Below, piece by piece: positions 1-64,000 of a stretch of 64,000 nt of DNA (its first letter is position 1; every line of letters begins with the position of its first letter). The stretch covers positions 62,001 through 126,000 of the forward strand of contig JAOZHV010000022.1 of NCBI GenBank assembly GCA_026014725.1. The letters are read 5' to 3'. Both the position numbers and the translations under genes were made by a program. The notes beneath the pieces were generated by a model. That model was not told where the DNA came from. It saw nothing but the letters and a program-made list of their open reading frames with translations, and did not search any database. Origin of the DNA: Candidatus Bathyarchaeota archaeon (GTDB lineage: Archaea; Thermoproteota; Bathyarchaeia; Bathyarchaeales; Bathycorpusculaceae).

Positions 1-833
1 TTGCAGTCAGGGTTGTCGCCTTCTATTAGTCCTCGAATAATCATTTTTGAACCTTCGCGCGAGATGGCTCTGCCAACCATTTCGGCTTTGCTTGCCCTTC
101 CAGTCAGCACCGCTTTGGAGCCGATGTCGAGGTTGCTATTTTTGTGCCCGTAGAGTATGCTGTTGAAGCTGACTTTGGATTCTTCGCCTTTGCAGTATGC
201 TACTGGATACATCTGGATATCTTGAACTGGGCGCATGCACACGTAGTTTGAAACGAATGTAGCTTTGTCGTCTATTTCTGCGGCGCTTCTTGGGCGCACA
301 AGCGTTTTTTCGCTCCACTGATGAATCATCGTAAAGTTCAGCATGGCGCCTTTTTTCACGTAAATTTCAGATATGCCAAGGTGCGCTGCGTTGGGAACGC
401 TGGAGTGTTGCAGGCAGCTTGTGATTATGTGGGCTTTTGAGTCTTCTTCGGCTATGATGATGTTGTGCACTCTTTGCTCAAGGTTTTGCTTTGTAATCAG
501 TAGGCACGATTGTAGTGGGAACTCTATTTCTGCGCCTTTTAGGATTCGCATGAAGTAGCCGCCGCTGAAGTCTTGGGCGACTTTTTTTGTGTATTCGTCT
601 TTGTCTTTGTTTACTAATCGCCACCGATAGTCTTCTAGCCACGGGTATTTCTTGAGGGCTGCTTTGGTGTCCATGAGTTCTAGTTTGCCTTCGTAGTACT
701 CGTTGACTTTTGCGGCTACGGTTTCTTGGTTTAGGTGCATGAATGTGGCTGAACGGTTTTTTTCTTGGGTTTCAATGCCAGCTTTTTGTGCTTCCGCGAG
801 GATTTCGTGCGGAATTTTTGTCAGGTCACTCAC
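1..833 (-). CDS. sufB: SufB/SufD-family Fe-S cluster scaffold protein (partial)
   Basis: The reading frame opens with GTG at 833 and stays open for 277 codons to the left edge, so the C-terminus is missing. It overlaps the sufC stop by 8 nt, which implies translational coupling. SufB-type proteins form the scaffold that the SufC ATPase acts on during cytosolic Fe-S cluster assembly. The visible sequence has the N-terminal helical region and then the repetitive beta-strand pattern of the SufBD core. Identification rests on pairing with SufC and on this fold pattern. SufB and SufD cannot be separated on the fragment. In many archaea a single SufB-like protein with SufC forms the minimal system. 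Confidence 0.82.
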   Translation of the reverse strand, partial: MSDLTKIPHEILAEAQKAGIETQEKNRSATFMHLNQETVAAKVNEYYEGKLELMDTKAALKKYPWLEDYRWRLVNKDKDEYTKKVAQDFSGGYFMRILKGAEIEFPLQSCLLITKQNLEQRVHNIIIAEEDSKAHIITSCLQHSSVPNAAHLGISEIYVKKGAMLNFTMIHQWSEKTLVRPRSAAEIDDKATFVSNYVCMRPVQDIQMYPVAYCKGEESKVSFNSILYGHKNSNLDIGSKAVLTGRASKAEMVGRAISREGSKMIIRGLIEGDNPDC

Positions 834-1584
834 TTTTCCATCCCTCACGTTCTCTTATTCTGCAGGCGACGCATTCCTCGTATCCTAAACGTTTGATGTC
901 CTCGTAGATGCGCAGTGGCTCTCTGAAGCAGTGGAATTGACCGTTAAGCAGTATGCACCCGTATGAGGCTTTGATGTACTCGAGGATGTCTCCTTTATGC
1001 GTTATTAGCAATGCTGCACTGCCCGTGCTCTCAACGTATTTTTGAATTTCAGTGGCAATCATGCGCAAGCTGTCCACGTCAACGCCTGAGTCAGGTTCAT
1101 CCAACAAGAGCAGTTTAGGTTTGAGGAAAATCAGTTGCAGAATTTCAGAGCGTTTTCTTTCTCCGCCGCTGAAACCAACGTTGACATCTCGGTTTAGAAA
1201 ATCGGTTAGTCGGAAAGCGTCAATTTGGGCTTTCTCTTGAGGGCTGAATTCGTCAGCGACGGTTTTTCCTAAGCAGAGCTTAAGCAAATCACCCAATTTT
1301 ATTCCTGTTATCTCTGGGGGCGTTTGGAAGCTGACGATTATGCCAAGTTTAGCTCGTTCATCAACGCTTTTGTTGGTGATGTCAACGCCGCGGAAGCTTA
1401 TCTTGCCTGAGACCACTTGATAGCCCGGCAACCCCATTAGGGTGCTGATGAGTGTGGTTTTTCCTGAACCGTTAGGTCCAAAGAGGATGTGGCTTGCGCC
1501 TTCTTTGAGGCTGAAGGTTAAGCCTTTTAGTATTTTTTTGCCTTCAACTTCAACCGTTAGATTGTTTACTTCAAGAATGTCCAT
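826..1584 (-). CDS. sufC: Fe-S cluster assembly ATPase SufC
   Basis: This 252-residue ABC-type ATPase has Walker A GPNGSGKT at residues 36-43, a Q-loop near residue 87, signature FSGGERKR at 138, Walker B LLLLDEP at 158, D-loop SGVD and a switch histidine at 196. The FSGGERKR signature and DEPDSGVD are typical of SufC. It energises Fe-S assembly on the SufB scaffold encoded immediately downstream with an 8-nt overlap. A TTAGTCAA octamer lies just upstream of the start (1587-1594), in the short promoter spacer. Start ATG and length match the family. Confidence 0.95.
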   Translation of the reverse strand: MDILEVNNLTVEVEGKKILKGLTFSLKEGASHILFGPNGSGKTTLISTLMGLPGYQVVSGKISFRGVDITNKSVDERAKLGIIVSFQTPPEITGIKLGDLLKLCLGKTVADEFSPQEKAQIDAFRLTDFLNRDVNVGFSGGERKRSEILQLIFLKPKLLLLDEPDSGVDVDSLRMIATEIQKYVESTGSAALLITHKGDILEYIKASYGCILLNGQFHCFREPLRIYEDIKRLGYEECVACRIREREGWKSE

Positions 1585-1644
1585 GGTTAGTCAAGGTTAA
1601 TTATTTTCTATCAAGATAAGCCTTGTGAAAAAACAAGCGCTGGT

Positions 1645-2271
1645 TTATTTTACTGAAACATAGCTGTTATCTTTAATGTAGAAGCGCCAAGGTTTATTTT
1701 TCCACTCGTCTGGGGCATATTCAACCCCTATACGCGTTGCTTCCACAATGTCCTCTTTAGGCACAGGCGGCGCATCCTTGATGTATAGTGGCGAAGCGGT
1801 TAGGTCTGTGTTGTTTTGTGCTTTGGAGATGCCCATTGCCATGCATAGCTTGCTTGGACCATTAGTTAAGTTAGTAACGTTACCGTTTGCTAAGGCTCGC
1901 CTTTTTATCATAATTTCCTCGCCTACAACTGGCTCAAGCGCTCTCAGTAGGACCGCTTCAGGCTTTCCCGGCACAGCCCCCGCAGTCACGTTAAAGCAAA
2001 AGTACAAGCCATAAATGAAGTAAACGTAAGCGTGCCCTTTTGGTCCAAACATAACTTCGTTTCTTGCTGTTCTGCGCCCGCCAGAACTGTGTGCGGCTTG
2101 GTCTTCTGGTCCTCGGTACGCTTCCGTCTCAACAATTCTGCCCGCTGTCGTGCCCTCTGCACTTTCATGTACAAGAATTTTGCCAAGCAGGTCTTTTGCT
2201 ACTGTTATGGTGTCTCGTTGGTAGTATGGTCTTTGCAGGATCATAGCCTTGAATAAGCGTTTATCAGACAA
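1645..2271 (-). CDS. DNA-3-methyladenine glycosylase (AAG/MPG family)
   Basis: This base-excision enzyme flips out and removes alkylated or deaminated purines. The 208-residue protein carries the AAG core GRIVETEAYRGPEDQAAHS. By alignment from memory with human AAG, Glu50 corresponds to catalytic Glu125, and Tyr52, His61 and Tyr84 to the base-stacking residues Tyr127, His136 and Tyr159. The strand AYVYFIYGLYFCFNV follows, as in the family. The start is TTG at 2271, with GAGGA about 9 nt upstream; an ATG at 2244 is the alternative. The gene stands alone between sufC and small genes. Confidence 0.93.
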   Translation of the reverse strand: MSDKRLFKAMILQRPYYQRDTITVAKDLLGKILVHESAEGTTAGRIVETEAYRGPEDQAAHSSGGRRTARNEVMFGPKGHAYVYFIYGLYFCFNVTAGAVPGKPEAVLLRALEPVVGEEIMIKRRALANGNVTNLTNGPSKLCMAMGISKAQNNTDLTASPLYIKDAPPVPKEDIVEATRIGVEYAPDEWKNKPWRFYIKDNSYVSVK

Positions 2272-2386
2272 ATAAGTTTGTCCTCGCAGAATTTTGCTGT
2301 GAAGCGGTTAAAGCTAGTAAGCGTTGAAATGACATTAAGGATATAATCTATGGTGTAGAGATGCTTTATTCAAGAGAGGGGAAGAT

Positions 2387-2557
2387 ATGTCTGAGTTTGA
2401 GAGAATCGAGAGTAGAGAGCGAAACAGTTACCGAATCGACATTGGCGCTTACGGCAGCATTTGCATCGAAGCCCCAACAAAGGAAGAGTGTTTGGAACTT
2501 TTCAAGGAAGTCACCAGCACTAAACGCGAATCGCGCATTGATCGAGCCATAAGATAA
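2387..2557 (+). CDS. Small hypothetical protein (56 aa)
   Basis: A 56-residue frame begins with ATG at 2387, preceded by a strong purine-rich Shine-Dalgarno (GAGAGGGGAAG). The product is charged and soluble, with an N-terminal acidic/basic stretch (MSEFERIESRERN), then a hydrophobic strand (IDIGAYGSICIEA) and a helix (TKEECLELFKEV). This pattern looks like a small folded domain. No family is recognised. A competing 63-codon frame overlaps it (2361-2552) but lacks the ribosome-binding site and has low-complexity Ser/Arg composition, so this frame is preferred. Confidence 0.5.
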   Translation: MSEFERIESRERNSYRIDIGAYGSICIEAPTKEECLELFKEVTSTKRESRIDRAIR

Positions 2558-2677
2558 ATAGGCCGTTTACACCAAGCTATCGTAAGCTAAAAAGGGCATG
2601 CCAAGGTAGGGTTTCCGCATAACTTAAAAACTGAATCCTAATACCTATTTTATTATCGCTCGCTTGGTGCAACTCTC

Positions 2678-3514
2678 TTGGATGTTTTGGTTACTAAAGC
2701 CAACGGCTACAAACAACCCTTTGACAAAGGCAAGATAGTGCAGACCTGCTTGCGAATGGGAGCAAGCCCTCAAGTTGCTAATCAAGTAGCGGATATGGTT
2801 GAGCGTCGTCTTTATGAGGGCATTTCTACGCGCGAGATTTTGCAGTTGACTTTTAAGTTTATGCGCAAGTACAAACCCGCCGTCAAGCACCTCTTGGATC
2901 TTCGAAGGGGCTTAAGCATGATGGAGCCCAAGCCAGAATTTGAACTATACATACAAGCGCTGTTGGCGAACAGCGGCTATGTGGTCGAGCCGAACCTGAT
3001 TTTGAGAGGCAAGTGTGGAGAGCATGAGGTCGATGCAATCGCCAAAAAGGACGGCGTCACCTACTTTGTTGAGATAAAGCATCATTGCAGCTATCATGCA
3101 CTAACGGGGTTGGATGAGAGCCGAATCGCTCAAGCAATCCTAGAAGACGCAAACGATGGCTACGCGCTTGGCACGACGAACCTCAAAGTTGACCGCGCCA
3201 TGATAGTTACCAACACACGGTATTCAGACCATGCAATAAAGTATGGAAGCTGCAAGAACATCCTTCAAATCGGCTGGAGTTCACCGCACACTCTGGGAAT
3301 TAGGGATATGGTTGAGAACAGCACGCTGTACCCTTTGACTTGCCTGCGAGGCATAAAATACGAGACAAGAATGAGGCTGGTGAAAAGTGGCATAGTGCTG
3401 GTAAAGCAGTTGCTTGATGCAGACGCGCATGAACTCGCGAGAAAAGCAGGCTTGCCCAAAGAAGTTGCTTTCGAAGTCATAGAGAGAGCCCACGCCAGCG
3501 TAAACACAGTTTAA
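2678..3514 (+). CDS. ATP-cone / PD-(D/E)XK nuclease fusion protein
   Basis: The 278-residue protein combines three parts. Residues 3-80 resemble an ATP-cone (VTKANGYKQPFDKGKIV, then paired helices), the nucleotide-sensing domain known from ribonucleotide reductase and NrdR. Residues 85-200 resemble an Mrr-like restriction endonuclease fold with Asp119 (HEVDAIAKK) and Glu132-x-Lys134 (VEIKHH) as the likely metal-binding catalytic residues. Residues 228-272 look like a helix-hairpin-helix DNA-binding tail. The start is TTG at 2678. Established: both domains bind nucleotides or cleave DNA in other proteins. Inferred: nuclease activity gated by ATP or dATP. The gene is not flanked by a methyltransferase, so a classical restriction system is unlikely. 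Confidence 0.75.
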   Translation: MDVLVTKANGYKQPFDKGKIVQTCLRMGASPQVANQVADMVERRLYEGISTREILQLTFKFMRKYKPAVKHLLDLRRGLSMMEPKPEFELYIQALLANSGYVVEPNLILRGKCGEHEVDAIAKKDGVTYFVEIKHHCSYHALTGLDESRIAQAILEDANDGYALGTTNLKVDRAMIVTNTRYSDHAIKYGSCKNILQIGWSSPHTLGIRDMVENSTLYPLTCLRGIKYETRMRLVKSGIVLVKQLLDADAHELARKAGLPKEVAFEVIERAHASVNTV

Positions 3515-3639
3515 CGATTTAGATGGGCGACCGCTTTGATGCTTGCTATAGATGCGAGTTTGCGTTTGTGACTGCTATGATACAAGCACATATGTTAATA
3601 CGGCAGTTTTTGGGGTAATAAAAAATGAGGTTTTTAGTT

Positions 3640-4197
3640 ATGAGTGAAGAAAAGAAGAAAAAAATGTACTATTACTATGGCGGCAAGGAAAAGAAAGCCA
3701 GAGAAGCCAAAGAAGAAGCAGAAGGAGAAATCATGCCCTACACCTTCGGCGACATTCAACGAGACTTTGACAGGCTCATGGACAGGTTTGAGCGTGAGTT
3801 CGAGGATTTTATTCCAAGATGGAGGCGTGGAATGCGGTGGCGTGGGCCAATGATGCCGATGATGCCGTTCGAAGCAAGGATGCCTTCAGTTGACATAGAA
3901 GATAAAGGCAAAGAATACCGTTTGACCGCGGACTTGCCAGGTTTTAGCAAGGAAGACGTAGAGCTTGACGTTACCGAAGATTCTGTAACTATCAGCGCTA
4001 AGAAAACTGAGGCAAAAGAAGAGAAAGACAAAAACTACGTTCGCAAGGAAAGGCGTGCTCAAACATTCTACAGGCGAGTGCCACTACCCGAAGAGGTTCG
4101 CTCAGATGATGCCAAGGCAACTTTAAACAACGGCATCTTAGAAATCACCTTGCCAAAGAAGCAGCCTAAAGAAACCAAAAAAATCAAAATCGACTAA
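3640..4197 (+). CDS. Small heat-shock protein, Hsp20/alpha-crystallin family
   Basis: The alpha-crystallin domain runs from about residue 75 to the end (VDIEDKGKEYRLTADLPGF, then GILEITLPKK), after an acidic, Met/Arg-rich N-terminal arm. These ATP-independent chaperones form oligomers that hold unfolding proteins. The ATG at 3640 (MSEEKKKK) is favoured because GAGG lies about 9 nt upstream; an in-frame ATG at 3625 would add five residues. The C-terminal KKIKID resembles the IxI-type tail used for oligomer contacts. It is one of three Hsp20 genes in the window and appears monocistronic. Confidence 0.92.
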   Translation: MSEEKKKKMYYYYGGKEKKAREAKEEAEGEIMPYTFGDIQRDFDRLMDRFEREFEDFIPRWRRGMRWRGPMMPMMPFEARMPSVDIEDKGKEYRLTADLPGFSKEDVELDVTEDSVTISAKKTEAKEEKDKNYVRKERRAQTFYRRVPLPEEVRSDDAKATLNNGILEITLPKKQPKETKKIKID

Positions 4198-4322
4198 TGC
4201 CAAACTGAGACCACCATTTGGCATTCTTTTTCTTTTCAACCGCCGCAAGAGCAAGTTTGATTGCGGATAATATTCTGCATAATGCGATACTTTTTTAAAA
4301 CAAAAAGCTAAAACCAATAGGC

Positions 4323-4796
4323 ATGCGGCTGTCAACACTCGGCTTAGTTCTTGTCATAATCGGAATTGTAACCTTAGCAATAGGAGCCTACACCTATGCC
4401 TATCCAACACCACAAACTAAAACGTCAACAATAGCGCCCTCAGCTGGAATTTTTGAACAACTAGAACTAAAACAAGGCGACCAACTCAAAGTTGCCTTAA
4501 CCGTGATTGACGGCGAAGGCGTAAGAGTAACCGTGGAGGACCCTCTATCAGAGACCGTTTATAATGGCGGAACAGTTTACGCGAATCTTGCTTTCAATTT
4601 GAACGCGCAAAGTAATGGTGCGCACAGAATCAATTTTGTAAACATCAGCCCCACAGATGAACTGACTATAGATTATTCGATAATGTATCCAGCGTTTCCG
4701 GGGATGCTGACTTACTTCGCGTTAATCTTAGGCGTGGTTTTGGTGGTTAATGGTTTAGTAGTTATATTAATTTTCAAGCGTTCCAACAAACAATAA
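4323..4796 (+). CDS. Membrane-anchored hypothetical protein
   Basis: The 157-residue product has an N-terminal hydrophobic segment (residues 5-27), an extracellular beta-rich domain (about 35-125) and a C-terminal membrane segment (about 128-152) followed by KRSNKQ. The two-helix topology puts the middle domain outside the cell. No family is recognised. It converges with a small membrane protein gene only 12 nt away on the other strand. Confidence 0.6.
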   Translation: MRLSTLGLVLVIIGIVTLAIGAYTYAYPTPQTKTSTIAPSAGIFEQLELKQGDQLKVALTVIDGEGVRVTVEDPLSETVYNGGTVYANLAFNLNAQSNGAHRINFVNISPTDELTIDYSIMYPAFPGMLTYFALILGVVLVVNGLVVILIFKRSNKQ

Positions 4797-4808
4797 ACTG
4801 CTTGGTTC

Positions 4809-5012
4809 TTACTGCTGTTTTTTCTCGAGTTTGCTCTCTACTTCGTAATTTATTATGTATAAGCCTACGACTGTTAAGAGTACGCCGACAACTAAAAAGA
4901 CCCACAGGTTTGTGTAGCCTAAATATTGGTCCATTAGAGTCCAAAGGCTTCTGAAGATAAGCACTGACGCGAAGACAAGAATTAACTCGCCTATGAGTAT
5001 TTTTAGTCGCAT
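4809..5012 (-). CDS. Small two-helix membrane protein
   Basis: The 67-residue product has two hydrophobic segments (residues 6-24 and 36-55) separated by a short polar stretch, and a charged tail VESKLEKKQQ. It has the ATG start and hydrophobic periodicity of a real small membrane protein, but no family is recognised. An overlapping frame (4774-5022) on the same strand is less plausible. Confidence 0.45.
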   Translation of the reverse strand: MRLKILIGELILVFASVLIFRSLWTLMDQYLGYTNLWVFLVVGVLLTVVGLYIINYEVESKLEKKQQ

Positions 5013-5092
5013 AAACTACCAATGCAAGAAACGTTCATAATTAGCTTTCCATAACTCGCCAATCGCTTAGAAAAAATGGAGGGTATTGTAGC

Positions 5093-5692
5093 TTATTCTA
5101 CGTTTATGGCGATGTCGTCAATGAAGTACGTCATATGTGTTTCCCATCTGACAGAGATGCCCAACGCAACGTAAACGTCACCTGAACTATCTGCCTGCAC
5201 CTGTGAGGAAAAGCTGTAAGCCTTCCAGCCTTCCGCTTGGTTAGCGCCACCTAAAATCTCAAAATCCTCTTCTACTTCAGGATTCTCAATACCGACATAG
5301 CCTACTACTGCTGCGATTTCATTGAAGCTCTCTGTCTCGCTCCAGAACTGGAAAGACACGCTGACATTTTTGACCGCGTTTGGTTCAATTGAGATTTTTC
5401 TCTCAAGCCAAATCGTGCCATCGTCCTGTAACCCGTCAATGTAGAGCAAAGCGGACTTGTTGCCAGTAAAAGAAACGTTGCCTGCAACTTCAATGCTCCA
5501 AGCAACAGACTCTCCAGGCCTGTTAGGGTCTTGAGGCACGTCGGCGTCTGGCATCCAGTCTTCTAAGCCATTTTCAAAACCGAACGAAAAGGTTTGTGGC
5601 GGCGGTTGCTGTTTTGGCGGAAAAAGAATGAGACTGGTTAATACGGCAACAACTGCAACGACTGCTACAACTGCATAGAGTATCTTTTTCAT
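5093..5692 (-). CDS. Secreted/lipid-facing beta-sandwich protein
   Basis: An N-terminal hydrophobic helix (MKKILYAVVAVVAVVAV) acts as signal or anchor. A mature domain of about 165 residues follows, rich in beta strands and aromatic residues (FSFGFENGLEDW near its start, FIDDIAINVE at its end). This layout resembles the carbohydrate-binding jelly-roll domains that start with a fluctuating FEDG-W motif and end in IDDI. Binding to glycans is inference from that pattern. The gene is monocistronic, with no visible ribosome-binding site. Confidence 0.55.
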   Translation of the reverse strand: MKKILYAVVAVVAVVAVLTSLILFPPKQQPPPQTFSFGFENGLEDWMPDADVPQDPNRPGESVAWSIEVAGNVSFTGNKSALLYIDGLQDDGTIWLERKISIEPNAVKNVSVSFQFWSETESFNEIAAVVGYVGIENPEVEEDFEILGGANQAEGWKAYSFSSQVQADSSGDVYVALGISVRWETHMTYFIDDIAINVE

Positions 5693-5827
5693 TTTTTGAA
5701 CGCTCGTTTCTTAGAGAATTCGCTTTTGGTTAATATATCACTATTTTTTGGAACAAACTGTCTATTAAATGAACAGCCCAATCAGATTTAGGGAAACGAA
5801 TTACTCATAAAGATATTAATGAAGCGC

Positions 5828-6121
5828 CTATTGAATTTCTATCTTCTTACCTTCCGCAGGTTCTTTGAGTGGAAGCCTGAGCCTCAACAGCCCATTTTCG
5901 TATTTTGCCTCTGCCTTATCGGCATCAACTTCATGAGCCAGCGTATAGCATCCCGCTAACTCGGCATCATCCCTAGAGCCTGTCACGCATAAACTCTGTT
6001 CGCTGACGTGTACTTCAATGTGGTCTTTGTCAACTCCTGGCAACTCAAAATTAATCAGGTATTCTTTTTCGTCGTGGCAAAAACATGCAGTTGGAAGATA
6101 AACTGGTCGTGTTTCAGACAA
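5828..6121 (-). CDS. Small Hsp20-like protein
   Basis: This is a compact alpha-crystallin domain with the motifs YLINFELPGVDKDHIEVHV and NGLLRLRLPL and almost no N-terminal arm. The frame can start at GTG 6154, but a TATA element (TTTTATA, about 6160-6166) sits only a few bases upstream of that codon. A TTG at 6121 preceded by GAGG at 8-nt spacing fits better and gives a 97-residue protein. The short arm suggests small oligomers or a co-chaperone role (inference). It is the second of three Hsp20 genes here. Confidence 0.75.
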   Translation of the reverse strand: MSETRPVYLPTACFCHDEKEYLINFELPGVDKDHIEVHVSEQSLCVTGSRDDAELAGCYTLAHEVDADKAEAKYENGLLRLRLPLKEPAEGKKIEIQ

Positions 6122-6207
6122 TTTAGAAACCTCAATTTTATTGCTACCAAGCACTGCGTATAAAACGTATGTGCTTGTATAGAAGCAGTCACAAGAGAAA
6201 AAAACTT

Positions 6208-6600
6208 TCAGCTCTCTAACGGTTGCATGTTTTCTTTGAGGAACTGGAAGCTTTCAGCGCGGAAGAGGTGGCTTATGCAGTGGCAGTCAGAGCATCCAAA
6301 GCCCTTGATTGGCACGCTTTCCTCTGCAAGCTTGGCTGCGATTTGGCATTCCTTGGTTTTGTCGTCTTGTGCGTAGAGAACGTCTGTTACGGTTGCTGCT
6401 TCATCGTTTAGCAGGTAGTCGATGTGCCAAAACAGCCGCTTGTTTTTACGCTTATGCCTCGCTACCCGAAGCTCCAAATTGTTCTGTGCTGAGCCAACGT
6501 AAACATACAAGCCGCCGTCAAAGACAAGCTTGCCTAAAGCACCGACTTTTACGTTTGTGTTTTTGCTTAGTTTTATGATGAGAACGTATATGCCCTTCAA
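6208..6600 (-). CDS. DUF123 (GIY-YIG-related) family protein
   Basis: The 130-residue sequence shows the DUF123 pattern: GIYVLIIKLSKN, LGKLVFDGGLYVYVGSAQ, RVARHKRKNKRLFWHIDYLL, and a late Cys-rich GCSDCHCISHLF. In some archaea this domain is fused to endonuclease III, and the fold is related to GIY-YIG nucleases, so a DNA-repair role is plausible but unproven. The start is TTG at 6600 behind GGAG. It lies 7 nt from the end of the bacterioferritin-like gene's coding frame on the same strand, so the two are probably co-transcribed. Confidence 0.85.
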   Translation of the reverse strand: MKGIYVLIIKLSKNTNVKVGALGKLVFDGGLYVYVGSAQNNLELRVARHKRKNKRLFWHIDYLLNDEAATVTDVLYAQDDKTKECQIAAKLAEESVPIKGFGCSDCHCISHLFRAESFQFLKENMQPLES

Positions 6601-6623
6601 CGGTTACTCCAGTTAAACGCGAT

Positions 6624-7082
6624 TTACTCGATTTTTGATGTCCCAGGCTGAGTGAACGGTTCCGTCATGCCGACAAGCAATTTGCCAAACGTGTCGATGT
6701 GGGTTTCTTCTTCGGCAAGAATCTCTTCCAGCAGTCTTCTGGTTGTAAAATCGCCCTCATGCGCTGCAACTTGGATTGCCTGCTTGTAGAGGACAATAGC
6801 CTGCTCCTCGTCCTGCTCGTCCTGTTTTAGCATTTCAATTAGGCTTCCGCCTACAAAAATCGGGTCTGGTTTAGTTGTAGGTACGCCGTTTAGGTAGTCT
6901 AAGCGCTCTGCTAGGCGTTCGGCGTGTTTCATTTCGGCTATGGCGGTTTCCCTGAAAATTTTTTCTACTATGGCGCCTTCTGTTCCTGTGACTTGAACGT
7001 GCTGCCACATGTATTGGATACTGACTTGGAGTTCGCGGGCTATAGCTTTGTTTAAAAATTCTAAAAGACTTTTAGAAGCCAT
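6624..7082 (-). CDS. Bacterioferritin-like diiron protein
   Basis: This is a four-helix bundle of 152 residues. The diiron ligands of the ferritin/bacterioferritin family are in register: Glu17, Glu50 and His53 (EMKHAE), Glu93, Glu125 and His128 (EEETH). Met51 occupies the position of the haem-ligating methionine of bacterioferritin. Likely role: iron oxidation and storage, or peroxide detoxification, in the cytosol. It sits upstream of the DUF123 gene. A dedicated rubrerythrin-type rubredoxin tail is absent. Confidence 0.85.
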   Translation of the reverse strand: MASKSLLEFLNKAIARELQVSIQYMWQHVQVTGTEGAIVEKIFRETAIAEMKHAERLAERLDYLNGVPTTKPDPIFVGGSLIEMLKQDEQDEEQAIVLYKQAIQVAAHEGDFTTRRLLEEILAEEETHIDTFGKLLVGMTEPFTQPGTSKIE

Positions 7083-7172
7083 TATAATTCACAAAATACT
7101 ATACGTTTAATTGGTATATAAACAGCCTAGCTTTTGCTTAACAGCGAAGGTTTTGTGTGTCACAGCACTTAA

Positions 7173-9227
7173 TCATGGCTCTATTCCAAGTTGTTTGAGC
7201 ATTTGCATGGTGCTGTTAGTAGGCGGTAGGCAGGTTTGGTTTTGGCACACATACGCCGTTGCTTTGCCCTCTAACTGCATGTAGCCTGCGCCTGCTTTGC
7301 TTGGGTGCTTGAGGGCAATTGTGGTGGTTGGCAGGTAGTGCTTTCGTAGTTGGTTTAGCATTTCTTGTGTGCTTTGCTCTTTTGGTTCACCGACAATCAC
7401 TACGCTGTAGGATGTGCCCAATTGGAAGTCGAGCGCTGACACAAAGAAAGTGAACGCTTCAGGCATCCCTTCGATTTCTCGCGCAAAAGTCTGAGACATC
7501 TGGGTTGCCAGTTTGTCGTATTTGGGTTGGTTGGTTAAGCGGCTCAGCCACAGCAAGTCATGTAGCGCTACTGAATTGCCTGAGGGAGTTGCGCCGTCAT
7601 AGAGCGGCTTCATTTTAGGCATGGCGGTCTGCTCGCTGGTTTGGTAGAATCCGCCGTTCTCGTTGTCCCAAAACTTTGCTACCATAACCTCAGCTAAATC
7701 GGCGGCGGACTGCAAATATTTCTCCTCAAAAGTTGCCTCATAAAGCTCGATTAACCCGTACACCAGAAAGGCGTAGTCATCTAAGAAGCCTTCGATGGCG
7801 GTTTCACCTTTTGCGTAGCGGTGGTAGAGCACGTCATCCCTAAACATTTGTGTTAGGATGAAGTCTGCAGCTTTGGTTGCGGCTTCGCTGTATTTTGATT
7901 CTTGAAGAACGTTACCTGCTTTGGCAAGTGCCGCAATCATTAAGCCGTTCCAGTCCGCGAGAACCTTATCATCTATTGCTGGCGCGACTCGTTTTTTTCT
8001 TGCCTCAAACAATTTGTCTCTTATGCTGTGGAGGCGGTCGATGAGTTCTTGCAGCGTCAAACCCTCGTACGGCGCTAGTTCCTCAAGCGGTTCAGCTATG
8101 TGCAGCACATTCTTTCCGCTTTGCCTTCCCGCTTCAACGAAATTGCCCTCAGGTCTCAAACCGTAAATGTGAACTGCCAATTCCGCGTCTGCAGGAGCCA
8201 GCGTGTCGAACACTTGGTCTGTTGTCCAGAGGTAGAATTTGCCTTCTTCGCCCTCTGTGTCAGCGTCCTGCGCCGAGTAGAAACCTCCTTGCGGAGACGC
8301 CAAGTCACGCATTGCGTAGTCTAAGATTTCTTTGGCTACGAGAGCATAGCGGTTTGCACCAGTTGCTTGATAGGCTTCAATGTAAGCCATCGCCAGCAAG
8401 GCTTGGTCGTAAAGCATCTTTTCAAAATGCGGAACCAGCCAGCTCTCATCTGTGCTGTATCGGTGAAAACCAAAACCCAACTGGTCATGTATTCCGCCTT
8501 GCCGCATTTCGTTTAGGGTTTTTTCCACCATGGCAAGCGCGTTCTTTTCGTCTGTCCGCTTGTAGTGGCGAAGCAAATAGAGCAGTTTGTGGGGTGTGGG
8601 AAATTTGGGTGCTGAGCCGAACCCGCCGTTTTCCTCGTCAAAATCCAGCATCAAACGGTCATAAGTGTCCTGTAGAACTGCGCGGTCTGGTTCTTTTTGA
8701 GGTGTTCTTTTTTCCATGGCTACTATGCGGTCTTTAATGTCAGCACCCACCAGTTCCAGTTGCGCTCGTTGCCCCTGCCACAGTTGCATGACTTGTGGAA
8801 CAAGGTCTAACATGCCAATCATACCGCCCCTGCTGTATTTGGGGATGTAGCTGGCGGCGTAAAACGGGTTAAGCTGAGGCGTCAAAATCACGTTTAGGGG
8901 CCAGCCGCAGTTTCTACCCATCGTTTGACACACAGCCATGTACTGAGCGTCTAGGTCGGGTCTTTCTTCACGGTCAACCTTAATGCACACGAACGCTTGG
9001 TTTAGCAGGTCGGCGACTTGCTGGTCGCGGAAGCACTCTTCCTCCATGACATGGCACCAATGACAACTAGAGTAGCCAATGCTTAAGAAGATGGGTTTGT
9101 CTTCGGCTTTTGCTTTGTCGAGGGCTTGTTGGCTCCACGCAAACCAGTCCACAGGATTGTAGCCGTGGGCGAGAAGATAGGGGCTTTTCTCGTTAATTAG
9201 CCTGTTGGGCTTCTTGTCTTGATGCAA
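7173..9227 (-). CDS. DUF255 thioredoxin-domain protein (YyaL/SSP411 family)
   Basis: The 684-residue protein begins with the family hallmark [21 protein letters not shown], followed by a thioredoxin-like domain with a Cys55-His-Trp-Cys58 motif. The remainder is a large alpha-helical barrel of the six-hairpin type, related to N-acylglucosamine epimerases and glycosidases. The family is widespread in bacteria, archaea and animals, but its reaction is not established. The start is TTG at 9227. Length and domain order are normal. It is transcribed divergently from the secreted protein gene at 9388. Confidence 0.92.
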
Positions 9228-9348
9228 AAAGTGATTTCTCCTGCCTTGCTTTATGAGATCGGGGGTTTAATTAACTGTTTGGATAACACACAAAAAAGAA
9301 ACAAACCAAGTGTACAACAAAAACCCCAGTAAAACAGACGTTAGGAAG

Positions 9349-9356
9349 TTTTATAA
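9349..9356 (+). promoter_or_regulatory. TATA box of the 9388 gene
   Basis: TTTTATAA is centred about 25 bp upstream of the expected transcription start near 9377. This places the start 11 nt before the ATG at 9388 and argues against the longer GTG-initiated frame beginning at 9310. Confidence 0.4.
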
Positions 9357-9387
9357 CAAACCCCTACTAAATTCATTATTGGTTACT

Positions 9388-10254
9388 ATGAGATGGGCGG
9401 TTTTAGCAACTGCTATTCTGGCGATATTTTTTTTAATGGAACCTTTAGCTCAAAAGGGTGCTGTGGAAGCAAATCCTGGACCAGAATACCCTACAATATT
9501 CATACAGTCTCCATCTCCCTATCCAATAGAAATCTATCAGGAAACAAGCATTCTCATACAAGTTTGGCGCGAGTTCTCTCCTTTCGAGAAAACAAGGTCT
9601 GTGGACATATACTACAGATTAGATGGTGGTCCTAAAACAGAACTAAGTATCACTACGTTTGGAACCAGTACAGACAAATTTGGGGTAGGAACTTTAGAGA
9701 ACTTGACAGACGGTTTCCATACGGTGACAGCGTATTCCACTGATACTCAAGGAAAAACCATCTCGGATTCAGTAACATTTCTAGTAAACACTACCATAAT
9801 ATTCCCAAAGCTTCTTTTCTGTCCAACCAATACTACTTACAACACCAAGGAAATACCATTAACTTACATTATTGATGACCCAAAATGCGCAGTCACTTAC
9901 CGCTTAGACCCCACAACTGTCCCCATGATGGATACCCCAAAACCCTTGTATGGCAATACAACTTTGTCAGAACTCTCTGAAGGCAAACATACAATCACGG
10001 TTAAAGCAACAAACTCAGATACTGGATTTTTCTCTAAACAAACAGCCAACTTTACCATCGATACCACTAAACCAGCCCCAACACCAACAGTTCCAGAGTC
10101 TTCAACACGCTCGCTAAAGTTTCCAGCAGAATTAGCCATAATATTTCTAACTATAATGGCATTAGCAGTTGCAGTTGTACTAATGAAATTTGCCTACAAA
10201 CGCCGCCGACCAACAGCACAAACAACCCTCCTTGGAGAAAGAAACTATCCCTGA
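9388..10254 (+). CDS. Secreted protein with C-terminal membrane anchor
   Basis: From the ATG at 9388 the product has a signal peptide (MRWAVLATAILAIFFLMEPLA, cleavage likely near AVEA-NPGP). Two Ig-like beta-sandwich repeats follow; each opens with a proline-rich strand and ends in a GxHTxTxxAT-type strand (DGFHTVTAYSTD and EGKHTITVKATN). A Thr/Pro linker leads to PESSTRS, a membrane helix and the basic stop KRRRPT. That tail resembles a tripartite sorting signal (see archaeosortase at 13107). A GTG at 9310 would extend the frame, but the TATA box at 9349 disfavours it. Domain repeats like these occur in surface adhesins. Confidence 0.7.
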   Translation: MRWAVLATAILAIFFLMEPLAQKGAVEANPGPEYPTIFIQSPSPYPIEIYQETSILIQVWREFSPFEKTRSVDIYYRLDGGPKTELSITTFGTSTDKFGVGTLENLTDGFHTVTAYSTDTQGKTISDSVTFLVNTTIIFPKLLFCPTNTTYNTKEIPLTYIIDDPKCAVTYRLDPTTVPMMDTPKPLYGNTTLSELSEGKHTITVKATNSDTGFFSKQTANFTIDTTKPAPTPTVPESSTRSLKFPAELAIIFLTIMALAVAVVLMKFAYKRRRPTAQTTLLGERNYP

Positions 10255-10451
10255 AGAAAAAATACGCTCTGCTATGATCTCTAACCGAAAAACCTACAAA
10301 TAGAAGGAAATACGCGTTTAGCAATTCTTCTTACCCCTCGCATTTTTATATCAACCCATCGCCCTAAAGAAAGGTATTTTTTAGATCATGCTTTTTGGTC
10401 ATTAATCAAACGGCATTAGCATCGTTTTAGTGCGTACTTGAATAGATGAGA

Positions 10452-10470
10452 CGGAAAAGAAAAAATTGGG
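10452..10470 (-). terminator. T-rich terminator of the 10498 gene
   Basis: On the minus strand a run of T residues (TTTTTTCTTTTCC) lies about 30 nt past the stop codon of the secreted protein gene. Oligo-T tracts terminate archaeal transcription. No stem was needed or seen. Confidence 0.3.
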
Positions 10471-10497
10471 AATAAGAAGGGGGATCTTTACACACAG

Positions 10498-11337
10498 TTA
10501 GCGCTGAGGGTGGAATAAGTCAATTCCCTGTAGCTGTTCGGTTGGCACCAGGTTATTGTAGATAAAGCCGTCTTCATACTTGCTGAGTTGGACCTGAGCT
10601 ATTGGTTTGTTGTCTATTTCGGGTTCCTCGTGTATAGTGACTGAGCCGTTAGTCATCGTAATATATCCAATCCTGTATACTTCTACCGAGATTGCGTTTG
10701 GTGTTCCTGCACTGGATAAGTCAGAACTGCTCGGTTGGGTGAACGTGCTGTTCGTTGTATAAATGCCGACAGAGCCTATGGTTTTGCTTAAGATATATCG
10801 ATCAGATGCCCAGTTGTAGCACCACGTACCCCCTTTGGTTCGATAGATGCTCTGATGTATTAAGTCACCTCTGTAACTGTTAATTGTAGCAAAGTCATCT
10901 TGGGTGAATGCACTATAATTCGCCGTTCCGACAGTCCATCCATAATATTCAGTTATGCCTGTATCTGCAATTATCTTTACTCCATATAACTCAATAACTG
11001 CATCAACAGAACTAGTCATAGACGAAACGGGTGTAAAGTCCAAGAAAACTGAAGATGGATACTCACTGCTGTGAACCATGGTCTCATTAGTTTTTGGGTC
11101 AACATAGGAAACTTTATCTGGCGGCAGAGGACCGACATACGCATACGCTATTTTTACCTGAAAATTGGTTTCAGGACCAGCTGGTTCTATGGAGGGTATA
11201 ACCCTGTTAACTGCTTTGCCGCCGAGTGGTGTTAAATGTGTAGAAGCGTATATTGTTGCAAGCAGAGAAAGAATCATGAAAGCCACAACAAAGGCAAATA
11301 TCAAGGTTTTCTTTCTTAGCGTAATATTTTTTATCAT
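10498..11337 (-). CDS. Secreted hypothetical protein
   Basis: The 279-residue product starts with a basic N-terminus and a hydrophobic signal/anchor (residues 12-32), followed by an extracellular beta-rich domain of unknown family. It contains many Asn-X-Ser/Thr sequons (NETM, NYSA, NSTF, NGSV), fitting N-glycosylation. An AGGAGAT ribosome-binding site lies 6 nt before the ATG. It is 18 nt downstream of the aromatic-rich secreted protein gene on the same strand, so the two form an operon and may act together outside the cell. Confidence 0.6.
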   Translation of the reverse strand: MIKNITLRKKTLIFAFVVAFMILSLLATIYASTHLTPLGGKAVNRVIPSIEPAGPETNFQVKIAYAYVGPLPPDKVSYVDPKTNETMVHSSEYPSSVFLDFTPVSSMTSSVDAVIELYGVKIIADTGITEYYGWTVGTANYSAFTQDDFATINSYRGDLIHQSIYRTKGGTWCYNWASDRYILSKTIGSVGIYTTNSTFTQPSSSDLSSAGTPNAISVEVYRIGYITMTNGSVTIHEEPEIDNKPIAQVQLSKYEDGFIYNNLVPTEQLQGIDLFHPQR

Positions 11338-11355
11338 TTTAGCATCTCCTGAATC

Positions 11356-12021
11356 TTATTGGTACCAAGTATGCAGGTAGCTCCATCCATTGGGGTCACT
11401 TGGATTGTAGGGATTCTGCGTATATGCATCTAGGCTCCACATGGGTCCAAAAGTCGGAGGCCATGGTGGATTGCTTGGATGATAGAAGTATGCTGTGGTA
11501 GAGCCCTCAACTGAAGCTTTATAGCCTATGTTTACTGGGGTCCCATCGGGCCACCCGTAGCTAGGTGGATCTATTGCGTAATGCAGATAATAGCAATAAT
11601 ACGGATTCCCCTGCCATCCAGGTGGCGCAGGTGGACTTGCCCATTGAGGTGTACCCTGATATTGGTAATAGTGGTGGTCATCGCCGTTAACGCAGGGGTC
11701 GATTATAAGACCGCCTAGTATGGCAAGATCGGATGCTCCGTATTGAGCATTAAAATCCCACCATGCATAGTCAAACCAATATTGATTGGCATAGTATGCT
11801 CTTACGCCAAGCCCTACTTCAGTGTTATCTGAAGCTCCTGGTTGAGTAGTGTGGATACATTCTGAATAACGGGGAAAATATAATGCTGGATTAGACTGAT
11901 ACTTATTCCAAGAATAGTTTGCTCCGGATTTATGATGATGCTCTCCGCTTGCTAATTGTACTGCAAGTATCGTCATCGCCAATATAGCAATTAGAAGACA
12001 AGTAATTGCTTTTTTAATCAT
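11356..12021 (-). CDS. Aromatic-rich secreted hypothetical protein
   Basis: The 221-residue protein has a clear signal peptide (MIKKAITCLLIAILAMTILA, cleavage near LASG-EHHH). The mature part is strikingly rich in Tyr, Trp, Pro and His, for example VNGDDHHYYQYQGTPQW and GNPYYCYYLHY, and has few charged residues. Four Cys in the mature domain could form two disulfides. The composition suggests a rigid extracellular beta domain with an aromatic surface, as in carbohydrate- or hydrocarbon-binding proteins. This is inference; no family is recognised. An AGGAGA site lies 7 nt before the ATG. It is the first gene of a two-gene operon with an unusual leader. Confidence 0.6.
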   Translation of the reverse strand: MIKKAITCLLIAILAMTILAVQLASGEHHHKSGANYSWNKYQSNPALYFPRYSECIHTTQPGASDNTEVGLGVRAYYANQYWFDYAWWDFNAQYGASDLAILGGLIIDPCVNGDDHHYYQYQGTPQWASPPAPPGWQGNPYYCYYLHYAIDPPSYGWPDGTPVNIGYKASVEGSTTAYFYHPSNPPWPPTFGPMWSLDAYTQNPYNPSDPNGWSYLHTWYQ

Positions 12022-12073
12022 TTTTTTGTCTCCTGTTTCTATTTTGGTTTTTTCTTGATTTGTTCTCTTTTAG

Positions 12074-12123
12074 CCCTTCGCTTAGGGACTGGCGGTGACA
12101 CGCCTCGAAAGCAGTCAGCTTTC
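12074..12123 (-). ncRNA. Three-hairpin structured leader candidate
   Basis: Written on the plus strand, three short inverted repeats follow each other: CCCT/AGGG (12074-12077 with 12084-12087), GGCG/CGCC (12091-12094 with 12101-12104) and GAAAGC/GCTTTC (12107-12112 with 12118-12123). An alternative pairing GACTG (12087-12091) with CAGTC (12112-12116) would exclude the GAAAGC stem. The element lies in the predicted minus-strand leader. Mutually exclusive stems are what a cis-regulatory RNA would need. No known riboswitch class is recognised. Confidence 0.35.
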
Positions 12124-12186
12124 TTTTGAAGCACAATTTCCTTAAAGGTTGGAAAAAGCACTTCGCGTTATGGTTTTCTCGGTTAT

Positions 12187-12195
12187 AATATAAAA
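12187..12195 (-). promoter_or_regulatory. TATA box of the secreted-protein operon
   Basis: The minus strand reads TTTTATATT here, a good archaeal TATA element. Transcription would begin about 25 bp downstream, near 12165. Confidence 0.4.
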
Positions 12196-12369
12196 GGGAG
12201 ACGAAAAGTTTCGGAAATAGGAAAGTCAGCACCAATTTACCCCCATAACACGTTAAAATAGCCGATGGAAAGAAGATTATCATTGTTTTCTATAAAACAG
12301 GTGATTCTATCTTCTGATGCCCCTGATTATATCCTTCTTTTATTAAAGATAGTATAGGGGAAGATAGAG

Positions 12370-12681
12370 TCACGGAAAAGCGTCTTTCTGCACGTATTCT
12401 TTATGATTGATTTTGAGTAGCCCAATAATCTGAAGCAATAACTTTGTTTTTTCATTTTCTAAATTCAAGCGTATAAGGCATTGTTTGCCTCTGTATCTTT
12501 GAGTAACTAAGCCTTCTTTTTCCAAGATAGCCAAGTTACGATTCACTTCATTGTATGTGCTATTGAGCAGCCTGACAAGGAGCATGATGTTCACTTCGTT
12601 TAGCGTGGACAGTTTTTGCAGTATCCTAACTCTGCATGTTGATTTTAATATGAAACCAGTATCAAATTTTGACGCAATCAC
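12370..12681 (-). CDS. Winged-helix transcriptional regulator
   Basis: The 103-residue protein fits an archaeal winged helix-turn-helix: helices over residues 15-55 (CRVRILQKLSTLNEVN, then LLNSTYNEVNRNLAILEKEGLV) and a beta-wing (VTQRYRGKQCLIRLN). A short C-terminal helix probably dimerises. It reads in the same direction as the secreted-protein operon 350 bp downstream and may control it (inference from position). No ligand-binding domain is present. Two Cys residues (Cys16, Cys68) could serve redox sensing, but that is speculative. Confidence 0.75.
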   Translation of the reverse strand: MIASKFDTGFILKSTCRVRILQKLSTLNEVNIMLLVRLLNSTYNEVNRNLAILEKEGLVTQRYRGKQCLIRLNLENEKTKLLLQIIGLLKINHKEYVQKDAFP

Positions 12682-13106
12682 CCTTCACCATTAAAAGATG
12701 TGTGATATGAAGCACGGTTTTCTTAAATTCCATATAAAATTTTGCAAAACCCGATAGCCCCAACTGTCTTGTTGAACAATCAGACAAACTCAACATTCAA
12801 GTTGCCAATGTCTTGATTGCAGGTGCTCTGCCGCGTTTAAAGGCGCAATTCTGCCGTTGCCAACCGCAACCTGCTTGTACAACGTCCACAACCAATAAGC
12901 AACCGAAACCAGACGCAGACACAAAAAAACAATGCGTAGATAACCCCGCTGGAAGATGATGAGTAAGGGAACCACTTTCTTCTTCTACTACTAGAAAAAA
13001 CAAAACAACCAAACTACAAGTTACCTATGAATCCCTGCAAACGGCAATTCGGCGTTTTTGGCAAAAAACCTAAATGCAGTAGAGTACCAATGCACTATAA
13101 AACAGG
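12682..13106. other. Gene-free spacer between regulator and archaeosortase
   Basis: These 425 bases carry only overlapping frames of 60-75 codons on the minus strand (12790-12975 and 12797-13012). They lack ribosome-binding sites and plausible composition; a decayed gene is possible. A TATA-like CTATAAAA lies at about 13091-13098, just upstream of the archaeosortase start. No tRNA-like or repeat structure was seen. Confidence 0.4.
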
Positions 13107-14297
13107 TTGAATCTAATGAAAAAATACTGGTTCCACATAGCACTAATAACAATCATCATCCTACCCATTGCACTACTATGCATCTTCGACTACTACAACC
13201 TCGAAGGCTACAACCTTCGCTACGACGAAGCAACCAACACCTTCCAAAAATGGGACAACACATATTTCAACGAAAACTTCACCTTCGACGTAACATGGAA
13301 AGGCAGAATGTTCTACCTATTCTTCGCATGGTTCCTAATAATAGAAACAGCATTCGACTGGAACGAAATAACCGAAAAAAAACCAAAAAACCGCTACCAA
13401 ACCATCGCCGCCCTAATATTCGCACTAATACCAACAATCTACGCCTTAGCAACAAACTTTCTCGGCTTAGATTTGGCAGTACTACAATACGGACAATCAC
13501 TAAACATTCCATTCATAAACACCAGCAACAACCCCTCAGACTTCCTACACCTGTTTTGGCCACTATCAGTCGAATACCTCGTGTTTTTCGTTTTCTTCGC
13601 ACTTGCAATTATGGTGGCTTACAAACCAAAAGCGCTAAAAACATTCTCAATATCCTTAGCCCTCTTAGGCGGAATAGGCATCGCCTACATGCTAGACACT
13701 ATCTTTCCATTCGGCGTTCTCCGCCCACTCCAAGAAATCGCCCTCCCAATAACAGCCACCACAGCCGCACTCTTTGACATATTAGGCTACAACGTAAGAC
13801 TAATCTACCCAGCCGCAAGCGGGGGAGAAGCCCTCCCAGGTTTGATAGTAAGTAGCGGAGGAAACACTGCAAGCGTCTCAGTTGCATGGGCCTGCGCAGG
13901 AGTCTACAGTTTACTGCTTTACGTGCTGATAATACTGGTTTTCTTTAGAAAAACAAACATCTCAAGCTTCAGAAAAGTACTCTACTTCTTCATCGGACTA
14001 ATCGGCACATTCTTCTCCTCAGTCCTAAGAATCTTCTCCATAGTTCTGGTTTATCTAAACGAAGGCAGAGAAGCAGCAATGGTCTTCCACGACAGCTACG
14101 GAGAACTATACGGCTTCACATGGATATTCACATTCATTATGATAATTGTCTGCATAGAAAGATTCACATTGGTTGAAAAAACAAAAACAGGCATAAATAA
14201 AATAAACTCGTACCTTGAAAACACAAAAAATAAACTTGTTTCCAAACTTAAAAAGACAAACCTGAAGACTGAAACTGACTACTCACAGGTCACTTAG
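13107..14297 (+). CDS. Archaeosortase/exosortase family transpeptidase
   Basis: This polytopic membrane protein of 396 residues has about eight hydrophobic segments and the archaeosortase/exosortase catalytic signature. Cys263 lies in SVAWACAGVYSLLLY, Arg308 in FFSSVLRIFSI and His328 in VFHDSYGELYGF. Known members cleave a C-terminal tripartite signal (short motif, membrane helix, basic tail) on secreted proteins and attach the product to a lipid. Candidate substrates in this window end in Pro-Glu-Ser plus helix plus basic residues (9388 and 17565). The N-terminal 120 residues, with an extracytoplasmic loop, are longer than in minimal members. It ends 8 nt into the convergent glycosyltransferase gene. 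Confidence 0.85.
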   Translation: MNLMKKYWFHIALITIIILPIALLCIFDYYNLEGYNLRYDEATNTFQKWDNTYFNENFTFDVTWKGRMFYLFFAWFLIIETAFDWNEITEKKPKNRYQTIAALIFALIPTIYALATNFLGLDLAVLQYGQSLNIPFINTSNNPSDFLHLFWPLSVEYLVFFVFFALAIMVAYKPKALKTFSISLALLGGIGIAYMLDTIFPFGVLRPLQEIALPITATTAALFDILGYNVRLIYPAASGGEALPGLIVSSGGNTASVSVAWACAGVYSLLLYVLIILVFFRKTNISSFRKVLYFFIGLIGTFFSSVLRIFSIVLVYLNEGREAAMVFHDSYGELYGFTWIFTFIMIIVCIERFTLVEKTKTGINKINSYLENTKNKLVSKLKKTNLKTETDYSQVT

Positions 14298-15096
14298 CTT
14301 TTGACTGCTCTTGTCTTACAGCCCTAAGTGCCTGGAACTCTGAAAAAATAACAGCAGGCATCTTTTTTACACTATAAACCCGACTGCCGCCCAAACGCTC
14401 ACGATAAGAGATTGGAATTTCTTTAATTTTGTAGCCATTAAGGGACATTCTGGCAGTAAACTCAAGCCAGAAATTATACGGAGAATACTTTACATCTCTC
14501 GCTATTTCATGTGCAAGGTCAACTTTCATAAGCCGCATTACGCTGGTAACGTCCTTGCACTTTACAGGGAACATTATCCGCTCCAATATTTGCAGCCCTC
14601 GTGAAAGCATCCTGCGGTAAGCTGGTTCCCGCCGAGCCATCCGTCTACCCATAACGATGTCTGGTGAATCACGCTGCATTATACTCCACAGTTTAAAGAA
14701 ATCATCTGGTTCATACTGCCCATCAGAATCTACAGCCACAACATAATCATACTCTTTAGGACTGATATTTAGAAACGCTTCCCTCATCGCTCGCGGATAC
14801 CCTTTCTTTTGTCTACTCATTTGTGTATGTAAACCAGAAAATTCATCTTTTAATTTCTCAAGAACCTCTTTCGTTCCGTCTGTACTGCCGTCCTCAAAAA
14901 CCCATACGTCAACATTACCCATCTTGTTGACGACTTTTTGGTAGAGCTCTCTAACCGTATGCTCGATAGTGTCTGCCTCGTTATAAACGGGCATTATCAG
15001 AGCTATTTTACGATCAATTTCGTTTTTGGTGTACTTCTCGTGATTTTTGAGGTCAATACGCACTTTGTTTCGCACTCTGCGTTTACTTTTGTTCAC
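14290..15096 (-). CDS. Glycosyltransferase family 2 (dolichyl-phosphate sugar synthase-like)
   Basis: The GT-A fold is visible: IALIMPVYNEADTIEHTV at residue 31, EDGSTDGT at 69, and the metal-binding DSDG at 123-126. The KGYPRAMREAF and FWLEFTARM segments fit polyprenyl-phosphate glycosyltransferases such as DPM1. It would transfer a sugar from a nucleotide donor to a lipid carrier on the cytoplasmic face. No C-terminal membrane helices are present. Its start overlaps the epimerase stop by 4 nt, so the two are co-expressed for surface glycan synthesis. Confidence 0.88.
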   Translation of the reverse strand: MNKSKRRVRNKVRIDLKNHEKYTKNEIDRKIALIMPVYNEADTIEHTVRELYQKVVNKMGNVDVWVFEDGSTDGTKEVLEKLKDEFSGLHTQMSRQKKGYPRAMREAFLNISPKEYDYVVAVDSDGQYEPDDFFKLWSIMQRDSPDIVMGRRMARREPAYRRMLSRGLQILERIMFPVKCKDVTSVMRLMKVDLAHEIARDVKYSPYNFWLEFTARMSLNGYKIKEIPISYRERLGGSRVYSVKKMPAVIFSEFQALRAVRQEQSKAK

Positions 15097-16151
15097 CGCT
15101 CTAACAATAATTTCTCTAGATTAGCTTTGACTTCTTCTACATTACGGTGAGCGTAGTACCAATCTATAGTTTTCTTGAAACCTTCCTCGTAAGAAACCTT
15201 AGGAGACCAATTCAGAACTTTACGCGCCCTAGTTAAATCTGCAGCTCTTGACGCAACCCCTTGAGGCTTACTTAAATCACGCTTAATCTTTTTCGGTTTC
15301 CACCCAACCAGATTAAACACTACTTCGATAGCCTGATTAATAGTTAGGCGGTCGCTACGCCCAGCATTAACTGGCGAACCATCCTCAATTTTTTCCGAGG
15401 CCGCCACTAAAGCATCCACAATATCTTGGACGTAAGTGAAGTTTCGGTCCTGTTCACCATTCCCCCAAATCACGTATGGGTCCATTTTGATGAAGGCTTT
15501 AGCAATTAGAGCTACAATAGCATGGGTCTCATTCTCTCGTGGTCCGTAAGCAGTGAAAATGCGAACAGCCGCAGTCTTCATGCCATATTCTTTGTGGTAT
15601 GCTTTTAGAGCCATTTCACCCATAAGCTTCGCCCAACCGTATTCTAAGTCAGCGAATGCCTTGTCCCTAACAAACGGGTCAGCATCATCCTCCTTAAGCA
15701 AATAATCAGAGCCTGCCTGTTCTTGAAGATAAGAAGGATACACACACGCGGAACTGGCAAAGCACAATCTATCTACGCCTGCCTTGCATGATTCCTCAAA
15801 AACCAGCTGATCCAAAATCATGTTTGAGCAACATTCAGCTGGGTGCGTGTCTATGTAACCTCTTCCGCCGTGAAGGGCTGCAAGATGAAAAACAACATCC
15901 ACTCCGTTTACCATACGCCTTGTAAAACTTCTGTCTTTGAGGTCGCCTTTGTAAACGGTCAAATTTTTGGATTCCCATTTATCTGGGCTTTTTTGAGTAA
16001 ATGGATAATTCAAGTTTTCCAGTTTCCCGCTGGAAAAATCGTCAGCTACCAAAACATCAGCGCCTTGGTTTAGGAGGGTATCAACCAAATGGCTTCCAAT
16101 GAAAGACGCACCGCCTGTTACAAGGACCATTTTTCCTTTCATACTCAACAT
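15093..16151 (-). CDS. NAD-dependent nucleotide-sugar epimerase/dehydratase
   Basis: This is an extended short-chain dehydrogenase with the dinucleotide motif GGASFIGSH near the N-terminus, catalytic Tyr-x-x-x-Lys in EYGWAKLMGE, and serines in FASSACVYP. The segment HLAALHGGRGYIDTHPAE resembles GDP-mannose 3,5-epimerase and related enzymes, so a GDP- or UDP-sugar is the likely substrate; which one cannot be decided. A TTG at 16160 would add three residues; the ATG at 16151 or 16142 (MKGKMVLVTGG) is more natural. It is the first gene of a two-gene operon with the GT2 enzyme. Confidence 0.88.
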   Translation of the reverse strand: MLSMKGKMVLVTGGASFIGSHLVDTLLNQGADVLVADDFSSGKLENLNYPFTQKSPDKWESKNLTVYKGDLKDRSFTRRMVNGVDVVFHLAALHGGRGYIDTHPAECCSNMILDQLVFEESCKAGVDRLCFASSACVYPSYLQEQAGSDYLLKEDDADPFVRDKAFADLEYGWAKLMGEMALKAYHKEYGMKTAAVRIFTAYGPRENETHAIVALIAKAFIKMDPYVIWGNGEQDRNFTYVQDIVDALVAASEKIEDGSPVNAGRSDRLTINQAIEVVFNLVGWKPKKIKRDLSKPQGVASRAADLTRARKVLNWSPKVSYEEGFKKTIDWYYAHRNVEEVKANLEKLLLER

Positions 16152-16316
16152 ACACCACAATTGGATAGACTCATGTTCTATCTGCTCTTTTTATGTTTTT
16201 TCATAACCTACGGAAAAAACCTTCAAGATAGGAACATAAAATACATTTTTCACCATAGTTGGAAAATGTTCTATATAGTTAATTTCAACAGTATCATTTG
16301 CTTTAGTGGGTAGTCA

Positions 16317-16447
16317 GCACGTACATATTTATGGGTACTAATAGGAGGTGGTTTAACGCTATCTTATTAAGGAGGAAGACCGCAACTCATACAATTCAAG
16401 CGTTGGCGAGGCCTCGCATAATTGCAATGGAGGAATAGCTGATCGTT
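16317..16447 (+). promoter_or_regulatory. Promoter and leader of the flippase-like gene
   Basis: CGTACA at 16320-16325 is followed at once by a TATA-like ATATTTATGG. The leader then contains three Shine-Dalgarno-like stretches (AGGAGGTGG, AAGGAGGAAG, ATGGAGGAAT) and a perfect 12-bp palindrome GCGAGGCCTCGC at 16406-16417. Only the last is close enough to the ATG at 16448 to act as its ribosome-binding site, at a long 12-nt spacing. Confidence 0.35.
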
Positions 16448-17467
16448 ATGCATGTTCGGAAGAGAACCATAATTCAACTCATCGTAGGTATCGCCATACT
16501 GCTTTGGTTGCTTCAAGTCGCAAATATCGGTGATACGTTTAACGCAATCTTGCAAGTTAACGCCCTCAATCTGGTGGGTGCGGCATTTCTTTTTGTGGTT
16601 TCTTCCACAGTGGTTGGATTTGCGTTATATGTGCCCTTGCGAAACTCTAATCCGAACGTCTCTATTCGAAATGTAATATTGGCTAGTTTTGGAGGTCAAT
16701 TGCTGAGTGATGTTACTCCGGCGCGTTCAGGCTATTTTTTGACGCCGATTTTTATCAATCGTTTAGCCGGTGTTCCAGTTGAGCAAGGCATGACGGGGGT
16801 TCTTGCAACTGGAAGCATCAATGCGCTTGTTAAGGCTGTAGTGTGCTTGCTTGGTTTGGGATACTTTATTAGTTTTCTGCCTCTGCCAGCCACGGTTGTC
16901 AACTCGTTGATCGTTGGAGTTGTGATTTTGCTGGTTGCAGGAGTCTTTTTACTTTTGCTTATGTGGGAAAAACGGATGTCAAAGCTTGTTGTTAAGCTTG
17001 AAAGTTTGCCTTTGATTGGGAAGAAATTGCACAAGTTTACTGAGATGTTTACGAATGTTCAGCGGGAAGGTCGAAGAGTGAGAGGGGCTTTGATTGTTGT
17101 TGCGCTTTTGATTTTGTTGTCCCTGATAGCGAATGCGGGTGCTTTGTATCTTATTTTCACCGGGCTTTGGGGCAGTAGTTCGCTTAGCATTCTGGATTTC
17201 TTTTTGATGGCGTCTTTTGCTTCAGCACTAACTTACATTCCAATTACAATTGCTGGTTTGGGAGTTCAAGAAGCAGGGTACGTGCTTCTGTTGCAACTGT
17301 TACTGGGATTGGGTTTAACGAGCGTTGACCCAAGATTGCTGGCTTTCGCGTTCATTACTAGAATCTTGTTTACGGGAACAGACATCATCGGGTTAACGCC
17401 GCTAATCAAAGTTGGACTTAACCCAGATGCAGAAAAAGTTTCCCAGCCAAACCCAATTTCTCAATAA
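16448..17467 (+). CDS. Flippase-like membrane protein (LPG synthase TM / UPF0104 family)
   Basis: The 339-residue protein has about eight membrane helices and the family signature LLSDVTPARSGYFLTP near residue 80. Archaeal relatives such as AglD-linked proteins and the bacterial MprF flippase domain suggest movement or handling of polyprenyl- or lipid-linked sugars across the membrane. The catalytic synthase domain of MprF is absent. It is divergent from the epimerase-GT2 operon, which supports a role in the same glycan pathway (inference). Confidence 0.82.
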   Translation: MHVRKRTIIQLIVGIAILLWLLQVANIGDTFNAILQVNALNLVGAAFLFVVSSTVVGFALYVPLRNSNPNVSIRNVILASFGGQLLSDVTPARSGYFLTPIFINRLAGVPVEQGMTGVLATGSINALVKAVVCLLGLGYFISFLPLPATVVNSLIVGVVILLVAGVFLLLLMWEKRMSKLVVKLESLPLIGKKLHKFTEMFTNVQREGRRVRGALIVVALLILLSLIANAGALYLIFTGLWGSSSLSILDFFLMASFASALTYIPITIAGLGVQEAGYVLLLQLLLGLGLTSVDPRLLAFAFITRILFTGTDIIGLTPLIKVGLNPDAEKVSQPNPISQ

Positions 17468-17532
17468 TATAAATGTAAAAAAAGGCAAAAGTTTGCAATA
17501 ATCACTGGGTTGGTAAAGATTCATTAGTTTGA

Positions 17533-17564
17533 ATAAAAAAAGAAAAAGGAATCAGATTCCTTTT
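17533..17564 (-). terminator. Hairpin plus T-run terminator
   Basis: Perfect inverted arms AAAAGGAAT and ATTCCTTTT are separated by CAG (17544-17564). On the minus strand this hairpin is followed directly by a run of T residues (CTTTTTTTATTC). It lies at the stop codon of the CBM9-like gene and looks like a bacterial-style intrinsic terminator. Confidence 0.5.
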
Positions 17565-18395
17565 CTAAAGTCCTATGGTACGTTTACTTGCAAGATTTGC
17601 CACTGAACGTTTTCGTAAAAGCACTGAACCAGCAATGACAGCGACAGACGACACCGCTATTAAAACAGCCATGTTTAAACTTTCAGGAATCGGATCAGTA
17701 GAATATGGAACGTCGCCCCATTGATTGGGAACATCTGGGGAAGTTGGAGGCCAAGCTTGTAATCCAGAGCCACCAGCGCGTGCATCGTTAACTGCTACTC
17801 TCATTGCAAATTGAGCGGGGACTCCTACCGCCTGTTTTTCGAATCGGATTTCATAAATGTAGTGGTTCGTGGCTATTGTGGGCGAGGAAGCCAAAGTGCT
17901 GTTTATTTGGACAGTGGATGGCGCAGTGGCGGCTACCCAGCCGGTTCCTGTTCCTTTATACCATGTTGGAGTGCCGTGTCCCATTATTTCTAGTTTCCAA
18001 TCGTTTGTTTGTGGTGCTGTTCCTCCATCGTATATCATTTCTGTGCTTCCGTCAAAGCATATTTGCAAATAATCGCCTGCATCATTTGTGGCATCTGTGC
18101 TTTCAACTAAAATTGCTAGATAAATAAGGAAGCTTGAACCCTCCATTTGAAATTCATATTTTGTTCTGAAGGCAGCGTTTGTCCCAAAACTAGTTGATTG
18201 AGCATCAACCCATTCAGTCGGGCTAGTCCATGCTCCATCTACAGTGACGGCGTTTGTTTGTGAATAACAAGTATGTGTATAGCCTGCTTGTACTGCATTG
18301 ACTGTGCCTGCAAGTGTTAGCAAACATACCGCTATCAAAGGTAAGGCAATCAGCGTTAACCTTTTAAATAGAAATTTCGCATTTTTCATTTTCAT
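17565..18395 (-). CDS. CBM9/DOMON-like surface protein with PES C-terminal anchor
   Basis: The 276-residue product has a signal peptide (residues 1-35, cleavage near VNA-VQAG). A beta-sandwich follows that opens with VTVDGAWTSPTEWVDA, the usual start of CBM9/DOMON-like carbohydrate- or haem-binding domains. Further family-like strands are KYEFQMEGSSFLIYLAI and YLQICFDG. The tail is DPIPES, a membrane helix and LRKRS, a tripartite sorting-type ending. An AACAGGAGA ribosome-binding site precedes the ATG, the same as at the 12021 gene. A terminator hairpin follows the stop. Confidence 0.72.
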   Translation of the reverse strand: MKMKNAKFLFKRLTLIALPLIAVCLLTLAGTVNAVQAGYTHTCYSQTNAVTVDGAWTSPTEWVDAQSTSFGTNAAFRTKYEFQMEGSSFLIYLAILVESTDATNDAGDYLQICFDGSTEMIYDGGTAPQTNDWKLEIMGHGTPTWYKGTGTGWVAATAPSTVQINSTLASSPTIATNHYIYEIRFEKQAVGVPAQFAMRVAVNDARAGGSGLQAWPPTSPDVPNQWGDVPYSTDPIPESLNMAVLIAVSSVAVIAGSVLLRKRSVANLASKRTIGL

Positions 18396-18487
18396 TTTTC
18401 TCCTGTTTAGTAAATGGTTTTCTGTTATTCAACGTAATGTGCTTAAAAGTTTTTCCATTCATTCATTTCGGCTAACTCTGCAAATGC

Positions 18488-20872
18488 TTAAGCGCTTATA
18501 AGTTGAGGATGCAAGTTAATGTAGAACCTCAAATTTACGGTTACAATAAAAGTGTTTGCCGGGCTTTCTTCAGCATCTATAATGTAGAATGTGTAATAGC
18601 CTGCTTTTTCTGTTCTCCATATGAACCCTGAGCTTTCTAAACCTAACGTGTTATTGCATAGTCCAGAGCGTGTTCTTATTGGCTTGTAGTCTTGGATGTT
18701 ATCGACTAGCCCGTTATATAATGTGACGTTGACGGGTTTACAACTGGTAACTGTGGCAATCATTAATCCGCCTCGGTAGTCAACAGGAATAGGCAGGTAA
18801 AATTTGCCCATACTAGGCTGTGTGGTGTTTGTAATTGTCAGGTTAAATGTTACGTCTTTTAGTGGTGGAACCATGCCGTTCTGTGCGAAAGCTTGGTAAA
18901 GTGTTTCTTTATCAACTGGTCCCACATGATAGACAGCTGTCCCGTTTACTCCAACAAAGAGTGGTGGCAGATAGCGGCTGTCGCCGAGGTATTTTGTGAG
19001 GGTGCAGTTCTCGTAAGCAGGCGGCACCCTATTGTCTGTTGGGCTAGCCCATGGCACGCTGAGAAGGTGTGTTACGCCTCTTTCTTGCAGGAACCTTATA
19101 TTTTCTTCAATAGTCTGCATTTTGTATAGTGGTGCTGATTCATTTCCGTCCAAGGGCATGACGTCCCGTTCAATATAGTAGTATTTTATGTCAAAGGTTG
19201 CGATTCGAGCGTTTGCTGGAGTGTTTTCGTTAATCCATTTCCAAGCATCGCCTTCTTCAAATGTCCGCGACAGGTAGAGCCATTTATCTGCTCCAGATTC
19301 AGGTTGAGGTTTAACTGTAAACGGAACCATCAATACGCTTGAAAGAATAATCAGCGACAGAAGCGTTCCAGCGGTAATTTGTGAAACTCTCGGTGCTCTC
19401 GGCTTCAGTGTGAAAATTGTGGAGAAAAGCACCGCCAAGATTGGGGATGCAATTATTAGGTAACGTGGAAACGCCACGTGAAACGCCATTATCGTAAGGC
19501 AGAGAAGTAACACGTAAACAGAGAGCGCATAAAAAAGGTTTTTTCGCTTAGAAAAAGTAAGATACACTATTGCCACTATCGTTAGGCAAGCTCCCAGTTG
19601 GCTTAGCACAGTAGCTAAGCCGTGTAATGGAATTAAGGTGTAGTGCTGGAAGTGGAGTAGCGTCGAAGTTCTTAACAGGGGGTCTAAGTATTTGCCGATA
19701 CCAAAAAAGGGATACAAGGGATTGCCGAGCAACATAAAATTGCGAGTGTACCAAGGTAAAACAACAACTAAACCAAGCCCAATTAAGCCCATTAAGCGGT
19801 TAGGGACTAATTTTTTGTGTATTGCGTAAAGTATCAAAATACCAAAAGAAACTAGACCAATATAACTTGTAAGCGCTGCGAAACCACAAAACAATGTGCC
19901 AATAAATTCATATTTTTTGGCGTCAGACGGGTTTGCATGGTGTGCCTTAAAGAAGAAAAAGGCTGCCATTGTAACCATGAATGTTAGAGCCATGAGATAG
20001 GTTTCCAGAATGAAGAGTTCCCAAAAATAGGGAACAGCACACAATGCAGAAACTGCAAAGATTGAGAAGGTTCTGTTTTTGTTTAGTGACATTGCAAATT
20101 TGTATGTAACCAATGCGGTAGCCAAGCTAAAGATTGGTGAAAGAATTCTGTAGTAGAAATCATTAGAAGCCCCAGCCAGTGCATACATAGAGACAGCGGT
20201 AAGTTGAACTCCTGGTGGGTAACTTGCACTCATTTCTAAACCTATGGATGGTCCAGCAATGAGCGGAATTTTGCCGTTTTGAAAAATAATTTTGGCATAA
20301 TATAGTCCATATCCTAATGAATCCCATTCTGTGGCTGGTAATGCCAATGTTTTGTATAATCCAAGAAGAACTAGTGCGCCGATAATAACCATCAAGGCTA
20401 CGGTTAAAATGTTGAATCTTGTTATTCGAAAATCGATTTGTGTGTTTAACGAGAAAGGGGCAAGTTTTATTCGGAATCCTCTCAACACCGCAGTTGAACT
20501 TAAAGTGATAAAGAGAATCAGTTGAATCAAGAGCACTGTTAAAAATGAATATTCCCATAAAAGTCCCAGCAGAATCATGGCTACAAAGTTAATTCCAAAA
20601 CCTAAACCAATCGAAAGCAACAACCGCTCTATAACGCCTAATTTATTTTGATATAGTATAACCGACAAAAAAAAGCCATTGACAAATATGAAAAAGAGAC
20701 CTCCCCATCCGCCGTCGAGGGGAATTGATTCAATTGGTGTGGGGAACACGTTATTTGAGCTTAGAAATAAAAAAAGAACGAATAAGGAAACGATGCTGAG
20801 ACTTGCTAAGAGTAGACTGATTTTCCGTGTGCTCATGGATTCCACATGTCTTGTGCTGTAAAAGCTGAACAT
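18488..20872 (-). CDS. Large GT-C-type membrane glycosyltransferase (GT39-like)
   Basis: The 794-residue protein has about a dozen membrane helices over residues 15-520 and a C-terminal extracellular beta-rich domain. The first external loop contains TEWDSLGYGLYYAKI, with an acidic residue where GT-C enzymes bind the lipid-phosphate sugar donor, and then IAGPSIGLEMSASYPPG. The same AGPSIG...MSA..PP motif occurs in the 20901 gene, so the two are paralogues. Likely role: transfer of sugars from a polyprenyl-phosphate donor on the outer face. The acceptor is unknown. An internal ATG at 20836 (MSTRKIS) may be the true start. Confidence 0.78.
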   Translation of the reverse strand: MFSFYSTRHVESMSTRKISLLLASLSIVSLFVLFLFLSSNNVFPTPIESIPLDGGWGGLFFIFVNGFFLSVILYQNKLGVIERLLLSIGLGFGINFVAMILLGLLWEYSFLTVLLIQLILFITLSSTAVLRGFRIKLAPFSLNTQIDFRITRFNILTVALMVIIGALVLLGLYKTLALPATEWDSLGYGLYYAKIIFQNGKIPLIAGPSIGLEMSASYPPGVQLTAVSMYALAGASNDFYYRILSPIFSLATALVTYKFAMSLNKNRTFSIFAVSALCAVPYFWELFILETYLMALTFMVTMAAFFFFKAHHANPSDAKKYEFIGTLFCGFAALTSYIGLVSFGILILYAIHKKLVPNRLMGLIGLGLVVVLPWYTRNFMLLGNPLYPFFGIGKYLDPLLRTSTLLHFQHYTLIPLHGLATVLSQLGACLTIVAIVYLTFSKRKNLFYALSVYVLLLCLTIMAFHVAFPRYLIIASPILAVLFSTIFTLKPRAPRVSQITAGTLLSLIILSSVLMVPFTVKPQPESGADKWLYLSRTFEEGDAWKWINENTPANARIATFDIKYYYIERDVMPLDGNESAPLYKMQTIEENIRFLQERGVTHLLSVPWASPTDNRVPPAYENCTLTKYLGDSRYLPPLFVGVNGTAVYHVGPVDKETLYQAFAQNGMVPPLKDVTFNLTITNTTQPSMGKFYLPIPVDYRGGLMIATVTSCKPVNVTLYNGLVDNIQDYKPIRTRSGLCNNTLGLESSGFIWRTEKAGYYTFYIIDAEESPANTFIVTVNLRFYINLHPQLISA

Positions 20873-20900
20873 CGCTCAGATGCTTCAAAAGTTAAATTAG

Positions 20901-23900
20901 TTAAGGTTTGCCAGAATATGTAGCGTTTCCCCCTATCGATATATGCACGTCCACCTTTGGGTTCTCATATGTCTCTCTCATTATTACAACAACTGTGTAT
21001 AGACCAGATTTTTCCGTTTCAAAAACTATTGATGGGTTAATTTCTCCCCTCGTTATAGAGTTAGGAGTTCTATCGACCAGCGCATGGCGTGCCCACCAGT
21101 TTGTAGTTTCCGAGGGGTGGATTATGCCTTCGAAGACTTCTATGCAGACTTCTTTTTCATAAGAATTTGTGGCGACTTCGATTTGTTTGCTGTAGTTCCA
21201 CATTGGAACGTAAACGGTGAGCGTATAAGGACTGGTGCTATTCATTAACTCCATGCTTAAGGTGCTGTTAAAGGAAGGCATTAGGGCCCTTCCCTGCGAT
21301 TCGTAAGGTGCAGCATAAATCTTGCTTACCGTGAAATCTTCTTTGTAGGCATGGAACCCGAACTCAAAAAAGCCCTGTTCGACCACAGGAGCCATGATTT
21401 CATATTCCCGCCATTGCCCCGTGTTATTTCTTGGAATAACAGCGTACCCATTAATCCAATTTTGGGTATATGGGTCATGCAAGTTTACACTAACAGGGTC
21501 TTTGCCGACATCAAGATAAGTTATTTTTAAACTAGTCAAGTTAGTAGCTTCGACAAACAGTCGTGAAGTATCATTTCCAGCCGCGATAGACTGCGCAGCC
21601 ACGCCATTGATTGATTTAACTTGGCTCCATCCCTCTTTACTTATAGAAACTGGGGTTGAAGAGTTATCTGTTAGTGGACTTTTCAAAGGACCAACATTGA
21701 AAATCCTGCTATTAAGTTCTGGGTCCAATATAGTTGGGAAATATGGAGACGGCGCACCCAGATACTTAGCCAGTGGCAGTATATCAAAATGACCGTGAAG
21801 TCGCGCCCAGTCAACATCAAGGATGCATGTTACGTTTTGGCTACGGAGAAACGCAACCATCTCGTTTGGGTCAGTAATATTATACAGTTCCCTAGCTTCC
21901 CAGCCGTCTAGATAGAAGAAGTATTCGTTACTGCAATTTTTTATATAGTAAATTCTGTTGTCGATAGTGGCTACTTTTTGTCCCTCAGCCAAGTTTTCAT
22001 TTAACCATTTCCAAGAGATTGTTTCATTATACCACTGATTTAATGAAAGCCACAAGTCACCGTTAGGATTTTTTAGAAGCCACAAATAATCCTCAGACAC
22101 CTTATCAACAAGGTTCTCTTCATACAGTTTCCCACCCATACAAAGCGTTAAGCTGGGAAAAATAAAAGATGCAAACAATATTGCCACCAAGCCCACCCTA
22201 ATGAGGGTGCTCTTGCGGATAGAAGGCAAGCGATTATAAATTTGGCGTAAAGTATCTTTTGGATAACTAATTTCGTATCGCTTAGTCATTTCCAATACTT
22301 TCATGATTGGCAAAGCGCTTACGAAAGCAAATCCCGGCATTGCAAACACCATGTGGTGAGGAAAACCCCACGTGATACCGCTCATGATGAGCAGGCTCAA
22401 AGATAAAGGCCAGATTGCTATTAGCCACAATTTTTTGTTACTAACAGTGGGCAACAGAACAAGTCCTAGTATTGTAAAGAAGGAGATTGCTGGAAAACTT
22501 GTCCTATAAGTCAGGAAAATCATTATTTGGTCGAATAAGGGAACTCCGGGTTCTCCGAAGTAGCTGTTGAATGCCGACTGTTTTATGCCGTTGATTGTTG
22601 TTTGCATAATTAGCGGGTCGATGTTTATTCCGCCTAACACGGTGTAGGCGTTGGGATAGATTGGGTTGCCGACTAAGACAAGGTTTCGCAGGTACCATAC
22701 GCCGCCGATGATTAAAGCGGGAACGAGTACCAACAGGATTCTTTTGATAAGGACGGTGTTCTTGATGATTTGCAGCGAATGTTTCTTGTGCAGAAGATAT
22801 GCAAGTAGTGCAATGAGTAAAAACGGTGCAAGATACAATGTTATGTATGAAGTTAAGAGGGCAAAGCCATAGAATACTCCGCTACTTATCCAGTATTTGT
22901 TGTCTCCTTTGGTTATGGCAAGTAACAGAAACAGTATTGAAACTGTGCAGAAGAAGGTAAGAATCGCGTAGCTTGTTGCATAGATGGAATAGCGGAAAAA
23001 TAATGGTGTAAGGGAAAGAATCAAGGCGGATATCAATCCGAATTTTTTTCCAGCGATAACCTCTCCAAGTTTGTATGTTGCAAGAACTGTGAGAAGACCC
23101 ATCACTGGTGGAATTACTCGTAAAAAGAAATCTTCGATTGTGCCTATCTGAATGTAATAGTATGCTCCGAGCGCAGAAAACAAAGGTGGAAAATTTGCGC
23201 TCATCTGGATTCCGATTGATGGCCCTGCGATTACTGGAATGCCGTGTTCTTTGTACATGATGTTAGCCATTGCTGCATGGTACACGATAGCATCCCAGTG
23301 TATAATGACTGTTAAAAGTGCGTGATAGAAGCAAAGGAAGAAAATTACACCGATAGCAACGCAGATGGGTAACCAAAATTTCCAGTTTGGCGGCCTTGCA
23401 ATTTTTAATGAGAAGTGCGGTGTGACGATTTCTTTTAAGGTTAATCTTTCCTTTAGTTTTTTTCTTAAGAAAATAGTTAACAGAAAGCTAAGGCTGACAA
23501 TCAGTATTACGGCGTTTAAAGGTAGTGCAAACAGGTTCTGCAGGATGCCAAGGATGATTGTTATGAATCCTGTGAAGCCGAAGCCTAAACCTATTATGCT
23601 TAGGAGTTTTATGCTTGTGTCTTTCTCATTGTGCAGTAGCAGGCAAGAAGATGCAAAGCCAAGAATTAATACTTCGATGGTAGCTAAAAAAGCCCAGGGA
23701 ACCCCAGCAATTTGGACTGGAGTATAATTTATTTGGGGGTTAAGTATCCAAGCGACGCATTGATTGAGCGCGGGTATCCATGAGCGGTTTTCGAACGTGT
23801 ACACAAGCCAAGCGCATGCTAGAAAAGTCAATATCAATGGAAGGACTAACAGACTTTCCCTGTTTTCGCTTGCACGGTTTTCTGGTGCTTGGGTTTGCAC

Positions 23901-23939
23901 GTTCCATCCTCGAAATAGCCAAATTCGGTAGAGATGCAT
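20901..23939 (-). CDS. Very large GT-C-type membrane glycosyltransferase
   Basis: At 1012 residues this is the longest protein in the window. About thirteen membrane helices (residues 30-600) enclose the loop IIHWDAIVYHAAM and IAGPSIGIQMSANFPP, matching its neighbour at 18488. The C-terminal 400 residues are extracellular and include a region around KVATIDNRIYYIKNC, resembling the periplasmic domain of some PMT/ArnT relatives, followed by beta-sandwich strands. Sequons are frequent. It lies 28 nt upstream of its paralogue and is probably in the same transcript. Confidence 0.78.
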   Translation of the reverse strand: MHLYRIWLFRGWNVQTQAPENRASENRESLLVLPLILTFLACAWLVYTFENRSWIPALNQCVAWILNPQINYTPVQIAGVPWAFLATIEVLILGFASSCLLLHNEKDTSIKLLSIIGLGFGFTGFITIILGILQNLFALPLNAVILIVSLSFLLTIFLRKKLKERLTLKEIVTPHFSLKIARPPNWKFWLPICVAIGVIFFLCFYHALLTVIIHWDAIVYHAAMANIMYKEHGIPVIAGPSIGIQMSANFPPLFSALGAYYYIQIGTIEDFFLRVIPPVMGLLTVLATYKLGEVIAGKKFGLISALILSLTPLFFRYSIYATSYAILTFFCTVSILFLLLAITKGDNKYWISSGVFYGFALLTSYITLYLAPFLLIALLAYLLHKKHSLQIIKNTVLIKRILLVLVPALIIGGVWYLRNLVLVGNPIYPNAYTVLGGINIDPLIMQTTINGIKQSAFNSYFGEPGVPLFDQIMIFLTYRTSFPAISFFTILGLVLLPTVSNKKLWLIAIWPLSLSLLIMSGITWGFPHHMVFAMPGFAFVSALPIMKVLEMTKRYEISYPKDTLRQIYNRLPSIRKSTLIRVGLVAILFASFIFPSLTLCMGGKLYEENLVDKVSEDYLWLLKNPNGDLWLSLNQWYNETISWKWLNENLAEGQKVATIDNRIYYIKNCSNEYFFYLDGWEARELYNITDPNEMVAFLRSQNVTCILDVDWARLHGHFDILPLAKYLGAPSPYFPTILDPELNSRIFNVGPLKSPLTDNSSTPVSISKEGWSQVKSINGVAAQSIAAGNDTSRLFVEATNLTSLKITYLDVGKDPVSVNLHDPYTQNWINGYAVIPRNNTGQWREYEIMAPVVEQGFFEFGFHAYKEDFTVSKIYAAPYESQGRALMPSFNSTLSMELMNSTSPYTLTVYVPMWNYSKQIEVATNSYEKEVCIEVFEGIIHPSETTNWWARHALVDRTPNSITRGEINPSIVFETEKSGLYTVVVIMRETYENPKVDVHISIGGNATYSGKP

Positions 23940-24001
23940 CCCTTATTATTTGGAGGGGGTATAAAGCAGTTACCAAAAAAACGCAAGCTAATGCCCTATA
24001 A

Positions 24002-25156
24002 TCATGCGTTCAAGTTGTTCTCGGCTTTCTGTGTTTGCCCATTCTTATTGTTGTGCAGTTCGGACAGTTTTAAGAGCGCTTCTTTGTAAACCTGAATAGC
24101 TTGCAAGTACTCGTCGATGACAATGTGCTCATCAAAAGTGTGGTCAAGATGGGACTCGCCAGGACCATACGTGACAATGGGCAGGTTCATGGCTTTGCCT
24201 AGAATGTTCATGTCGCCTGTGCCGGTTTTCCGCAACAGTTTTGCAGGTTTGTTTAGTACTTTGCGAACTGAAGAAGACAGCACGTGCACAAGTGGTGAGG
24301 ACGTGTTTGCTTCGAACGGTTCCACAGTATCCATAACCATGGGTTTAATCTGCACCTTAGGGTTGGCAGCTTGGTAGTTTGCTATTATTTTTAGCATTTT
24401 TTCGTAAACTTGCGATGTGGAGAACTGGATTGGCACACGTACATCAAGGTTCATTTCAACCTCGAAGGGAATAACCGAGTTGCCTTTTCCACCCACAACA
24501 CGCACAAGGCAGACTGTTATGGCTCCGAACGGGGTTTCCTCAGGTTCAAGGGAGGGATATGGGCAGGCGGCTTTAATTTGCGCCCAGAGTTCATAAGCCT
24601 TCTCTAATGCGTTTTCAAAGAGCCAAGGAGTGGACGAATGGCCAGTTTCTGTTTTAATTACGATTTTTAGTTGAATCTGACCTTTATAGCCGATTGTAAC
24701 GTTCTCAACGCCGCTGGGTTCACCAAAAATTGCGTAATCAGCTTTGATGCCCTGTGTTATCAAGTGGCGCACACCTTTGCTTGTGGCTTCTTCTTCAACC
24801 ACACATGCGACCAGTATCTTACCTTTAAAGGCGGGTTCTTTAGCGGCTTGTGCAGCGGCTATTATCATTGCGGCAAGTGGGCCTTTAGCGTCTACTGCGC
24901 CTCTTGCGTAGATTTTTCCTTCTTCTATACGTAGGGGCGTGTGCCCTGCTACGGTGTCCATGTGTCCGCATAAGAGGATGACGGGTTCGCCTTCGCCGAC
25001 AACACCGATTACGTTGCCAATGTCGTCTTTGCCTACTTCAAACCCCATCTTTTTCATGCTTGCCGCTATGAAGTTAGCTATGTCTTCTTCTTCGCCTGAG
25101 GGACTGTAGATGCCTAGCAGGTTAGTTAGGAACCGTACTGCTGCTTGCTCGTTCAT
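24002..25156 (-). CDS. lysK: [LysW]-lysine/[LysW]-ornithine hydrolase
   Basis: This M20-family zinc peptidase releases lysine or ornithine from the LysW carrier in the last step of the pathway. Metal-site motifs are CGHMDTVAGHTP, RGAVDAKGPLAAM and VVEEEATSKG; TGTGDMNILG is the usual substrate-side motif. The ATG at 25156 (MNEQAAV) has GGAG 8 nt upstream; a TTG at 25171 would add five residues. The gene overlaps the end of lysJ and is last in the lysWXYZJK operon. Confidence 0.92.
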   Translation of the reverse strand: MNEQAAVRFLTNLLGIYSPSGEEEDIANFIAASMKKMGFEVGKDDIGNVIGVVGEGEPVILLCGHMDTVAGHTPLRIEEGKIYARGAVDAKGPLAAMIIAAAQAAKEPAFKGKILVACVVEEEATSKGVRHLITQGIKADYAIFGEPSGVENVTIGYKGQIQLKIVIKTETGHSSTPWLFENALEKAYELWAQIKAACPYPSLEPEETPFGAITVCLVRVVGGKGNSVIPFEVEMNLDVRVPIQFSTSQVYEKMLKIIANYQAANPKVQIKPMVMDTVEPFEANTSSPLVHVLSSSVRKVLNKPAKLLRKTGTGDMNILGKAMNLPIVTYGPGESHLDHTFDEHIVIDEYLQAIQVYKEALLKLSELHNNKNGQTQKAENNLNA

Positions 25157-26336
25157 TTTCTTCTTCTCCAAGGACTAAATCTAGAACGCTGATGGCTTTA
25201 TCGATTTGTTCTTTTTCGATAACCAGCGGCGGAAGCATGCGCACTACTGTTCTGCCAGCGTCAAGCACAAGAACACCTCTACCAAGCGCCTTTAGAATAA
25301 CGTTAAGAACATCAAAACGAAGCTCCATGCCGAGCATGAAGCCTAAACCGCGAACTTCCTTGACGATTTTATGCTTCGCCTGTAATTGTTCAAGTTGGGT
25401 TTTGAAGTATTTGCCGTTGACAGCAGCTTTTTCAACCAGCTTTTCTTCCAAGAGCGCGTCTATGGCGGCGCATCCAGCGGCGCAAACCAGTGGGCTACCA
25501 CTAAAAGTGGTTGAGTGTTCGCCAACTTTGAGTGCTGACATGATGTTTTCTTTAGCTATGGTTATGCCGATTGGTAAGCCTCCAGCAAACGGTTTCCCCA
25601 TGCACATTATGTCTGGTGTGACTCCCCAGTTTTGGCAACCGAAGAGTTTGCCTGTGCGACCGAAGCCTGTTTGCACTTCATCAAAGATAAGCAAGACGCC
25701 TTTTTCATCGCAGATTTCCCGCACTGCTGGCAAGTATCCGTCAGGTGGGACACGTACGCCGCCTTCGCCGCGAATTGGTTCCATAAGGACTGCGGCTGTT
25801 TTTTCCGTTATGGCTTCTCGGAGTTTGTCTGGGTTGTCTGGGGCAACGTGTTTGATTTCTGGAACAAGCGGCATGAAGGGTTCGCGGTATTTTTTGTCCC
25901 ATGTGGCTGATAGGGCACCCATCGTTTTTCCGTGGAAAGCGCCCATGAGTGCGATTATTTCTGGTTTGCCTGTGGCTTTGCGGGCTAGTTTTATGGCGCA
26001 TTCAACTGATTCGGCGCCGCTGTTTGAGAGGAATGCTTTGTCTAAGCCTTTAGGCGTTATTTGGACTAGTTTTTCTATGAATTCTGCTCGTTTATCGCTG
26101 TAGTAGCAACTATGCGAAGTTATTAGTTGTTCAGCTTGCGCTTTTATGGCAGCGACAACTTTTGGGTGACAATGCCCCAGCAGTGCCACACCGTAGCTGG
26201 TTGCGCAGTCAACGTATTCTTTGCCGTTAATGTCCCAGAGCAGTGCGCCTTTGCCTTTTGTGAAGACGACTGGTTTTTTTGAGAATACGTTTGCTAAGTA
26301 GCGGTTTTCAATGTCCATTATTTCTTTTTCATTCAC
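25122..26336 (-). CDS. lysJ: [LysW]-aminoadipate/glutamate semialdehyde aminotransferase
   Basis: This class-III PLP aminotransferase of 404 residues carries out the transamination step on the LysW-bound semialdehyde. PLP-site motifs are LIFDEVQTGFGRTGKLFG and the Schiff-base lysine in MCMGKPFAGGLPIG. The start is GTG at 26336, overlapping the lysZ stop by 8 nt, and its end overlaps lysK. ArgD-type use for ornithine synthesis is equally compatible; the operon may serve both pathways, as in Thermococcus. Confidence 0.93.
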   Translation of the reverse strand: MNEKEIMDIENRYLANVFSKKPVVFTKGKGALLWDINGKEYVDCATSYGVALLGHCHPKVVAAIKAQAEQLITSHSCYYSDKRAEFIEKLVQITPKGLDKAFLSNSGAESVECAIKLARKATGKPEIIALMGAFHGKTMGALSATWDKKYREPFMPLVPEIKHVAPDNPDKLREAITEKTAAVLMEPIRGEGGVRVPPDGYLPAVREICDEKGVLLIFDEVQTGFGRTGKLFGCQNWGVTPDIMCMGKPFAGGLPIGITIAKENIMSALKVGEHSTTFSGSPLVCAAGCAAIDALLEEKLVEKAAVNGKYFKTQLEQLQAKHKIVKEVRGLGFMLGMELRFDVLNVILKALGRGVLVLDAGRTVVRMLPPLVIEKEQIDKAISVLDLVLGEEENERASSSTVPN

Positions 26337-27138
26337 TTGTTATCACTGTACCGACTTGATGATTCAAAACTGATGTGATGGGCTGTTTAGCTGTACCTGA
26401 AGTTATGAGGACTTCTTTGACGCCTTGATTTAGCGCTTCTAGCCCAGCGTGTACTTTGGTGCTCATGCCGCCGCCGATTTTGGAGAGCACTTCTTTAACT
26501 TCGGTTGCGGCGATTTTTGGAACACGCTCACCTTTAAGCATCAAACCTTCCACATCTGTGAGTAGGATTAGTTTGTCTGCTTTGAGTGCTCCTGCGACTA
26601 TGGCTGCGGTGCGGTCGCCGTCAACGTTTAGGGGTTCGTTGTCTTGGCTTAACGCGACAGGAGTCACTATGGGCACATAGCCTTTCTCAAGCAACAGGTT
26701 TAGGAGTTCGGTGTTGACTTGTGTTATTTTGCCTGTGTATCCGCCATCTATGACTTTCTTGCGTCCGCGTTCATCTACAACGATGAGACGGGCTTTGCGC
26801 TCAGCCTTTAGGATTGCCGCGTCTAATCCGCTTAAGCCAACTGCTTGGATTCCTTGGCTCTGCAGTGCCAAAACGATTTGTTTGTTCATTTTACCTGCCA
26901 TAACCATGGTGTAGATTTCGATTGTTTCTTTGTCTGTGTAGCGGCTTCTGAAACCCTCAGGGGAAATGATGAATTTTTGTTCTTTGCCCAGCTTCGAGGC
27001 TATCTCTGTGACTTCCACGCCTCCGCCGTGGACAAGGATAACTTTGTGTTGTTTTGTGATTTCTTTTAGGTCTGCGACTAAATCGGTTGATGCGCCCTCT
27101 TTTAGGATGCTTCCGCCCATTTTTATTACAAGCAACAT
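26329..27138 (-). CDS. lysZ: [LysW]-aminoadipate/[LysW]-glutamate kinase
   Basis: This amino acid kinase of the ArgB fold phosphorylates the side-chain carboxylate of LysW-bound aminoadipate or glutamate. Motifs are LVIKMGGSIL at the N-terminus, VHGGGVEVTE in the substrate loop and LNVDGDRTAAIVAGAL for nucleotide binding. The ATG at 27138 (MLLVIKMGG) follows a GTGAT element; a GTG at 27147 would add three residues and overlap lysY. Confidence 0.92.
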   Translation of the reverse strand: MLLVIKMGGSILKEGASTDLVADLKEITKQHKVILVHGGGVEVTEIASKLGKEQKFIISPEGFRSRYTDKETIEIYTMVMAGKMNKQIVLALQSQGIQAVGLSGLDAAILKAERKARLIVVDERGRKKVIDGGYTGKITQVNTELLNLLLEKGYVPIVTPVALSQDNEPLNVDGDRTAAIVAGALKADKLILLTDVEGLMLKGERVPKIAATEVKEVLSKIGGGMSTKVHAGLEALNQGVKEVLITSGTAKQPITSVLNHQVGTVITSE

Positions 27139-27143
27139 ACCTA

Positions 27144-28199
27144 TCACATCGGGTGGAACCCAGTGCTCTTGAGGCCTGTGGTTTCATCTATGCCCATGAG
27201 TAAGTTTAGGCATTGCACGCCTTGCCCAGAGGCACCTTTAACCATATTATCTAACGCTGAGAAGAGTATGAGACGGTTTGCATGCTCGTCGATTTCAAAG
27301 CCCACATCGCAAAAGTTTGTGCCCATGGTTACTTTTGGGTCGGGCAACTGGAATTGTCCTTTCTGGTATTTCACTATACGTATGAAGGGTTCGTTGCCGT
27401 ACATGCCGCGGAAAGCTTTCCATAAATCCTTGTTAGCGATGGGTTGCGTTGGGAAAGTGTGAATAGTTGCTAAGATACCACGTACAATATTGACTGCATG
27501 CGGGGTAAACGAGATTTTGACTTTTTCGCTTCCAATAGCGTTTAATTCCTGCTCAACTTCGGCGATATGGCGGTGCCCAACGACTTTGTAGGGACGCACA
27601 CCGTTAGAGCGTTCAGGGTGATGAGAAGCAGGTGTTGCTTTACTGCCGCCACCAGAAGAGCCAACCTTTAGGTCCACTACGATTTTGTCTTTGTCAATGA
27701 GTCCAGCCTTCACGATGGGCGCTAAGCCTAAGATGGCGGCTGTTGCCTCGCAACCTGCACAGGCGACAAGTTTTGCTTTTTTTATTTCTTCTCGGTGAAG
27801 TTCTGGCAGTCCGTATGCGGCTTCTTTTAGCATTTCTGGGTGAGCGTGTGTCCAACCGTAGTAGGTTTCGTAGTCAGCGGGGTTTTTGAGGCGAAAGTCC
27901 GCGCTCATGTCTATGACTTTTAAGCCTGCTTCAAGCAGTTTTGGGACTAGGTTAACTGCGCCACCGTGTGGGGTAGCTGTAAACACTAGGTCACAGTTCT
28001 TTTGTAGTTCAGCCATGTCTTGGGGTACAAATTTTAGTTGTGTTAAGCCTCGCAGGTTTGGGTGTACGTTGAAGATGAATTCTCCTGCGCTTTGGCGAGA
28101 AGTAACCATTGTTACCTCTACCTGCGGGTGCATCAGTAACAGTCTTAGGAGTTCTCCTCCAACGTATCCTGTTCCGCCGATTATTCCAATTCTCATCAT
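27144..28199 (-). CDS. lysY: [LysW]-aminoadipyl/glutamyl phosphate reductase
   Basis: This ArgC-type NADPH-dependent reductase of 351 residues has the dinucleotide motif GIIGGTGYVGGELLRLL, the catalytic cysteine in VACAGCEATAAILGL, and GSSGGGSKATPASHHPERS as in LysY/ArgC proteins. It converts the acyl phosphate made by LysZ into the semialdehyde used by LysJ. It lies 23 nt after lysX. Confidence 0.94.
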   Translation of the reverse strand: MMRIGIIGGTGYVGGELLRLLLMHPQVEVTMVTSRQSAGEFIFNVHPNLRGLTQLKFVPQDMAELQKNCDLVFTATPHGGAVNLVPKLLEAGLKVIDMSADFRLKNPADYETYYGWTHAHPEMLKEAAYGLPELHREEIKKAKLVACAGCEATAAILGLAPIVKAGLIDKDKIVVDLKVGSSGGGSKATPASHHPERSNGVRPYKVVGHRHIAEVEQELNAIGSEKVKISFTPHAVNIVRGILATIHTFPTQPIANKDLWKAFRGMYGNEPFIRIVKYQKGQFQLPDPKVTMGTNFCDVGFEIDEHANRLILFSALDNMVKGASGQGVQCLNLLMGIDETTGLKSTGFHPM

Positions 28200-28222
28200 T
28201 CTTCTTTTTCTCTCCCGTTAAT

Positions 28223-29407
28223 TTAATGGTCAATTAGGCTTTGAGCACCCTTCAGCAATGGGATAGCCACGTTGAGTCCTGTTGCGAGTCTTGTGTTCTC
28301 CCAAAACTCTGGACAGGAGTTTGACTCATGAAACACAAGAGCGCTCTGGTTGTTTTCTACGCTTTCTTCAATTATGTTTTTAATATTTTCGTAAGCAGAA
28401 GTATTAGTATATTTTTGGAAGGCTTTTTCAAGTTTCTTGTTCCATTCCTCAAAGTTTGTTAGGCGTGTCTCATCTGCCTTTACTTTTTGAACGGCTAGAA
28501 AAGCTTGCGCTGCTTTCTCAAGTTCAGCTTTGAGGTAGGACTCGTCGGCATTCTTGTTTTCTTTTACGTTAACCATGGCGTCAAGCGCGAATATCCAAGC
28601 ATCGCTACCTTTGCCAAGGGCATCCCCACATTTCACCGCTAACTCCTGAACACTAAGGGGCAGTTTAGCGTGGAAAACCAAGTTGCCAAGGAAAGTGTTT
28701 GTACGGAAATCTTTGAAACCTGCTCTTGCCATAGCCGTGTGGTAACAAACAGGTTGTTTGCCTTTTTCTTTGGAAACAATTATTCGCAAATCGTAGAACC
28801 ATTTTTGGACTAGTTCTTGAGCGACTACACCAATTGGGTTAATTATGGATGGCTTTGTTTCTTGGATGTTGGCGATGAGTTCGTCTGTGCTTTTTGAGAG
28901 CATTATCATTTTGCCGTGAGTGCCAGCGTCAGCTTTGATGACTATGCCTTCTTCTTGGGGGATTTCCTGCTGGAAGAGGTCTGCGATGTCTTTTTCGTTG
29001 TGGATTTCTTTGCCGCTTTTCATTAGGTCAACTGGGTCGCAGGGCACGAAGACGGTTTTGGGGATTGGTATGCCTGCTTTGTAGAGGTTCAGTAGTGTGC
29101 GGAGTTTACTATAGCATAAGAATTCGACTTGCGATGAGTTGAAACTTTTTTTGCCAAGCGCTTCCATGAGGTAGGCGGCTTGGAGGCGGCGGTTTTTGCT
29201 TTGTGCACGGTTGAGCACGACTTTTGTGTCAAGTATTGTTTTTGTGTAGTCTTTGCCCTTGGTTTTGGCAGTAAAGCCGTCTTTTGAGATAGAGAGCGCG
29301 ATTTTGCGGAATGGAATGTAGGTTAATTCTATGCCGAGTTGCTGGGCGGTTAGTTTTATGCCGTTTTCGTCGTTCTCCGACCGCTCGTACAAAAGCGCAA
29401 TGCTCAT
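28223..29407 (-). CDS. lysX: LysW-ligating ATP-grasp enzyme LysX/ArgX with insertion
   Basis: This ATP-grasp ligase joins aminoadipate or glutamate to the C-terminal Glu of LysW. The fold is recognisable from NRAQSKNRRLQAAYLMEAL, VIKADAGTHGKMI and WFYDLRIIV to the metal-site ESNSCPEFWENTRLATGLNVA near the C-terminus. At 394 residues it is about 110 longer than usual LysX (about 280). Much of the excess is a Lys/Glu-rich helical insertion at roughly residues 281-356, between Asp276 and the ESNS metal ligands. Whether it makes lysine, arginine or both cannot be read from the sequence. Confidence 0.88.
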   Translation of the reverse strand: MSIALLYERSENDENGIKLTAQQLGIELTYIPFRKIALSISKDGFTAKTKGKDYTKTILDTKVVLNRAQSKNRRLQAAYLMEALGKKSFNSSQVEFLCYSKLRTLLNLYKAGIPIPKTVFVPCDPVDLMKSGKEIHNEKDIADLFQQEIPQEEGIVIKADAGTHGKMIMLSKSTDELIANIQETKPSIINPIGVVAQELVQKWFYDLRIIVSKEKGKQPVCYHTAMARAGFKDFRTNTFLGNLVFHAKLPLSVQELAVKCGDALGKGSDAWIFALDAMVNVKENKNADESYLKAELEKAAQAFLAVQKVKADETRLTNFEEWNKKLEKAFQKYTNTSAYENIKNIIEESVENNQSALVFHESNSCPEFWENTRLATGLNVAIPLLKGAQSLIDH

Positions 29408-29482
29408 CGCTGTCTACTTCCGTGAAAAAATTTTACCTTAAAAAGGAGAGTTTTCAATTGAAAATGGGTTTGTGGATACTGT

Positions 29483-29701
29483 TTATTCGCCCCAGTCTTC
29501 CCCTTCAATCGTTAACTCTTGAAGGTCTACGCATCCGCCTTTGATCTGTTTAACTTCCAGTTCTAGTCCGCAGCCGGGGCAGCTTAAGATTTCTCCTTTC
29601 TCTGTATCCGCTGGAACATCGAGGTCTGCATCGCAGTCTGGGCATTTTGCTTTGTTGATGGTTTTCAACTCTTCGGGTTTGGGATTTACTTGTTTTATCA
29701 T
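29483..29701 (-). CDS. lysW: Amino-group carrier protein LysW
   Basis: The small acidic carrier protects the alpha-amino group of intermediates. It has paired zinc-binding CPDC and CPGC motifs and ends in the diagnostic EDWGE, whose last Glu is the attachment point. The frame is open to an ATG at 29743, but the TATA box at 29758-29763 would start transcription at about 29735. The ATG at 29701 (MIKQVNPK) is therefore the more likely start. It is first in the lys operon. Confidence 0.9.
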   Translation of the reverse strand: MIKQVNPKPEELKTINKAKCPDCDADLDVPADTEKGEILSCPGCGLELEVKQIKGGCVDLQELTIEGEDWGE

Positions 29702-29757
29702 TTTATTCGTCACATTATATTTTATTGGAAATGTCATTTTCATTTATTCGGGAACCT

Positions 29758-29763
29758 TTTAAA
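29758..29763 (-). promoter_or_regulatory. TATA box of the lysWXYZJK operon
   Basis: TTTAAA, followed by AGG on the minus strand, sits between lysW and the divergent Lrp-type gene. The expected transcript start (about 29735) lies inside the longest lysW frame and supports the shorter start. Confidence 0.4.
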
Positions 29764-29958
29764 CATTGCGACTAATTTGTTACAAGATGGGTTCCTAATG
29801 TATCATTTGGTGCAACATTTTTGACACACAGAACCGCCACATTTGATGAAAAACGCAAGCATAAACAATTTATCTTAACGAAATTCGAAGGGAATATTAA
29901 AAACTTGTAATGAAAAACGTTAAATTTTTCCAAACCAATAACAACGCAGCTGGTAAAC

Positions 29959-30369
29959 ATGGATGATAAAGACAAGCAAATCATAAAAATCCTAAAAGAC
30001 GACGGAAGAGCTGGCTACGGTGACATCGGCAGTAAAATAGGTTTGTCCGAAGGAGCAGTGCGTAAGAGAATCAAGACACTCAGCGACGATGGTGTCATAA
30101 GAAAGTTCACTGTTAAAATAGGTGTTGCAGAGGGAGCCGAAGCCATCACTTTGCTTGCGATTAACCCCTCGTTTCCGACACAGGAAGTGTCAAAGAAAAT
30201 TCGAAGCATCCCCAACGTTGAGACAATTTATGAGGTAACAGGCGAATACGACATTGTGGCAGTCATCGGCGGCATGAATGTAACTGAAGTTAATGAATGC
30301 CTAGAAAAGATACGCCGCGTCGAAGGCGTCATGAAAACCAACAGCATGATTGTACTGCGAAGCTGGTAA
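29959..30369 (+). CDS. Lrp/AsnC-family regulator, LysM-like
   Basis: The N-terminal helix-turn-helix (residues 1-50, IGLSEGAVRKRIKTLSDDGV) and a C-terminal RAM/ACT-like domain (about 65-136, EVTGEYDIVAVIGG) define an Lrp-family protein of 136 residues. In Sulfolobus the Lrp-like LysM controls lysWXJK in response to lysine. Here the gene is divergent from lysW, 215 bp away, so control of the lys operon is likely (inference from position and family). A GGT element precedes the ATG. Confidence 0.88.
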   Translation: MDDKDKQIIKILKDDGRAGYGDIGSKIGLSEGAVRKRIKTLSDDGVIRKFTVKIGVAEGAEAITLLAINPSFPTQEVSKKIRSIPNVETIYEVTGEYDIVAVIGGMNVTEVNECLEKIRRVEGVMKTNSMIVLRSW

Positions 30370-30402
30370 ATCATCCCGCTACCCAAATTTGCGTAGCTCA
30401 CC

Positions 30403-30446
30403 ATCCTATTTGGCGTCTATTAGTATCCTATTTGGATGCTATTAGA
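30403..30446 (+). repeat. 22-bp tandem duplication
   Basis: Two adjacent copies, ATCCTATTTGG followed by a variable triplet and CTATTAG, occupy 30403-30424 and 30425-30446 and differ at four positions. The second copy runs into the G-rich element at 30441. Confidence 0.8.
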
Positions 30447-30486
30447 AATTCTATGCAGAAACTATAGAGGGGTAGGTTGCTGTTGC
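30441..30486 (+). repeat. G-rich intergenic element, class A, copy 1
   Basis: The block contains ATTAGAAA, TCTATGCAGAAAC, TATAGAGGGGTAGGT and GCTGTTG in that order. A near-identical block occurs on the minus strand at 63801-63846, in another intergenic region. About 40 of 46 positions agree by eye. Function is unknown. Confidence 0.7.
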
Positions 30487-30500
30487 AGTTTACGTTTTGG

Positions 30501-30593
30501 TTTACTACGTACATTCAGGGTTCTCTATTTACTGCGTACATCGCAGGGTTGATTGTACGTAATAACAGGCACAGAGCTCATGTACGTAGTAAA
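30501..30593. repeat. Symmetric array of four CGTACA/TGTACG half-sites
   Basis: TTTACTACGTACAT at 30501-30514 is exactly inverted as ATGTACGTAGTAAA at 30580-30593. Between them lie TTTACTGCGTACAT (30528-30541) and TGTACGTAATAA (30554-30565). The GTAC cores start at 30509, 30536, 30555 and 30582, giving spacings of 27, 19 and 27 bp. This is the architecture of a multi-site operator. The half-site is like the GTACA...TGTAC palindrome in front of trpB2. Confidence 0.75.
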
Positions 30594-30608
30594 AACCAGA
30601 CAATTCAC

Positions 30609-30650
30609 CCCTTTAAATAGGGGGATAGGGTAGTGGGCAGAGCAACAAAG
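30609..30650 (+). repeat. G-rich intergenic element, class B, copy 1
   Basis: CCTTTAAATA, a TATA-like core, is followed by GGGGGATAGG (30620-30629) and by GCAGAGCAACAAAG (30637-30650). Related copies lie at 37192-37231 (+) and 58705-58757 (-). The conserved CAGAGCAACAA begins about 24 bp after the centre of the TATA-like core, where an archaeal transcript would start. Confidence 0.7.
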
Positions 30651-30765
30651 TCACAATCAGCTATACCGCTAAAAACGCTTAGGAAAGACATGTTGAAAGA
30701 CTATTATTTCTAACAATAAATTTATTGGATTGAAAAAACAAACTCTAATGTAAGGTGACTTGTGA

Positions 30766-31359
30766 ATGTCTTCAGATATAGACGATTACCCTGACTGGTT
30801 CAGAAAAAGGCGCCCAGCCAAAGACCCGTTCTTTAGCGACATAGACAGCATGTTCAAAGAAATGGAAAGGATGATGGATGAAGAACTCAAAAACTTCGCG
30901 CAGAGAGTCCCCAAAGAATACGTCAAAGAACGCCAACTGCCAGACGGCAGCACCGTCAAAGAGCTAGGGCCATTCGTTTACGGTTACAGCATGAAAATAG
31001 GCCCAGATGGCAAGCCTGAAATCCAAGAGTTCGGCAACCTCAAAAAAGGCCTCAAAGGCACACCCCAAGTAAAAGAAGAACGCGAACCACTCGTGGACAT
31101 TGTTGAAACAAACGATGAAGTCCGCGTGGTCGTGGAACTCCCAGGCGTGGAAAAAACTGACATAAAACTTCACGGCACTGAGGATTCACTGGAAATTTCA
31201 GTTGATACACCGCAATACAAGTATTATAAGGAAGTTGAGTTACCCGCTAAAGTTAGGGTTAAAGAGGCAAAATCCACCTACAAAAACGGCGTCTTAGAAG
31301 TGGTTCTTCCAAAATCTGAGCCCCAAAAGCCCAAAGGCGAACCAATCAACATAGGCTAA
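30766..31359 (+). CDS. Small heat-shock protein with extended N-terminal region
   Basis: The alpha-crystallin domain occupies about residues 105-190 (EPLVDIVETNDEVRVVVELPG, then NGVLEVVLPKS). The first 100 residues contain DPFFSDIDSMFKEMERMMDEEL and a glycine-rich GPFVYGYSMKIGPDGKPEI segment, typical of one archaeal Hsp20 subgroup. It is a holdase chaperone, cytosolic. An AAGGTGA site lies 7 nt before the ATG. The complex promoter region upstream suggests dedicated regulation. Confidence 0.9.
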   Translation: MSSDIDDYPDWFRKRRPAKDPFFSDIDSMFKEMERMMDEELKNFAQRVPKEYVKERQLPDGSTVKELGPFVYGYSMKIGPDGKPEIQEFGNLKKGLKGTPQVKEEREPLVDIVETNDEVRVVVELPGVEKTDIKLHGTEDSLEISVDTPQYKYYKEVELPAKVRVKEAKSTYKNGVLEVVLPKSEPQKPKGEPINIG

Positions 31360-31410
31360 AAAGCCTTAAAACCCCCATTTCGCCATCTCTTTACAGTAGC
31401 CAGTGTAACA

Positions 31411-31818
31411 ATGAACGACTCTGAAATCGACACGTTAAATGCTATTTGTAGAGAAGCAAAAACAGCAGGAAAACTCTCCGGCGAAAATCTCACCCAACTC
31501 TACGAGCTTTTCGGCTCAAGATTCACCAAAGCCCTTGATGCGCTAAAAGAAGGCAGAGTAAAAAAGTACGTTTTTCATCCAAGCGAGCGTACAGTTTGGA
31601 TAGTCATCGGCAGAGAGCGTGATTACCTGATTATGCCTGAAGCCGAGTTCTGCCCCTGCGACGACTTTTACTTTAGAGTGCTTGACAGGAAGGTTCACAT
31701 GTGTTACCACTTGTTGACGCAGAAAATCGCGCAGAATTTGGGCTGGTTTGAAATTATTGAGGAAAATGATGAGAGTTATGACATGTTGATGAATGACTGG
31801 AAAAAAGCTACTCCTTAA
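31411..31818 (+). CDS. SWIM zinc-finger domain protein
   Basis: The 135-residue protein has a SWIM zinc-binding pattern, Cys81-x-Cys83 ... Cys98-x-His100, within EFCPCDDFYFRVLDRKVHMCYHLLTQKI. The N-terminal half is a helical domain followed by short strands (KYVFHPSERTVWIVIG). In eukaryotes and archaea, stand-alone SWIM proteins can partner with RadA/Rad51 paralogues in recombination. An RPA-like gene lies 860 bp downstream. The partnership is inference. It follows the Hsp20 gene by 51 nt and may be co-transcribed. Confidence 0.8.
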   Translation: MNDSEIDTLNAICREAKTAGKLSGENLTQLYELFGSRFTKALDALKEGRVKKYVFHPSERTVWIVIGRERDYLIMPEAEFCPCDDFYFRVLDRKVHMCYHLLTQKIAQNLGWFEIIEENDESYDMLMNDWKKATP

Positions 31819-31864
31819 ATATGAAGAGTTACAAGAATACTGATAAAATGCAAGGAGAACCCAG

Positions 31865-31987
31865 ATGGATTTAAGCGCGTACTTCGTAACACTCCAATAT
31901 GTTCTGATGGGCTCAGTGTTTATTGCTCTACTGTTAATCTTCCTGTATGCTTATTACGGCAAAGAAGAAGAGCAAGAACCCGAGTAG
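31865..31987 (+). CDS. 40-residue single-span membrane protein
   Basis: The frame begins with ATG at 31865 behind a perfect AAGGAG at 7-nt spacing, one of the best ribosome-binding sites in the window. The product is one membrane helix (residues 9-33) with an acidic tail KEEEQEPE and no charged residues in the helix. Such tiny proteins often regulate a membrane partner. No family is recognised. It converges with the DUF131 pair 6 nt away. Confidence 0.65.
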   Translation: MDLSAYFVTLQYVLMGSVFIALLLIFLYAYYGKEEEQEPE

Positions 31988-31993
31988 GAACTT

Positions 31994-32296
31994 TTAACCG
32001 CTAAACCTTCTTGACCTGCGGTTCAACACAAAAAACAAGATTAGGCTTATCACCGTAAGAATTACGCTAATTATTATTAGCCAGCTTGCGTTGGGTCCAG
32101 AGCCGAAGATAATAGGGATTGGGCCGATGAGGATTACTCCGCCGACGCTTCCTGAACCGCCGAGCGCCGACGAGACGACAACCAGAACAATTATGCCGAT
32201 GAAGACCAAAGCTACGCCTAATAGCAGAAAAACGAAGAGCCTGTTAGAAAAACTGTCGTCCTCATCCGCATATTCATCGGTTTCCCCATCATTCAT
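31994..32296 (-). CDS. DUF131 (TIGR00304) membrane protein, copy 1
   Basis: The 100-residue product has an acidic N-terminus, a membrane helix (residues 20-42), the family motif GGVILIGPIPIIFGS and a second helix (72-92). TIGR00304/DUF131 proteins are small archaeal membrane proteins of unknown role. It starts with ATG 6 nt after the stop of a second DUF131 gene, so the two are an operon and perhaps a heteromer. Confidence 0.8.
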   Translation of the reverse strand: MNDGETDEYADEDDSFSNRLFVFLLLGVALVFIGIIVLVVVSSALGGSGSVGGVILIGPIPIIFGSGPNASWLIIISVILTVISLILFFVLNRRSRRFSG

Positions 32297-32302
32297 ATCG
32301 TT

Positions 32303-32575
32303 TTACCTCAACCACCAATAATACAGCAACATTATAATTAGCATCACAATGGTGAGCGCTAACGCCAGCGCCAAAACCGTTTTAACTGATTTTTTGTCTG
32401 TACCAAAAATTATCGGCACTGGACCAATCATGATGACACCTGCACCGCGCACCTTCCCCTTGGCACCACCACGCGTGGAAGCGAGGATTAGGACGATGAC
32501 TATGATTACGATTCCGACAACAATTAACGCTAAGGCAAGCGCGTAAAAAGTTTCAAGGGTAACCGTGGCATTCAG
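32303..32575 (-). CDS. DUF131 membrane protein, copy 2, non-canonical start
   Basis: This frame on the minus strand encodes a helix (ALALALIVVGIVIIVIVLILA), the DUF131 motif GAGVIMIGPVPIIFG and a second helix, so it is real by family resemblance. No ATG, GTG or TTG lies in frame upstream of the first helix. The frame opens after a TAG with CTG at 32575, close behind GGAG. An ATG three bases into the next frame (CTGAATGCC) hints at a frameshift or sequencing error instead. With the CTG the product has 90 residues. Confidence 0.6.
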   Translation of the reverse strand: MNATVTLETFYALALALIVVGIVIIVIVLILASTRGGAKGKVRGAGVIMIGPVPIIFGTDKKSVKTVLALALALTIVMLIIMLLYYWWLR

Positions 32576-32679
32576 CGCTCCAAACTAAAAATAAACTGCC
32601 GTTTTAATAAACGTAGCCAGCCACAAGCGAGAATGCAAAATATTAAAAACCCCTAACGCGCTAATCGTTTCGGCGCAAA

Positions 32680-33522
32680 ATGACCACACAAGACATCATC
32701 CAAGAGATTCTGCAGAAAAACCAGCAAATCAGCCAAGAACAAATTCTGGAGAGGCTTGAGGCTGAAAGGGCCAAAACAGGCGGGTTGCTCGGCGACGAGA
32801 CGCTGTTGAGGTTGATTGCCGCCAAATTCGGTGTCCAAGTCCAGCAAAACTCGTTCCACAACAGTGGAATATTATCAACAGGTCGTTTGTTTGCTGGGTT
32901 GAATGATGTTACGGTGGCTGGACGCTTAATCGCTGTTTTTCCTGTTAAAACCTTTCAGGGCGCTGAGAAATCGGGCAAGTTTGCAACCGTGATACTGGCG
33001 GATAACGAGGGCTTACTTCGGGTGGTGCTGTGGGATAAAAAAGCGGATGCGATTGAAAGTGGCGAGTTGAAAGCTGGGCTTGCGGTGCGGTTGTTGCATG
33101 GTTACACGCGGCAAGACAGGTACGGCAAGACAGAGTTACATCTTGGGGGTAAAAGCCAAATCGAAATCACACCAGAAGACACTGCTTATCCATCCCTCGA
33201 AAAGTTTACCGCGAAAATCAAGAGCCTACACAAGGATTCGGGCAACGTGCACCTGCTAGGCACCGTGAAAGCGATTTTGAGCAGAAACACTTTTCCACGA
33301 AACAGTGAAGGCGAGGGAGCGGTGATGCGGGTGGCTTTAGCGGACGAGTCAGGCGAAACGACGCTGGTTGTTTGGAATGAGCAAGTGCTTGAGTTGGAAA
33401 AGAAGCTTGAGGTTGGCATGCGTTTGCTGGTAGTTAACGCTAGAGTGAAAGAGTCTCAAAATAGCTGCTTAGAGGTTCATGTTGACTCGAACACATTTGT
33501 CGATGCCCAAAAGGCAAACTAA
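32680..33522 (+). CDS. RPA-like single-stranded DNA-binding protein
   Basis: The 280-residue protein has an N-terminal helical segment (about 1-55, with EILQKNQQISQEQILERLE) and two OB-fold domains. The first is near residues 75-165 (VAGRLIAVFPVKTF ... GLLRVVLWDKKADAI), the second 185-275 (LLGTVKAIL ... TLVVWNEQVLELE). The repeated strand ending in VVLWD/LVVWNE is typical of replication factor A. It binds single-stranded DNA in replication and repair. No zinc-finger module is present, unlike some euryarchaeal RPAs. It is monocistronic. Confidence 0.87.
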   Translation: MTTQDIIQEILQKNQQISQEQILERLEAERAKTGGLLGDETLLRLIAAKFGVQVQQNSFHNSGILSTGRLFAGLNDVTVAGRLIAVFPVKTFQGAEKSGKFATVILADNEGLLRVVLWDKKADAIESGELKAGLAVRLLHGYTRQDRYGKTELHLGGKSQIEITPEDTAYPSLEKFTAKIKSLHKDSGNVHLLGTVKAILSRNTFPRNSEGEGAVMRVALADESGETTLVVWNEQVLELEKKLEVGMRLLVVNARVKESQNSCLEVHVDSNTFVDAQKAN

Positions 33523-33524
33523 AG

Positions 33525-33986
33525 TTATTGCTTGCTGTACCTGTCGCAGTAAACGTCAGTGTTTGGGAAAACCGATTTCACCCGTTCAAAACGCTTCTTT
33601 GCGTTAATTTTCTCTTCAAGCATAATGACGTCTTTGGGTTTGCTGAAACGCTCGGTTTTGCCGTCTTCACGTTTCCGCTCCACTTTGATGCAGTCGTCCA
33701 CCATACAGCAAAGCACACAGGCACCACAGTAAACGCACAGATCCTCAGTGATGCCTACTCCGCTTGCGGTCCAGTACAAGGCATTGGTTGGGCAAGCTTT
33801 AATGCATAGTTTACATTGTCCGCCGACACAGGTAAACTTGTTGATGGAGATTTTGCCATCTTTGAAAATTTCTTTTACGCCTGTAGGCTCCAAAAGCTCT
33901 TGCCGACGCTTCTTCTTTGCCTTCTCCTCAGTATCTTCTGATAGTAAACCGAAGATGTCGAAGGCAGAAGAGTCGTTCTTTGGCAC
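33525..33986 (-). CDS. Ferredoxin-like iron-sulfur protein
   Basis: The 153-residue protein carries two cysteine clusters, CVGGQCKLCIKACP (about residue 53) and CVYCGACVLCCMVDDC (about 83), fitting two [4Fe-4S] centres. Basic, helical N- and C-terminal extensions flank the ferredoxin core (KAKKKRRQELL and EEKINAKKRFERVK), which is unusual for a simple electron carrier and suggests a docking partner. The start is GTG at 33986. The gene converges with the RPA gene, 2 nt apart. Confidence 0.85.
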   Translation of the reverse strand: MPKNDSSAFDIFGLLSEDTEEKAKKKRRQELLEPTGVKEIFKDGKISINKFTCVGGQCKLCIKACPTNALYWTASGVGITEDLCVYCGACVLCCMVDDCIKVERKREDGKTERFSKPKDVIMLEEKINAKKRFERVKSVFPNTDVYCDRYSKQ

Positions 33987-34174
33987 TGTTTGGAACCACG
34001 CTTAAGCTTTGTTATTTCTAAAGAAAGGCTTTATGAATTATTAATTACTTATCCATCAACCGCAGAATTTTACCATACCATCATGCTTAGTCAAACGCAA
34101 AACCGACAGGAAATATGCCAAAACCTATTACTGCCTATTCCAAATAATCTTCACAGCTTAACGGTGGCAAAAGT

Positions 34175-35122
34175 TTGGCTAAACTGAAATTCGGAGTATT
34201 CCTGCCTTTCTATGCATTCCAAGCCAAAGAACCCAAAAAGTACTACGACCACATCAAAAACATAGTGCTGGAATGCGAAAAAACAGGGTACGACTCGGTT
34301 TGGCTAGACGACCACCTCATGTACAACAACTGGTCCATCCTTGAAAGTTGGACAACACTCTCTGCGCTCTCAAGTCTGACGAGCAAGATTCGCCTTGGAA
34401 CAATGGTCTCATGCATTCAACACAGAAACCCCGCTTTGCTTGCCAAAACCGCGGCAACACTGGATGTCATATCAAACGGCAGGTTAGAGTTCGGCATCGG
34501 AGCAGGAGTCCAAGAAGCAGAGCATGTTGCTTACGGTTTCGGTTTTCCCAAACCGAGTATTCGAACAGAACGCTTAGGCGAGGCTTTGGAAGTTATAATT
34601 CGGCTGTGGACGCAAGAAAAAGCAAGCTATGACGGGAAGTATTATACGCTCAAGGATGCAGTTTGCGAACCAAAACCACTACATAAGCCTCATCCGCCCA
34701 TAACCATTGGCGGAAGCGGAGAAAAACTGCTCAAAGTAACTGCACAGTACGCTGACAGGTTCGATTGGGGATATCTGCCATCCATTGAAATCTATAAACA
34801 TAAGCTTGAGGTGTTAGAAAATCATTGTAGAGCAGTCGGCAGGAAATTTGCTGAAATTGAACGTTCATGCTGGCCTAGCGGTCAGGTGCTTATTGCAGAA
34901 AGTGAGGCATCACTTGCTGAGAAAATCTCCAAGGCAAAACCTGCTAACTTTAGCGTGCAAGAGTTCAAGAAAACTGCTTTAGCTGGGACACCTGAACAGT
35001 GCAGGGAACACTTGCAAGTTTACGTTGATTTAGGCGTGACGTACTTTATGCTGTTCTTTGCCGACTTGCCCAGCGTTGAGAGCTTGCGATTATTTGCAGA
35101 AACTGTTGCTGGGAAAATTTAG
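34175..35122 (+). CDS. Luciferase-like (LLM) flavin/F420-dependent oxidoreductase
   Basis: The bacterial-luciferase TIM barrel is clear over 315 residues: KFGVFLPFYAF, ECEKTGYDSVWLDDHLMYN, IRLGTMVSCIQHRNPALLAK, RLEFGIGAGVQEAEHVAYG, PPITIGGSGEKLLKV, and LAGTPEQCREHLQ near the end. Many archaeal members use coenzyme F420; the substrate is unknown. It is not Mer-like enough to call methylene-H4MPT reductase. The start is TTG at 34175 with GGTGG 8 nt upstream. Confidence 0.88.
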   Translation: MAKLKFGVFLPFYAFQAKEPKKYYDHIKNIVLECEKTGYDSVWLDDHLMYNNWSILESWTTLSALSSLTSKIRLGTMVSCIQHRNPALLAKTAATLDVISNGRLEFGIGAGVQEAEHVAYGFGFPKPSIRTERLGEALEVIIRLWTQEKASYDGKYYTLKDAVCEPKPLHKPHPPITIGGSGEKLLKVTAQYADRFDWGYLPSIEIYKHKLEVLENHCRAVGRKFAEIERSCWPSGQVLIAESEASLAEKISKAKPANFSVQEFKKTALAGTPEQCREHLQVYVDLGVTYFMLFFADLPSVESLRLFAETVAGKI

Positions 35123-35123
35123 G

Positions 35124-35450
35124 TTAGAGGTCGCCTTTAGCAATGTGCGAGAGCTCATGCAGAAGGATTTCGTCTAAACTGTGATATGGGGTTTGCCTCA
35201 CAAGTATAATGTATTGGGCGTCATCGGTTTCGTCAGCGTTAAACACGCACGCATCCGTACCCTTAATTGAAAGAATCCTGCCCCATTCCACAACTTCCCG
35301 CAATGCATCCTCAGGGCAGTGCCTGTGTTCGATGGCATGGTTAAAATCTTCATCGCTCAATTGCAGAGCCTTAACTTTTGGCAACGGTTTACTACTCAGC
35401 GTTTTCCATATAGCGTTAAGCTGCTTTTTTGGTATACGCTTAACTTTCAT
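35124..35450 (-). CDS. Small protein with C-terminal HExxH motif
   Basis: From the ATG at 35450 (MKVKRIPKK, GAAGG at 8 nt) the product has about 108 residues; upstream ATG codons at 35474 and 35507 are alternatives. The C-terminus reads DEILLHELSHIAKGDL, a zinc-metallopeptidase HExxH helix like that of ImmA/IrrE-type proteins. It stands only a few residues from the end of the chain, so the third metal ligand must come from upstream (EHRHCPED is a candidate) or be absent. Strand AQYIILVRQTPYHS precedes it. Peptidase activity is unproven. Confidence 0.6.
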   Translation of the reverse strand: MKVKRIPKKQLNAIWKTLSSKPLPKVKALQLSDEDFNHAIEHRHCPEDALREVVEWGRILSIKGTDACVFNADETDDAQYIILVRQTPYHSLDEILLHELSHIAKGDL

Positions 35451-35613
35451 TTTGATGCCTTCAACTAAAACCATTAAAGCCCCAACCACTATACTTGCCT
35501 TTTCCAAAAACCATCATGCCAGTTCAGAGGCAAGTTGCTACAGAGAAACAACGGGTTTTAAAGTAAAAGCGTTTGCAGTAGTGACGCCACTACCACAAAC
35601 AAATAGCCAAGGG

Positions 35614-36060
35614 CTAAGGCTTAGCTTTAACCGATATGACTTTAATGCCGTTCTTCTTCAGCAACGCCGCAGTTACCCCATTACCCTCAACGCATTTGTC
35701 AGAGAATGTGCCATCAAAAATCAACCCGCAACCACACGAAGGACTCTTCTCAATAAGCAAGGCCTCTTTTGCACCAATGGACTGAGCGATTCTCAAAGTT
35801 GCAGTGGCTCCAGCAACAAATTGCCGTGTAACATCAACGTCTCTCTCATTAACCACTTTTGCCTTGCCAGCTAATACGTCTGAGCCGTCGCCGCCCTGAA
35901 TTTCAGCGGGCACCCGCGGCACAGGCAAGTCGCCTAAAACTTCTGGGCAAACAGGAAATAAATCACCCTTCAAAAATTCTTCGAGCAGGTTGGGGTTTAA
36001 CCAGTTTTTCCCTTCAAAGTTACAGTTAACGCCGATTAGGCAGGCACTGACGAGTTTCAT
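35614..36060 (-). CDS. DUF523 / TudS-family iron-sulfur protein
   Basis: The family signature is intact: VSACLIGVNCNFEGKN at the N-terminus, FPVCPEVLGDLPVPRVPAEI in the middle and IEKSPSCGCGLIFDG. The conserved cysteines fit a [4Fe-4S] cluster with one open coordination site, as in TudS, the thiouracil desulfidase of this family. A role in desulfuration of thiolated bases is therefore possible. The length of 148 residues is normal. Confidence 0.85.
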   Translation of the reverse strand: MKLVSACLIGVNCNFEGKNWLNPNLLEEFLKGDLFPVCPEVLGDLPVPRVPAEIQGGDGSDVLAGKAKVVNERDVDVTRQFVAGATATLRIAQSIGAKEALLIEKSPSCGCGLIFDGTFSDKCVEGNGVTAALLKKNGIKVISVKAKP

Positions 36061-36135
36061 ACCTACACAGGCACAATATGAAGCTTAATACCTTTGTATT
36101 TCAAAACCTTTCTAAAAAGGAGCGTTTTGGAATCA

Positions 36136-37026
36136 TCAAGGTTTCGTATGCTCGACGAGGATTTTTTCTGAGTAAATGATAGATGCTCCGCTTATGCCAG
36201 TTGCTTGCATCGTAGTTTCTTGTGTTAATTCTGATTTGATTAAACGGCAGGTTCCATATTCAAGGTACGTTTTGCCAGTTAGCTGCAATATAGAGTTATC
36301 CAAAATACTTCCGCTTATAACCCCGTTGTCTGGACTAATATGCATAGTCAGGTTGTTGCTTGAGAGTTCCACCACGAAAACCTTGTAGGTACCTGCTGGA
36401 ACGGTGATTTCTTGGATACCGGCGAATTTGAGTGTTATTTCGCCTGTTAAGCCGAGGCTTGCGTTGCCTGTGCTTACTGGAAACTGCCAAACATCACCGA
36501 GGTTCACCTGCGTTTTCGCCAAATATGCTTCAAGAGCGGGATTACCAGTAACGTTTAAGAAAAACGCTGGTGACCCTGATGGCAAAAGATTGTTATAGTA
36601 CGTTGATTTGCGTGTGTTGTTTGTTGTCAGGGGTATAGAAATGGTTTTTCCGTTTATTTCTGAAGTTATTGTGAGTTTGATGGTGTAGTTTTCGCCGTCA
36701 AAGCCAAGGATTTCATAGCTACCTGTTGAATTGTAGGTTTCTGATATGGGATTAGTTTGTACGTCTATCGTTGTGTTGCTCATTTGGTTGGTAACCGTGT
36801 TTGTGGTTGTGTACAGCATTTTTTCTCCAACCGAGTAGTTTAAGCCTAATTCTATTGTTGAGCCTAAAGCTTGCGGAACAAAAAGGGCTGAAGCGATAAC
36901 TATTGCCGCTATGACTCCACAGAAAGTGTAAAGTCTTTTTCGTCCCTTGTTTGGAATCGGAAGTGCAGATGTGGTTGACGTATTGGAGGGTTGAGAGCTA
37001 TCTGCTTTACTAAACATTATCTTCAT
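36136..37026 (-). CDS. Membrane-anchored extracellular hypothetical protein
   Basis: The 296-residue product has a polar Ser/Thr-rich cytoplasmic start, one membrane helix (about residues 33-54) and a 240-residue extracellular beta-rich domain. The segment LKFAGIQEITVPAGTYKVFVVEL resembles the DUF3108-like beta-barrel proteins of archaea, which often carry VPAGTFxxxxV. Asn-Xaa-Thr/Ser sequons are numerous. Function is unknown. Confidence 0.6.
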   Translation of the reverse strand: MKIMFSKADSSQPSNTSTTSALPIPNKGRKRLYTFCGVIAAIVIASALFVPQALGSTIELGLNYSVGEKMLYTTTNTVTNQMSNTTIDVQTNPISETYNSTGSYEILGFDGENYTIKLTITSEINGKTISIPLTTNNTRKSTYYNNLLPSGSPAFFLNVTGNPALEAYLAKTQVNLGDVWQFPVSTGNASLGLTGEITLKFAGIQEITVPAGTYKVFVVELSSNNLTMHISPDNGVISGSILDNSILQLTGKTYLEYGTCRLIKSELTQETTMQATGISGASIIYSEKILVEHTKP

Positions 37027-37068
37027 CCTCTAAAAAGCTAATTTGCGATTAAACAAATTTAAGTTCTT

Positions 37069-37088
37069 TTGACTAAAAAAATAGTCAA
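37069..37088. repeat. TTGACTA inverted repeat
   Basis: TTGACTA (37069-37075) and TAGTCAA (37082-37088) are separated by six bases. The same half-site forms a longer inverted repeat at 58792-58820. It looks like a dimeric regulator's operator, lying between the 37026 (-) gene and the thermosome. Confidence 0.45.
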
Positions 37089-37191
37089 CAATACCTAAAG
37101 TATCGTATTTGCCTAATACATAATGGCTGATATGTTTCATTTTGGCGAAGACAATAAACCTCGCGCTCGGCAAAAAACAACAATTCAATTC

Positions 37192-37231
37192 ATGCTTTTA
37201 TAGGGGGATAGGTCTACCGCAAACAAACAAG
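37192..37231 (+). repeat. G-rich intergenic element, class B, copy 2
   Basis: CTTTTATAGGGGGATAGG is followed by TCTACCGCAAACAAACAAG. It matches the copy at 58705-58757 in the core and, more loosely, downstream. It lies 230 bp upstream of the thermosome start and does not overlap its likely TATA box. Confidence 0.6.
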
Positions 37232-37406
37232 CCCTCGCTTTTTTCTGCATACGCTTCCATATACCGCCTATATAATAGGGGGCTATAGAAAAAAATCCCG
37301 CTTAAGCCCACTCACAACTACTAAAAAAACAACAACACAAAAAAACAAGCACACGATACAAAAACCACAAACAAATAGCTACATAAACACGCCATCACTA
37401 GAAAAA

Positions 37407-37452
37407 CTTATATTGCAAGCCACATTTTCTTGTTGTTCGCACTAACTGGAGG
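37407..37452 (+). promoter_or_regulatory. Thermosome promoter and ribosome-binding site
   Basis: CTTATATT (37407-37414), preceded by the purine-rich GAAAAA, is a good TATA/BRE pair. Transcription would start near 37436. GGAGG (37448-37452) lies 11 nt before the TTG start of the thermosome gene. Confidence 0.5.
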
Positions 37453-37463
37453 CTAACCACACT

Positions 37464-39152
37464 TTGTCAACAGCACCAACCCAAGCAAGCGGCATACCCG
37501 TTCTCGTCCTAAAAGAAGGCTCAAACCGCACACGCGGAAGAGAAGCCCAACACGGCAACATAACAGCCGCAAAAATCGTAGCCGAAAGCATCAAAAGCGC
37601 TCTTGGCCCAAAAGGCATGGACAAAATGCTCGTTGACAGTTTCGGAGACGTCACCATCACAAGCGACGGACGCACAATCCTCGACGAAATGGACATCCAG
37701 CACCCAGCAGCAAAAATGCTCGTCGAAGTCGCCAAAACACAAGACAAAGAAGCAGGCGACGGAACAACCAGCGCCGTCATAATCGCAGGAGAACTCCTAA
37801 ACCGCGCCGAAGAACTCATCGACAAAAACATTCACCCAACCATCATAATTGACGGCTACAGAAAAGCTGCAGAAAAAGCCCTTGAAACACTTGAGAAAAT
37901 CGCCATCCCCATCGACACAAAATTAAAAGATTACCTCAAAAAAGCAGCAACCACATCCATGGGCAGCAAAATCGTAGCTGAACACAAAGAATACCTGGCT
38001 GGCATCGTTGTAAAAGCCATGCTTGCAGTAGCCGAGAAAACAGGCGGCTCTTACAAAGTGGATGTTGACGATGTCAAAGTTGAGAAGAAAACAGGTGAAT
38101 CCACAAGCGACACCACCCTAATCAACGGCATAGTTTTAGACAAAGAGATCGTCCACACAGGCATGCCAAAACGCGTAGAAAACGCCAAGATTGCATTGCT
38201 TGACGCTTCACTGGAAGTTGAAAAAACCGAGTTAGACGCAAAAATTAACATTGAATCGCCCGAGCAGATTGAAGCGTTCCTAAAACAGGAAGAAACCATG
38301 CTCAAAACGATGGTGGAAAAAATTGTGGCTTCAGGCGCCAACGTCGTTATCTGCCAAAAAGGCATTGACGACATGGTGCAGCATTTCCTTGCTCGAAAAG
38401 GCATAATCGCTGTTAGAAGAGCCAAAAAATCAGACATGGAAAAGCTCGCCAAAGCCACAGGCGGCAAAATCCAAAGCAACATCGATGCACTTTCAGCTTC
38501 TGACCTTGGTTGCGCTGCGGTTGTGGAAGAGCGCAGAGTTGGTGATGATAAAATGACGTTTGTTGAGGGCTGCAAGAACCCGAAGGCTGTGACGATTTTG
38601 GTTCGCGGTGGGACTCAGCGTATGACTGCAGAAGCTGAGCGTTCGATTCACGATGGCCTCTGCGTTGTGAAGGATTTGCTTTTGGAGCCTAAAGTTGTTG
38701 CTGGTGGTGGGGCTCCTGAATTGGAGGTTGCGAAAGCGCTTAAGGGTTATGCTCAGACTTTGCCGGGGAGAGAGCAACTTGCGGTTAGGGTTTTTGCTGA
38801 TGCTTTCGAGTCGATTGCTGTTACGTTAGCGGAGAATGCTGGTTTGGACCCTGTTGATGTTTTGTCTGAGTTGCGTGCTCGGCACGAGAAGGGTGAAACT
38901 TGGGCTGGAATAGAGATGCTCAGCGGGAAGGTTGTGGATATGTCTGTGGTTGGGGTTTTTGAGCCGCTGGGTGTTAAGAAGCAGATTGTTAAGAGTGCGG
39001 TTGAGGCTGCTTCGTTGATTTTGAAGATTGATGATGTAATTGCGTCTGGTAAGATGAAGAGTCCTCCGATGCCGCCTGGGGGAGGTATGCCTGGTGGTGG
39101 TATGGGAGGCATGGGTGGTATGGGTGGTTATCCTGGTTCTGGAGAGTATTAG
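37464..39152 (+). CDS. thsA: Thermosome (group II chaperonin) subunit
   Basis: The 562-residue ATP-dependent chaperonin subunit has [23 protein letters not shown], the ATP-site [15 protein letters not shown], the group-II motif [11 protein letters not shown] and a C-terminal GGM-rich tail. It folds proteins inside a double-ring cage without GroES. The start is TTG at 37464. Codon style changes inside the gene: the first 1 kb prefers C- and A-ending codons, the last 0.6 kb G- and T-ending codons, with the switch near 38.5 kb. It is followed 2 nt later by rpoK. Confidence 0.97.
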
Positions 39153-39154
39153 GT

Positions 39155-39397
39155 TTGGTTGATGTGAAAGTTAGTGTTGGTCCTCCGAAGGCAACTCGGT
39201 TTGAGAAGGCTCGGATTGTTGGTGCTCGTGCGTTGCAGATTTCTATGGGTGCGCCGATTTTGGTTGATGCTGCTGAGAATACGAATCCGATTGATATTGC
39301 TATGTCAGAGTTTGATGCTGGGATTTTGCCGATTACGATTCGCCGCACGTTGCCGGATGGGACTTTCCAAGATATTCCTTTAAAATGGCTGTCTTAA
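39155..39397 (+). CDS. rpoK: DNA-directed RNA polymerase subunit K
   Basis: The 80-residue protein is the archaeal homologue of eukaryotic RPB6 and bacterial omega. The signature [19 protein letters not shown] and the end [17 protein letters not shown] are intact. It latches the largest polymerase subunit during assembly. The start is TTG at 39155, 2 nt after the thermosome stop, so the two are co-transcribed. Its G/T-ending codon style equals that of the 3' third of the thermosome gene. Confidence 0.95.
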
Positions 39398-39401
39398 CGC
39401 C

Positions 39402-39443
39402 ATTCTTTTTCTTTTTGTTTTTTTCTGTTGCGATTTTTTTCTA
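39402..39443 (+). terminator. Oligo-T terminator after rpoK
   Basis: Several T-runs (CTTTTTCTTTTTG, TTTTTTTC, ATTTTTTTC) directly follow the rpoK stop and fit archaeal oligo-T termination of the thermosome-rpoK transcript. Confidence 0.5.
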
Positions 39444-39465
39444 TACCTCTATTATAAATAGGTGC

Positions 39466-39987
39466 TTAGTAGACTGAGACTTTGGCTACTCCTGGTGTTT
39501 TTAGGATTTCTGGTATTAGTTCTCCGGGGATTTTGCGTTCTACGATGAAGGTGAGTTTGGGTTCTGGGCTCAGTTCGGGGTCGTCTACGATGGCTTGGCG
39601 TATGCTCAACCCTGCCCTGTTTAGGACTACGGCTGTGTTGGCAAGTATGCCCGGCGACCTCGCGTTCGTAGGAGTAATTTCAACCACGCCTAGGTTGAGG
39701 GGTTTGGCGATTTCTTTGAGCGAGTGTCCTGCGGGGCGAAGCTCTTCAAAAATCATGCGCAACTCAGCATTTTCCTCAATAGATTTTAGTGTCTCATTCA
39801 CGGTGCGACGGTCAACACCCGCGACTCTGGCAACGCGCACGGGCGGAATCTCAATCTCATTTAGGTAGATTTTGTCGCCTTTCGCGCTAAGTCCATTCTC
39901 GATTAGGACGCGGGCAACTTTTAGACGCTCAGGGTACTCTTGGAGTTGGCTTTTTATTTTGTTCCACATTTTGATTCGCTGATGCAT
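39466..39987 (-). CDS. ACT-domain amino acid metabolism regulator (COG2150-like)
   Basis: The 173-residue protein has an N-terminal helix-turn-helix-like part (residues 20-70, PPVRVARVAGVDRRTVNETLKSI) and a C-terminal ACT-type domain (about 95-173, GVVEITPTNARSPGILANTAVVLNRAGLSIRQ). This matches archaeal regulators of amino acid metabolism with an ACT domain. It is divergent from trpB2, with a palindromic TGTACA-type site between them. Role as the regulator of trpB2 and of itself is inferred from this arrangement, which parallels TrpY in Methanothermobacter. Confidence 0.8.
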   Translation of the reverse strand: MHQRIKMWNKIKSQLQEYPERLKVARVLIENGLSAKGDKIYLNEIEIPPVRVARVAGVDRRTVNETLKSIEENAELRMIFEELRPAGHSLKEIAKPLNLGVVEITPTNARSPGILANTAVVLNRAGLSIRQAIVDDPELSPEPKLTFIVERKIPGELIPEILKTPGVAKVSVY

Positions 39988-40037
39988 GTTTCTGTGCGTT
40001 TAAGTATAAATGTGTTGTTAGCGCCAAAGAAACACAC

Positions 40038-40051
40038 GTACAAAACTGTAC
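40038..40051. promoter_or_regulatory. GTACA-N4-TGTAC operator upstream of trpB2
   Basis: A perfect inverted repeat, GTACA then AAAC then TGTAC, lies in the divergent spacer, 10 bp before the trpB2 TATA-like TTAAATAAAA (40061-40070). The TRP box bound by TrpY in Methanothermobacter has the consensus TGTACA, present here at 40047-40052. Confidence 0.55.
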
Positions 40052-40111
40052 ACAAAAGCCTTAAATAAAACCTTAAAGTACCCTTTCTAACTCAAATTAA
40101 AGGCGAACCAC

Positions 40112-41524
40112 ATGCCAAGCAAAAAAATCTTACTAAAAGAAGAAGACATACCAAAACAATGGTACAACATCGTCCCCGACCTACCTCACCCGCTCCCACC
40201 CTTCATAGACGTAGCAACAAAGGAGCCAGGCGTCGGCATAGTCCCAAGAATCTTCCCCAAAGAAATCATCGGACAGGAAATCAGCCAAGAACGCTGGATA
40301 AACATCCCTGAAGAAGTCCGAGAAGTCTACCGCATCTGGAGACCCACACCACTCATCAGAGCCACAGGTCTAGAAAAAGCGCTCAAAACACCAGCAAAAA
40401 TCTACTACAAATACGAAGGCGTAAGCCCAGCAGGCAGCCACAAACCAAACACTGCCGTTCCACAGGCTTATTACAACATGAAAGAAGGCACCAAACGCCT
40501 CAGCACAGAAACAGGCGCAGGACAATGGGGCTCAGCCTTAGCGTTTGCAGCCATGATGTTCGGACTACAATCCACCATCTACATGGTACGCGCAAGCTAC
40601 GACCAAAAACCCTACCGCAAAATGCTCATGAAAGCCTTCGGCGGAGAATGCATCGCCAGCCCAAGCAGCAGAACAGAAGCAGGAAGAAAAATCCTAGCTG
40701 AAGACCCAAAAAGCAAAGGCAGCCTAGGCATAGCCATCAGCGAAGCCGTAGAAGATGCGCTTGTTAACGAAGCAGAAACCAACTATGCCATCGGCAGCGT
40801 CTTCAACCACGTATGCCTACACCAAACCGTAGAAGGCCTAGAAGCCAAAAAACAACTCGAAATGGTAGACGACTACCCCGACGTAATCTACGGATGCATC
40901 GGCGGAGGCAGCAGCTACAGCGGTCTAATGTGGCCATTCTACTACGATAAAGTCGCAAAGAAAGCACCTAAAGAATGCAAATTCGTAGCTACAGAAGCCA
41001 CAGCATGCCCCAAGGTCACCAAAGGCTGGTACCAATATGACCACGGCGACACAGCCAAACTCACTCCCCTTGTGCCCATGCACACACTAGGACACGACTT
41101 CATTCCAGCGCCGATACACGCAGGCGGACTACGCTACCACGGCATAGCACCAACCATCAGCGTACTCACACAAACAAAACAAATGACAACCGAAGCCTAC
41201 AGCCAAATAGAAGTCTTCGACGCAGCAAAAACATTCATCCAAGCAGAAGGCATCATCCCAGCGCCAGAACCATCCCACGCCATCAAAGGCGCCATAGACG
41301 AAGCACTACGCTGCAAACAGACAGGCGAAGCAAAAACCATCCTCTTCGTACTCTGCGGACACGGCTTCTTTGACATGGCAGCATACGACGAATACTTCAG
41401 CGGCAACCTTCAACCCTACGAATACCCAACCCAAAAAGTAGCCGAATCCATGGAAAAACTGCACAAGCTCTATCCGTGGCTAAACGAAGTAAACAAGAAA
41501 TACATAAGCTGCGAACCACTCTAA
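40112..41524 (+). CDS. trpB2: Tryptophan synthase beta-like enzyme TrpB2
   Basis: The 470-residue PLP enzyme is of the TrpB2 type, longer than TrpB1 and with an N-terminal extension ([20 protein letters not shown]). Motifs are [15 protein letters not shown], the PLP-binding Lys111 in [25 protein letters not shown], and [10 protein letters not shown] for the phosphate. TrpB2 condenses indole with serine, often independently of TrpA. No other trp gene is nearby. Codon choice is strongly C/A-ending. Confidence 0.95.
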
Positions 41525-41544
41525 AACGTAGCCTCCCTCCCCCC

Positions 41545-41572
41545 TTTCCATTCTTTCATTTTCTTTTTATTT
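41545..41572 (+). terminator. Oligo-T terminator after trpB2
   Basis: A pyrimidine-rich tract with repeated T-runs (CCCTTTCCATTCTTTC, TTTTCTTTTTATTT) follows the trpB2 stop by about 20 nt. Confidence 0.4.
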
Positions 41573-41608
41573 AACCAGCCAACCTATACTATCAAGGTTA
41601 AATTACAC

Positions 41609-42745
41609 TTGAATATCAGTGAAACCAAACCACAAACAAAAACAATCGGCTTCATAGTTAATCCAGTCGCAGGCATGGGCGGCGCAGTCGGACTAAAAGG
41701 CACAGACGGCAAAGCCACCCTAAACAAAGCCATCGCTCTGGGCGCAAAACCCGTGGCAACAGAGCGAGCAGAAACCTTCCTTGCCGAATTGGTCCCAACC
41801 AAACCACACATAACCCTGCTTGTTGGCGCCGCGGAAATGGGCGAAAAACAAGCAAAAAAACACGGCTACAACTACATCGCCATCGGCGAGCCCAAACAAG
41901 AAACCACCCCAAAAGACACACAAGACACCGCTAAACAAATTGCCCAAGCAGGAGCGGATTTGCTGGTTTTCTGCGGTGGAGACGGCACAGCCCGCGACAT
42001 CCAAAAAGCCATTGACCTAAAACTGCCCGTGCTCGGAGTGCCCACAGGTGTTAAGATGCACAGCGCCCTATTCGCCATCAGCCCCCAAGCAGCCGCAAGA
42101 GTCGCAATCAGGTTCCTGTGGAGCGGGCTACCCATCAGAGAAGCCGAAGTTATGGATGTGGACGAGCAAGCCTTCAGAGAAGGACGCCTCTCCGCTGAGC
42201 TTTACGGGTACACGCTAAGCCCCTACGAGCCACACCTGATTCAAGGCAACAAGATGGCTTCTCCAATGACTGAGAGCGAAGCGGAAAACCAAGTAGCCAT
42301 CGCCCTATACATTATTGAGCAAATGCAACCAAATACGCTTTACATTGTAGGTCCGGGAACCACCACACGTACAATCGCTGACCTCTTAGACCAGAAAAAA
42401 ACCCTCCTAGGCGTAGACCTCATCGAGAACAAGAAAATAATCGCCACAGACGTAAACGAGAAACAAATCCTGCAGGCGATAAAAAGCAAAACAGTGCGGA
42501 TTATTGTAACGCCCATCGGTGGGCAAGGCTTCATTTTCGGCAGAGGCAACCAGCAAATAAGCGCCAGAGTAATCCGTCAAGTAGGCATAGAAAACATCGT
42601 CGTGGTGGCAACCAAAAGCAAGCTGGACAGGCTTGAGAGCTTGAGAGTTGACACTGGCGACGCGGAGTTGGATGCGGAGTTTAGGGCACGCGGCATAAAA
42701 GTCATAGTTGACTATAAACGAGCACAAGAAATTCCAATCGAATAA
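41609..42745 (+). CDS. ATP-NAD kinase family protein (COG3199/AcoX-like)
   Basis: The 378-residue protein has the NAD-kinase-type nucleotide site GGDGTARD at residues 123-130 and the start IGFIVNPVAGMGGAVGLKG. LGVPTGVKMHSALFAISP and TPIGGQGFIFGRGNQQIS are the conserved blocks of the COG3199 group. NAD or a related cofactor may be phosphorylated, but the substrate of this subgroup is not established. The start is TTG at 41609. It probably shares regulation with neither neighbour. Confidence 0.85.
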   Translation: MNISETKPQTKTIGFIVNPVAGMGGAVGLKGTDGKATLNKAIALGAKPVATERAETFLAELVPTKPHITLLVGAAEMGEKQAKKHGYNYIAIGEPKQETTPKDTQDTAKQIAQAGADLLVFCGGDGTARDIQKAIDLKLPVLGVPTGVKMHSALFAISPQAAARVAIRFLWSGLPIREAEVMDVDEQAFREGRLSAELYGYTLSPYEPHLIQGNKMASPMTESEAENQVAIALYIIEQMQPNTLYIVGPGTTTRTIADLLDQKKTLLGVDLIENKKIIATDVNEKQILQAIKSKTVRIIVTPIGGQGFIFGRGNQQISARVIRQVGIENIVVVATKSKLDRLESLRVDTGDAELDAEFRARGIKVIVDYKRAQEIPIE

Positions 42746-42779
42746 TTATTGGGCTATCCAGTTTGGAGAAAACTTTTGC

Positions 42780-43391
42780 TTACTTGTTTAGCTTCCTTTT
42801 ACGTTGGTAATAATATAGGAGCATAATTAAAACAGCCGTTGCAATGGTGACTGCTGTGATTACTTTAATTAGGCTACTTGGGGAAAAAACAGGATCTTGT
42901 TCCACAGTAAAAATGATTGAAGCATTTGAACTTGGGTAGTATTCAGACGAATAAACCATAGCCATTACCATGTATACATAGCCCTCTACTGTGATTGCTA
43001 ATTGATGTGTTCCACTGGGAATGCTTGACAGAGTAACATTAAACTCAAGAAAATTATCGGCAGATACATTGAATTTTGAATCCGTGAAATACAGAATTTG
43101 CGTCTCGTTTTGCCAATCACCCTTAAAGCAAACCTTAACAATATGGGCGAGATGAAAATCAACCCTTGGTGCCATATCAATTACTTGTGGTCCAGAAACA
43201 TTGAAAATCACTGAAATGTAATCGTTATTTATTACGGTGTTGTTGTGTGGAGAGGTAACTGATATACTTGGTGAAATCATTGTGGCGCCATCAATGTCAT
43301 AATACTCCTGAGCATCCACAACTGCTGGATTACATATGGTAGCTAACACAATTAATCCCGAAATCATAGCAGCAGTTACTATCTTGCTCAT
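42780..43391 (-). CDS. Secreted protein with C-terminal membrane anchor
   Basis: From the ATG at 43391 the product has a signal peptide (MSKIVTAAMISGLIVLA, cleavage after VVDA), a beta-sandwich of Ig/Big type (ITVTSPHNN-like start, FNVSGPQVIDM, IPSGTHQLAITVEGYV) and a C-terminal helix ending in YYYQRKRKLNK. The open frame extends to 43583, but the additional 64 residues lack the look of a secreted protein's start. It lies between an NAD-kinase-like gene and the divergent aminotransferase gene. Confidence 0.6.
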   Translation of the reverse strand: MSKIVTAAMISGLIVLATICNPAVVDAQEYYDIDGATMISPSISVTSPHNNTVINNDYISVIFNVSGPQVIDMAPRVDFHLAHIVKVCFKGDWQNETQILYFTDSKFNVSADNFLEFNVTLSSIPSGTHQLAITVEGYVYMVMAMVYSSEYYPSSNASIIFTVEQDPVFSPSSLIKVITAVTIATAVLIMLLYYYQRKRKLNK

Positions 43392-43640
43392 AGGTAACAA
43401 ACAAAACCTATTTCTTAAGAGCTTTTTCGTCAAAGTTTCTTGACTGAGATACCTCATACCACTTAGAATACACGAAGCATGCAAAGTCGAGGACGAAAAA
43501 GTATTAGGAAGAAACAAACAATTATGGATTTGTTCGGATTTAAACCGAAATCTAAAGAAATAGCCATCAGAAAAAGATAGCACCTGATTGGTAATGGAAA
43601 TATATCAGTCCCCAATAACATAGAGAGCGAGGCGCACCAT

Positions 43641-44747
43641 TTGATCCCGATTAACAAGCCAGAAGTCGGCGAAGAAGAAGCCCAAGCAGTCTTAGAAGTC
43701 ATCCGCAAAGGACCCCTAACCAACGCGCTGGGCGCAGGCCCAAAAGTCTTAGAGTTTGAAGCAAACTACGCAAAATTTGCAGGCGCTAAACACGCTGTGG
43801 CGGTGAACACGGGCACTGCCGCTTTACACGCCGCGGTTATGGCTGTTGGAGCTAAGCATGGTGATGAAGTTATTGTGCCAAGTTTCACTTTTGTAGCTAC
43901 CGCTGAAGCTGTCGCCTTAGCAGGTGCGAAACCTGTTTTTGCTGACATTGACCCAGAAACTTACAATCTTTCGCCTCAAGCGGTAAAGAAAGCGATAACC
44001 AAAAAAACGAAGGCAATTTTGCCCGTAGACTTGTATGGTTTTTCGGCGGATATGAAGCCGCTTCGAGAAATCGCTGACAAGCACGGTTTAGCTTTGTTGG
44101 AAGATGCAGCTCAAGCACATGGCACAACCTATGATGGGAAACCTGCGGGAGCTTTTGCTGATGTGGCTTGCTGGAGCCTCTACGCAAGTAAGAACATGAT
44201 GACAGGCGAAGGCGGCATGATAACCACGAACAATGACGAGATAGCAGAAACTTTACGCATGATTAGGACTCACGGTGAAAAAGCCAAGTACGCTTCCCTG
44301 ATGCTTGGAACAAACTACCGCATGTCAGAAATCCAAGCCGCCATAGGCAATGTGCAACTCCAGAAACTGCCTTCATTCATCAAAAAACGCCGCCAAAACG
44401 CACAACAACTAACCAGCATCCTCAAAAAAAGCAGTCGCCTAGTTCTGCCTTACGAATCAAAGGATAGACTGCACAGCTGGTACCTGTACACTGCACGACT
44501 AAAAGATGGCACCATGGAGGAACGCAACAGCCTCTTAGACGAATTAAAGAAAAAAGGCATAAGCGCCGAGGCGTACTATGTTAATCCAGTGCATGATATG
44601 CCGTTTTATCGGGAAAACTTTGGAAGAGCAGTACTGCCAGAAACTGTCAAAGCCGCAAAACAAGTTTTCTCGTTGCCGATTCATCCTAGCGTCACCGAGG
44701 AACAGATTAGTTTTATCGGGGAAACCGTGCTAAGCCTCTTGCAATAA
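43641..44747 (+). CDS. DegT/DnrJ/EryC1/StrS sugar aminotransferase
   Basis: This PLP enzyme of 368 residues transfers an amino group to a nucleotide-linked keto-sugar. Family motifs are NTGTAALHAAVMA, VPSFTFVATAEAV, LEDAAQAHGTTY and the PLP-binding Lys184 in SLYASKNMMTGEGGM. The start is TTG at 43641. With the epimerase, glycosyltransferases and flippase elsewhere in the window it fits surface-glycan synthesis, although it is not adjacent to them. Confidence 0.92.
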   Translation: MIPINKPEVGEEEAQAVLEVIRKGPLTNALGAGPKVLEFEANYAKFAGAKHAVAVNTGTAALHAAVMAVGAKHGDEVIVPSFTFVATAEAVALAGAKPVFADIDPETYNLSPQAVKKAITKKTKAILPVDLYGFSADMKPLREIADKHGLALLEDAAQAHGTTYDGKPAGAFADVACWSLYASKNMMTGEGGMITTNNDEIAETLRMIRTHGEKAKYASLMLGTNYRMSEIQAAIGNVQLQKLPSFIKKRRQNAQQLTSILKKSSRLVLPYESKDRLHSWYLYTARLKDGTMEERNSLLDELKKKGISAEAYYVNPVHDMPFYRENFGRAVLPETVKAAKQVFSLPIHPSVTEEQISFIGETVLSLLQ

Positions 44748-44847
44748 ACAAGCCTACTGCTATGTACTGTAAGAGTTAAATTGAACTTCCCCTACTATAC
44801 CTCTGATTTACAATCTTATTCAATTTTCTTGAAAGGAGAATGAAGCA

Positions 44848-45231
44848 TTGAGTGAAGAAGGCGTCTCACGGGTAAAAGTCAAATTCGTTATTGAGGGGTT
44901 AGGTACAGCAGAAGGCGAACTAGTCAGGTTCCTTGCCCCCAGAACCATTGACTTTATCGTGCGCAAACTACCGATGGAAGGCAGAGCCGCCCTGTGGAAA
45001 GAAGAGGTTTACTTTGAAATCCCAGTAAAAATGGGCGAAGAAAAAGCCAAGCCCACCGTAGAAGCAGGCACCATTGCTTTTTGGCCCATGGGCAGTGCAT
45101 TGTGTGTTTTCTATGGAAAATCTCAACCCTACAGTCCAGTGAGTATACTGGGCAAAATTACAAGCAACTTAGAACTTTTTAAGCAAGTTAGAAGCGGAGC
45201 AACAATAAAAGTTGAGCTTTTGAATGCTTAA
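44848..45231 (+). CDS. Cyclophilin-like fold protein
   Basis: The 127-residue protein matches the archaeal cyclophilin-like family PF04126: VKFVIEGLGTAEGELVRFLAPRT, then a TIAFWPMGSALCVFYGKSQPYSPVSILGKI block. It has the beta-barrel of cyclophilins, but prolyl isomerase activity is not established for this family. The start is TTG at 44848 after AAAGGAGA. Its end overlaps the convergent gene at 45228 by 4 nt. Confidence 0.75.
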   Translation: MSEEGVSRVKVKFVIEGLGTAEGELVRFLAPRTIDFIVRKLPMEGRAALWKEEVYFEIPVKMGEEKAKPTVEAGTIAFWPMGSALCVFYGKSQPYSPVSILGKITSNLELFKQVRSGATIKVELLNA

Positions 45232-45707
45232 AAGGCAAGTGAGCTGTTTTCCCACATATCAAGCAGACGCGCGCATTCTTCTTTAACACTGCTGTCGTTG
45301 CTTTTTTCTTTGAGCGCTTGCAGAAATTCCATGCGTTTTGCGACTGTGCGTTTTTCTGCGTTGCCGCCGTAGTAGAGTTCGCCTTCGAGGTATTCTTTCA
45401 TGTGGTAAGCTTTTTGGATAAACAGGCTGGCGGCATCAACCGTGTTTTCGACGGCGAACTTGTTTGCCCAAATAGTTGCTTCTGTTTCGCGTAGTTGTGT
45501 TATGCCATCCATTTCAAAGATTTTGCGAACATATGTTCTTAGAAAGTCGTAGTAACCAGCGGTTTTTATGAGTTCGAGGGCATGGTTGACTTTTTCTTTG
45601 AAGTCTGGTGTGCCTTCAACTGTTAGTTCATGTTTGTACCCTTGGTCAACTAGCTTTTTTGCAGTTTTTACTTCTTTTGTTGTGTAGATTCTTTCTGGAA
45701 AACTCAA
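45228..45707 (-). CDS. Conserved-looking helical hypothetical protein
   Basis: The 159-residue product is almost wholly alpha-helical and charged, with TTKEVKTAKKLVDQGYKHELTV, TAGYYDFLRTYVRKIFEM and WANKFAVENTVDAASLFIQKAYHMKEY. It is cytosolic and has no motif recognised here. It lies 37 nt downstream of the S25e gene on the same strand, which suggests co-expression with the ribosomal protein. Confidence 0.7.
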   Translation of the reverse strand: MSFPERIYTTKEVKTAKKLVDQGYKHELTVEGTPDFKEKVNHALELIKTAGYYDFLRTYVRKIFEMDGITQLRETEATIWANKFAVENTVDAASLFIQKAYHMKEYLEGELYYGGNAEKRTVAKRMEFLQALKEKSNDSSVKEECARLLDMWENSSLAF

Positions 45708-45744
45708 AATAAACTACTCCAATTAAAGTGGGAACTTAATGCAG

Positions 45745-46068
45745 TTATGCTGCAGGCTTGTAGATTTTTATGTTGTGACTACCTGAGACAAGCTGTATTG
45801 CACCGTTAGCCTCAAGCTGTTCAAGGAAGTCTTTAGCCGCGCTAATTCTTATGCCGTAGCGTGTTGCAACTGTGTACGGTGTTAGAACGTTCATTTTTTT
45901 GACTTCGCTAATGACTTTGCTGTCCTTTGCGTCAGGTGTCATGATGCCGACTAGTTTCTTTTCTTTTGGCGGTCCAGCTTTCTCTTTCTTCTTCGCATCT
46001 TTGGTTTCGTCTTCTTTTACCTGCTGCTTTTCCATCTGCTTTAAGCCAAGCTTCTTTTTTCCACCCAT
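45745..46068 (-). CDS. Ribosomal protein S25e
   Basis: The N-terminal MGGKKKLGLKQMEK and Lys-rich tail region lead into a winged-helix domain (SEVKKMNVLTPYTVATRYGIRISAAKDFLEQLEANGAIQLV), as in eukaryotic and TACK-archaeal S25e. This small-subunit protein is generally missing from Euryarchaeota, which supports a Thermoproteota/TACK affiliation. It follows the Tes gene by 37 nt on the same strand. Confidence 0.93.
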   Translation of the reverse strand: MGGKKKLGLKQMEKQQVKEDETKDAKKKEKAGPPKEKKLVGIMTPDAKDSKVISEVKKMNVLTPYTVATRYGIRISAAKDFLEQLEANGAIQLVSGSHNIKIYKPAA

Positions 46069-46105
46069 GCTTTATTCACCTTACCGAATTTTTGATTCTC
46101 AACAT

Positions 46106-47596
46106 CTAGATTGGCTGGCTTATTTCAACCTTATGTTTTTCTTTCCACTCTTTAATTGGAACGCCAAGTTTCTTTTCCACTTCAGTCCGGTGGATGGAGT
46201 TCATTGTGCAGAAAGGAATGATTCTGCCGTCTGGCACTGCATAATGGATGACACAGCGTTGGACTCGTTCAAGGTCAAAATTGTAGGGATCCATAAAGTG
46301 CATTGACGAAACCATGAGCGCGCTCCTTGCAAAGTCTCCAAGCGAGCTGTAGTCGCCTTCCATTAAGACCTTAAGAACGTACTTTCTTAGGAAAGAGAAC
46401 TTTATGTGGCGAGCGGAGCCGACAAGGCGAAGTTTTGCTTTACTTTTGCTACCTTTCACTGCGTCAGCGTAAACCTGCTTGAGTGAGCCTGTGAACTTTT
46501 CGATGTTGCCCATGCGTGTAATAGGCGTTATCTTGCCGTCTTCTATGAACACGAAGGTTGCCATACCACAGTGAGGATGCGCTGTAAACTCCACATACCG
46601 CTTGTCTTTCAATGCGCCAACTGCTTTCGAAACCGGCACAACGACTGGAACAGGATAGAAGTCTGAAACTTTAATCTCGCCGCTGGTTTGCTCTTCAACA
46701 AGACGCATAAAGTCAGTGATTGTGATGCGCATTTTCTCCCGTTCTTGCTGAGGTAGTCTGCCACAGAGCGAAACAGGCTGAACGTTAACGCATCTTATTA
46801 CATCGAAGTTTTTGGCGGCAAAACGAATAATGTCTCCAAGCTGGTGGTCATTGACACCTTTAACCAATGTGACGACTAACACGATGCTGTTATAGCCTGC
46901 TTGGCGAAGGTTTTCGATAGCTTTCATCTTCGTCTCAAGCAAATCCAAACCTCGAATAAACTTGTAAACATCAGGCGTCAAACCATCAAACTGCAAATAA
47001 ATTGTGCTAACCCCAGCCGCCTTCAACTTCTTAGCATACTCGGGGTCAGATGCCAGTCGAACACCATTCGTATTAACCTCTACATGTTTAAAGCCAATCT
47101 CTTTTGCCTTTCGAACAAAATCGAAAAGCTCATTGCGGATGGTTGGCTCTCCACCTGAAAACTGCAGGGCTGTTGCGGGGACAGGCTTGTTATTGTGAAG
47201 GTTCTCAAGCATGCTTGTAACTTGCTCTGCTGTGGGCTCATACACGTAGCCAGCTGCTGACGCGTTAGCGAAGCAAACTGGACACTTTAGGTTGCAACGG
47301 TTCGTAACATCAATAATAGCAAGCGCAGTGTGCGACTTGTGTTCGGGGCAAATGCCGCAATCGTAGGGGCAACCGCGCTTTTTCTCGGTGCGCGGGTTTT
47401 CCAGTCCGTCGCCGTCATAACGGAATTTTTCTGCCCGAACGTATTGGTCGTAGTCAGACCAGTAAAGCTCATGGAAAGCTCCATGCTCAGGGCATTCTTT
47501 TCTGATGAAGACTTTGCCGCCGTCTTCGTAGATGATTGCGTCTAATTGTTTTAGACATTCTGGGCAAATGCTTCTTGTAGATTTAATATCTTGCAT
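46106..47596 (-). CDS. tes: Radical SAM tetraether lipid synthase (Tes) homologue
   Basis: Tes couples two archaeol chains tail-to-tail to make glycerol dialkyl glycerol tetraethers. The sequence shows the N-terminal CPECLKQLDA and HGAFHELYWSDYDQY, an extra cysteine block CPYDCGICPEH and the radical SAM CNLKCPVCFA, as in the Methanocaldococcus enzyme MJ0619. The C-terminal GCTMNS-like FCTMNSIHR is also kept. The ATG at 47596 (MQDIKS) has GAAGG upstream; an ATG at 47656 would add 20 residues that fit the family poorly. S25e follows downstream and a TrmB-type gene diverges upstream. Confidence 0.87.
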   Translation of the reverse strand: MQDIKSTRSICPECLKQLDAIIYEDGGKVFIRKECPEHGAFHELYWSDYDQYVRAEKFRYDGDGLENPRTEKKRGCPYDCGICPEHKSHTALAIIDVTNRCNLKCPVCFANASAAGYVYEPTAEQVTSMLENLHNNKPVPATALQFSGGEPTIRNELFDFVRKAKEIGFKHVEVNTNGVRLASDPEYAKKLKAAGVSTIYLQFDGLTPDVYKFIRGLDLLETKMKAIENLRQAGYNSIVLVVTLVKGVNDHQLGDIIRFAAKNFDVIRCVNVQPVSLCGRLPQQEREKMRITITDFMRLVEEQTSGEIKVSDFYPVPVVVPVSKAVGALKDKRYVEFTAHPHCGMATFVFIEDGKITPITRMGNIEKFTGSLKQVYADAVKGSKSKAKLRLVGSARHIKFSFLRKYVLKVLMEGDYSSLGDFARSALMVSSMHFMDPYNFDLERVQRCVIHYAVPDGRIIPFCTMNSIHRTEVEKKLGVPIKEWKEKHKVEISQPI

Positions 47597-47700
47597 ACTT
47601 TTTGCCTTCTTACACGTAGCGCTATTGCAGAAGTGCTTAAGAACAAATATCACCATAATAAGGTTTCCAAACGTTTCCTACGGTGATTGAGGGGAAAAAC

Positions 47701-48453
47701 ATGTCAATAAACGAGAAAACTCGGGATGTCTTGCATGAGATGGGCTTAAACGCCTACGAAATCGACTCTTACATAGTGCTACTGGAAGGCGGGCAGATGA
47801 CCGCTATGGAGATAAGTCAAGAAGCCCAAGTGCCCTACAGCAAAATGTACGAAGTCCTCAATTCACTCAAAGATAAAGGCTGGATAAAAAGCAGCGAAAG
47901 CCGACCCTTCAAATATTACCCAGTACCACCCTTAGAGGCGATGCGTTTTACAAAGTTGCAGTTGGAAGATAAGTACCTCAACTGGGAAAACACGGTCACG
48001 CAGGAACTGCAACCTCTCTACGAAAAACGCGAACTTGTCGAGCGCCCAGATATGCTTATTCTGCGCGGTCAACAAGCTGTATTGAGCAAGATTGAAGAGG
48101 TCTTGTCTAAAGCTTCCAAGGAAATCGTCATTGCTGCCCCAGAGTTCGCTAAACCACTAATCGCAATAGCAGAACCCCTATTGAGTAGCGGCTTGAAAAA
48201 AACGGTCAACGTTAAACTCATGGCTGCTGGCAACAAAAAAGACTGGCTTTTCATAAAAAAATTCGCAAGCCTAAACGAGCTACGCATCCGTGACCACATG
48301 TTCGGCGGCGGCATAATCGCGGACGGCAAAGAAGCCATGCTGTTTTTAGGCGAAGACAAACCAAACCTCGTCATCTGGAGCAACCATGTGGGCTTAGTCG
48401 GCTTCGCACGGGAGTACTTCCAGTTTCTCTGGGACTCCTCCCAAACAGCATAA
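47701..48453 (+). CDS. TrmB-family transcriptional regulator
   Basis: An N-terminal winged helix (residues 1-75, LNAYEIDSYIVLLEGGQMTAMEISQEAQVPYSKMYEVLNSL) precedes a coiled-coil and a phospholipase D-like/TrmB effector domain (IEEVLSKASKEIVIAAPEFA ...). TrmB proteins often respond to sugars. The ATG at 47701 has GAGGGG 6 nt upstream; a GTG at 47683 would place the ribosome-binding site inside the gene. It diverges from the Tes gene, which may be a target (inference). Confidence 0.9.
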   Translation: MSINEKTRDVLHEMGLNAYEIDSYIVLLEGGQMTAMEISQEAQVPYSKMYEVLNSLKDKGWIKSSESRPFKYYPVPPLEAMRFTKLQLEDKYLNWENTVTQELQPLYEKRELVERPDMLILRGQQAVLSKIEEVLSKASKEIVIAAPEFAKPLIAIAEPLLSSGLKKTVNVKLMAAGNKKDWLFIKKFASLNELRIRDHMFGGGIIADGKEAMLFLGEDKPNLVIWSNHVGLVGFAREYFQFLWDSSQTA

Positions 48454-48507
48454 AAAAGACCCCGTAGGAAAAACCAACAGACCATGCTTAACAGTAAGTT
48501 CTGCTTG

Positions 48508-49185
48508 CTATTGAGACGCCAAGTTCAGCGCCTGTTTGTCATCTTTGTCTTTGTGTTTTCTTGCTTTAATAAATGGTAGAATAAACTCTAAAACCACGAG
48601 CAGCAATATTAGCCCAACGACTACAGGATAACCTAAAGGATTTCTCCGCATTATAAGAGTAATCCACCCAAACCACGGAATACGCAGGACCACCCGACCC
48701 ACCACAAGGTCTTGCGAAACACCCTGCCCAGTTCTCCAAAAACGGTTTGAATCATACTCGTCACTTGAAGGAACTGCTGGCCAAGGAGTGTCGTTGCCGT
48801 CGCCCTTCGTTTGGAAATAAAACGTACCGTTAATCTCTTCACCGCTTACTATTCTGTGAACAATGGGCGTTCCTGAAGGATTAGCTGGATTTCGATAAAC
48901 GATAATGTCGCTGTCAGGGTAATTTGTGTTCAAATCTTTAGCATCAACTCCCTGAATAATTATTATGTCCCCTTCATGCAACGTTCGACTAAACGGATGG
49001 CTCCAGCCATCACAGTAACTACCGGAAGGAATACACATACTACCGCTATCCACCACCAACATCGGAGAGGAGGTGTTCAGCACTACCTGTAGACCCAACA
49101 TAAAGCCAGCAATTACTACAACGATTACAACGATGATTGTTATTAGTTTGAGGTAATCGTTTTTCCAAATTTTTTTAACGTTCAA
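48508..49185 (-). CDS. Signal peptidase I (archaeal type)
   Basis: The 225-residue membrane protease has an N-terminal helix (12-34), catalytic Ser49 in VDSGSM, His110 in PIVHRIVS and Asp129 in TKGDGND, matching the Ser-His-Asp arrangement of archaeal and ER signal peptidases rather than the bacterial Ser-Lys pair. A second helix near the C-terminus (about 188-208) gives two membrane spans. It cleaves signal peptides of secreted proteins such as those in this window. The start is TTG at 49185 behind GAAGG. Confidence 0.92.
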   Translation of the reverse strand: MNVKKIWKNDYLKLITIIVVIVVVIAGFMLGLQVVLNTSSPMLVVDSGSMCIPSGSYCDGWSHPFSRTLHEGDIIIIQGVDAKDLNTNYPDSDIIVYRNPANPSGTPIVHRIVSGEEINGTFYFQTKGDGNDTPWPAVPSSDEYDSNRFWRTGQGVSQDLVVGRVVLRIPWFGWITLIMRRNPLGYPVVVGLILLLVVLEFILPFIKARKHKDKDDKQALNLASQ

Positions 49186-49281
49186 ATTTTTGCCTTCGAT
49201 AGACTAGCAATCATGCTGCTGTCCCATAAGAATTTAGCTGTTAAAAACCTCAGTTCCCCTAACTAGCAAAAGAAAGGAACA

Positions 49282-50634
49282 CTATCTAACGCGCCACAGC
49301 ACACGCCTGAAACCACGTGCAATCAAAGGAAAGAGCAAACTGACTACAATCACAGCAACCGCGGCATAATGGAAAACATGGAAAAAACTCTCAGGTGGGG
49401 CAGAGAAGAGGTTGAATGGGAAATAGTGCCCAGCTGAATCAACCTCAAAAGCCACAAACCCATCCCACTCAAGGAGGAAAGCTAAACTCTCAACCAAACA
49501 AGTCAACAACAAAAATAAACTCAGCCCAACAAGCACCAGCTTAAACTTCCCGCTCCAACTTTTCAAGTTTTTAGACTGAACTAAGAGGACACTTTTTCCA
49601 GCCAATGAAGCCGCAAGCAAACAAAAAAAAGGCAAAGCAAAATAGTTGTACTTAAAAGCGCTAACGTAGGGCACCAGCAAATGGAAGCCGAAAACGAACA
49701 GTAAATCTAATCCTGCAACCGCTAAAATCGTCACAACACATAAGGCGTCTATCCTTGTTATTCTTGAAAATAGTTCCTTGTACGCAAATGAAAGAGCGAG
49801 CGAAAAACCAACAGCAATCAGCAGAAACCAACCTAAACTTCCAACCAGCAATCTTGGCAGGAACGTTAATGATGGATTATCTATCAACACTGGATGAGAA
49901 AAATCAGTGCTGAAATAAACCGCAAAAAAATTCTGAGGAGCAAAAATGCCATACCAAACCACGTGCATAACAAGTGCAGGCACAAGAAAAATCGCAACTT
50001 TTCTTAAAGAAAGCCGAAAAACGCTTTCCTTTCTCTGTAAAAATATAATCAACAACAGGGGAACCAACAGCAATACGGCAAAAAGCTTGGTCATTAACGC
50101 CGCGGCAAAAGCAACCCCGCAAAACAGCGCTAATTTCTCAGAATTTCTTCGAACCGCCAAAATGCCCAATATCAAAAAAAACAGACTGAAAAAAAGGCAT
50201 TTAACATCAATCAAAAAGATTCTTGACATGTAAACTTGCCATGGAACCATGCCAAAGAGCGCGGCAGCAACCAACCCAGTCAGTTTCCCATACAACAACA
50301 AACCCAAAACATAAACAAGAACCACACAACCAAGCCCAAACAAACCCACAAAACCAACCCCGTTCTCATAGGACAAACCAAACAAGTGAAAGACAGGTGC
50401 ATCCAAATAGAAACCCAACGGCGGCTGATTAATCATAAACCCAGATGAAACATAAGGAAAACCGCGGTTAACAACGTTTGAGGCCGCCTCGAACTCAAGC
50501 TGTGCATCCCAGTTGGTATAAATTCCTGTTGAAACCAAAACAAGGAAGACACCGATTAAAACTCCGATTAACTGATAATGAGCACGCAAAAGAGCCCAAA
50601 GATTTCTCGCTTCCACGTTAAGGCTTCCCAGCAT
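49282..50634 (-). CDS. GT39-like membrane glycosyltransferase
   Basis: The 450-residue polytopic protein has about ten membrane helices and the first-loop pattern TNWDAQLEFEAASNVVNRGFP with FMINQPPLGFYLDAPVFHLFG, typical of ArnT/PMT-type enzymes that use polyprenyl-phosphate sugars. It lacks the extracellular C-terminal domain of the larger paralogues in the window. The donor and acceptor are unknown. It is divergent from the radical SAM gene at 50789. Confidence 0.82.
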   Translation of the reverse strand: MLGSLNVEARNLWALLRAHYQLIGVLIGVFLVLVSTGIYTNWDAQLEFEAASNVVNRGFPYVSSGFMINQPPLGFYLDAPVFHLFGLSYENGVGFVGLFGLGCVVLVYVLGLLLYGKLTGLVAAALFGMVPWQVYMSRIFLIDVKCLFFSLFFLILGILAVRRNSEKLALFCGVAFAAALMTKLFAVLLLVPLLLIIFLQRKESVFRLSLRKVAIFLVPALVMHVVWYGIFAPQNFFAVYFSTDFSHPVLIDNPSLTFLPRLLVGSLGWFLLIAVGFSLALSFAYKELFSRITRIDALCVVTILAVAGLDLLFVFGFHLLVPYVSAFKYNYFALPFFCLLAASLAGKSVLLVQSKNLKSWSGKFKLVLVGLSLFLLLTCLVESLAFLLEWDGFVAFEVDSAGHYFPFNLFSAPPESFFHVFHYAAVAVIVVSLLFPLIARGFRRVLWRVR

Positions 50635-50788
50635 AGCATACTTTCAACGTTTTATATTTTAAGAATTTCTTTTAATAGCCCTCTATTTCTCCTAGAAAAG
50701 GCAACTTTTGCATTCTTCGACTTTATCTAGAAAACTATATAATGCGTCTTGACGTCTAACCACTCACCACAAAAAGGGCGAACCACCG

Positions 50789-52174
50789 TTGAAGGTTACT
50801 CTCATTAATCCTCCGTATCCACCCAACGTTCATTCTCATCCACCTTTCATTCCACTGGGCATAGCCTACCTTGGCGCCATAGCAGAACAAGAAGGACACG
50901 AAGTCAACGCCATCGACTGTCAAGCAGAAAAACTAACCTATAACGCCTTCAGAGAACGAATCAGCAAAGAAACACCGGACGTCATCGGAGTAACCGCCAC
51001 TACACTTCTCTACAAGTCGGCCATGAAACTAATCAACATAGCCAAAGAAGCCCACCCAAGCGCCATAACGATGCTTGGAGGGAGCCATGGAACCTTCTGG
51101 GATGAAAACGCCCTAAACGAGTATCCAACTCTAGATATTGTTGTGCGTAGAGAAGGAGAAATAACCTTCAAAGAGCTCCTAAACAACCTGCAAAACAAAA
51201 TCAGCCTCGCAAACGTATTAGGCATAACCCTCCGCCAAAAAGACGGCAAAATCATACGCACACCAGACAGACCATTCATTGAAGATTTAGACAAACTTCC
51301 CTTCCCAGCCCATCACCTTCTTCCGCTTGACGCCCTAAAACGAATGGGCAAAGTCCTCTTCCCACTAATCACCAGTCGAGGTTGCGTTTTCTGGTGTGAC
51401 TTCTGCAGCACAGTGCGTATGTTCGGCAGAGGTTACCGCTGGCGAAGCCCAAAAAACGTTGTTGACGAAATGCAACTTGTCCACGACAAATATGGTGTCG
51501 AACAGGTAACATTTTATGATGATGCGTTTTCAGTTGACCGCAACCGTGTTCTTAAAATCTGCGAGGAACTCCATGCGCGAAAGTTGGATATGATTTGGGA
51601 TTGCGGAACACGGGTAGACATGGTTGACCGAGACCTCCTCAAAACCATGCGTGACGCAGGCTGCATTGCAGTTTGGTTAGGCGTCGAATCAGGCTCAGAA
51701 GCCATCCTAGGCGCAATGAACAAAAAAATAAAGCTTGACCAAACCCGCTTAGCCTACAAAACAGCTCACGATGTTGGACTAATGACAATCGCTAACGTAG
51801 TTTTAGGGTTCCCAGGTGAAACCGAACAAACAGCCAAAGAAACCATCCGCTTTGTCAAAGAACTAAACCCAGACGATGTTGGCTTCTACGTTGCCACACC
51901 ATACCCGGGAACACCAATGTATGACCAAGTAATCAAAAACGGCTGGCTTCGCGTAACAGACTTCGACAAATATGACACGGCTGGACCAACATTCGAAACG
52001 CCTTGGTTGAGCATGGAGAAACTTGCTGAACTCCGCTACAAAGCCTACCAACAATTCTACCTACGCCCAGGCTACGTGTTAAAAATGATGCGCAGAGGCG
52101 GGACATATGGAATTTCAGCTGTTAAAACTTCAGGCGCTTACTTGCTGCGGGCTCTGCACCTGAAGTACTGGTAG
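50789..52174 (+). CDS. Cobalamin-binding radical SAM protein, paralogue 1
   Basis: The B12-binding domain (residues 1-140, VTLINPPYPP ... FIPLGIAYLGAIAEQEGHEV, TMLGGSHGTF) is followed by a radical SAM core with Cys199, Cys203 and Cys206 in GCVFWCDFC. The class contains methyltransferases and lipid-modifying enzymes such as HpnP and GDGT ring synthases. IIRTPDRPFIEDLDKLPFPAHHLL is shared with the paralogue at 62317. The C-terminal extension of about 80 residues is family specific. The start is TTG at 50789. The reaction is not determined. Confidence 0.85.
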   Translation: MKVTLINPPYPPNVHSHPPFIPLGIAYLGAIAEQEGHEVNAIDCQAEKLTYNAFRERISKETPDVIGVTATTLLYKSAMKLINIAKEAHPSAITMLGGSHGTFWDENALNEYPTLDIVVRREGEITFKELLNNLQNKISLANVLGITLRQKDGKIIRTPDRPFIEDLDKLPFPAHHLLPLDALKRMGKVLFPLITSRGCVFWCDFCSTVRMFGRGYRWRSPKNVVDEMQLVHDKYGVEQVTFYDDAFSVDRNRVLKICEELHARKLDMIWDCGTRVDMVDRDLLKTMRDAGCIAVWLGVESGSEAILGAMNKKIKLDQTRLAYKTAHDVGLMTIANVVLGFPGETEQTAKETIRFVKELNPDDVGFYVATPYPGTPMYDQVIKNGWLRVTDFDKYDTAGPTFETPWLSMEKLAELRYKAYQQFYLRPGYVLKMMRRGGTYGISAVKTSGAYLLRALHLKYW

Positions 52175-52486
52175 GTCTTTTCTTTTTCTTACGAACGCCA
52201 CAACAGCCAAAACCAGAACTAAACTACCGAGAGAAACAGTGATTGAAGTAAAGTTGATCCCAATAGGCGATAGTCCTAAGAATAGACCTACCAAACCAGC
52301 TAATCCAAAGCTCAATGCAACCGACAAAACGATTTCTTCAACCAAATCAAGCTTATTCTTGTTAAGGAACAGTATGTTGACTAAACAGTAACCAGGTACA
52401 AAAGAAACAAAAATAAACCCGAAAACATAACGCAAAAACACAAGCAACGAATCATTCGGAATAAGATAGGTAACCAATAATGTCAA
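52130..52486 (-). CDS. DUF1616-like membrane protein
   Basis: The pattern FLRYVFGFIFVSFVPGYCLVNILF, then KLDLVEEIVLSVALSFGLAGLVGLFLG matches DUF1616, a family of archaeal membrane proteins often next to surface-glycan genes. The annotated start is TTG at 52486, but the frame continues upstream to a CTG at 52531 and would then include a complete first membrane helix. The C-terminus overlaps the radical SAM gene by 45 nt in convergent orientation. Confidence 0.75.
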   Translation of the reverse strand: MTLLVTYLIPNDSLLVFLRYVFGFIFVSFVPGYCLVNILFLNKNKLDLVEEIVLSVALSFGLAGLVGLFLGLSPIGINFTSITVSLGSLVLVLAVVAFVRKRKDLPVLQVQSPQQVSA

Positions 52487-52554
52487 AACGGTGAACGCGA
52501 CGATAATTTCAAGCCATCTTAATGCGTTCAGATTTTAACACTTCATTTGCTCTC

Positions 52555-52570
52555 AAAAAATAAAAAATAA
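52555..52570 (-). terminator. T-rich terminator of the methyltransferase operon
   Basis: On the minus strand two T-runs (TTATTTTTTATTTTTTG) lie 10-25 nt past the MtrH-like stop codon, suitable for archaeal oligo-T termination. Confidence 0.45.
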
Positions 52571-52581
52571 GGAAGGGGGGT

Positions 52582-53493
52582 TTACATGAACATCTTGTAG
52601 ATTGGATGTGTCTCGTCTAGCGGTCTTGTGCCTAAGTCGCCTGCGGCAGATGCAATATATGCGTCTGTGACTGCAACAGCTGGGAACACATATTCCGCTT
52701 GTTCGGCTGGTCCGATCATTAGCCAGTTTGCGCCTACAGTTTGCATGATTGCGTTGGTTGCGGTTCTGCATCCTAATCGGAATTCTTTACCGACGTTTGC
52801 TTTAACCCAACCCATGGTTGTGACAACGTTTCCGCTGCCTAAGCCGACTGGGTGACCATACTTTTCTTTCATGATGGGTATGGTTCTTACGGCTGTACCC
52901 ATGTCTGGAGCGAACGCGGGGATAGCTGTGTCGATGAGTGGTTTTGTGATTCCGCCTTTTTCGGCTAATGCGAGAGCTTCAACGATGACTTTCATTTTGC
53001 CTTCTAAAGTGGTGTCTTTGGGGTCATCTGCAAGGACAATTGACATTTTTATGCCGCTTTCCTTGAGATTTGCCAATTCAGCATCGGTTACGCCTTTGTA
53101 GACAGAGTTGTAGAAGCATCTGTCTTGTAGACCCATCTTTTTCGCCATTGTTGCGGCTGCCATTCGTGTCTTTGGACTCATAGCATCGAGCATTAATGGT
53201 GCGTCAGTGTGTTTTGCAACGAAGTCAATGTACTTCTCAAAAGCGAGTTCGGTTGTGCCGACGATGTCAAAAGCGAATGGGACACCTGTGATGTCGCTTT
53301 GAGTTTGCATAGTGTTTATGATTTGTTCAGCAGCTTGTGCATCAAAAATGCCTTTGTTGGCATCTTGAACCATTTTTTGACCGAGCCAAAAGATAGAACC
53401 AATCAAGAATGTGGGTAGTTCTCCCGGCTGCCCGCCTACTTTCACTTTCGCTATTTCGTATATTTTTTGTTCGGTTTGGAATTTAAAAGACAT
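52582..53493 (-). CDS. MtrH-like methyltransferase
   Basis: The 303-residue protein is collinear with MtrH, the methyltransferase subunit that moves a methyl group between tetrahydromethanopterin and a corrinoid: FKFQTEQKIYEIAKVKVGGQPGELPTFLIGSIFW at the start, LMLDAMSPKTRMAAA, AFAPDMGTAVRTIPIMKEKYGHPVGLGSGNV and MIGPAEQAEYVFPAVAVTDAYIA. The other Mtr subunits are not adjacent, so it is one of the stand-alone MtrH/MtgA-type enzymes. These transfer methyl groups from methylated compounds or to H4MPT/H4folate. It follows the corrinoid protein gene by 19 nt. Confidence 0.88.
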   Translation of the reverse strand: MSFKFQTEQKIYEIAKVKVGGQPGELPTFLIGSIFWLGQKMVQDANKGIFDAQAAEQIINTMQTQSDITGVPFAFDIVGTTELAFEKYIDFVAKHTDAPLMLDAMSPKTRMAAATMAKKMGLQDRCFYNSVYKGVTDAELANLKESGIKMSIVLADDPKDTTLEGKMKVIVEALALAEKGGITKPLIDTAIPAFAPDMGTAVRTIPIMKEKYGHPVGLGSGNVVTTMGWVKANVGKEFRLGCRTATNAIMQTVGANWLMIGPAEQAEYVFPAVAVTDAYIASAAGDLGTRPLDETHPIYKMFM

Positions 53494-53512
53494 TTTTCCT
53501 CATCTGATGGAT

Positions 53513-53941
53513 TTATTTTTTGCCTATTGCCTTCTTTGCTAGTTCAGGAGCTTCTTCTTTGTTTTTGCCGAATAGTGCACCCATTGCGTCTGCATCTTCT
53601 TTTTTAACTGCTGCGCCGCCCATGATGATGCCGATTTTGCCTTTGAGTCCGGCTGCTTTGAGCGCTTCATCTAGTTTTGGAAGGTTGTTTTTTGCTGGAA
53701 CTGTGTTCACTGAGATTGCAATTAGGTTTGCATTGTTTTCTTTTGCTTTGTCAACGAAAACTTGGGGTGCAACGCTTTTGCCGACATCAATGGTTTTAAA
53801 GCCAGCACGCTTTAAGGACCGACGGACTGCTTCTTTTGCTGTGTCATGCATATCTGGTTCAATATTGCCGATGACGACAACGCCGATTGGATTCTCTGGT
53901 TCTGGAGGCTCTTTTTCCATCATAGATTTAAGCCACGACAT
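53513..53941 (-). CDS. Small corrinoid (B12-binding) protein
   Basis: The 142-residue protein has the Rossmann-like cobalamin fold: VVVIGNIEPDMHDTAKEAV with the likely lower-ligand His32, AISVNTVPA and GIIMGGAAVKKEDADAMGA. The usual Asp-x-His-x-x-Gly is DMHDTA, with Ala in place of Gly. The N-terminal helical cap domain of MtbC/MttC-type proteins (about 80 residues) is absent, so this is the bare B12 module. It is first in an operon with the MtrH-like gene; GGTG lies 5 nt before the ATG. It is the likely methyl carrier for the MtrH-like enzyme. Confidence 0.86.
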   Translation of the reverse strand: MSWLKSMMEKEPPEPENPIGVVVIGNIEPDMHDTAKEAVRRSLKRAGFKTIDVGKSVAPQVFVDKAKENNANLIAISVNTVPAKNNLPKLDEALKAAGLKGKIGIIMGGAAVKKEDADAMGALFGKNKEEAPELAKKAIGKK

Positions 53942-54055
53942 TTAAACACCTTTTTTCCTTTTTAATTACTCTGGGCTTTTTATACTCGAATTCAATATTT
54001 AAGCTTTGACTAATAATCTCACGAAGCAAACATGCAAAACCGAGGGGGGAAGTAA

Positions 54056-56377
54056 ATGCTTGCAGTCAATAAAAAATATGATTTGGTGCTGTTAGTTTTT
54101 GCTTTCGCCTTTGTTTACCGTGCAGTTTTGATGCTTTGGGAAACTTTCCCACCTGGTGCGGACATCGGTCTCCATAACAGCGTTATTTACTCAATAACTG
54201 GGTCAGGAAACGCTGATTTCTTCTATAACTTTTATCACATTGGCGGTGGGACATCGCTTACTTTTCCAGGATACCACATTTTCGCTTCAGCAGTAATGTT
54301 GTTTACTGGGTTGCCTGAATATGTAGCGCATGCAGTGGTTGTCTCTTTGTTTTCAGCGCTGATTGTTTTGGCTGCTTTTTTGATAACTAAACGAGTATGG
54401 TCTGAGCCAGCGGCCTATATTGTAGCATTTTTAGCGGCGATTTCACGTTTTGACATCGAGATGCTTATGTGGGCGGGCTACCCAAACGTAATAACGCTAC
54501 TCTTGATTCCAGTAGTGTTCTACCTGTACTTAAACAAAGACCGCTTTTCCACAGCACCTTTCTTAGCCGCAACCTCTATTTTTGCTGGGTCAATATTTCT
54601 AACTCATTCTTTAAGCGTTGCAATGTACGTGGCCATAACCGTTTTAGTAGTGCTCTTTGTAGTGGTTAAACCAAAACTGTTAGGAACAACACCGAAAACT
54701 GGTCTTTACTGGCTGTTACCGATTATTATTGGAGCCATTCTCTTTTCTCCATTTTTAATACAGGCTGTTCCTGCATACTTAAGTAACAACTCTACATTAG
54801 CCGATGATGTTGCAACAAACGCCATCAGGATGGCAACGCTTTCAACCCGAATGCTTCCTCTCGAGTTAGTATTGCCGCTTTTCGGTGCGCTTGCAGGATT
54901 TCTTATTTTTTCAAAAAAGTATTTCGGGCGTTTTTTTGTCTTGCCAACTTTTCTTTTAGTGGTATGGCTTTTTTTGCCCCTCATATTAACGCAAGGTTAT
55001 GTGGTTGGGTTCGCAATTGATTATAACCGTTTCCTTTACTTCTTGATTTTGCCGCTAATTATTTTCATAGGCGTGCTTATCGAGCACGGGGCAGGCTTTT
55101 TTGCGCACACGATAGTTAAATACCGAGACACCCATACGCCGATATACAGTGACAAGAAACTATCACGCTTTTTGTTTTCTCTAACACATAAGAAAGTTTA
55201 CGGCGCGTTCATCGTTTTCTTTCTGCTCTTCTCATTCATTGCAATTCCAATTTTTATGGGACCAATATACAATGCTGGCCAAACAATCCAAAGCTATTAT
55301 CAGACCATGAATAAAGAGGGGTGGGAAGCTATCCAATGGGCAAAAGCCAACACGCCTGCGGATTCAGTGTTTGTTTCTGATGCGTTGTATGGTTGGTGGT
55401 TTAGCGGGTTTGCCCAGCGGCGAACGTACAGTGCTGTTGACCCACAATACCTGTCAATTAATGAGGAATACGCCAAAACCTTGTTTGCAAGAACTTTGCT
55501 TGATACGGATTATTTAATTGACAATGGCTTGGTTCAAGTCAGGGAAGACGGCGGATACATTGCAAGGCATAACCCAGAGATTTTAGCCACGCTTAATTGG
55601 ACCTATTTTCCTTTCTCTTTCTTTAATTTTGACAGCAACAATGTGAAAATCAGGTATAACGGAAACCAATTAGTAAGCTTGGCTCAACTTGAAGTGAAAG
55701 AAATGTCTTTTGAAAGTGACAGCCAACATGCTACAATCGTTGTTACTAGGGGTAACGATTACTTCACCTATACACAACTAACCACAGTTTATAGGGGGTT
55801 ACGTTTCGTTAACTTGACATCAACAATAAAGAGCACAGTTCCCGATGCCAAGTTGGAATGGGTTGATTTAGCGGTTGAATGCGAAGGAACTACGCTGTAC
55901 AATGATAAGCAGACCGTTGCTCTGATAGCTGAAGGCGTAAAAGTCTTTGGGCAATTAATATTTAATACGGAACCGTTCAGTGCAGATTTAGTTAAGCAGA
56001 GCGGTTCCGAAGTAGTGGATTCCGTGCAACTAATTTATTCACTCAATGGAATGTCTAAAGCAGAAATAACAATTTTAGCCAGTGCATATTCAGTTACCGA
56101 TAACCTGCAGTACTACAGAGATGCTAAAACCAAAAGTGACTACTTTCAGCCTATAATTATTTCCAATCTGGAACAAAATCAAAAACCAACGGCACAGGAG
56201 TTTGTACAAGTTTTTAACTATCAAACAGAAATGCAAAACTACAACGTCTCGTACATCGCTTGCAGGGCTCCTGAAATGTACGAAAAGTTTTCCAAAGACC
56301 CCTTGTTTAGCCTTGTGTTTATTAACAGCGAAGTTGCCATCTTTAAAGTTAAAGGGAACCTAAGTCAAGACGGGTGA
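54056..56377 (+). CDS. Large GT-C-like membrane protein with extracellular domain
   Basis: The 773-residue product has about a dozen membrane helices to residue 415 and an external C-terminal half. The loop ETFPPGADIGLHNSVIYS carries an acidic Asp-x-Gly of the GT-C type, followed by LTFPGYHIFASAVMLF. The segment AIQWAKANTPADSVFVSDALYGWWFSGFAQRRTYS corresponds to the region after the helices in oligosaccharyltransferase-like relatives. The beta-rich tail is unique. A strong GGGGGGAAG precedes the ATG. It overlaps the next gene by 4 nt and is its paralogue. Confidence 0.78.
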   Translation: MLAVNKKYDLVLLVFAFAFVYRAVLMLWETFPPGADIGLHNSVIYSITGSGNADFFYNFYHIGGGTSLTFPGYHIFASAVMLFTGLPEYVAHAVVVSLFSALIVLAAFLITKRVWSEPAAYIVAFLAAISRFDIEMLMWAGYPNVITLLLIPVVFYLYLNKDRFSTAPFLAATSIFAGSIFLTHSLSVAMYVAITVLVVLFVVVKPKLLGTTPKTGLYWLLPIIIGAILFSPFLIQAVPAYLSNNSTLADDVATNAIRMATLSTRMLPLELVLPLFGALAGFLIFSKKYFGRFFVLPTFLLVVWLFLPLILTQGYVVGFAIDYNRFLYFLILPLIIFIGVLIEHGAGFFAHTIVKYRDTHTPIYSDKKLSRFLFSLTHKKVYGAFIVFFLLFSFIAIPIFMGPIYNAGQTIQSYYQTMNKEGWEAIQWAKANTPADSVFVSDALYGWWFSGFAQRRTYSAVDPQYLSINEEYAKTLFARTLLDTDYLIDNGLVQVREDGGYIARHNPEILATLNWTYFPFSFFNFDSNNVKIRYNGNQLVSLAQLEVKEMSFESDSQHATIVVTRGNDYFTYTQLTTVYRGLRFVNLTSTIKSTVPDAKLEWVDLAVECEGTTLYNDKQTVALIAEGVKVFGQLIFNTEPFSADLVKQSGSEVVDSVQLIYSLNGMSKAEITILASAYSVTDNLQYYRDAKTKSDYFQPIIISNLEQNQKPTAQEFVQVFNYQTEMQNYNVSYIACRAPEMYEKFSKDPLFSLVFINSEVAIFKVKGNLSQDG

Positions 56378-58683
56378 GAGTCAACGCCTTGATGGATACA
56401 GTTGAAAGAGAGAAAAAAACCGAGATTGCATTCATCACTATTTTCTCAGTGCTCATTTTCGTTATTTTCTATTTCCTCATTTCGATGAATGGCTTAGTTT
56501 TAGGCAATGACCCTGCTGTGCACTTGGAGAAGGCACAAATCTTCTTGCAGACAGGAAAGATTCCGCTAGTAAATTTAGGTTGGACTCCGCCGCTTTACTC
56601 AATCCTGCTTGCGATACTCATGTATTTTACAGGAGCCACTGACATTGGGCAGTTAATCTTTCTGGTGAAAGCTTTAGCGGTAATTATTGATTGGCTAATG
56701 TTCATGTCAGTTTATTTGCTCGGCAGCAAGTTTTTCAACAAGAAAGTCGGTGCTTTGGCAGCGGTTTTGCTGTTGATGTGTTTTCCTATGTTTGAGGTTA
56801 ACTTGTGGGGTGGCTACACGAGTGTTTTGGGTATAGCGTTCATGTTCCTGCTCTTGTTGTATTTGCCCTTATCCCATGAAAAGTTTGGGTATTTGATTGT
56901 GACTTTCTTCGCAGCTTTTTCAATAGTTTTATCCCATCAGCTTGCTACATTTGTGGCTGCACTTGTTTTGCCGCCAGTTATGCTGTTTATGCTCATAAAA
57001 GGCAAAGGGGCCTCTCTTAAGGTTATTTTAGTTTTGATGATTGGCGGAGGCATAGCGTTTGCGCTCTATTATCTGCAGGCAATGATGGGTTATCTTGACA
57101 TGATAATTGAGCACGTGTTTTTTTCTCAGAAAACTTATACTTACCAGATTCCAGCAACCAGCCTTGAATCTTTCATGATTAATTTCGGGTTTATTTTCCT
57201 TGTTGCGTTTGGCGGCTTGTTTGTTGCTTTTAAAGTTTTGAGGGCGGCTAAGAAGCCTATTTTCTATGTAATTTTGCTTGTTAGTTTTGTTGTTCCTTTG
57301 ATTTTGGCTTGGTCTTACTTGTTTGGTTTGTACTTGCCGTTTCAATGGTTCATCTATTATGTGCTTACTCCGACGGTTGTTTTGGCAGCGGTTTTTCTTG
57401 TTTTCATAGCCGATAAGGCGGCGGCATTGTATGTTAGAAGCAGGGCGAGTTTGCGTCGCAACTGGATAAAAATAGGTGTGATTGGCTTGATTGTTTTGAT
57501 GTCGGGAGTGGTTGTTTTGCGGTCAAGCACGGTTTATGGCAAAATCATGGAGGGCAGCGTCTATTATTCGACTTCTGATGTTAAAGCGTTCGATGCAGGC
57601 ATCTGGCTAAGAGACCATTATCCTGAAAACCGCACGGTTGTGGTTACGGAGGTTCCTGGCTTTTGGTTCCAAGAGTACTCAGGCAAGCCTGTTATTGCTC
57701 AAACTGATCTTACGGTGCAGCGGAACGAGATTGCTGAATCAGTTTTGAGTTTGTCTTATGAGATTGAGCATCCGCAGACTTTAGTGAAGGCTTACGAGGC
57801 GAAGGGTGCAATTTCGGATGAAGATTATGTTTCGCTTGATCATATTTGGTATAGGGTTTCTTATTGTTCTGCTGCTGGCAACCAATTGATTTACACGCAA
57901 GATGGGGTTGACTTTAAGGTTTGGCTCTCTTCTTTGAGTAAGCAGGTTGTTTTTGATGACCAGAGTTTCCCAAAGAAGATACAGTTCACTTATTCCAACG
58001 AAAACTTCACCCTAACGCAGACGGTGCTTGTTGAGAACAACACTTACCCCGTGACAGTGGCTTGGACGTTAACGCCATTGCGAAGCGGAATCTCCAACGC
58101 TGCACTCTATCTGAGCACTTTCTTTGACCTCAAATTCACGTTCAGCAAGGCGCATATTCCTCAGGTTTTAGATTGGGTGAATCCTTGGGATGCGCCTTCG
58201 AATTTACGTGAAGTGCATGGAGAAGAGTGGGCGGTTGCTAACTTTGCTGGTTCTGATGTAGCGGGTAGTTATTTGGGGCTCTATGATGACATCAGCGATA
58301 TTGCGTTTGCTTTTCGGTTTGTTGATTTGCCTGAGTGGGGCAACATCGGTGCGTTGCCTAATAGACAGATTGATGCGGTTCGGTTCCAATACGAATTTGA
58401 TAGTTTAGACGTTAATGAGACAGTTTCTTGTTCTTATCAGGTTTTGACCATGTCAAAGAATAGTTTTCCGTCGTTGTCGCCTGAGGGGTTAGAGAGTTTG
58501 TTTGACTTAAAAACAACTGTGTTCACGGTCGCATCGAGAGATTTTAGAGACTACATAGCGCAATATGACATTGGCTTTATCGTTTATGACCGAAACCAAC
58601 TTGACACTAAAATGATTCACAGCAAGCTCTTGCAGTTAATCTATTCAAACGACAGGTATGTAATCTTCAAAATCGCAAAATAA
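56374..58683 (+). CDS. Large GT-C-like membrane protein, second of a pair
   Basis: The 769-residue protein parallels its upstream neighbour: loop VLGNDPAVHLEKAQIFLQTGKIPL with an Asp, about twelve helices, a segment WLRDHYPENRTVVVTEVPGFWFQEYSGKPVIAQTD, and an extracellular beta domain. The GTG at 56374 overlaps the previous stop; an ATG at 56392 is an alternative. The pair may form a heteromeric glycosyltransferase or act on successive sugars (inference). Confidence 0.76.
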   Translation: MRVNALMDTVEREKKTEIAFITIFSVLIFVIFYFLISMNGLVLGNDPAVHLEKAQIFLQTGKIPLVNLGWTPPLYSILLAILMYFTGATDIGQLIFLVKALAVIIDWLMFMSVYLLGSKFFNKKVGALAAVLLLMCFPMFEVNLWGGYTSVLGIAFMFLLLLYLPLSHEKFGYLIVTFFAAFSIVLSHQLATFVAALVLPPVMLFMLIKGKGASLKVILVLMIGGGIAFALYYLQAMMGYLDMIIEHVFFSQKTYTYQIPATSLESFMINFGFIFLVAFGGLFVAFKVLRAAKKPIFYVILLVSFVVPLILAWSYLFGLYLPFQWFIYYVLTPTVVLAAVFLVFIADKAAALYVRSRASLRRNWIKIGVIGLIVLMSGVVVLRSSTVYGKIMEGSVYYSTSDVKAFDAGIWLRDHYPENRTVVVTEVPGFWFQEYSGKPVIAQTDLTVQRNEIAESVLSLSYEIEHPQTLVKAYEAKGAISDEDYVSLDHIWYRVSYCSAAGNQLIYTQDGVDFKVWLSSLSKQVVFDDQSFPKKIQFTYSNENFTLTQTVLVENNTYPVTVAWTLTPLRSGISNAALYLSTFFDLKFTFSKAHIPQVLDWVNPWDAPSNLREVHGEEWAVANFAGSDVAGSYLGLYDDISDIAFAFRFVDLPEWGNIGALPNRQIDAVRFQYEFDSLDVNETVSCSYQVLTMSKNSFPSLSPEGLESLFDLKTTVFTVASRDFRDYIAQYDIGFIVYDRNQLDTKMIHSKLLQLIYSNDRYVIFKIAK

Positions 58684-58704
58684 CATTGCCGCCCTTGGGA
58701 CTTG

Positions 58705-58757
58705 CTGAATCTTGTTGCTCTGCCATAGAGCCTATCCCCCTATATAAAGGGCGGATT
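58705..58757 (-). repeat. G-rich intergenic element, class B, copy 3
   Basis: On the minus strand: CGCCCTTTATATA, GGGGGATAGG (58731-58740), CTCTATGGCAGAGCAACAAG (58711-58730). It matches the 30609 copy in the core and in GCAGAGCAACAA. Reading direction is opposite to the flanking genes. Confidence 0.7.
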
Positions 58758-58791
58758 CTTGAAAAATGAACTTTTTCTTACTCAAGAAACT

Positions 58792-58820
58792 TTGACTAAC
58801 CTGCAAAGGAGTTTAGTCAA
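58792..58820. repeat. TTGACTAA inverted repeat
   Basis: TTGACTAA (58792-58799) and TTAGTCAA (58813-58820) are exact inverted 8-mers around a 13-bp spacer, upstream of the beta-helix protein gene. A candidate operator, related to the repeat at 37069-37088. Confidence 0.45.
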
Positions 58821-58868
58821 GGAATCTTGACGAAAACCCTTTTTATCGTCAAAAAAACCTGCTGTATT

Positions 58869-60626
58869 ATGGGAAAAGTAATGGCTATTCGTGTAGTTCG
58901 GAAAACGTTGCTTTTTGCGGCGGTTGTTTGCATACTGCTGTTTTCCTTGGTCGCATTAGCTTCGGGGAACATGATGTTTCCAGAAAAACCGCCTACAGGC
59001 ATCACTCTTAAGGGCAATGGTGTGGTGGCGGGAACGGATAAGATTCAAGCCAGCGGCAACACCTACACACTTACTGGAAACATTGACGAAAGCATCATAA
59101 TCTTGAGTGACAGAATTGTGCTTGATGGAGCAGGGTACACTCTCAAAGGACATGGAAATGGAATCGGTGTTTTTGTTCAAGGCAGAGACGGCGTGACCAT
59201 AAAGAACCTTGTAATAGAAGGGTTCACATATGGCATTAAACTAACTTGGATAAGCTATGATAGCCCAACTGGAAGAAGTGTTAACATCAAAGGCAATACT
59301 TTCCGCGACAACCAGTATGCGGTAGCATTCCTAGAATCGTTGCCAAAGAGCATTGTTTCAGATAATCTTTTTGTAGGCAACACTTACGCTGTTTACAGCC
59401 CTAAAAACGCGGTTTTGAGAGGCAACGAGTTTAGAAACAACGACTACTGCATATGCGACGACTACAACTACAACGACGCGGACGCCTCTAACACTGTAAA
59501 CGGCAAACCCCTCTACTACTGGGTTAACCAGCAAGACAAAACAGTCCCCTCCAACGCGGGTTGGGTTGCACTCAAGAACTGTAGAAACATAACAGTCCAC
59601 GGCTTAAGCCTCGACGGTTGCGGAGACGGGTTAACACTTTTCAATACAAGTGGCTCAACGATTCAAGGAAACATAATAGCAAACAATGTTCATGGCATAA
59701 GGCTATTGAACTCCAACGGTAACACCATCACAGAAAACACAATATCTGGTTCAAGTGAAAACGGCATTTACTTGTCAGTCGCCAGTAACAATACGATTTC
59801 TAAGAATGAAATAACAGCCAATACAGGAGACGGGATAATTATCAAATATGACTGCTATAACAACACAATCAACCAAAACCGCATAGTAGGCAACGCTCAA
59901 ACCGGCATTACCGTAAGCTTACTCTTTCAAACTAAGCATCCAACAATCGATAATTTTCTCAACGGTACTGGTCTGCCTTTCCAACCCAAAAGCATAGTTG
60001 ATGTTTCCGTCATAAGTCAAAACATCATATCGCAGAACGGCGTCGGCATCTGGATTGATAATGGCATTTCATTCACAATCATACTAAACAACATAACCGA
60101 CAATATAGGCTGGGGCATGAAACTCGAAGGTTCCCAATGCGACAATATTATACACCACAATAATTTCATCGGCAACAACAAAGCCAACTCAACAGAACAA
60201 CTGCAGGTACGCATCGGCGGGTTCTTTAATCAAACGTACAACCGTGCCCCAAACGGCACAACTTACATGCCTCCAGTTATCGAGTATGTTGCTGGTTCTG
60301 CAAATGCTTGGGACAATGGCGTAGAAGGCAACTACTGGAGCGACTACACCACAAGATACCCTAACGCTACCCAAGCGGGAGGAACAGGTGTTGGCGACAC
60401 ACCCTTCTACATAAACGAGAATAACATTGACCGCTACCCGCTAATGGCACCAGTTGATATTTCAGACGCAAACGCCGCATTATGTCGTTCCCAGAACCCG
60501 CAAGCAGAACAGAATACTTTTCCAAGTGCAACAATCCTAATACTGTTAGCGGTAGCAGGTATTGTTGGTGGTAGTCTGCTGATTTATCGTAGAAAAGTTG
60601 GGTTTAGCTCAAAATTTTCCCGTTGA
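58869..60626 (+). CDS. NosD-like right-handed beta-helix surface protein
   Basis: After a signal/anchor (VVRKTLLFAAVVCILLFSLVALASG) the protein consists of repeated beta-helix turns of the NosD type, marked by GNxIxxNxxGIxLxxSxxNxIxxN patterns (for example GNIIANNVHGIRLLNSNGN). The C-terminus has a membrane helix and the tail YRRKVG. Such proteins are surface-exposed and may bind or cleave polysaccharides. The ATG at 58869 or 58881 fits best; a TTG at 58827 would prefix the signal with extra residues. The end overlaps the convergent amidohydrolase by 23 nt. Confidence 0.82.
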   Translation: MGKVMAIRVVRKTLLFAAVVCILLFSLVALASGNMMFPEKPPTGITLKGNGVVAGTDKIQASGNTYTLTGNIDESIIILSDRIVLDGAGYTLKGHGNGIGVFVQGRDGVTIKNLVIEGFTYGIKLTWISYDSPTGRSVNIKGNTFRDNQYAVAFLESLPKSIVSDNLFVGNTYAVYSPKNAVLRGNEFRNNDYCICDDYNYNDADASNTVNGKPLYYWVNQQDKTVPSNAGWVALKNCRNITVHGLSLDGCGDGLTLFNTSGSTIQGNIIANNVHGIRLLNSNGNTITENTISGSSENGIYLSVASNNTISKNEITANTGDGIIIKYDCYNNTINQNRIVGNAQTGITVSLLFQTKHPTIDNFLNGTGLPFQPKSIVDVSVISQNIISQNGVGIWIDNGISFTIILNNITDNIGWGMKLEGSQCDNIIHHNNFIGNNKANSTEQLQVRIGGFFNQTYNRAPNGTTYMPPVIEYVAGSANAWDNGVEGNYWSDYTTRYPNATQAGGTGVGDTPFYINENNIDRYPLMAPVDISDANAALCRSQNPQAEQNTFPSATILILLAVAGIVGGSLLIYRRKVGFSSKFSR

Positions 60627-62151
60627 CTATGACCATGCTGACTTGGATATCTTTTATTCCGTTAGGGGCAACCGTCATCGGGTCAGCGGCTAGAACCGTG
60701 AAATCAGCTAGTTTGCCCTCTTCAATTGAACCCTTAACATTCTCCTCGCCTGAACAGTAAGCCGCATTAATCGTGTACATTTTCAAGGCTTCCTCAACGC
60801 TCAGTCGCTGTTCAGAAAAACTCTTCCTTTGCACCACATCTTGTATGCCAAGCAACGGATTCAGCGGCTCCATGGGGCAGTCGGAACCGCCAGCAACCTT
60901 CACGCCTGCATCAAACAGGGTTTTGAGCGGATGCAACAACTTGGCTCTTTCACCTAAACGCTGATTTGCTGCCCAAACAGAAAATTCCGTAGCTATAACT
61001 GTTGGCTGAACAGTAACAACGACATTCTGCTGTTTTAGGCGCAAAATCAATTGCGGGTTTAGAACAGCCGCCTGCTCTATCCTAAAGCGCACCTTTGTGC
61101 TTTTTTTGGCTTGTTCAATGGCATTTAACGCTGTCTCCACGGCTTTGTCGCCCATGGCATGTATAACTGGCTGAACCCCCGTCGCCATCACCTCTTTAAC
61201 TGATGCTGCCAGCGCCTCTTTGGTGTAGAGCAGTTTGCCACTGTTGCTTGGCTCGTCACTGTAGGGCTCACTTAGCGCGGCTGTCTTCGAATCCAAATAA
61301 CCATCAACAAATATTATTGCGCCACCAAAACGCAACAGGGAACTGTTGCTTAGTTTGAGATTGTTCGCTTTCTTAATGAGCCCTTCTGGAACTATCACGT
61401 TCACTCTAACTGGAAGCAAGCCCCGACTGTGCAGTTTCTGAATTATCGGCAACTCACTCTCTGAAATAACTATCCAGTGAATGCTCGTTATGCCTGCCTC
61501 AACGATTTTTTGAAGGGCAAGAGTGGCTCCCTCCAAAAGCTCATCCAAAGACGGCTCAGGTACAGCTTGCCAAACCAAATTGGTGGCGCTGTCGCGCAGA
61601 ATGCCCGTTAACTTGCCAGTTTCACCGCTCCTGTCAATGGCGCCGCCTGAGGGCACAGCAGTGTTCTCTGTTACGCCTGCAAGTTTGAGGGCTAGACTGT
61701 TTACGGCGCAAATCATCGCTGAATCATGGTAGAGAATCACGGGATTATCTGGCGATGCAGCGTCAAGGTCAGCAGTGTTTGGCATTCTTTTTTCTTTGAA
61801 GCGGTTTTGGTTCCAACCGCGACCAACAATCCACTTGCCAGCAGGGGTTTTCTTTGCTTTCTCTTTTAGCAAGCTTTGCAACTCGCCGATGGATTTTGCG
61901 GTGGTTAAGTCCAGCCAGAGAAGGCACCTGCCAAAATCAACCACATGAACGTGTGTATCGATTAGGCCTGGAAGCACCGTTTTTCCTTTTAGGTCAATTA
62001 CCCTTGTGTTTTTGTCTATAAAGGATTTGATTTCTTGGTTTGTTCCAACCTTGGAGATTTTGTTGTTGGTTATGGCGACTGCTTGTGCCACTGGCTGGCG
62101 CGGATTCATCGTTCGTACGTTTGCGTTGATAAGTGCTAAATCGGCTGACAA
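60604..62151 (-). CDS. Amidohydrolase family protein (YtcJ-like)
   Basis: The 515-residue metal-dependent hydrolase of the Amidohydro_3 group has the metal ligands His67 and His69 in GLIDTHVHVVDFG, VIHAMGDKAVETALNA in the middle and the late Asp in VAGGSDCPMEPLNPLLGIQ. The usual N- and C-terminal beta-sandwich (ALINANVRTM and DFTVLAADP) is present. The substrate is not determined; related enzymes act on amides, ureas and imides. The start is TTG at 62151. Confidence 0.9.
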   Translation of the reverse strand: MSADLALINANVRTMNPRQPVAQAVAITNNKISKVGTNQEIKSFIDKNTRVIDLKGKTVLPGLIDTHVHVVDFGRCLLWLDLTTAKSIGELQSLLKEKAKKTPAGKWIVGRGWNQNRFKEKRMPNTADLDAASPDNPVILYHDSAMICAVNSLALKLAGVTENTAVPSGGAIDRSGETGKLTGILRDSATNLVWQAVPEPSLDELLEGATLALQKIVEAGITSIHWIVISESELPIIQKLHSRGLLPVRVNVIVPEGLIKKANNLKLSNSSLLRFGGAIIFVDGYLDSKTAALSEPYSDEPSNSGKLLYTKEALAASVKEVMATGVQPVIHAMGDKAVETALNAIEQAKKSTKVRFRIEQAAVLNPQLILRLKQQNVVVTVQPTVIATEFSVWAANQRLGERAKLLHPLKTLFDAGVKVAGGSDCPMEPLNPLLGIQDVVQRKSFSEQRLSVEEALKMYTINAAYCSGEENVKGSIEEGKLADFTVLAADPMTVAPNGIKDIQVSMVIVNGKILS

Positions 62152-62316
62152 GTCACCACATTTCCCAAGTTAATACCCGATGCTTTAAGCGCTATTGGAT
62201 ACCTGACGTAAAAAACCTTGCGTTCACACGGCAACTGCGTGATTTTTGGCTTATCTGCAAAAAACATAATAGAGCGCACAACCGTTTTTGCTTATCAAAG
62301 TCGGGGTAACCTTAAC

Positions 62317-63747
62317 GTGAAAGCTCGCGTAGCACTTGTTAATCCACCTTATCCAGCTGAGGCGCAGCAATCCCCCTTTCTGCCACTTGGCATCGGCTAC
62401 TTAGCAGCTGTCTTGGAGGAAAACGGCTACAGCGTTGATGTGGTTGATTTTCAAACCGCAAGACCAACCCAAAAAGACCTCGAAGACAAGTTCAAAAGCT
62501 TAAACCCCGACATAGTCGGCGCAACCTCAGCCACAGTAAACTACTTGCCAGCCCTTGAAACCTTGAAGGCAGCAAAAACGGTTCTCCCAAACGCTGTAAC
62601 CATGATTGGCGGACCGCACGTCACAGTTTTGGATGAGCGAACCTTCACCGACAGTAGCAACGTAGACATAGTTGTCCGCGGAGAGGGCGAGCAAACCATG
62701 CTGGAGCTTGCGCGCCTAGTTTCCGAAGGCAACCTCAAAAACCTAAACAATGTCTTAGGCATCACATTCAAGAAAGATAACCAAGTTATCCGCACACCAG
62801 ACAGACCATTCATCCAGGATATTGATTCGCTTCCGAAGCCAGCACACAAGCACTTGGACGTTAGCATTTACAAAATCTTGGGCAGAACCTACATGCCTAT
62901 CATAACCAGCCGAGGATGCCCCTACCAGTGCGCCTTCTGCTTAGCATCAAAAATGTGCGGACGCGGCTTTAGAGCAAGAAGCCCAAGCAAAGTCGTAGAT
63001 GAACTAGAGTGGCTACGTGACGAGTTTGGCGCTGGCGTGTTCGCCTTCTACGATGACACCTTCACCTTCGACGTAAAAAGAGCAGTGGCAATCTGCGACG
63101 AAATGCAAAAACGCAAAGTCGGACTCCCATGGGATTGCCGAACAAGAGTAGACAGAGTCTCCAAAGAACTCTTAGCAAAACTAAGAAGCACAGACTGCCA
63201 ACTTATCCACTTCGGAGTAGAATCAGGAAGCCAAGAAATGCTCAACCTCATGAGAAAAGGCACCACCGTCGAGCAGAACGCGCAGGCAATTAAATGGACC
63301 AAGGCAGCAGGCATAGGCGTCGCCATCTCGCTCGTCATTGGTTACCCAGGCGAAACCCCACAGATGCTTCAGCAAACCATGGATTTCATCTACAAAACCA
63401 AACCCGATTACGTTTACATGTGCGAGGCAGTTCCCTACCCAGGCACAGAACTCTACTATTACATTAAAAAGTTAGGCTTAGAACTTGACGAGAACTGGAA
63501 CCAGTACCGCGAGGAAACCCAAGTTTTCAAAAACACTCTGTTGCCGCTTGCAAAGCTGGAGGAAACCAAAAAAGCCTTCTACGACAGGTATTTTTCGATA
63601 GGGTATTATTTGCAAAAGCAGTTTAAGGGGGGCTTCTACAACCAAATCATGGCGCGCACAGCACTAAACCACCTAATATGGAAATACCGCTTCTCAAGGT
63701 GGGCATTCACCCAACTTGGCAACATAAGAAAAACAAGGAACCCTTAA
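62317..63747 (+). CDS. Cobalamin-binding radical SAM protein, paralogue 2
   Basis: From the GTG at 62317 (GGGGT 9 nt upstream; a longer frame begins at 62218) the product has 476 residues. A B12-binding domain (ARVALVNPPYPAEAQQSPFLPLGIGYL, TMIGGPHVTV) precedes the radical SAM core with Cys201, Cys205 and Cys208 in GCPYQCAFC. IRTPDRPFIQDIDSLPKPAHKHL, VPYPGTELY and other blocks are shared with the 50789 paralogue. A role in methylation or carbon-carbon bond formation on membrane lipids is possible but unproven. Confidence 0.85.
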   Translation: MKARVALVNPPYPAEAQQSPFLPLGIGYLAAVLEENGYSVDVVDFQTARPTQKDLEDKFKSLNPDIVGATSATVNYLPALETLKAAKTVLPNAVTMIGGPHVTVLDERTFTDSSNVDIVVRGEGEQTMLELARLVSEGNLKNLNNVLGITFKKDNQVIRTPDRPFIQDIDSLPKPAHKHLDVSIYKILGRTYMPIITSRGCPYQCAFCLASKMCGRGFRARSPSKVVDELEWLRDEFGAGVFAFYDDTFTFDVKRAVAICDEMQKRKVGLPWDCRTRVDRVSKELLAKLRSTDCQLIHFGVESGSQEMLNLMRKGTTVEQNAQAIKWTKAAGIGVAISLVIGYPGETPQMLQQTMDFIYKTKPDYVYMCEAVPYPGTELYYYIKKLGLELDENWNQYREETQVFKNTLLPLAKLEETKKAFYDRYFSIGYYLQKQFKGGFYNQIMARTALNHLIWKYRFSRWAFTQLGNIRKTRNP

Positions 63748-63800
63748 CATTAGTTCGAAAAAATACAAGCAGAACCAACAGCTAATGGACTGCTTTTTCG

Positions 63801-63860
63801 CCAATAGCGACCTACCCCCTATAGGTTTCTGCATAGAGTTTCTAATATGCTCCAAATATG
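63801..63860 (-). repeat. G-rich intergenic element, class A, copy 2
   Basis: On the minus strand: ATATTTGGAGC, ATATTAGAAACTCTATGCAG, AAACCTATAGGGGGTAGGTC, GCTATTGG. It corresponds block by block to 30431-30486. It lies in the 181-bp spacer between the radical SAM gene and the histone gene. Confidence 0.7.
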
Positions 63861-63928
63861 GGGATTTTAGCAAGAGTTTAAAATTCTAAAAAAAAGAAGA
63901 AAGGGAGGATCTTGAATTTATTAGGTTA

Positions 63929-64000
63929 CTATTTTCCCATGACTTTCTTAGCTGCAATCTCTATATCTTCAGCTTTAATGGTTTTCCGTCCAGCATGCAT
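63929..64000 (-). CDS. Archaeal histone (C-terminal fragment)
   Basis: The last 23 codons before a TAG stop (63929-63931) encode HAGRKTIKAEDIEIAAKKVMGK, the well-known C-terminal end of archaeal histones (loop 2 and the last helix). The rest lies outside the window. These proteins wrap DNA into nucleosome-like chains. The motif is long and specific enough for a firm call. Confidence 0.9.
   Translation of the reverse strand: MHAGRKTIKAEDIEIAAKKVMGK

Follow-up and report, generated by a model that had tools for sequence, protein, structure and literature searches.

Results

Element B and its neighbourhood

The window, by which we mean the whole 64-kb stretch of DNA analysed here, comprises positions 62001-126000 of contig C22 from a 2.56 Mb genome (G000; 63 contigs, 97%-complete). 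Three copies of a sequence that we call element B are present in it, all of them intergenic according to the ORF list. A sequence-only reading had already placed these copies, and each was recovered at its position with the family profile, which gave no further matches in the 64 kb. Genes coding for Hsp20 (at 30766) and Cpn60/thermosome (at 37464) are neighbours of copies 1 and 2, respectively, and copy 3 is directed toward the 3' end of the gene at 56374-58683. Further kinds of sequence recur around element B, among them modules A, C and Y and arrays of palindromes, and the features of the window are as follows:

12867..13003, +: module Y copy (120.4 bits), the only one in the window, with no recognisable B upstream
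30426..30500, +: aligned segment of module A (core CTATAGAGGGGTAGG), upstream of copy 1
30498..30596, +: array of E-type palindromes (TTTACTACGTACAT ... ATGTACGTAGTAAA) lying between module A and copy 1, boundaries drawn by eye
30603..30652, +: element B copy 1, family profile 47.5 bits
30612-30619, +: TATA box of copy 1, TTTAAATA
30620-30629, +: G-core of copy 1, GGGGGATAGG
30637-30649, +: leader block of copy 1, GCAGAGCAACAAA
about 30641-30644, +: start of copy 1 as predicted from the distance to the TATA box
37196..37238, +: element B copy 2, weaker, family profile 28.2 bits
37195-37202, +: TATA box of copy 2, CTTTTATA, followed by its G-core at 37203-37212
37219-37231, +: block of copy 2, GCAAACAAACAAG, of the looser form; the copy is genuine though weaker
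37265..37297, +: module C (CGCCTATATAATAGGGGGCTATAGAAAAAA), following copy 2
58704..58757, -: element B copy 3, family profile 54.4 bits
58748-58741, -: TATA box of copy 3, TTTATATA, followed by its G-core at 58740-58731 and its block GCAGAGCAACAAG at 58723-58711
63787..63861, -: module A without B

The 13-mer ATAGGGGGATAGG occurs three times in the 64 kb window, compared with an expected number of 0.0004. When one mismatch is allowed, GGGGGATAGG is not unusual in the window, and three or more matches were also obtained in 15 of 100 shuffles.

Copy number and distribution

Exact copies of ATAGGGGGATAGG were found 52 times in G000 (expected about 0.015; backward-read control 0), divided equally between the two strands (26 vs 26). 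A sequence-only model of B (R1), which was trained on G000 and therefore undercounts distant copies, gave 100 matches at E <=0.01 in this genome and 57 (G018), 53 (G029), 27 (G009), 7, 6, 5, 3 and 1 matches in eight congeners. With the same model, no B was found in 23 other congeners. Genomes from other genera of the family also gave none in a search with stricter filters that covered 91 genomes in total. A search for further copies had been proposed together with the three window copies, and its outcome was strongly positive, with ~100 copies of B in G000 and diverged homologous elements in eight sister species. The original observation is correct and understated.

The core of B is species-specific, being ATAGGGGGATAGGG in G000 and mostly ATA[GA]GGGGAGGGGG in other species, and the TATA box and leader block are common to the species despite this change. 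Although the G000 set used for this comparison was picked by its core, the exact 13-mer, with its 52 occurrences in G000, is present at most twice in any congener. A wide distribution was rejected: GTDB contigs, a set from which near relatives are possibly absent, gave one exact composite match, which is located inside a gammaproteobacterial gene and is due to chance. Viral contigs did not contain any match, which led us to reject a virus-borne element. Neither the libraries nor the open-access papers that we searched contained a family of this kind.

Anatomy of element B

An alignment of 67 copies, together with a fixed-register profile of 58, resulted in the consensus [GC]CTTT[AT][AT]ATA GGGGGATAGGG, followed by a few variable bases and then GCAGAGCAACAAA. 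Element B spans about 44 bp, with conservation dropping beyond either end, and is composed of an archaeal TATA box (CTTTWWATA) followed by a G-rich tract and then an almost T-free block. The TATA box is found in nearly all copies, and its variable positions are nearly always A or T. Within G000, no other part of B is as well conserved as the G-core, and GGGGG with flanking TA is common to A, B and C. The distance between TATA box and block that had been stated for the window copies also holds, being 17-21 bp in 68 copies of G000; across four species it stays within this range in nearly all copies, with a mode of 18. In archaea, transcription starts ~28 nt downstream of the TATA box (PMC8553660), and at this distance the start of B would fall inside GCAGAGCAACAAA.

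Element B carries the type of TATA box used by this organism at a fixed distance from the predicted start region. The mRNA promoters of G000, for which we surveyed 52 upstream regions with a home-made scan, have the identical TTTAWATA box, most often ~47 nt upstream of the ATG, and no G-tract. A purine-rich BRE immediately ahead of the TATA box is missing from B, which is C/G-rich at -9 to -5 and A-rich only 5-10 bp further up. As the mRNA promoters themselves show merely a weak A preference at this position, the BRE is no strong criterion in G000; because of its absence, we describe B as working like a core promoter and do not claim that it is a standard one. The G-tract was rejected as a general promoter feature, as it is absent from tRNA upstream regions and mRNA promoters.

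Placement relative to genes

None of the 67 examined copies is located within a called ORF, as determined in the stretches around the copies with a simple home-made ORF caller that misses some genes, and the claim that B always lies between genes holds for these as well as for the three window copies. The orientation of B relative to its neighbours is random (++16, -+14, --11, +-10); the nearest convergent gene ends 11 nt from B, and called sense genes start at least 98 nt away. From this random orientation we conclude that B is autonomous and, in general, not a promoter of adjacent genes. Due to orientation and distance, we also rejected, as a general rule, that B serves as promoter of neighbours such as the Hsp20 and Cpn60/thermosome genes. 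The latter, a Cpn60/TCP-1 chaperonin gene, was assigned by a match to PF00118, a family that also includes bacterial GroEL; it has its own promoter-like sequence GAAAAACTTATATT near 37403, which is conserved in G011. Together with the TATA-box promoters, this gene suggests that G000 is archaeal.

Modules around B and their reassortment

Of 98 cases of module A (CATATTTGGATCCTATTAG..TCTATGCAGAAACCTATAGGGGGTAGGT), 80 are located upstream of B and 2 downstream. Module C follows B in 35 of 38 cases and precedes it in none; for module Y, 24 of 38 cases are downstream and 8 upstream, and a further module, X, flanks B either way (10 downstream, 17 upstream). On the strand opposite to B, two cases of Y were found and none of A, C or X; as most of these loci were picked for having B, nearness to B is inflated in all of these counts, but order and strand are not. 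In some copies, window copy 1 among them, A and B are separated by arrays of D/E palindromes (ACTACGACCAT..ATGGTCGTAGTA; ACTACGTACAT..ATGTACGTAGTA).

B is spanned by 731 pairwise similarities. Of these, 264 reach little or no further than B itself, 238 continue upstream only, 97 downstream only and 44 in both directions, compared with about 56 both-way extensions predicted under independence, and the ends of the similarities accumulate at both edges of B. Modules located upstream of B (A, D/E) and those that follow it (C, Y, X) have been reassorted independently through B. Near-identical, recent duplicates of modules also occur. The A and B cores were not shown to evolve together, as A retains TAGG in G029 while B changes. 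Module A is also found without B and in tandem (window 63787-63861 on the minus strand; L031, L032, L038), and it contains YCTATTAG-like words every ~11-12 bp, a period that would suit cooperative binding on one helix face.

Downstream bodies

Module Y is about 138 nt long and its 3' end forms a predicted hairpin, the arms of which are of either the (GUU)n/(AAC)n or the (GAA)n/(UUC)n type, with mixed forms occurring too. Two pairs of this hairpin are present as A-U/U-A in 18/14 and 14/16 sequences. Covariation reaches 0.280, compared with 0.112 +/- 0.019 after shuffling, a control in which relatedness remains, and none of 500 shuffles attained the observed value. The register of the hairpin is uncertain, since the arms are triplet repeats and a slide by three columns (-3) scores as high. 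RNAalifold alone gave no consensus structure for Y, and the Y hairpin, with this ambiguity, is the only part for which we found covarying structure. A model built with the 3' hairpin (R2) detected 59 copies of Y in G000, at least 102 in G018, 96 in G009, 59 in G029, 53 in G015 and 30 in G024. Y is present in 9 of 9 B-bearing species, and 18 of 32 species carry neither B nor Y. In G018, Y also forms tandem pairs ~157-186 bp apart (C17:20967-21263, C3:17101-17426, C14:68482-68778).

Module X is about 360 nt long, and B together with X is retained at an orthologous site in G000 (L007) and G029 (L115). Interchangeable GGGC/GCCC stem-loops are seen in X (L115, L139, L153, L007, L114, L121, L125), and its tail often leads straight into the next B. 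Folding energies are slightly better for the sense than for the antisense strand. A U-run is expected at an archaeal terminator; C and Y are both followed by an A-run and not by a U-run. At the profile thresholds applied, which undercount short C bodies, 16 of 72 B matches in G000 have a body recognisable as C, Y or X within 260 nt and the other 56 have none, so that not every putative promoter has a recognised body. A known RNA family was rejected: Rfam gave no family above threshold in the window, and at eight module-bearing loci (E <=1) it gave only a tRNA and one weak match, below threshold, that overlaps this tRNA.

Discussion

The TATA match, fixed spacing, module order and structured downstream bodies fit a reading in which element B supplies the core promoter and the 5' leader, where transcription would begin, for short structured RNAs encoded in multiple copies. 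We propose this with confidence that is about evenly balanced. TBP and TFB would bind CTTTWWATA of B, the G-rich tract that separates this box from the start might act as a lineage-specific control element, and the first transcribed base would lie within GCAGAGCAACAAA. The RNA would consist of a nearly U-free leader followed by one body, which could be C, Y, X or unclassified. Upstream, module A or the D/E palindromes may be bound by regulators, and recombination through B has reshuffled the parts. Further support for the promoter and RNA reading is provided by the autonomous placement of B, the presence of Y in all B-bearing species, the orthologous B and X pair and sense-strand folding, and a function is favoured by the strict module order, the fixed spacing and the covariation. 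The 56 of 72 copies lacking a recognised body, the lack of a typical BRE, the A-run in place of a U-run, the ambiguous Y register and the missing RNAalifold consensus argue against it. The sequence-only reading had interpreted B as the promoter and first bases of a family of small RNAs. This interpretation is plausible and partly supported, as the TATA match, the spacing, the order of the modules and the structure of the downstream bodies agree with it. The term family is too simple, since only 16 of 72 matches have a recognised body, and the loci rather represent a modular set with swappable parts.

The main rival explanation is that B and its partners are mosaic non-autonomous interspersed repeats similar to BOX elements, dispersed either through recombination or through a trans-acting transposase; any promoter activity that they have would be incidental. 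Patchy distribution and homogenised B cores are compatible with a mobile repeat too: B is high-copy in some species with none in close congeners, and its core has been homogenised species by species. Near-identical recent duplicates of modules and the random orientation of B to genes point in the same direction. However, the modules are strictly ordered and co-oriented, the TATA-to-block spacing is fixed across species, B and X have been kept at an orthologous site and viral contigs are without a match. In addition, G000 lacks a reverse transcriptase and a Y1 transposase, which argues against these two mobilisers, and reverse transcriptases are missing from all B- or Y-rich genomes. Overall, we consider this explanation unlikely. 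Retroposition or REP-like (REP/RAYT) mobilisation by a resident enzyme was rejected, as PF00078 and PF01797 are absent from the 97%-complete G000. Among the congeners, PF00078 reverse transcriptase genes are present in 10 of 32, and in 0 genomes rich in B or Y.

It seems quite improbable to us that B is instead a site for a DNA-binding protein, either a regulator or a chromosome organiser, with a G-rich core common to A and C and no RNA start. The recurrence of GGGGG with flanking TA in A, B and C and the strong conservation of the G-core in G000 would suit such a site, but the TATA box and block are conserved across species with constant spacing while the G-core varies between them, the A and B cores change separately, and the equal strand distribution is contrary to a polar chromosome signal. 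A strand-polarity (KOPS-like) signal was rejected for this last reason. The concentration of similarity ends at the edges of B, with 264 of 731 similarities confined or nearly confined to B and 44 extending both ways, about the level of independent shuffling, could also indicate a recombination junction at which a site-specific recombinase swaps RNA bodies and upstream modules. Homologous recombination through a common 44-bp promoter yields an identical pattern, though, and the variation within B suits a promoter, which makes a dedicated junction very unlikely in our view.

BOX elements of Streptococcus pneumoniae are intergenic, high-copy and modular (boxA-boxB-boxC) with predicted RNA hairpins; some are transcribed, their distribution among related species is patchy and they can alter expression (PMC3049150). 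The B mosaics share with them the intergenic location, high copy number, modularity, predicted hairpins and patchiness between species, and they likewise consist of ordered, recombining modules. In contrast to BOX elements, they are archaeal, their modules meet at a TATA-box core that is joined, at fixed spacing, to a block spanning the predicted start, and they have several unrelated downstream bodies, unlike BOX repeats of one unit. We therefore suggest that the B mosaics work like BOX elements, and claim neither a sequence relation nor common descent. Similar to archaeal core promoters (BRE/TATA), B has a TTTAWATA box and a conserved block at the expected start, but it differs from them in having no typical BRE and ~100 near-identical copies, none tied to genes, and from G000 mRNA promoters in its G-rich tract and long conserved leader. 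With multicopy small-RNA gene families, the mosaics share a common promoter-like start and leader, variable bodies and the covarying Y hairpin; they differ in having no Rfam match and strongly reshuffled parts.

Taken together, we regard the B mosaics as a new lineage-specific modular repeat and promoter-like family of a broadly known kind. An archaeal high-copy non-coding family joining a conserved core promoter to exchangeable structured RNA bodies was not found in the open-access literature that we searched. If transcribed, the B loci would encode an extensive RNA repertoire that is missing from annotation, and they would offer a natural experiment on how promoter and RNA modules are shuffled. 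One might speculate, as a tentative possibility somewhat on the doubtful side, that some species of one archaeal genus possess a lineage-specific transcription system with ~100 autonomous promoters per genome. In each of these, a G-rich operator would lie between the TATA box and the start, exchangeable arrays of regulator sites upstream would drive the promoter, and the products would form a combinatorial repertoire of structured RNAs that have a common nearly U-free leader.

The palindrome arrays upstream of B (window 30498-30596; L003, L007, L033, L037, L058) contain two types of half-site, TACTACGACCAT and TACTACGTACAT, which are alike in architecture and are possibly the sites of two related regulators.

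Follow-up and report, generated by a model that had tools for sequence, protein, structure and literature searches.

A gene for a small B12-binding protein that is directly followed by a gene of the MtrH family in a Bathyarchaeota genome raises the question whether the two proteins deliver methyl groups to tetrahydromethanopterin (H4MPT) or withdraw them from it, and which enzyme is served by the transfer. The pair lies in a stretch of 64 kb of DNA, hereafter the window. A sequence-only reading of this DNA had proposed that the MtrH and a carrier of unusual design bring methyl groups from some donor into H4MPT or tetrahydrofolate, as in MtgA/MtoA-type systems.

The main text of Loh et al. (2021; PMC7886697) describes a couple of corrinoid protein (CoP) and MtrH in all Bathy-6 MAGs of that study, with the same genes, adjacency and lineage as the pair studied here; the genes are therefore known and not new. 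Loh et al. noted that an MT-I is missing, found metE beside CoP-MtrH in Methanomethylicus, and offered catabolic and anabolic readings alike, leaving the choice open. They also report that uncultured archaea have been credited with methylotrophy on the strength of an isolated MtrH adjoining a corrinoid protein. The passages of that paper on the couple do not mention the lack of a cap, the Ala/Pro and Asn changes in the motifs, the third gene, the exclusion of split MetE or the DxM paralogue, all described below. Added here are the group of compact CoPs, the near exclusion of split MetE by MtrH, the link between core synthases and methyl donors, and the MesC-type synthase of the host.

A compact corrinoid protein gene is followed by an MtrH gene

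In the list of open reading frames of the window, the compact CoP is encoded at 53513-53941 on the minus strand (142 aa, ATG start) and MtrH at 52582-53493 on the same strand (303 aa, ATG start), with a gap of 19 nt between them. MtrH is directly followed by a gene for a small DUF1616-like membrane protein (52130-52486, minus strand). Bacterial-type promoter and terminator signals were no more frequent than chance. CoP and then MtrH were adjacent in all 49 relatives that were fetched, and this adjacency is not chance. The nearest public relatives are Bathyarchaeota MAGs, and an MCG-6 archaeon (L023) is among those fetched. Among the ten proteins of the region searched with Pfam, no MT-I and no reactivating ATPase could be identified, so that, for the neighbours tested, the sequence-only reading was right in placing neither a substrate methyltransferase nor an activase beside the pair.

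Several other genes of the surroundings were inspected. A B12-binding radical SAM protein is encoded at 50789-52174 on the plus strand, convergent with the CoP and MtrH genes, and its homologue cluster was counted in 25 of the 49 related loci, a count that includes possible shadow frames. Genes for cobalamin metabolism were seen near the pair in relatives (CobS at L060:3098-3886, CbiZ at L054:7791-8864), and neither was present among the window neighbours tested. Two candidates for methanopterin-related enzymes in the window were rejected. The radical SAM protein at 46106-47656 (minus strand), suggested by the Pfam zinc ribbon HMPTM, is better explained as a tetraether lipid synthase (Tes, 675 versus 450 bits), and the F420-dependent LLM protein at 34175-35122 is not Mer (TIGR03555, 85.9 versus 348.7 bits).

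The corrinoid protein lacks a cap domain

CoP matched the B12-binding domain PF02310 with 51.9 bits (cut-off 32.1), and no cap domain was identified in it by Pfam. The cap domain PF02607 (B12-binding_2) had no match in the entire host genome, while 9 of 14 control genomes were positive. The best NCBIfam match of CoP was MtbC, which aligned only from position 77 of 203, and the closest solved chains were MttC (7xcn) and 1y80 from Moorella. An AlphaFold2 model of CoP was obtained from 21 aligned homologues (pLDDT 81, pTM 0.76) and was superimposed by Foldseek on the cobalamin domains of 1y80 and MttC 7xcn, with 1.2 Å over 122 columns. Only residues 1-20 stand where the cap would be in this model; they correspond to a conserved N-terminal 20-residue peptide, MSWLKSMMEKEPPEPENPIG, and include one short helix. 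Pfam, NCBIfam and the model thus agree that the cap is absent, as had been claimed for a carrier of unusual design.

The cobalamin motifs of CoP were compared with the usual DxHxxG and SxL. The first is found as D30-M-H32-D-T-A35, at 53837-53854 on the minus strand as computed from the ORF coordinates. The His of this motif does not vary among 50 sequences, and its sixth position is taken by Ala in 45 of them and by Pro in the other 5, which bears out the substitution of Gly by Ala noticed earlier in the 142-residue protein ahead of MtrH. The second motif reads S-V-N (SxN), with the GG retained. Asp30, His32 and Gly108-Gly109 are invariant in all 21 aligned CoPs. CoP is predicted to bind cobalamin, with His32 as the presumed lower axial ligand of the cobalt. 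The fold of the B12 domain and the DxH are shared with MttC/MtbC (7xcn, NF041607) and Moorella 1y80, and more generally the domain and DxH are those of methyltransferase-cognate corrinoid proteins (MtbC/MttC/MtgC/MtaC). However, CoP differs from these proteins by the lack of N-terminal cap helices (PF02607), by DxHxxA/P and SxN, and by the lack of an MT-I partner nearby.

The host genome encodes a single MtrH

MtrH matched PF02007 with 267.8 bits (cut-off 22.8) and TIGR01114 with 273.3 bits (cut-off 271.4), residues 2-301 being aligned on positions 1-313 of 314, and the solved MtrH 8z9u was matched by phmmer with 7e-55. The protein is therefore a full-length match to the family of MtrH from the methanogen Mtr complex (TIGR01114; PDB 8z9u, 9qtp), just over the equivalog cut-off. 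In contrast to methanogen MtrH, it has none of the genes mtrA-G beside it, its neighbours being the B12-binding protein, the DUF1616-like protein and unrelated genes, and its partner is a Rossmann B12 protein and not MtrA. A search of the whole genome found no second MtrH. There is thus no further MtrH of which the pair could be a duplicate, and a spare copy of an Mtr complex was rejected as far as MtrH goes.

MtgA (NF047990; PDB 6sj8) is likewise a stand-alone MtrH homologue that works with a separate corrinoid protein, but MtrH of the pair reached only 205.5 bits with this model, the cut-off being 550. For comparison, the 30 MtrH loci with the best scores in the 201 class genomes (L064-L093) were inspected. 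Their MtrHs are 36-42% identical to that of the pair. Several of them adjoin MttB-like, URO-D-like or RACo-like proteins and three adjoin other mtr-like genes, as named by eye, and the corrinoid proteins next to these MtrHs are 213-237 aa long and capped. The position of Gln39 is also different, being His in 22 and Gln in 3 of these 30 MtrHs and Gln in 47 of 50 MtrHs of the compact-CoP type. Those MtrHs of the class that stand beside an apparent MT-I or activase are thus of another kind, which speaks against an MtgA/MtoA-like use of the pair. Three MtrH paralogues carry one in-frame TAG each (G024:C57:13662-14474, G169:C108:4754-5566 and G101:C221:66-746), which possibly indicates pyrrolysine or a pseudogene.

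Distribution of compact CoPs in the class

The host genome has a size of 2.56 Mb in 63 contigs and is 97.4% complete. It holds two CdhD-family genes and 13 B12-binding matches, of which 11 lie in frames of 473-525 aa (among them the radical SAM protein at 50789-52174 of the window), one is CoP and one is a frame of 210 aa. The distribution was studied in 201 class genomes, some of them as incomplete as 52%. Full-length matches to the CoP query had 54-100% identity and were mostly short frames; below a gap, the CoP matches listed had at most 40% identity, lay in frames of at least 207 aa and were mostly capped. Judged by their sequences, the compact CoPs are a distinct group. Upstream starts lengthen two of their frames to 213 and 235 aa. 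Compact CoP was present in 50 of the 201 genomes, 44 from the host's family and 6 from one other genus, and MtrH was present in each of these 50.

A second compact CoP paralogue, away from MtrH, was observed at ten loci (L203-L212: G167:C109, G069:C6, G034:C160, G039:C1, G141:C7, G099:C31, G048:C1, G177:C46, G090:C15 and G157:C60). The His of DxH is replaced by Met in nine of them and by Ile in one. Two further matches to this second paralogue, in G126 and as a second fragment in G157, stand outside this count. The neighbours of the DxM paralogue are variable, and it was not found in the host genome.

A putative MesC-type methionine synthase is encoded in the host genome

With PF01717 (Meth_synt_2) no match was obtained in the host even at E 10. 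As the same model was also silent in the Methanosarcina acetivorans control, this absence meant little. Indeed, with the MesC-type protein of G093 as query, a host protein with 69% identity was found at G000:C59:208388-209404. The query had matches in 108 of the 201 genomes, many of them weak, at about 22-33% identity. The host protein matched NF004712 ('methionine synthase') over its full length with 219.6 bits and E 5.8e-65, below the cut-off of 387. The zinc-ligand positions HxH (HLH) and PDCG are kept at 30 of 30 MesC-type loci, and the zinc-ligand Glu at all 29 loci whose stretch reaches this position (the stretch of L160 ends earlier). The host copy (L147) reads HLH...SFEY...GPDCG and hence has the His-x-His, Glu and Cys ligands of MesC. 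Its gene is not near the CoP-MtrH pair.

The acceptor candidate of the host therefore bears the His-x-His zinc signature of MesC, one of the core synthases MesA-D of Price et al. (2021; PMC7857596). According to the predictions of that study, the methyl donor is CoFeSP in the case of MesC and MtrA in the case of MesA, and MtrH is not mentioned in the main text of that paper. The characterised core-MetE enzymes are reported to use methylcobalamin and are thought to require a corrinoid protein (PMC7005905, PMC7857596). According to the paper on bacterial core-MetE (PMC7005905), Schroder and Thauer included methanogen MtrH among the candidates for the donor side of core-MetE, which is a direct precedent for the idea of an MtrH-fed core synthase.

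MetE-like 'core' proteins of ∼315 aa at L125-L127 and L133-L137 have Gly or Ala in place of the zinc-ligand Glu. To judge from this replacement they may not be methionine synthases, and they are perhaps demethylases.

A MetH route was considered as well, since its chemistry, from pterin via cobalamin to homocysteine, is like the one proposed below. The homocysteine domain PF02574 is absent from the host and from 200 of the 201 class genomes, and the host has no cap domain; a MetH-like trio was therefore rejected. The lone PF02574 domain (G148:C50:1766-2569, in a frame of 786 aa) is regarded as a transfer or contamination.

MtrH and split MetE are nearly mutually exclusive

Split MetE was defined by two or more PF01717 matches, and the cases listed are mostly adjacent frames of ∼390 and ∼330 aa. 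Among the 201 genomes, 45 had two or more matches and 31 had one. Co-occurrence is given below in the order both/first only/second only/neither, and counts of MtrH pool all MtrH types.

MtrH and split MetE were found to be nearly mutually exclusive (5/125/40/31, Fisher p 2e-17). This was observed both within CODH/ACS-positive genomes (5/109/9/24, p 5e-4) and within CODH/ACS-negative genomes (0/16/31/7, p 1e-8), and also at the level of genera (5/56/13/10, p 7.6e-6). When genera were shuffled within families, which is only a rough control for phylogeny, the observed value was 3 compared to a mean of 7.1, and 3 or fewer occurred in 28 of 20,000 shuffles. By genus inside the host's family alone the exclusion was weak (p 0.07). 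For compact CoP and split MetE in the host's family, the counts were 3/41/13/5 (p 4e-7), and in the genomes G142, G170 and G193 split MetE coexists with compact CoP and MtrH. The exclusion points to methylation in methionine synthesis, with a flow out of methyl-H4MPT. Together with the low MtgA score, it leaves the flow into H4MPT that had been assumed by analogy to MtgA/MtoA less well supported.

The distribution of the core synthase was compared with that of the potential methyl donors. Among 119 genomes with a core synthase and without split MetE, 116 had MtrH or CODH/ACS, as did 34 of the 69 genomes without a core synthase. The 32 genomes with split MetE and without a core synthase included none with MtrH and one with CODH/ACS. 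In the 54 CODH/ACS-negative genomes the core synthase was found in 7 of 16 with MtrH and in 3 of 38 without it (p 0.004), which leaves MtrH-CoP as the remaining candidate donor there. No synthase was found in 26 of the 130 MtrH-positive genomes.

Proposed function of the pair

The reading that we favour, with a confidence that stays just short of even, is that the pair acts in anabolism as a methyl shuttle, leading from methyl-H4MPT via MtrH and CoP to a core methionine synthase. MtrH would move the methyl group from methyl-tetrahydromethanopterin onto the cobalt of the cap-less, His32-ligated CoP, and methyl-CoP would donate it to the core folate-independent synthase, in the host the MesC-type protein, for the conversion of homocysteine to methionine. 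A cobalamin-dependent methionine synthase would thereby be split over three proteins, with MtrH in the place of the pterin domain of MetH, CoP in that of the B12 domain and the MetE-type zinc protein in that of the homocysteine domain. The open face of the cap-less carrier would allow it to dock directly on both partners. CoFeSP of CODH/ACS would supply methyl groups to this core synthase in parallel. The pair probably serves methionine synthesis, with the MesC-type protein as candidate acceptor. The best reading of its direction is the reverse of the sequence-only reading and is put forward tentatively. Against the shuttle stand the distribution of MesC in the host's family and the three genomes of the host's genus described next, the joint presence of the pair and split MetE in G142, G170 and G193, the 26 MtrH-positive genomes in which no synthase was found, and the separate location of the MesC gene in the host.

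It is less likely that the pair links H4MPT with another acceptor, such as a second pterin pool, a thiol or another enzyme, while methionine is made via CoFeSP and MesC. In the host's family MesC follows CODH/ACS (50/0/5/7, p 1.6e-6), which is expected if MesC draws on CoFeSP as predicted by Price et al. (2021), and it does not follow CoP: for compact CoP and MesC the counts were 37/7/13/5 (p 0.31), so that MesC as an obligate partner of compact CoP is unsupported by co-occurrence. In addition, CoP and MtrH are kept in G134, G167 and G174, three genomes of the host's genus that are 87-91% complete and in which no MesC, split MetE, PF01717 match or CODH/ACS could be detected. The identity of CoP also exceeds that of MtrH in 42 of the 49 loci (medians of 90% and 80%), and this higher conservation suggests several binding partners. 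However, another acceptor leaves the absence of MtrH from genomes with split MetE unexplained, and as the host has a single MtrH, a second pterin site would have to come from a protein of some other family.

Catabolic methylotrophy ranks next and is considered unlikely. Here an MT-I encoded elsewhere would methylate CoP, and MtrH would pass the methyl group to H4MPT and the Wood-Ljungdahl pathway, as in the sequence-only reading and in one of the options of Loh et al. (2021). It would agree with the co-occurrence of MtrH and CODH/ACS (114/16/33/38, p 1e-9), with the methylamine corrinoid proteins as closest characterised relatives of CoP, and with the MtgB-MtgC-MtgA modules reported for other Bathyarchaeia (PMC10989822). 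However, no MT-I is found beside the pair, and a search of the whole host genome for MT-I of the URO-D type gave no match. Where modules of the class do have an apparent MT-I or activase as neighbour, they use the other MtrHs and capped corrinoid proteins described above. The pair moreover persists in the three genomes without CODH/ACS, so that feeding of acetyl-CoA synthesis cannot be its sole role, and catabolism offers no reason for the exclusion of split MetE.

A membrane-coupled mini-Mtr, in which the DUF1616-like protein anchors or couples the transfer by MtrH and CoP and replaces MtrA-G, is very improbable. In 43 of the 44 relatives whose sequence extends 268 nt or more beyond MtrH, the DUF1616-like gene comes next after MtrH in the same orientation (41 by clustering, L022 and L042 by reading frames). 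In the window it is listed from a TTG, while its homologues start about 20 residues earlier. However, DUF1616 is a widespread membrane family, and a fold search with a model of the protein (pTM 0.54) returned nothing significant (best E 5.0). G134 keeps the pair and lacks the membrane gene in the 372 nt after MtrH (L040), and other membrane proteins abound in the surroundings. Two very large ones of 773 and 769 aa are encoded at 54056-58683 on the plus strand, divergent from the CoP gene. In 11 of the 12 loci whose gene order was compared, homologues of these are found upstream of the pair (fragmented in L057, farther away in L062 and on the opposite strand in L048), but not in L060. A CoP that no longer carries cobalamin, in a pair that is now a relic or a regulator, as the altered DxHxxA and SxN motifs, the missing cap and the His-less second paralogue of relatives might indicate, is hardly credible given the invariant cobalamin-motif residues, the very strong conservation of CoP and its constant pairing with MtrH.

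Returning to the methyl shuttle, if the pair serves methionine synthesis, then MtrH together with a corrinoid protein in a MAG is no evidence of methylotrophy, and the exclusion of split MetE renders the functional question directly testable. A cap-less corrinoid methyl carrier would offer a simple system in which to see how such proteins manage without the cap. With less confidence than for the shuttle itself, it is conceivable that the cap-less carrier, MtrH and a MetE-type core synthase make up a three-protein, H4MPT-fed cobalamin-dependent methionine synthase. It would be a third architecture beside MetE and MetH that occurs in a large part of one Bathyarchaeia family and gave way to split MetE in genomes that acquired the latter, and the DxM paralogue would mark a second use of the same scaffold.
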